From the NCBI GenBank assembly GCA_030590585.1, contig JAUUYD010000108.1:1-7462 (forward strand): 7,462 bases of DNA, in the 5' to 3' direction. Both the position numbers and the translations under genes were made by a program. The first letter of the stretch is position 1. Each line of letters starts with the position of its first letter. Below the pieces are notes generated by a model that saw nothing but the letters and a program-made list of their open reading frames with translations, had not been told where the DNA came from and did no database searches. The stretch is from Spirochaeta sp. (GTDB taxonomy: Bacteria; Spirochaetota; Spirochaetia; Spirochaetales_E; Spirochaetaceae_B). Of the stretch, positions 1-7,462 are shown in pieces.

Positions 1-766
1 CCTTTTTGAAAATGCCGGGGCTTTGGATAAGATTATCAGTTTCATCAATACAACTGAGAATCCTCCTGTTGAGCGCCTTCTGGTGCCGGATATGGCCCTT
101 ACCGCGGCAGAGTACTTCGCCGTCGATAAGAATGAGAAGGTACTGGTTCTACTTACAGATATGACTCTCTACGCTGATGCCCTGGCGATTGTATCCAACA
201 AGATGGACCAGATTCCATCCAAAGATTCGATGCCCGGTTCTCTTTACTCGGATCTGGCAAAGATATATGAAAAAGCCGTCCAATTCCCTGATGGTGGTTC
301 TATTACCATTATCGCTGTTACCACTCTCTCAGGCGGTGATATTACCCATGCAATACCGGATAACACGGGGTACATTACCGAGGGTCAGCTTTTTCTAAGA
401 ACCGATACCGATATTGGCAAGGTGATTGTTGACCCTTTTCGCTCTCTTTCACGGCTTAAACAGCAGGTTATTGGTAAAAAAACCAGAGATGACCATGGAC
501 AGGTGATGAATGCCGCAGTACGTCTTTACGCAGATGCCGCGGAAGCTAAAACGAAAAGGGACAATGGATTTGATCTTTCTGAGTATGATGAGAGAACCTT
601 GAAGTTTGCCAGGGAGTACTCTAACGATCTTCTGGCCATAGATGTGGATCTGAATATCGATGATATGCTGGATACCACCTGGAGGCTTCTTGAATCTCAC
701 TTTTCCCGGGATGAAGTAGGTATCAAAAAGTCCGTTACAGACAAATATTGGCAGGGCGGCGAATGA
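1..766 (+). CDS. atpB: V/A-type ATP synthase subunit B, C-terminal part (5' end outside window)
   Basis: Non-catalytic nucleotide-binding-fold subunit that alternates with subunit A in the soluble head of the rotary V/A-type ATPase. The frame is already open at base 2 (LFENAGALDK...), so the gene begins before the window. About 254 residues are visible, roughly the last 60% of a subunit normally near 430-470 residues. Family landmarks appear in order: NPPVERLLVPDMALTAAEY, LLTDMTLYADAL, MPGSLYSDLAKIYEKA, GSITIIAVTT, IPDNTGYITEGQ, the arginine-bearing SLSRLK, and TRDDHGQV. The lack of a Walker A loop in this part and the TGYITEGQ/SLSRL wording separate B from A. Stop TGA is at 764-766, inside a hairpin that precedes subunit D. 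First gene of the visible B-D-I-K run; subunit A should lie just upstream. The symbol follows V-type usage, not F-type atpB. Assignment very secure; Na+ or H+ coupling is not decided by this subunit. Confidence 0.96.
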   Translation, partial: LFENAGALDKIISFINTTENPPVERLLVPDMALTAAEYFAVDKNEKVLVLLTDMTLYADALAIVSNKMDQIPSKDSMPGSLYSDLAKIYEKAVQFPDGGSITIIAVTTLSGGDITHAIPDNTGYITEGQLFLRTDTDIGKVIVDPFRSLSRLKQQVIGKKTRDDHGQVMNAAVRLYADAAEAKTKRDNGFDLSEYDERTLKFAREYSNDLLAIDVDLNIDDMLDTTWRLLESHFSRDEVGIKKSVTDKYWQGGE

Positions 767-790
767 TGAATGGTGAGCATTTCATCATTC
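761..790 (+). promoter_or_regulatory. Perfect 10-bp intercistronic hairpin between atpB and atpD
   Basis: GAATGATGAA (761-770) and TTCATCATTC (781-790) are exact reverse complements around a 10-base loop. The stop codon of subunit B (764-766) lies inside the 5' arm, and the Shine-Dalgarno of subunit D (CGGAG, 791-795) starts right after the 3' arm. No T-run follows, so it is not a classical terminator. A role in mRNA processing, stability or translational tuning between B (three copies per enzyme) and D (one copy) is inferred. Confidence 0.6.
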
Positions 791-803
791 CGGAGTTTTC
801 ATC

Positions 804-1406
804 ATGGCTGTAAAATTTCAATACAACAAAGTCTCCATGCAGGCACTTCAGAAGGAATTGAAAATCCGGGAGACGGCACTGCCCACTCTTAAAAGTAAAG
901 AAGCATACCTGCGTGTCACTATTAAGAGGGAAAAGCATAAGCTTGATGAGCTGAAGGGCAGCCTGGAGATATTAAGGGCCGGGATTGGCGAATCCGAACA
1001 GCTGTTTTCAGAATTCCCGTTTACTTCAATTACCGTATCTTCGGTTGATTACGGCTCTGACAATATTGCCGGTATCTCCATCCCGGTACTTGGCGATATC
1101 GGTTTTACCGTGAGTATTCCTTCAGCGGTGCTGAACCCATCCTGGTTACCCTGGGGTGATAAAACCGTGAAGGGGCTTATCCGGGCTGTATCGGAAATTG
1201 ATGTTGCGGGAAAAAGAGTTGAACTGCTTGAATATGCCAGAAAAAAAACGACACAGAAGGTGAATCTATATGAAAAAGTTCAAATCCCGGAATTTTCTGA
1301 GGCTGTATTAAAGATTAAAAGATATCTGGAAGATGTGGAGAATCTTGAGAAGGCCGCTCAAAAGATTACCAAGGCCAAACAGACTGCTGCGGCGGAGGTT
1401 GCCTGA
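804..1406 (+). CDS. atpD: V/A-type ATP synthase subunit D (central rotor shaft)
   Basis: Subunit D is the central stalk that turns inside the A3B3 head and passes torque to the membrane ring. The 200-residue length is normal for the family. Both ends are highly charged and helical (about residues 5-60 and 135-195), as expected for the long antiparallel coiled coil. The middle (about 65-125, hydrophobic and Gly/Pro/Ser-rich, with VLGDIGFTVSIPSAVLNPSW) forms the short globular head. The N-terminal KFQYNKVSMQALQKELKIRE and the repeated TLKSKEAYLRVTIKREK pattern match the Lys-rich start of D subunits. The ATG at 804 has SD CGGAG 8 bases upstream, and the stop TGA overlaps the ATG of subunit I by one base. 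Position between B and I agrees with spirochaete and chlamydial operons. Sequence is weakly conserved in this family, so synteny adds much of the certainty. Confidence 0.92.
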   Translation: MAVKFQYNKVSMQALQKELKIRETALPTLKSKEAYLRVTIKREKHKLDELKGSLEILRAGIGESEQLFSEFPFTSITVSSVDYGSDNIAGISIPVLGDIGFTVSIPSAVLNPSWLPWGDKTVKGLIRAVSEIDVAGKRVELLEYARKKTTQKVNLYEKVQIPEFSEAVLKIKRYLEDVENLEKAAQKITKAKQTAAAEVA

Positions 1407-3268
1407 TGGTTGAAAAGATGAAGGTGATTCATATTCTTATGGCCTCTGCTGATTCAGAATCGGTACTGGCCGATCTTCAGGGTATTGGTGTTGTACATAT
1501 TGAAACCTCTTCAGTTATTGATGATTCGGGTGTCATGGATCTTGAAAGCCGGATTACGGCCCTTAAGAAGACTAACATTGAACTCAATAAATATTCCGAT
1601 GAGAAAAATGCGGACAATGAGGTGATAATTACTGATACCGCTCTCATACAGCAGCAAACCAGTGACTGTGTGAGTAAATTGGCCTATTATTCCGCCGAAT
1701 CGGATCGGCTGCAGAAAGATCTTGCTGCTCTAACACCGTGGGGCAGTTTTGACCCAGCCAAACTGTCTCTTTTAGAAGCTGAAGGTGTTTTCATAAGCTT
1801 TCATATACTATTGCAGAAGGCTTTTGAAGCTGCTGATTTTGCAGAAAGACATATTGAAATTATCCGGGAAGATAAATCGGGTGTTTATTTTGTTGAGATT
1901 CGTAAAACGAACACCGGTATAACAGTTGATACCCCTTTATTTCCGGCAGAACGCCTGGCTGAGATTGGATCTGAAGAGATTCAACGTCTTATCGAGGAAA
2001 CGGAAAATGCTGTTATGGGGCTTAAATCCAGTATGAGAGCCCTGTCATACAGCTGTTCTGCCCTTGAACAGGAAATCATTACATTGGAATCTGCTTTGGA
2101 ACGGCGTATTGCTGAGCTGTCTCTTAATCATGAAGCTGATGGAGAGGTAATGTGTTTGACGGGATATTTCCCTGTCTCTCTTCTTTCCGAAATTGATCAA
2201 TTTATTGATCAAAGAAATATTCTGCCTCTTGTTATTGATTCTGAGCAACCGGGAGAGACTCCTGTAAAATTGAAGAACGGACCGGTTGCGCGGCTTTTTG
2301 AACCGATCACAAAGATATTCGGGCTTCCTCAATACATGGAAATCGATACAACACCATTTTTTGCACCATTTTTTGCCTTTTTCTTCGGCTTTTGTCTGGC
2401 AGATGTTGGTTATGGTCTCATTGTGACACTATCCGCATTAGCAGGCTTCTTTTTATTAAAAAAGAAAGCATTGAAATCACTGGCAGCTTTGGGGTTTATC
2501 CTGGGACTGATGACGGTTGTTGGCGGTTTGTTTCTCAATACATTATTTGGAATGAAAATTGACGGCCTCCCGAATCTCCCTGATGGTGCTGCTTCATTTT
2601 TACTTTTTCGTGATATCAACGACGCCATGACATTTTCCCTTCTTCTGGGGGTAGTGCAGATTATCCTCGGATTCACGATGCAGGTGATTAATAAATGGCG
2701 TCAAAAGGGCTTTCCGGCATCCCTGCAGCCTGTGGGAACCCTTTTTCTCATCGTAGGTGTTGCGATTTGGGCTGTGGGAAATATGGGGCCAGTTTTTGCC
2801 GTCGGTCCTATCCCGATCGGTACATGGATTGCATTAATTGGAAACACTGCTGTCGTAGGAATGAGTTCAGCCGGGCTGGGTATTCTATTGATTCTGTTTT
2901 TTAATAATCCTGAGAAGAAAATATGGATTCGTCCCCTGCTGGGTTTATGGGAGATGTACGGAATTGCTTCGGGAATCCCCGGAGATATACTTTCTTATAT
3001 CAGGCTCTTTGCCCTCTCTCTTGCCGGGGGACTGCTCGGCGGAGCAATCAATCTTATCGCCGTGATGATTCGCGGTGATAACCCCGGGATATTTTCCTGG
3101 TTCTTCATGCTGCTGGTTCTTATCGGCGGGCATTTTATTAATTTTGCACTGGCGGCCCTCGGGGCCTTTGTTCATCCCCTGCGACTCACTTTTGTGGAGT
3201 TCTACAAAGCAGTCGGGTTCAGCGGAGGGGGGAAAGCGTATAAACCTTATGGAGGGAAAATAACGTGA
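1406..3268 (+). CDS. atpI: V/A-type ATP synthase subunit I (membrane stator, a-subunit homologue)
   Basis: Subunit I forms the two half-channels that lead ions to and from the rotor ring, and it anchors the peripheral stalks. The 620 residues split into a soluble N-terminal half (about 1-305, with coiled-coil stretches near 45-75, 95-112 and 190-235) and a membrane half (about 315-610) with roughly seven or eight hydrophobic helices. The entry to the membrane part has the family signature GLPQYMEIDTTPFFAPFF followed by CLADVGYGL (D333-G337). Arg533 in LSYIRLFALSLAGG corresponds to the essential arginine of yeast Vph1 (R735), and Arg593 in HPLRLTFVEFYKAVGF to its partner R799. The ATG at 1406 overlaps the TGA of D (TGATG), with GGAGG at 1394-1398 as ribosome site. 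Its stop overlaps the GTG of subunit K. This translational coupling supports a single transcript. Confidence 0.96.
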   Translation: MVEKMKVIHILMASADSESVLADLQGIGVVHIETSSVIDDSGVMDLESRITALKKTNIELNKYSDEKNADNEVIITDTALIQQQTSDCVSKLAYYSAESDRLQKDLAALTPWGSFDPAKLSLLEAEGVFISFHILLQKAFEAADFAERHIEIIREDKSGVYFVEIRKTNTGITVDTPLFPAERLAEIGSEEIQRLIEETENAVMGLKSSMRALSYSCSALEQEIITLESALERRIAELSLNHEADGEVMCLTGYFPVSLLSEIDQFIDQRNILPLVIDSEQPGETPVKLKNGPVARLFEPITKIFGLPQYMEIDTTPFFAPFFAFFFGFCLADVGYGLIVTLSALAGFFLLKKKALKSLAALGFILGLMTVVGGLFLNTLFGMKIDGLPNLPDGAASFLLFRDINDAMTFSLLLGVVQIILGFTMQVINKWRQKGFPASLQPVGTLFLIVGVAIWAVGNMGPVFAVGPIPIGTWIALIGNTAVVGMSSAGLGILLILFFNNPEKKIWIRPLLGLWEMYGIASGIPGDILSYIRLFALSLAGGLLGGAINLIAVMIRGDNPGIFSWFFMLLVLIGGHFINFALAALGAFVHPLRLTFVEFYKAVGFSGGGKAYKPYGGKIT

Positions 3269-3714
3269 ATATTGCAGTAATTTTAGCCGGTATCGGCTTG
3301 GGTCTGATGGTAGGCCTCTCTGGAACGGGATCGGCAATTGGTCTGGTTATCGGCGGTACCAGCGCCATCGGCGCCATGAAAAAGAAGCCTGAGGTGTTTG
3401 GTTCTTCTCTGGTTCTTTCAGCTTTACCGGCAACTCAGGGATTGTATGGATTTGTGTGTTTCATCCTCTTTTCCGGATTCGTAACTCCTGAAATGAGCGT
3501 ATTCCAGGGTGCCATGACCCTGGGCGCGGGAATTGCAATGGGACTGGCTGCATTATTCTCGGCTATACAGCAGGGTAAAGTCTGTGCCGCGGGAATCTCA
3601 GCGATGGGCAGCGGGCATGATGTGTTCGGAAACACCTTTATTCTGGCTGTTTTTCCTGAGTTTTATGCAATTCTGGCATTGGTTGTCTCAATTCTTATAA
3701 CAGGATTGATGTAA
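3265..3714 (+). CDS. atpK: V/A-type ATP synthase subunit K (rotor ring proteolipid, likely Na+-binding)
   Basis: Copies of this 149-residue proteolipid form the membrane rotor ring. There are four hydrophobic helices as two related hairpins (about 3-33, 47-71, 77-100, 123-147), with a GLSGTGSAIG glycine motif in the first. Only the last helix carries the ion carboxylate, Glu132 (FPEFYAIL). The other residues that bind Na+ in Enterococcus hirae NtpK (L61, T64, Q65, Q110, E139, with Y68 hydrogen-bonding) all have counterparts at a constant offset of seven: L54, T57, Q58, Q103, E132 and Y61 (LPATQGLYGF and AIQQGK). This predicts Na+ coupling, though it is an inference. The GTG start overlaps the stop of subunit I (GTGA) and follows a strong GGAGGG at 3251-3256. 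It is the last gene of the operon, followed by a terminator. Confidence 0.96.
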   Translation: MNIAVILAGIGLGLMVGLSGTGSAIGLVIGGTSAIGAMKKKPEVFGSSLVLSALPATQGLYGFVCFILFSGFVTPEMSVFQGAMTLGAGIAMGLAALFSAIQQGKVCAAGISAMGSGHDVFGNTFILAVFPEFYAILALVVSILITGLM

Positions 3715-3744
3715 GGCTTTGTCTCCGGGCTCTTAACATTGATC

Positions 3745-3773
3745 AAGGGGCTGTCCTGTAAGGACGGCCTTTT
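3745..3773 (+). terminator. Rho-independent-like terminator of the ATPase operon
   Basis: AAGGGGCTGTCC (3745-3756), loop TGTAA, and GGACGGCCTTTT (3762-3773) form a 12-bp stem whose last four T residues pair with AAGG and double as a short U tract. It starts 31 bases after the stop of subunit K. Three of the pairs are G-U wobbles in the + transcript but become C-A mismatches in the - transcript. The structure is therefore better formed in RNA from the ATPase side than from the converging cysteine-rich gene that ends at 3777. Confidence 0.7.
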
Positions 3774-3776
3774 AAG

Positions 3777-4034
3777 TTAAGCGGTAACCAGACAGTTTCC
3801 TATTTTTTCGATATCGGATGTTTTGATGCAGTCTCCTTCCGGTGTAATACATGGGGGTGGAGAATCATTATTTTTCTTGAGAAATTGAATCCTGGCGCAT
3901 GATTCAGGCTGTTCACCGGAATAACAGAAGCGGTTTACAAGCTTCCTTTCTTCTACATCCTGATGATTGCGGTAGTTCCAGTAAAAACTGCAGTTATCAA
4001 TCAATTCACATTTTGCACAGTTTGTACTGTTCAT
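3777..4034 (-). CDS. Small eight-cysteine protein of unknown function, possible metal or Fe-S binder
   Basis: I do not recognise this 85-residue protein with certainty. Eight cysteines (6, 9, 15, 37, 46, 62, 69, 81) stand out: an N-terminal C-x2-C-x5-C followed by an aromatic run (FYWNY), then FCYSG...CAR, then PPPCITPEGDC. Such spacing suits binding of zinc or an Fe-S cluster; this is inference. It loosely recalls small uncharacterised bacterial proteins with a C-x2-C ... YC-x-G ... CAR layout. There is no signal peptide or membrane helix, so a cytoplasmic location is likely. The start at 4034 (MNSTNCAKC) is preferred because GGAG sits 8 bases upstream on the - strand; an in-frame ATG 14 codons further up (4076) has no such site and would add sequence of no visible merit. 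It converges on the ATPase operon and is read alone. Confidence 0.75.
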   Translation of the reverse strand: MNSTNCAKCELIDNCSFYWNYRNHQDVEERKLVNRFCYSGEQPESCARIQFLKKNNDSPPPCITPEGDCIKTSDIEKIGNCLVTA

Positions 4035-4245
4035 TATAAAATTCTCCTGATAAATATCACGCAAATAACAAGCCAATATTCGATAGGTGAGTTAATTCTT
4101 TTCTGTGAAACAAAATATATGAAGATAAATTATCAATAACTTAATCATAGCTATATGCAGTAAGCATAAGCATTCGTTATATCCAAGTAAGATGTTACAA
4201 GGTAAAAGATTAGTTATGAGAAATAAGGCTCTGGTATGATTTGTG
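4035..4245. other. AT-rich non-coding stretch upstream of the cysteine-rich gene
   Basis: No convincing gene on either strand. It must hold the - strand promoter and leader of the cysteine-rich gene, and its ribosome site is clear (CAGGAGA, - strand of 4043-4049). I could not find a convincing -35/-10 pair: TATAAC at about 4173-4178 and TTGATA at about 4131-4136 on the - strand have no well-placed partner. A small palindrome ATAGCTAT (4146-4153) and short repeats of AAGCAT near 4161-4172 are present. No tRNA or recognisable riboswitch was seen. Confidence 0.45.
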
Positions 4246-4277
4246 CATACCATGGCGGCGCAACCCGCCATGGTATG
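4246..4277 (-). terminator. Perfect 13-bp inverted repeat downstream of the RRM gene (terminator-like, no U tract)
   Basis: CATACCATGGCGG (4246-4258) and CCGCCATGGTATG (4265-4277) are exact reverse complements around CGCAAC. The repeat lies 19 bases after the stop codon of the RNA-binding protein on the - strand. It would form a very stable RNA hairpin in either direction. No T-run follows on either side, so it may stabilise the 3' end or act as a non-canonical terminator. It could also be a dispersed palindromic repeat; only a genome-wide search could tell. Confidence 0.55.
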
Positions 4278-4296
4278 GTCGTTAAGATATTATCAG

Positions 4297-4575
4297 TTAA
4301 TAATCCCGGCGGGGTTTGTCGTTGTCACGACGTGGTCGTGCCTCGCTGATATTCAGCGGACGGCCTGCTACATCCTGATTATTAAGAGCCTCGATTGCTT
4401 CGAGTGCCTGCGCATCGTCTGCCATTTCTACGAATGCAAAACCCCGGGAGCGGCCCGTCTCTCTGTCGGAGATGATGCTGGTGGAGACAACCTCTCCATA
4501 TTGAGCAAACAATTCACTCAGCTCGGATTCATCAGTTCGGAAACTCAGGTTACCCACATAGATCTTCTTTGCCAT
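4297..4575 (-). CDS. Single-RRM RNA-binding protein
   Basis: Small cytoplasmic RNA-binding protein of the bacterial Rbp type. The 92 residues are one RNA recognition motif (about 4-80) plus a short charged tail rich in Arg and Asp (PRRDNDKPRRDY) in place of the glycine-rich tail of cyanobacterial Rbps. RNP2 is IYVGNL (5-10) and RNP1 is RGFAFVEM (44-51). The three aromatic RNA-stacking residues Y6, F46 and F48 are all present, so single-stranded RNA binding is expected. Targets are unknown; in cyanobacteria such proteins are often cold-responsive, which cannot be assumed here. The ATG at 4575 has AAGGA (- strand, about 4583-4587) as ribosome site. It is separated from the yciO-like gene on the same strand by 161 bases, enough for its own promoter, and is followed by the strong hairpin at 4246-4277. 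The domain call is secure. Confidence 0.95.
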   Translation of the reverse strand: MAKKIYVGNLSFRTDESELSELFAQYGEVVSTSIISDRETGRSRGFAFVEMADDAQALEAIEALNNQDVAGRPLNISEARPRRDNDKPRRDY

Positions 4576-4736
4576 TTTTCGTCCTTATTGCCTTCGGCGG
4601 TATAAAAGTGAAAACGAATCAATACGGAGACTGAATTTCAGACCTGCCGAGATAATAATCCGTTCGCTTATTCTATAATACATAAAGAATACGCAGAGAA
4701 TACCCCTAGATACATGATAACAAGGTTTTTTTTCCC
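4576..4736 (-). promoter_or_regulatory. Leader and presumed promoter region of the RRM gene
   Basis: This 161-base stretch has no gene. On the - strand it contains TATTAT (4675-4680) as a -10-like element, but no good -35 lies 16-18 bases upstream. A promoter there would give a leader of roughly 90 bases. Possible small structures are CTGAA-A-TTCAG (about 4632-4642) and GCC-GAA-GGC (about 4591-4599), the latter just before the ribosome site. I see no clear terminator for the upstream yciO-like gene, only a weak AAGG/CCTT pair around a run of A on the - strand (about 4723-4738), so read-through is possible. Confidence 0.35.
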
Positions 4737-5372
4737 TTATTCGTGATATTCTCCCAATCCTTTTCTAATAATCCTTATTTCTTCATCAGTAAGATCCAGA
4801 ACAGTCGTCAGATTTTTTGAAAGTGCCTCCCCGCCGTCAAGGATCATATCAATACCCTTGATACCCTCCAGCTCCCAACCCATTTCAAAGAGGTTTTCTT
4901 CAGCAAATCCTGAATCCCACCAGCCTGGATCGTCCATGGTATGAGCCGCTGTTGTCGAAAACATCGGCTCACCAAGCTCTTCAAGAACGGCCCTTGATAC
5001 CGTATCTCCGGGGATTCGTATACCGACTTCCCGGCGTTTCATACCCATAATCTTCTCAAGGGTTCTTAATGCTTTGAGGATAAAGACATAAGGTCCGGGT
5101 GTGAGACGGTGCATCAGTTTGTACTGGGGAGTTGATATGTCTGCAATATGGGATATCTGGGAAATCTCCGAGGCAAAAAGAGTGAATAAATACCCCCGTG
5201 CTTCGGATTTGAGTGTCTTTAACTTTGCCAGTCCTGCTTTTGATGATGACGCGCAGCTTATATGCCAGCTTGTATCTGTGGGATGAGCAATTAAACCGCC
5301 ATTTTTCAGTGCGGCAGCAGCCCGATTTAAAACCCTGTCATCAATATTTGTAGGTACGATATACTCAATCAT
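4737..5372 (-). CDS. yciO: Sua5/YciO/YrdC family protein, YciO type
   Basis: A 211-residue protein of the YrdC fold, which binds nucleotides and RNA. The family includes TsaC/Sua5, which makes threonylcarbamoyl-AMP for the t6A tRNA modification. It matches E. coli YciO more closely than TsaC: GGLIAHPTDTSWHISC (25-40), LFTLFASEISQIS, LMHRLTPGPYVFILKA (86-101), RREVGIRIP (113-121), GEPMFSTTA (134-142), DMILDGG and TTVLDLTD. The Lys-x-Arg motif of true TsaC/Sua5 enzymes is not clearly present around residues 50-60 (TLKSEARGYLF), and YciO does not replace TsaC in E. coli. The exact reaction is therefore open. The ATG at 5372 is the first possible start, because an in-frame TAA lies nine bases upstream. 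No Shine-Dalgarno precedes it. It is transcribed away from the lipoprotein gene across a 40-base gap. Confidence 0.88.
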   Translation of the reverse strand: MIEYIVPTNIDDRVLNRAAAALKNGGLIAHPTDTSWHISCASSSKAGLAKLKTLKSEARGYLFTLFASEISQISHIADISTPQYKLMHRLTPGPYVFILKALRTLEKIMGMKRREVGIRIPGDTVSRAVLEELGEPMFSTTAAHTMDDPGWWDSGFAEENLFEMGWELEGIKGIDMILDGGEALSKNLTTVLDLTDEEIRIIRKGLGEYHE

Positions 5373-5412
5373 TACGATTTATAGTATCGGCCCGACTTGT
5401 ATAAAGGATGAT
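5373..5412. promoter_or_regulatory. 40-base divergent promoter region, yciO-like gene / lipoprotein gene
   Basis: Two genes start back to back here. On the - strand TACTAT (5382-5387) is a -10-like hexamer eight bases before the ATG at 5372, which would give an almost leaderless message. On the + strand TATAAA (5400-5405), with TTTATA 16 bases upstream (5378-5383), is a weak candidate but overlaps the ribosome site AAAGGA (5403-5408). Real + promoters could instead lie inside the yciO-like gene. Assignments are tentative. Confidence 0.3.
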
Positions 5413-6237
5413 TTGTATTTGGGATCCATAAATAATCAGTTAAACATTAACAGCCCGGGGAAATTACTCCTTTTATCGGCAAGCTGGATAATCTTGTTAT
5501 TATCCGCTTGCGCCGGCGGGCCCGATGCAAGCTATAAGATCAGGGAAATTGATTCTGGTTTGGAGATACTTACCGGACGGAGTGAAGAGGGCAGAGTACT
5601 TTGGATGGCGGTTCGTTCAGATTCTGCCGAGCTTTCAATCTCTCCTGCATTACTCCCGGACAGTTTGAATGACGTGGAAGTTCTCTCCCGTCATGCTGCT
5701 GATCATTTTATCAACCCTGCTGTAATGGCGGCTCTTACAGCATCTCCCCACAACCCGATACGTTTTCTCTCCGGGCTTCCACAGGACGTTAGAGGTTATT
5801 ACCGCGTTGACGGAGTGACTTACTCAAAACCCGATGGCGTTCACGATGCAGCTGCTGTATCTCCTGATGGAAGCCCGGGTATCCTGTCTCCCGAAGATCA
5901 GGAAAAATGGAGCGGCGACTCTGCAGGAGGCTTCTATGCCATTCTGATTGACGGTACTCCAGTGTGTCCTGTTTCAGTTAGAGACACGGTCAGCGCGGCA
6001 GGGTGGTCATCAGACGGTTCAATACTTATTCTTATGGTTATCAAAGGAAGGAATGGACGGGGTTACAGTTATGAAGAGGCCGGAGCAGTTTTGAAATCTT
6101 TGGGAGCCCGAAACGGCATTGCCATGGATGGAGGAGGTTCTGCCCGCCTTGTCTGGAGAGAGGATGGTAATTTGATCAGTTTTCCCGCCGCCCTTTTTTT
6201 CAGAGCCGTACCGAACCATTTATTGCTACTTAAATGA
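5413..6237 (+). CDS. Putative lipoprotein with phosphodiester glycosidase (NAGPA-type) domain
   Basis: The domain resembles the family named after N-acetylglucosamine-1-phosphodiester alpha-N-acetylglucosaminidase. Bacterial members are thought to cleave sugar phosphodiesters in cell-surface or exported polymers; the substrate here is unknown. The 274 residues start with a hydrophobic segment (18-32) ending in LLSAC, a lipobox with Cys33, so export and lipid anchoring are likely, though the n-region has only one Lys. Family landmarks: GGFYAILIDGTPV, Arg190 in VRDTVSAAGW, SDGSILILMVIKGRNGRG (to about 217), YSYEEAGAVLKSLGARNGIAMDGGGSARLVW with D239-S243 as the DGGGS signature. Start choice: no in-frame ATG or GTG is nearby. 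TTG at 5413 lies four bases after AAAGGA (5403-5408) and TTG at 5419 lies ten bases after it, so the second is equally possible. Twenty-six bases separate it from the next gene, suggesting co-transcription. Confidence 0.88.
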   Translation: MYLGSINNQLNINSPGKLLLLSASWIILLLSACAGGPDASYKIREIDSGLEILTGRSEEGRVLWMAVRSDSAELSISPALLPDSLNDVEVLSRHAADHFINPAVMAALTASPHNPIRFLSGLPQDVRGYYRVDGVTYSKPDGVHDAAAVSPDGSPGILSPEDQEKWSGDSAGGFYAILIDGTPVCPVSVRDTVSAAGWSSDGSILILMVIKGRNGRGYSYEEAGAVLKSLGARNGIAMDGGGSARLVWREDGNLISFPAALFFRAVPNHLLLLK

Positions 6238-6263
6238 GCTGGAGCAATGTAGAGGGTGTTTAA

Positions 6264-7462
6264 ATGCCGCGAAAGTCTGAGATTCTGATTCATACCGCTT
6301 TATTCAGTGAAGCAAAACCGATTATTTCCCATTTCGGTCTCAGGCAGTATGAGACTCAGCCCTTCAAAATATTCCGCGGGGTTAATATCATCCTGCTGGT
6401 TTCCGGAGTGGGTGAAGAGAAATGCCGTGCAGCTTTAAATCATCTTTTTTGCATCACAGGACCGGGCAGAATTAAAAAGGCGATGAATATCGGGATGGCC
6501 GGGTGCAGTGATTCATCAGTCCCGATAGGTTCAGTGTTCTGTACTCACGGGAAGATTTCCGGGATCTCCGGTATGTCATTAAAAACCTCCGATACACCGC
6601 TAACTCACATGGATACAGACTTCCCCTGCCTGGCTGACATGGAAGGAAAGTATTTTCTTGAAATACTGAAAACTCATATCCCCTTAAACAATATCTTTAT
6701 ATTCAAGGTGGTATCTGATTATCTGGATGATTCCATAAGAAAGTCGGCAGATATTTACCGACTGATAGATGATTCGATACCGCAGTGGGAGTCGCTGCTT
6801 GATGACTACCCGGAAAAAATGGAATCGCTTATCAGACAGACAGCATTCGAAAATCTTGGCAATCCGGACCGGGAAGCAATACGACGATCAGCACTTGCTT
6901 ATCGATTCAGTCATCAGGAACTCAAACAGATTATTGAAATGTTCCTGGATTTCTCTATGTGGGGTGAGGGTGCTGTCAGCGAAGTTTTGAATCAGGAATT
7001 CAGCTCCGGGAAGGCAGCTTTCGGGGCAGTGAAAAAAAAATGGGAAGAGCTGAAAAACAAACCAAAATCCTATAATCATTTCAAGGGACAGTCTGATATT
7101 TCAAAGAGCGCTAAGAAACCAATTTCCAATATTTCCAGAGCAGCACCCGGATTCGGACGTTGTCCGGTGGCATCAGAGCGAACCCGCTGCTGCAATCTGC
7201 TTACCCTGGATGCGGTTGAGGGCTGTGGTTTTGACTGCAGCTATTGTTCAATACGGTACTTCTACGATGGGGAGTCCATTGGAATAGACGAAGGTTTTAT
7301 TGAGAAACTTAAAAACATTGAGATTGACCCTCAGCGCAGCTATCACATCGGTACCGGTCAGTCCTCGGACTCTCTAATGTGGGGTAATAAAGCAGGCCTT
7401 CTTGATGCCGTACTTGATTTTGCAGCTGAACATCCCAATGTCATTCTTGAGTTGAAAACTAA
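6264..7462 (+). CDS. Nucleosidase/phosphorylase domain fused to SPL-like radical SAM domain (3' end outside window)
   Basis: The frame runs from ATG 6264 to the window end without a stop, giving 399 residues so far. GAGGG at 6252-6256 is a well-spaced ribosome site. Domain 1 (about 1-160) has the nucleoside phosphorylase/MTA-SAH nucleosidase layout: ALFSEAKPI with E16, LLVSGVGEEKCRAAL (44-58), NIGMAGC (75-81), DMEGKYF with E127, and KVVSDYLDDS with D152. These match the acid, ribose-binding and purine-protonating positions of MTAN. A charged, mostly helical linker follows (about 160-290). Domain 2 (about 295 onward) carries C321-x3-C325-x2-C328 in EGCGFDCSYCSIRYFY, the radical-SAM 4Fe-4S motif, then IGTGQSSDSL and, at the window edge, ILELKT, both reminiscent of spore photoproduct lyase (SPL) relatives. 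Cytoplasmic. Function is inferred: modification or repair chemistry with removal of 5'-deoxyadenosine. The true substrate is unknown. Confidence 0.85.
   Translation, partial: MPRKSEILIHTALFSEAKPIISHFGLRQYETQPFKIFRGVNIILLVSGVGEEKCRAALNHLFCITGPGRIKKAMNIGMAGCSDSSVPIGSVFCTHGKISGISGMSLKTSDTPLTHMDTDFPCLADMEGKYFLEILKTHIPLNNIFIFKVVSDYLDDSIRKSADIYRLIDDSIPQWESLLDDYPEKMESLIRQTAFENLGNPDREAIRRSALAYRFSHQELKQIIEMFLDFSMWGEGAVSEVLNQEFSSGKAAFGAVKKKWEELKNKPKSYNHFKGQSDISKSAKKPISNISRAAPGFGRCPVASERTRCCNLLTLDAVEGCGFDCSYCSIRYFYDGESIGIDEGFIEKLKNIEIDPQRSYHIGTGQSSDSLMWGNKAGLLDAVLDFAAEHPNVILELKT

Follow-up and report, generated by a model that had tools for sequence, protein, structure and literature searches.

A spirochaetal gene joining a nucleosidase domain to a spore photoproduct lyase-like radical SAM domain, with a possible role in SAM-derived pentose transfer

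Introduction

The window analysed here, a stretch of 7,462 nucleotides from a Spirochaeta sp. assembly (GCA_030590585.1, contig JAUUYD010000108.1), ends inside a gene whose single open frame appears to hold two enzymes, a nucleosidase and a radical SAM protein. Why should a radical SAM enzyme carry a nucleosidase of its own? The original prediction, made from the sequence alone, was that the first domain clears the 5'-deoxyadenosine released by the second, giving a self-relieving radical enzyme; a second idea was that domain 1 acts on a substrate or product of domain 2. In this study, we ask the following: (i) whether the two domains and their coupling are real; and (ii) which chemistry the pair, together with a third gene that often accompanies it, may carry out.

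Results and discussion

The fused gene and its domains

The ATG-started frame encodes 399 amino acids and is free of stop codons through the end of the window (Table 1). On the nucleosidase side it contains E16, SGVG (47-50), NIGMAG (75-80), DMEG (125-128) and SD (151-152), followed by C-x3-C-x2-C, which confirms the predicted succession of MTAN-like and radical SAM motifs. We take E16 to be the counterpart of Glu12 of E. coli MTAN, and D125-M126-E127 and the Asp of S151-D152 presumably bind ribose and purine, respectively. In an alignment of 25 fusions (A1), D130-M131-E132, K153 and D157 (P0001 numbers) are invariant, and E16 is kept in at least 90% of the rows, those of P0013 and P0077 beginning downstream of it.

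Table 1 Features of the fused gene, with positions in the window
Feature	Position	Strand	Remarks
Nucleosidase / SPL-like radical SAM fusion ORF	6264..7462	+	3' end beyond window; relatives mostly 595-654 aa
Nucleosidase domain, residues 1-180, MTAN/CT263-like, phosphorylase superfamily	6264..6803	+	
E16 codon, predicted catalytic Glu	6309..6311	+	Invariant in 21/21 nucleosidases (alignment A3)
D125-M126-E127, predicted ribose-binding motif	6636..6644	+	D and E invariant 21/21; aligned to LVDMEG of CT263
S151-D152, predicted purine-binding Asp	6714..6719	+	Invariant 21/21; aligned to KVSSDY of CT263
Helical N-terminal part of SPL-like protein, common to unfused ~415-aa relatives	6810..7133	+	Unfused P0029 begins about here; helices in P0001 model
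Radical SAM core, SPL-like, cut by window end	7134..7462	+	
Upstream invariant cysteines, CPVASERTRCC, near site of CKPSA of SPL	7161..7193	+	C305, C314, C315 (P0001 numbers) invariant 25/25
C321-x3-C325-x2-C328, predicted 4Fe-4S/SAM-binding motif	7224..7247	+	Three Cys invariant in 25/25 fused proteins

Motifs alone are insufficient as proof because the truncated frame scores below the Pfam cut-offs. The expected PF01048 hit was sub-threshold in the window frame (E 0.21, 11.4 bits, cut-off 25.1), as was PF04055 (E 0.13); PF20903 was absent from its Pfam matches, and an NCBIfam search of the same frame returned weak matches only. The expectation was borne out in full-length relatives: P0001 (603 aa, 66% identical) exceeds the cut-offs of both PF01048 (27.0 vs 25.1 bits) and the SPL model PF20903 (56.9 vs 27), so that both domain assignments were right. 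PF01048 was passed by three of the eight fusion relatives scanned (P0001, P0016 with 29.6 and P0023 with 26.0 bits); the other five fell below it (P0014 19.3, P0026 17.2) or had no listed match (P0025, P0027 and P0077). PF04055 reached 12.8-20.7 bits, against a gathering score of 29.5, in the fused relatives where it was listed; this shortfall is usual for divergent radical SAM members, and the fold comparison decides. The predicted fold matches a solved radical SAM protein, and with C-x3-C-x2-C it places the second domain in that superfamily. Query coverage is 80% or more in 27 of 120 listed homologues (of 3462 at E <= 1e-3), and the remainder reach about half of it and lack the first domain; sources that name these SPL-like homologues call them spore photoproduct lyase or DNA photolyase.

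The predicted structure of the first domain has the fold of the phosphorylase superfamily PF01048, and its nearest fold is CT263, an MTAN whose structures contain adenine and MTA. CT263 is said to have been assigned to the futalosine pathway (by Barta, in 2014). The present domain differs from the CT263, MTAN and futalosine hydrolase members of PF01048 in its size of about 180 aa, its identity of 17-21% and its tie to a radical SAM enzyme, and no MTAN or futalosine hydrolase model was above cut-off in the proteins scanned. The Campylobacterota partner of locus L008 scored 30.2 bits against the 169 of the MTA/SAH nucleosidase equivalog, and six listed partners scored 21-39 bits against the 124.7 of the futalosine hydrolase model TIGR03664; for P0001, TIGR03664 was absent and no MTAN model stood among the NCBIfam matches at E <= 0.01.

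A sequencing join of two genes, which would have undone the prediction, is very unlikely, as six loci from other assemblies (L001-L004, L007 and L213) show the same architecture.

Departure of the radical SAM domain from genuine spore photoproduct lyase

In SPL, a Cys and two Tyr residues (C141, Y99 and Y97 of B. subtilis) return the radical and SAM is regenerated, whereas the C. acetobutylicum enzyme uses a different Cys, Cys74, as hydrogen donor, as a section of PMC5368176 describes. The fused type retains only Tyr96 of this relay (Cys140, Tyr96 and Tyr98 in Geobacillus numbers). When aligned to SPL, all 66 distinct proteins of the fused/Campylobacterota type have Gln at position 140 (GQSSD) and either Ser (58) or Ala (8) at position 98, where 12/12 genuine Bacillota SPLs have Tyr and a third SPL-like type has Tyr or Phe. 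The 12 genuine SPLs likewise lack Cys140, hence the Cys alone is not decisive. With both residues replaced in 66/66 proteins, the recycling path appears broken, and the loss of Tyr98 suggests that SAM is consumed rather than recycled. By analogy with Cys74 of C. acetobutylicum, hydrogen could come from the invariant CC pair ahead of the cluster.

The fused protein resembles SplB (4fhc, TIGR04070, PF20903) in its predicted fold over 272 aligned residues, in C-x3-C-x2-C and in Tyr96. It differs in the residues at positions 140 and 98, in its extra invariant cysteines, in a score far below the TIGR04070 equivalog (67.8 vs 400 bits for P0001) and in being joined to or paired with a nucleosidase and often a short-chain dehydrogenase (SDR). 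Identity as a genuine SPL was rejected on the TIGR04070 score and the replaced residues, the latter a feature that the original prediction had not seen.

The third SPL-like type comprises proteins of about 300-373 aa with an SY[EDL] motif where SPL has its Cys140 region (L019, L021, L022, L083-L085 and L103-L119), and its partner nucleosidase often has a C-terminal extension. A further type was observed in Spirochaetota (L077-L081; CPG, CC and GTGE.TDS motifs; frames of 364-501 aa), with neither nucleosidase nor SDR nearby in the five loci inspected; about 90 of the 139 matched Spirochaetota genomes score in its E range of 1e-45 to 1e-68.

Distribution of the nucleosidase and radical SAM pair

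The window protein as query gave no confirmed match in a scan of genome contigs, and an alignment of the first domain gave 22 loci. The genes are fused in L001-L004 and L007, all from Spirochaeta or Spirochaetaceae. In 10/10 Campylobacterota loci (L005, L006 and L008-L015) the nucleosidase gene comes first and overlaps the SPL-like gene, and in the Bacillota loci L019, L021 and L022 a diverged nucleosidase overlaps an SPL-like gene of the third type. The nucleosidases of L016, L017, L018 and L020 had no SPL-like gene found alongside. Genome censuses were then labelled by phylum after individual loci (L008 for Campylobacterota, L003 for Spirochaetota and L019 for Bacillota); all are raw genome counts that ignore kinship.

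Of 298 Campylobacterota genomes, 60 carry an SPL-like gene (fused type in 51, third type in 9), 62 carry the nucleosidase at E <= 1e-11 and 59 carry both. The nucleosidase profile (A6) was built from 15 sequences, of which 14 have an SPL-like partner fused or adjacent, and it may favour such copies. The cut-off dropped 10/72 genomes with weaker matches (1e-8 to 1e-6), nine of which span only about columns 3-96 and resemble ordinary MTANs. The tenth, G224, is real: it is the 60th SPL-like genome, with a diverged nucleosidase in a 393-aa frame upstream. This frame (L082, 3952-5133(-)) is about twice the usual nucleosidase length. In 20 of the 59 pairs the nucleosidase gene precedes its partner on the same strand at a distance of up to 300 bp, and in 13 more the two genes are within 10 kb of each other, where adjacency was taken between match ends and the truly overlapping third-type pairs L083-L086 were thus scored as <10 kb. 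The other 26 are more than 10 kb apart or on separate contigs, and the co-occurrence is therefore not mere linkage. In the count, G304, G053 and G223 (a fragment) had the nucleosidase only; a PF20903 search of the three found an SPL-like gene in G053 and none in G304 and G223. These two and G009, in which a nucleosidase also occurs without an SPL-like gene having been found, may be incomplete genomes.

The pattern is looser in Spirochaetota (296 genomes), where the fused-type SPL-like domain was found at E < 1e-100 in 16 genomes and the nucleosidase in two of these (G002 and G563); it is absent in 14, one of which, G566, has a weak match of 2.6e-7, and this speaks against strict dependence. 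Nine genomes besides the fused G002 have a nucleosidase match at E <= 3e-22 extending past column 166 (frames of about 270-305 aa), and all nine have a third-type SPL-like match (a fragment in G494), adjacent in L045 and L047. G513 and G440 hold a third-type gene with the nucleosidase match absent. The loci L038-L044 have nucleosidases of the same family (271-285 aa) with the SPL-like match elsewhere in the genome, and a gene that by eye resembles gpsA stands beside the nucleosidase in six of the seven, L041 being the exception.

Among 299 Bacillota genomes, 17 have the nucleosidase at E <= 1e-35, and in 14 of them it lies beside a third-type SPL-like gene; in the other three, a PF20903 gene (about 330-347 aa) is located elsewhere and scores below SPL. 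Genuine SPL above the TIGR04070 cut-off occurs in 127/299 Bacillota genomes, including 10 of the 17 with the nucleosidase, which makes the pair a separate system. No nucleosidase was found within flanks of about 1.5 kb at 12 genuine-SPL loci.

Fusion, gene overlap and co-occurrence together strongly support the coupling of the two domains, which had been offered as inference. An ordinary enzyme may be present as well: a canonical MTA/SAH nucleosidase above NCBIfam cut-offs was found in G006 and G007, which have the pair, and in G009, which has the nucleosidase only. Of 13 genomes searched, 12 have a PF01048 match of 1e-40 or better, and the pair-bearing G005 draft has none better than 2e-7.

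A short-chain dehydrogenase as third gene

Clustering of the neighbours at 63 loci gave one recurring family beyond the pair, an SDR at 21 loci, the next family occurring at 7. This third partner had escaped the original prediction. In all four fused loci with sequence at that point (L002, L003, L007 and L213), the SDR gene overlaps the end of the fusion, and it is therefore expected just beyond the end of the window, as in L002 and L003. It follows the nucleosidase and SPL-like gene in L009, L014, L015, L019, L021, L022, L083-L085, L145, L151, L155-L158 and L196, and follows the nucleosidase, with the SPL-like gene elsewhere, in L101, L102, L162, L168, L177, L186 and L189. The SDR of L003 matches PF00106 at 1.5e-33, and the catalytic residues N92, S119, Y132 and K136 are invariant in 23/23 sequences.

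At a threshold of E <= 1e-70 (other SDRs reach 1.5e-40 at best), the family is present in 48/60 Campylobacterota genomes with an SPL-like gene and in 1/98 controls without one (98 searched of 118 planned). The single control, G176, may be an incomplete genome. For 21 of the 49 SDR genes at threshold the distance to a partner, again taken between match ends, is at most 300 bp, and for 36 it is at most 10 kb; in G052 the nucleosidase, SPL-like gene and SDR all fall within about 7 kb. The distribution is patchy elsewhere. In the flanks of the Bacillota census the SDR was seen at 2/17 loci, and it occurs in six of the nine Spirochaetota genomes with nucleosidase and third-type gene, in one case at 9.5e-65. 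The surroundings (about 2 kb) of the 14 Spirochaetota SPL-like genes that have no nucleosidase (L063-L076) yielded no SDR of this family. Among the five fused-gene genomes, no family SDR was found in the drafts G001 and G003, whose contigs (L001 and L004) end in or just past the fused gene. In a Nautilia genome paper (PMC2628731), the part concerned reads a COG1533 gene as DNA repair, and the legend of its neighbourhood figure names a short-chain dehydrogenase.

Phylogeny of the SPL-like proteins

A FastTree phylogeny built from 118 SPL-like proteins places the third type in a single clade (support 1.0), and almost all of its members have the nucleosidase in their locus or genome. A second clade (support 1.0) unites a Spirochaetota type without nucleosidase and the fused/Campylobacterota type, 12 basal Spirochaetota members of which have no nucleosidase. 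On this distribution, either there were two separate recruitments of the nucleosidase or it has been lost repeatedly. The fused proteins cluster (support 0.81) with L074, which has no first domain, and the fusion probably arose once.

Possible function of the module

We read the gene as a bifunctional enzyme, the fused version of a nucleosidase-radical SAM pair that elsewhere occupies two genes and is often joined by an SDR, with the two domains acting in sequence; a probability of about 0.42 is given to this reading. The SPL-like domain would cleave SAM, and the 5'-deoxyadenosyl radical would add to an acceptor, with no recycling to SAM as in SPL. The MTAN/CT263-like domain would then strip adenine from the adenosylated product and the SDR would reduce the freed sugar aldehyde, so that a SAM-derived pentose unit would be placed on the acceptor, in the manner of HpnH/HpnG in hopanoids and MqnE/MqnB in the futalosine pathway. 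What we observe is the architecture, the predicted folds, the conservation of residues and the genetic coupling; the acceptor and each step of the chemistry are inferred. The nucleosidase is likely to act on a 5'-deoxyadenosyl product made by its partner, whether that product is free or transferred.

Sequential transfer draws on the fact that in Campylobacterota one radical SAM enzyme is co-inherited with a nucleosidase of its own, also where the genes are unlinked and despite an ordinary MTAN, which suggests an intermediate of the radical enzyme itself; since G006, G007 and G009 have a canonical MTAN, a second nucleosidase should be needless for general clean-up. An SDR would also suit the last step of a sequence like that of HpnH/HpnG. 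Transfer is further favoured by the broken recycling path of SPL and by CT263 as the nearest fold. Several observations count against transfer: SPL chemistry is hydrogen abstraction and not addition; 14/16 Spirochaetota genomes with this SPL-like type have no nucleosidase; the SDR is patchy (it is lacking in 12/60 Campylobacterota genomes and was not seen at most Bacillota loci or in the drafts G001 and G003); the invariant CC pair could supply hydrogen; and in G304, G223 and G009 the nucleosidase was found without an SPL-like gene.

The close rival is the originally proposed self-relief, which we consider possible and somewhat doubtful: each turnover would release free 5'-deoxyadenosine, the fused nucleosidase would cleave it and the SDR would turn toxic 5-deoxyribose into 5-deoxyribitol. 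According to a passage of PMC6079011, 5'-deoxyadenosine acts as an inhibitor of radical SAM enzymes, and rats reduce its sugar to 5-deoxyribitol. The loss of Tyr98 and Cys140, with SAM probably consumed, agrees with self-relief, and two unlike SPL-like types that share the same kind of nucleosidase and the SDR suggest a common SAM-derived product. Self-relief also explains more easily the 14/16 Spirochaetota genomes that have the radical enzyme without the nucleosidase, and it gains from the G005 draft, whose pair stands without a strong PF01048 match. The canonical MTAN of G006, G007 and G009 should, however, already perform this task. Other radical SAM enzymes of these cells would equally need 5'-deoxyadenosine to be removed, yet in Campylobacterota the nucleosidase keeps to a single family of radical enzymes, unlinked genes included. 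The original interpretation is thus partly supported: the domains and their coupling stand, these points weigh against self-relief as a full account, and the second idea, in which domain 1 acts on what domain 2 uses or makes, fits at least as well.

It is unlikely that a single free nucleoside or modified base is processed successively by the two domains in salvage or biosynthesis, with the nucleosidase before or after the radical step and not on a SAM-derived adenosyl group. The phosphorylase superfamily does include nucleosidases and phosphorylases of other nucleosides, and one partner is weakly similar by profile to HpnG, futalosine hydrolase and DeoD; against this, the residues conserved in 21/21 nucleosidases align with motifs of CT263, the MTAN solved with adenine and MTA, and no other nucleoside gene recurs nearby, the most frequent family beyond pair and SDR reaching 7/63 loci.

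An SPL-like lyase for DNA repair that carries an additional domain for clean-up is improbable: this reading could appeal to the predicted SPL fold, to the repair reading of COG1533 genes in Nautilia and to the place given to COG1533 in the Bacteroidetes SOS network in a portion of PMC8565304, but TIGR04070 is far out of reach, Cys140 and Tyr98 are absent, the pair coexists with genuine SPL in 10/17 Bacillota genomes and none of the 12 genuine-SPL loci has a nucleosidase within about 1.5 kb of flank. An anti-phage system was rejected, as five proteins gave no PADLOC-DB match.

Comparison with known systems

For HpnH/HpnG, a part of PMC12583986 describes how the 5'-deoxyadenosyl radical adds to diploptene and adenine is removed to give ribosylhopane, which is then converted to bacteriohopanetetrol by an enzyme not yet established. 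The proposed sequence is alike in that a radical SAM enzyme is followed by an adenine-removing superfamily member and a further conversion, and unlike in that HpnH and HpnG are separate proteins with a known lipid acceptor; the likeness is one of mechanism only. HpnH belongs to a different radical SAM family from the fused protein. MqnE/MqnB also couples radical SAM adenosylation to subsequent adenine removal; here, by contrast, the radical SAM part resembles SPL, and menaquinone genes are not among the recurring neighbours of the pair.

Spirochaetota relatives of the nucleosidase domain in L046, L049 and L050 (200-212 aa) lie directly behind PF02621 menaquinone genes and are probably the futalosine-pathway nucleosidase there, with L046 scoring 43.8 bits, below the TIGR03664 cut-off of 124.7. 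A menaquinone nucleosidase identity for the fused domain was rejected, as the PF02621-linked Spirochaetota relatives of 200-220 aa look like another branch (three confirmed).

In the disposal and salvage of 5'-deoxyadenosine (MTAN, drdI/drdA pathway), a nucleosidase disposes of the radical SAM by-product, as an excerpt of PMC6079011 sets out. Such disposal serves radical SAM enzymes in general, whereas the nucleosidase here goes with one family.

No published description of the SPL-like/nucleosidase pair or fusion was found among the papers listed in searches of the open-access literature. The two SPL-like branches probably do something other than SPL repair and likely consume SAM, with a partner nucleosidase and often a reductase. 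Tentatively, and with less than even odds, they may represent another natural way of transferring a SAM-derived pentose, the third after MqnE/MqnB and HpnH/HpnG, in which an SPL-like adenosyl transferase with its own nucleosidase and reductase would give a 5-deoxyribosyl or ribityl product in Campylobacterota, Spirochaetota and Bacillota. The module makes the function of these branches testable through an adenosylated compound that would pile up without the nucleosidase. If the by-product model were true, the fusion would represent a radical SAM enzyme that itself disposes of its inhibitor, useful in vitro where 5'-deoxyadenosine limits turnover.

Neighbourhood of the gene in the window

Up to the fusion, six genes of the window recur with unchanged order in L003, and L001 and L002 share the three nearest upstream of it. 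L001 is the closest of these three loci and ends inside the fusion gene. The gene at 5413-6237, directly upstream, has a relative at the same place in L001-L003; by eye it resembles a phosphodiester glycosidase. It was rejected as a partner, having no match in L004 or L213; the flank of L007 reaches only 0.8 kb upstream. Positions 2-3714 hold a putative V/A-type ATPase-like operon, which is followed on the other strand by genes resembling those for an RRM protein and a Sua5/YciO-like protein.
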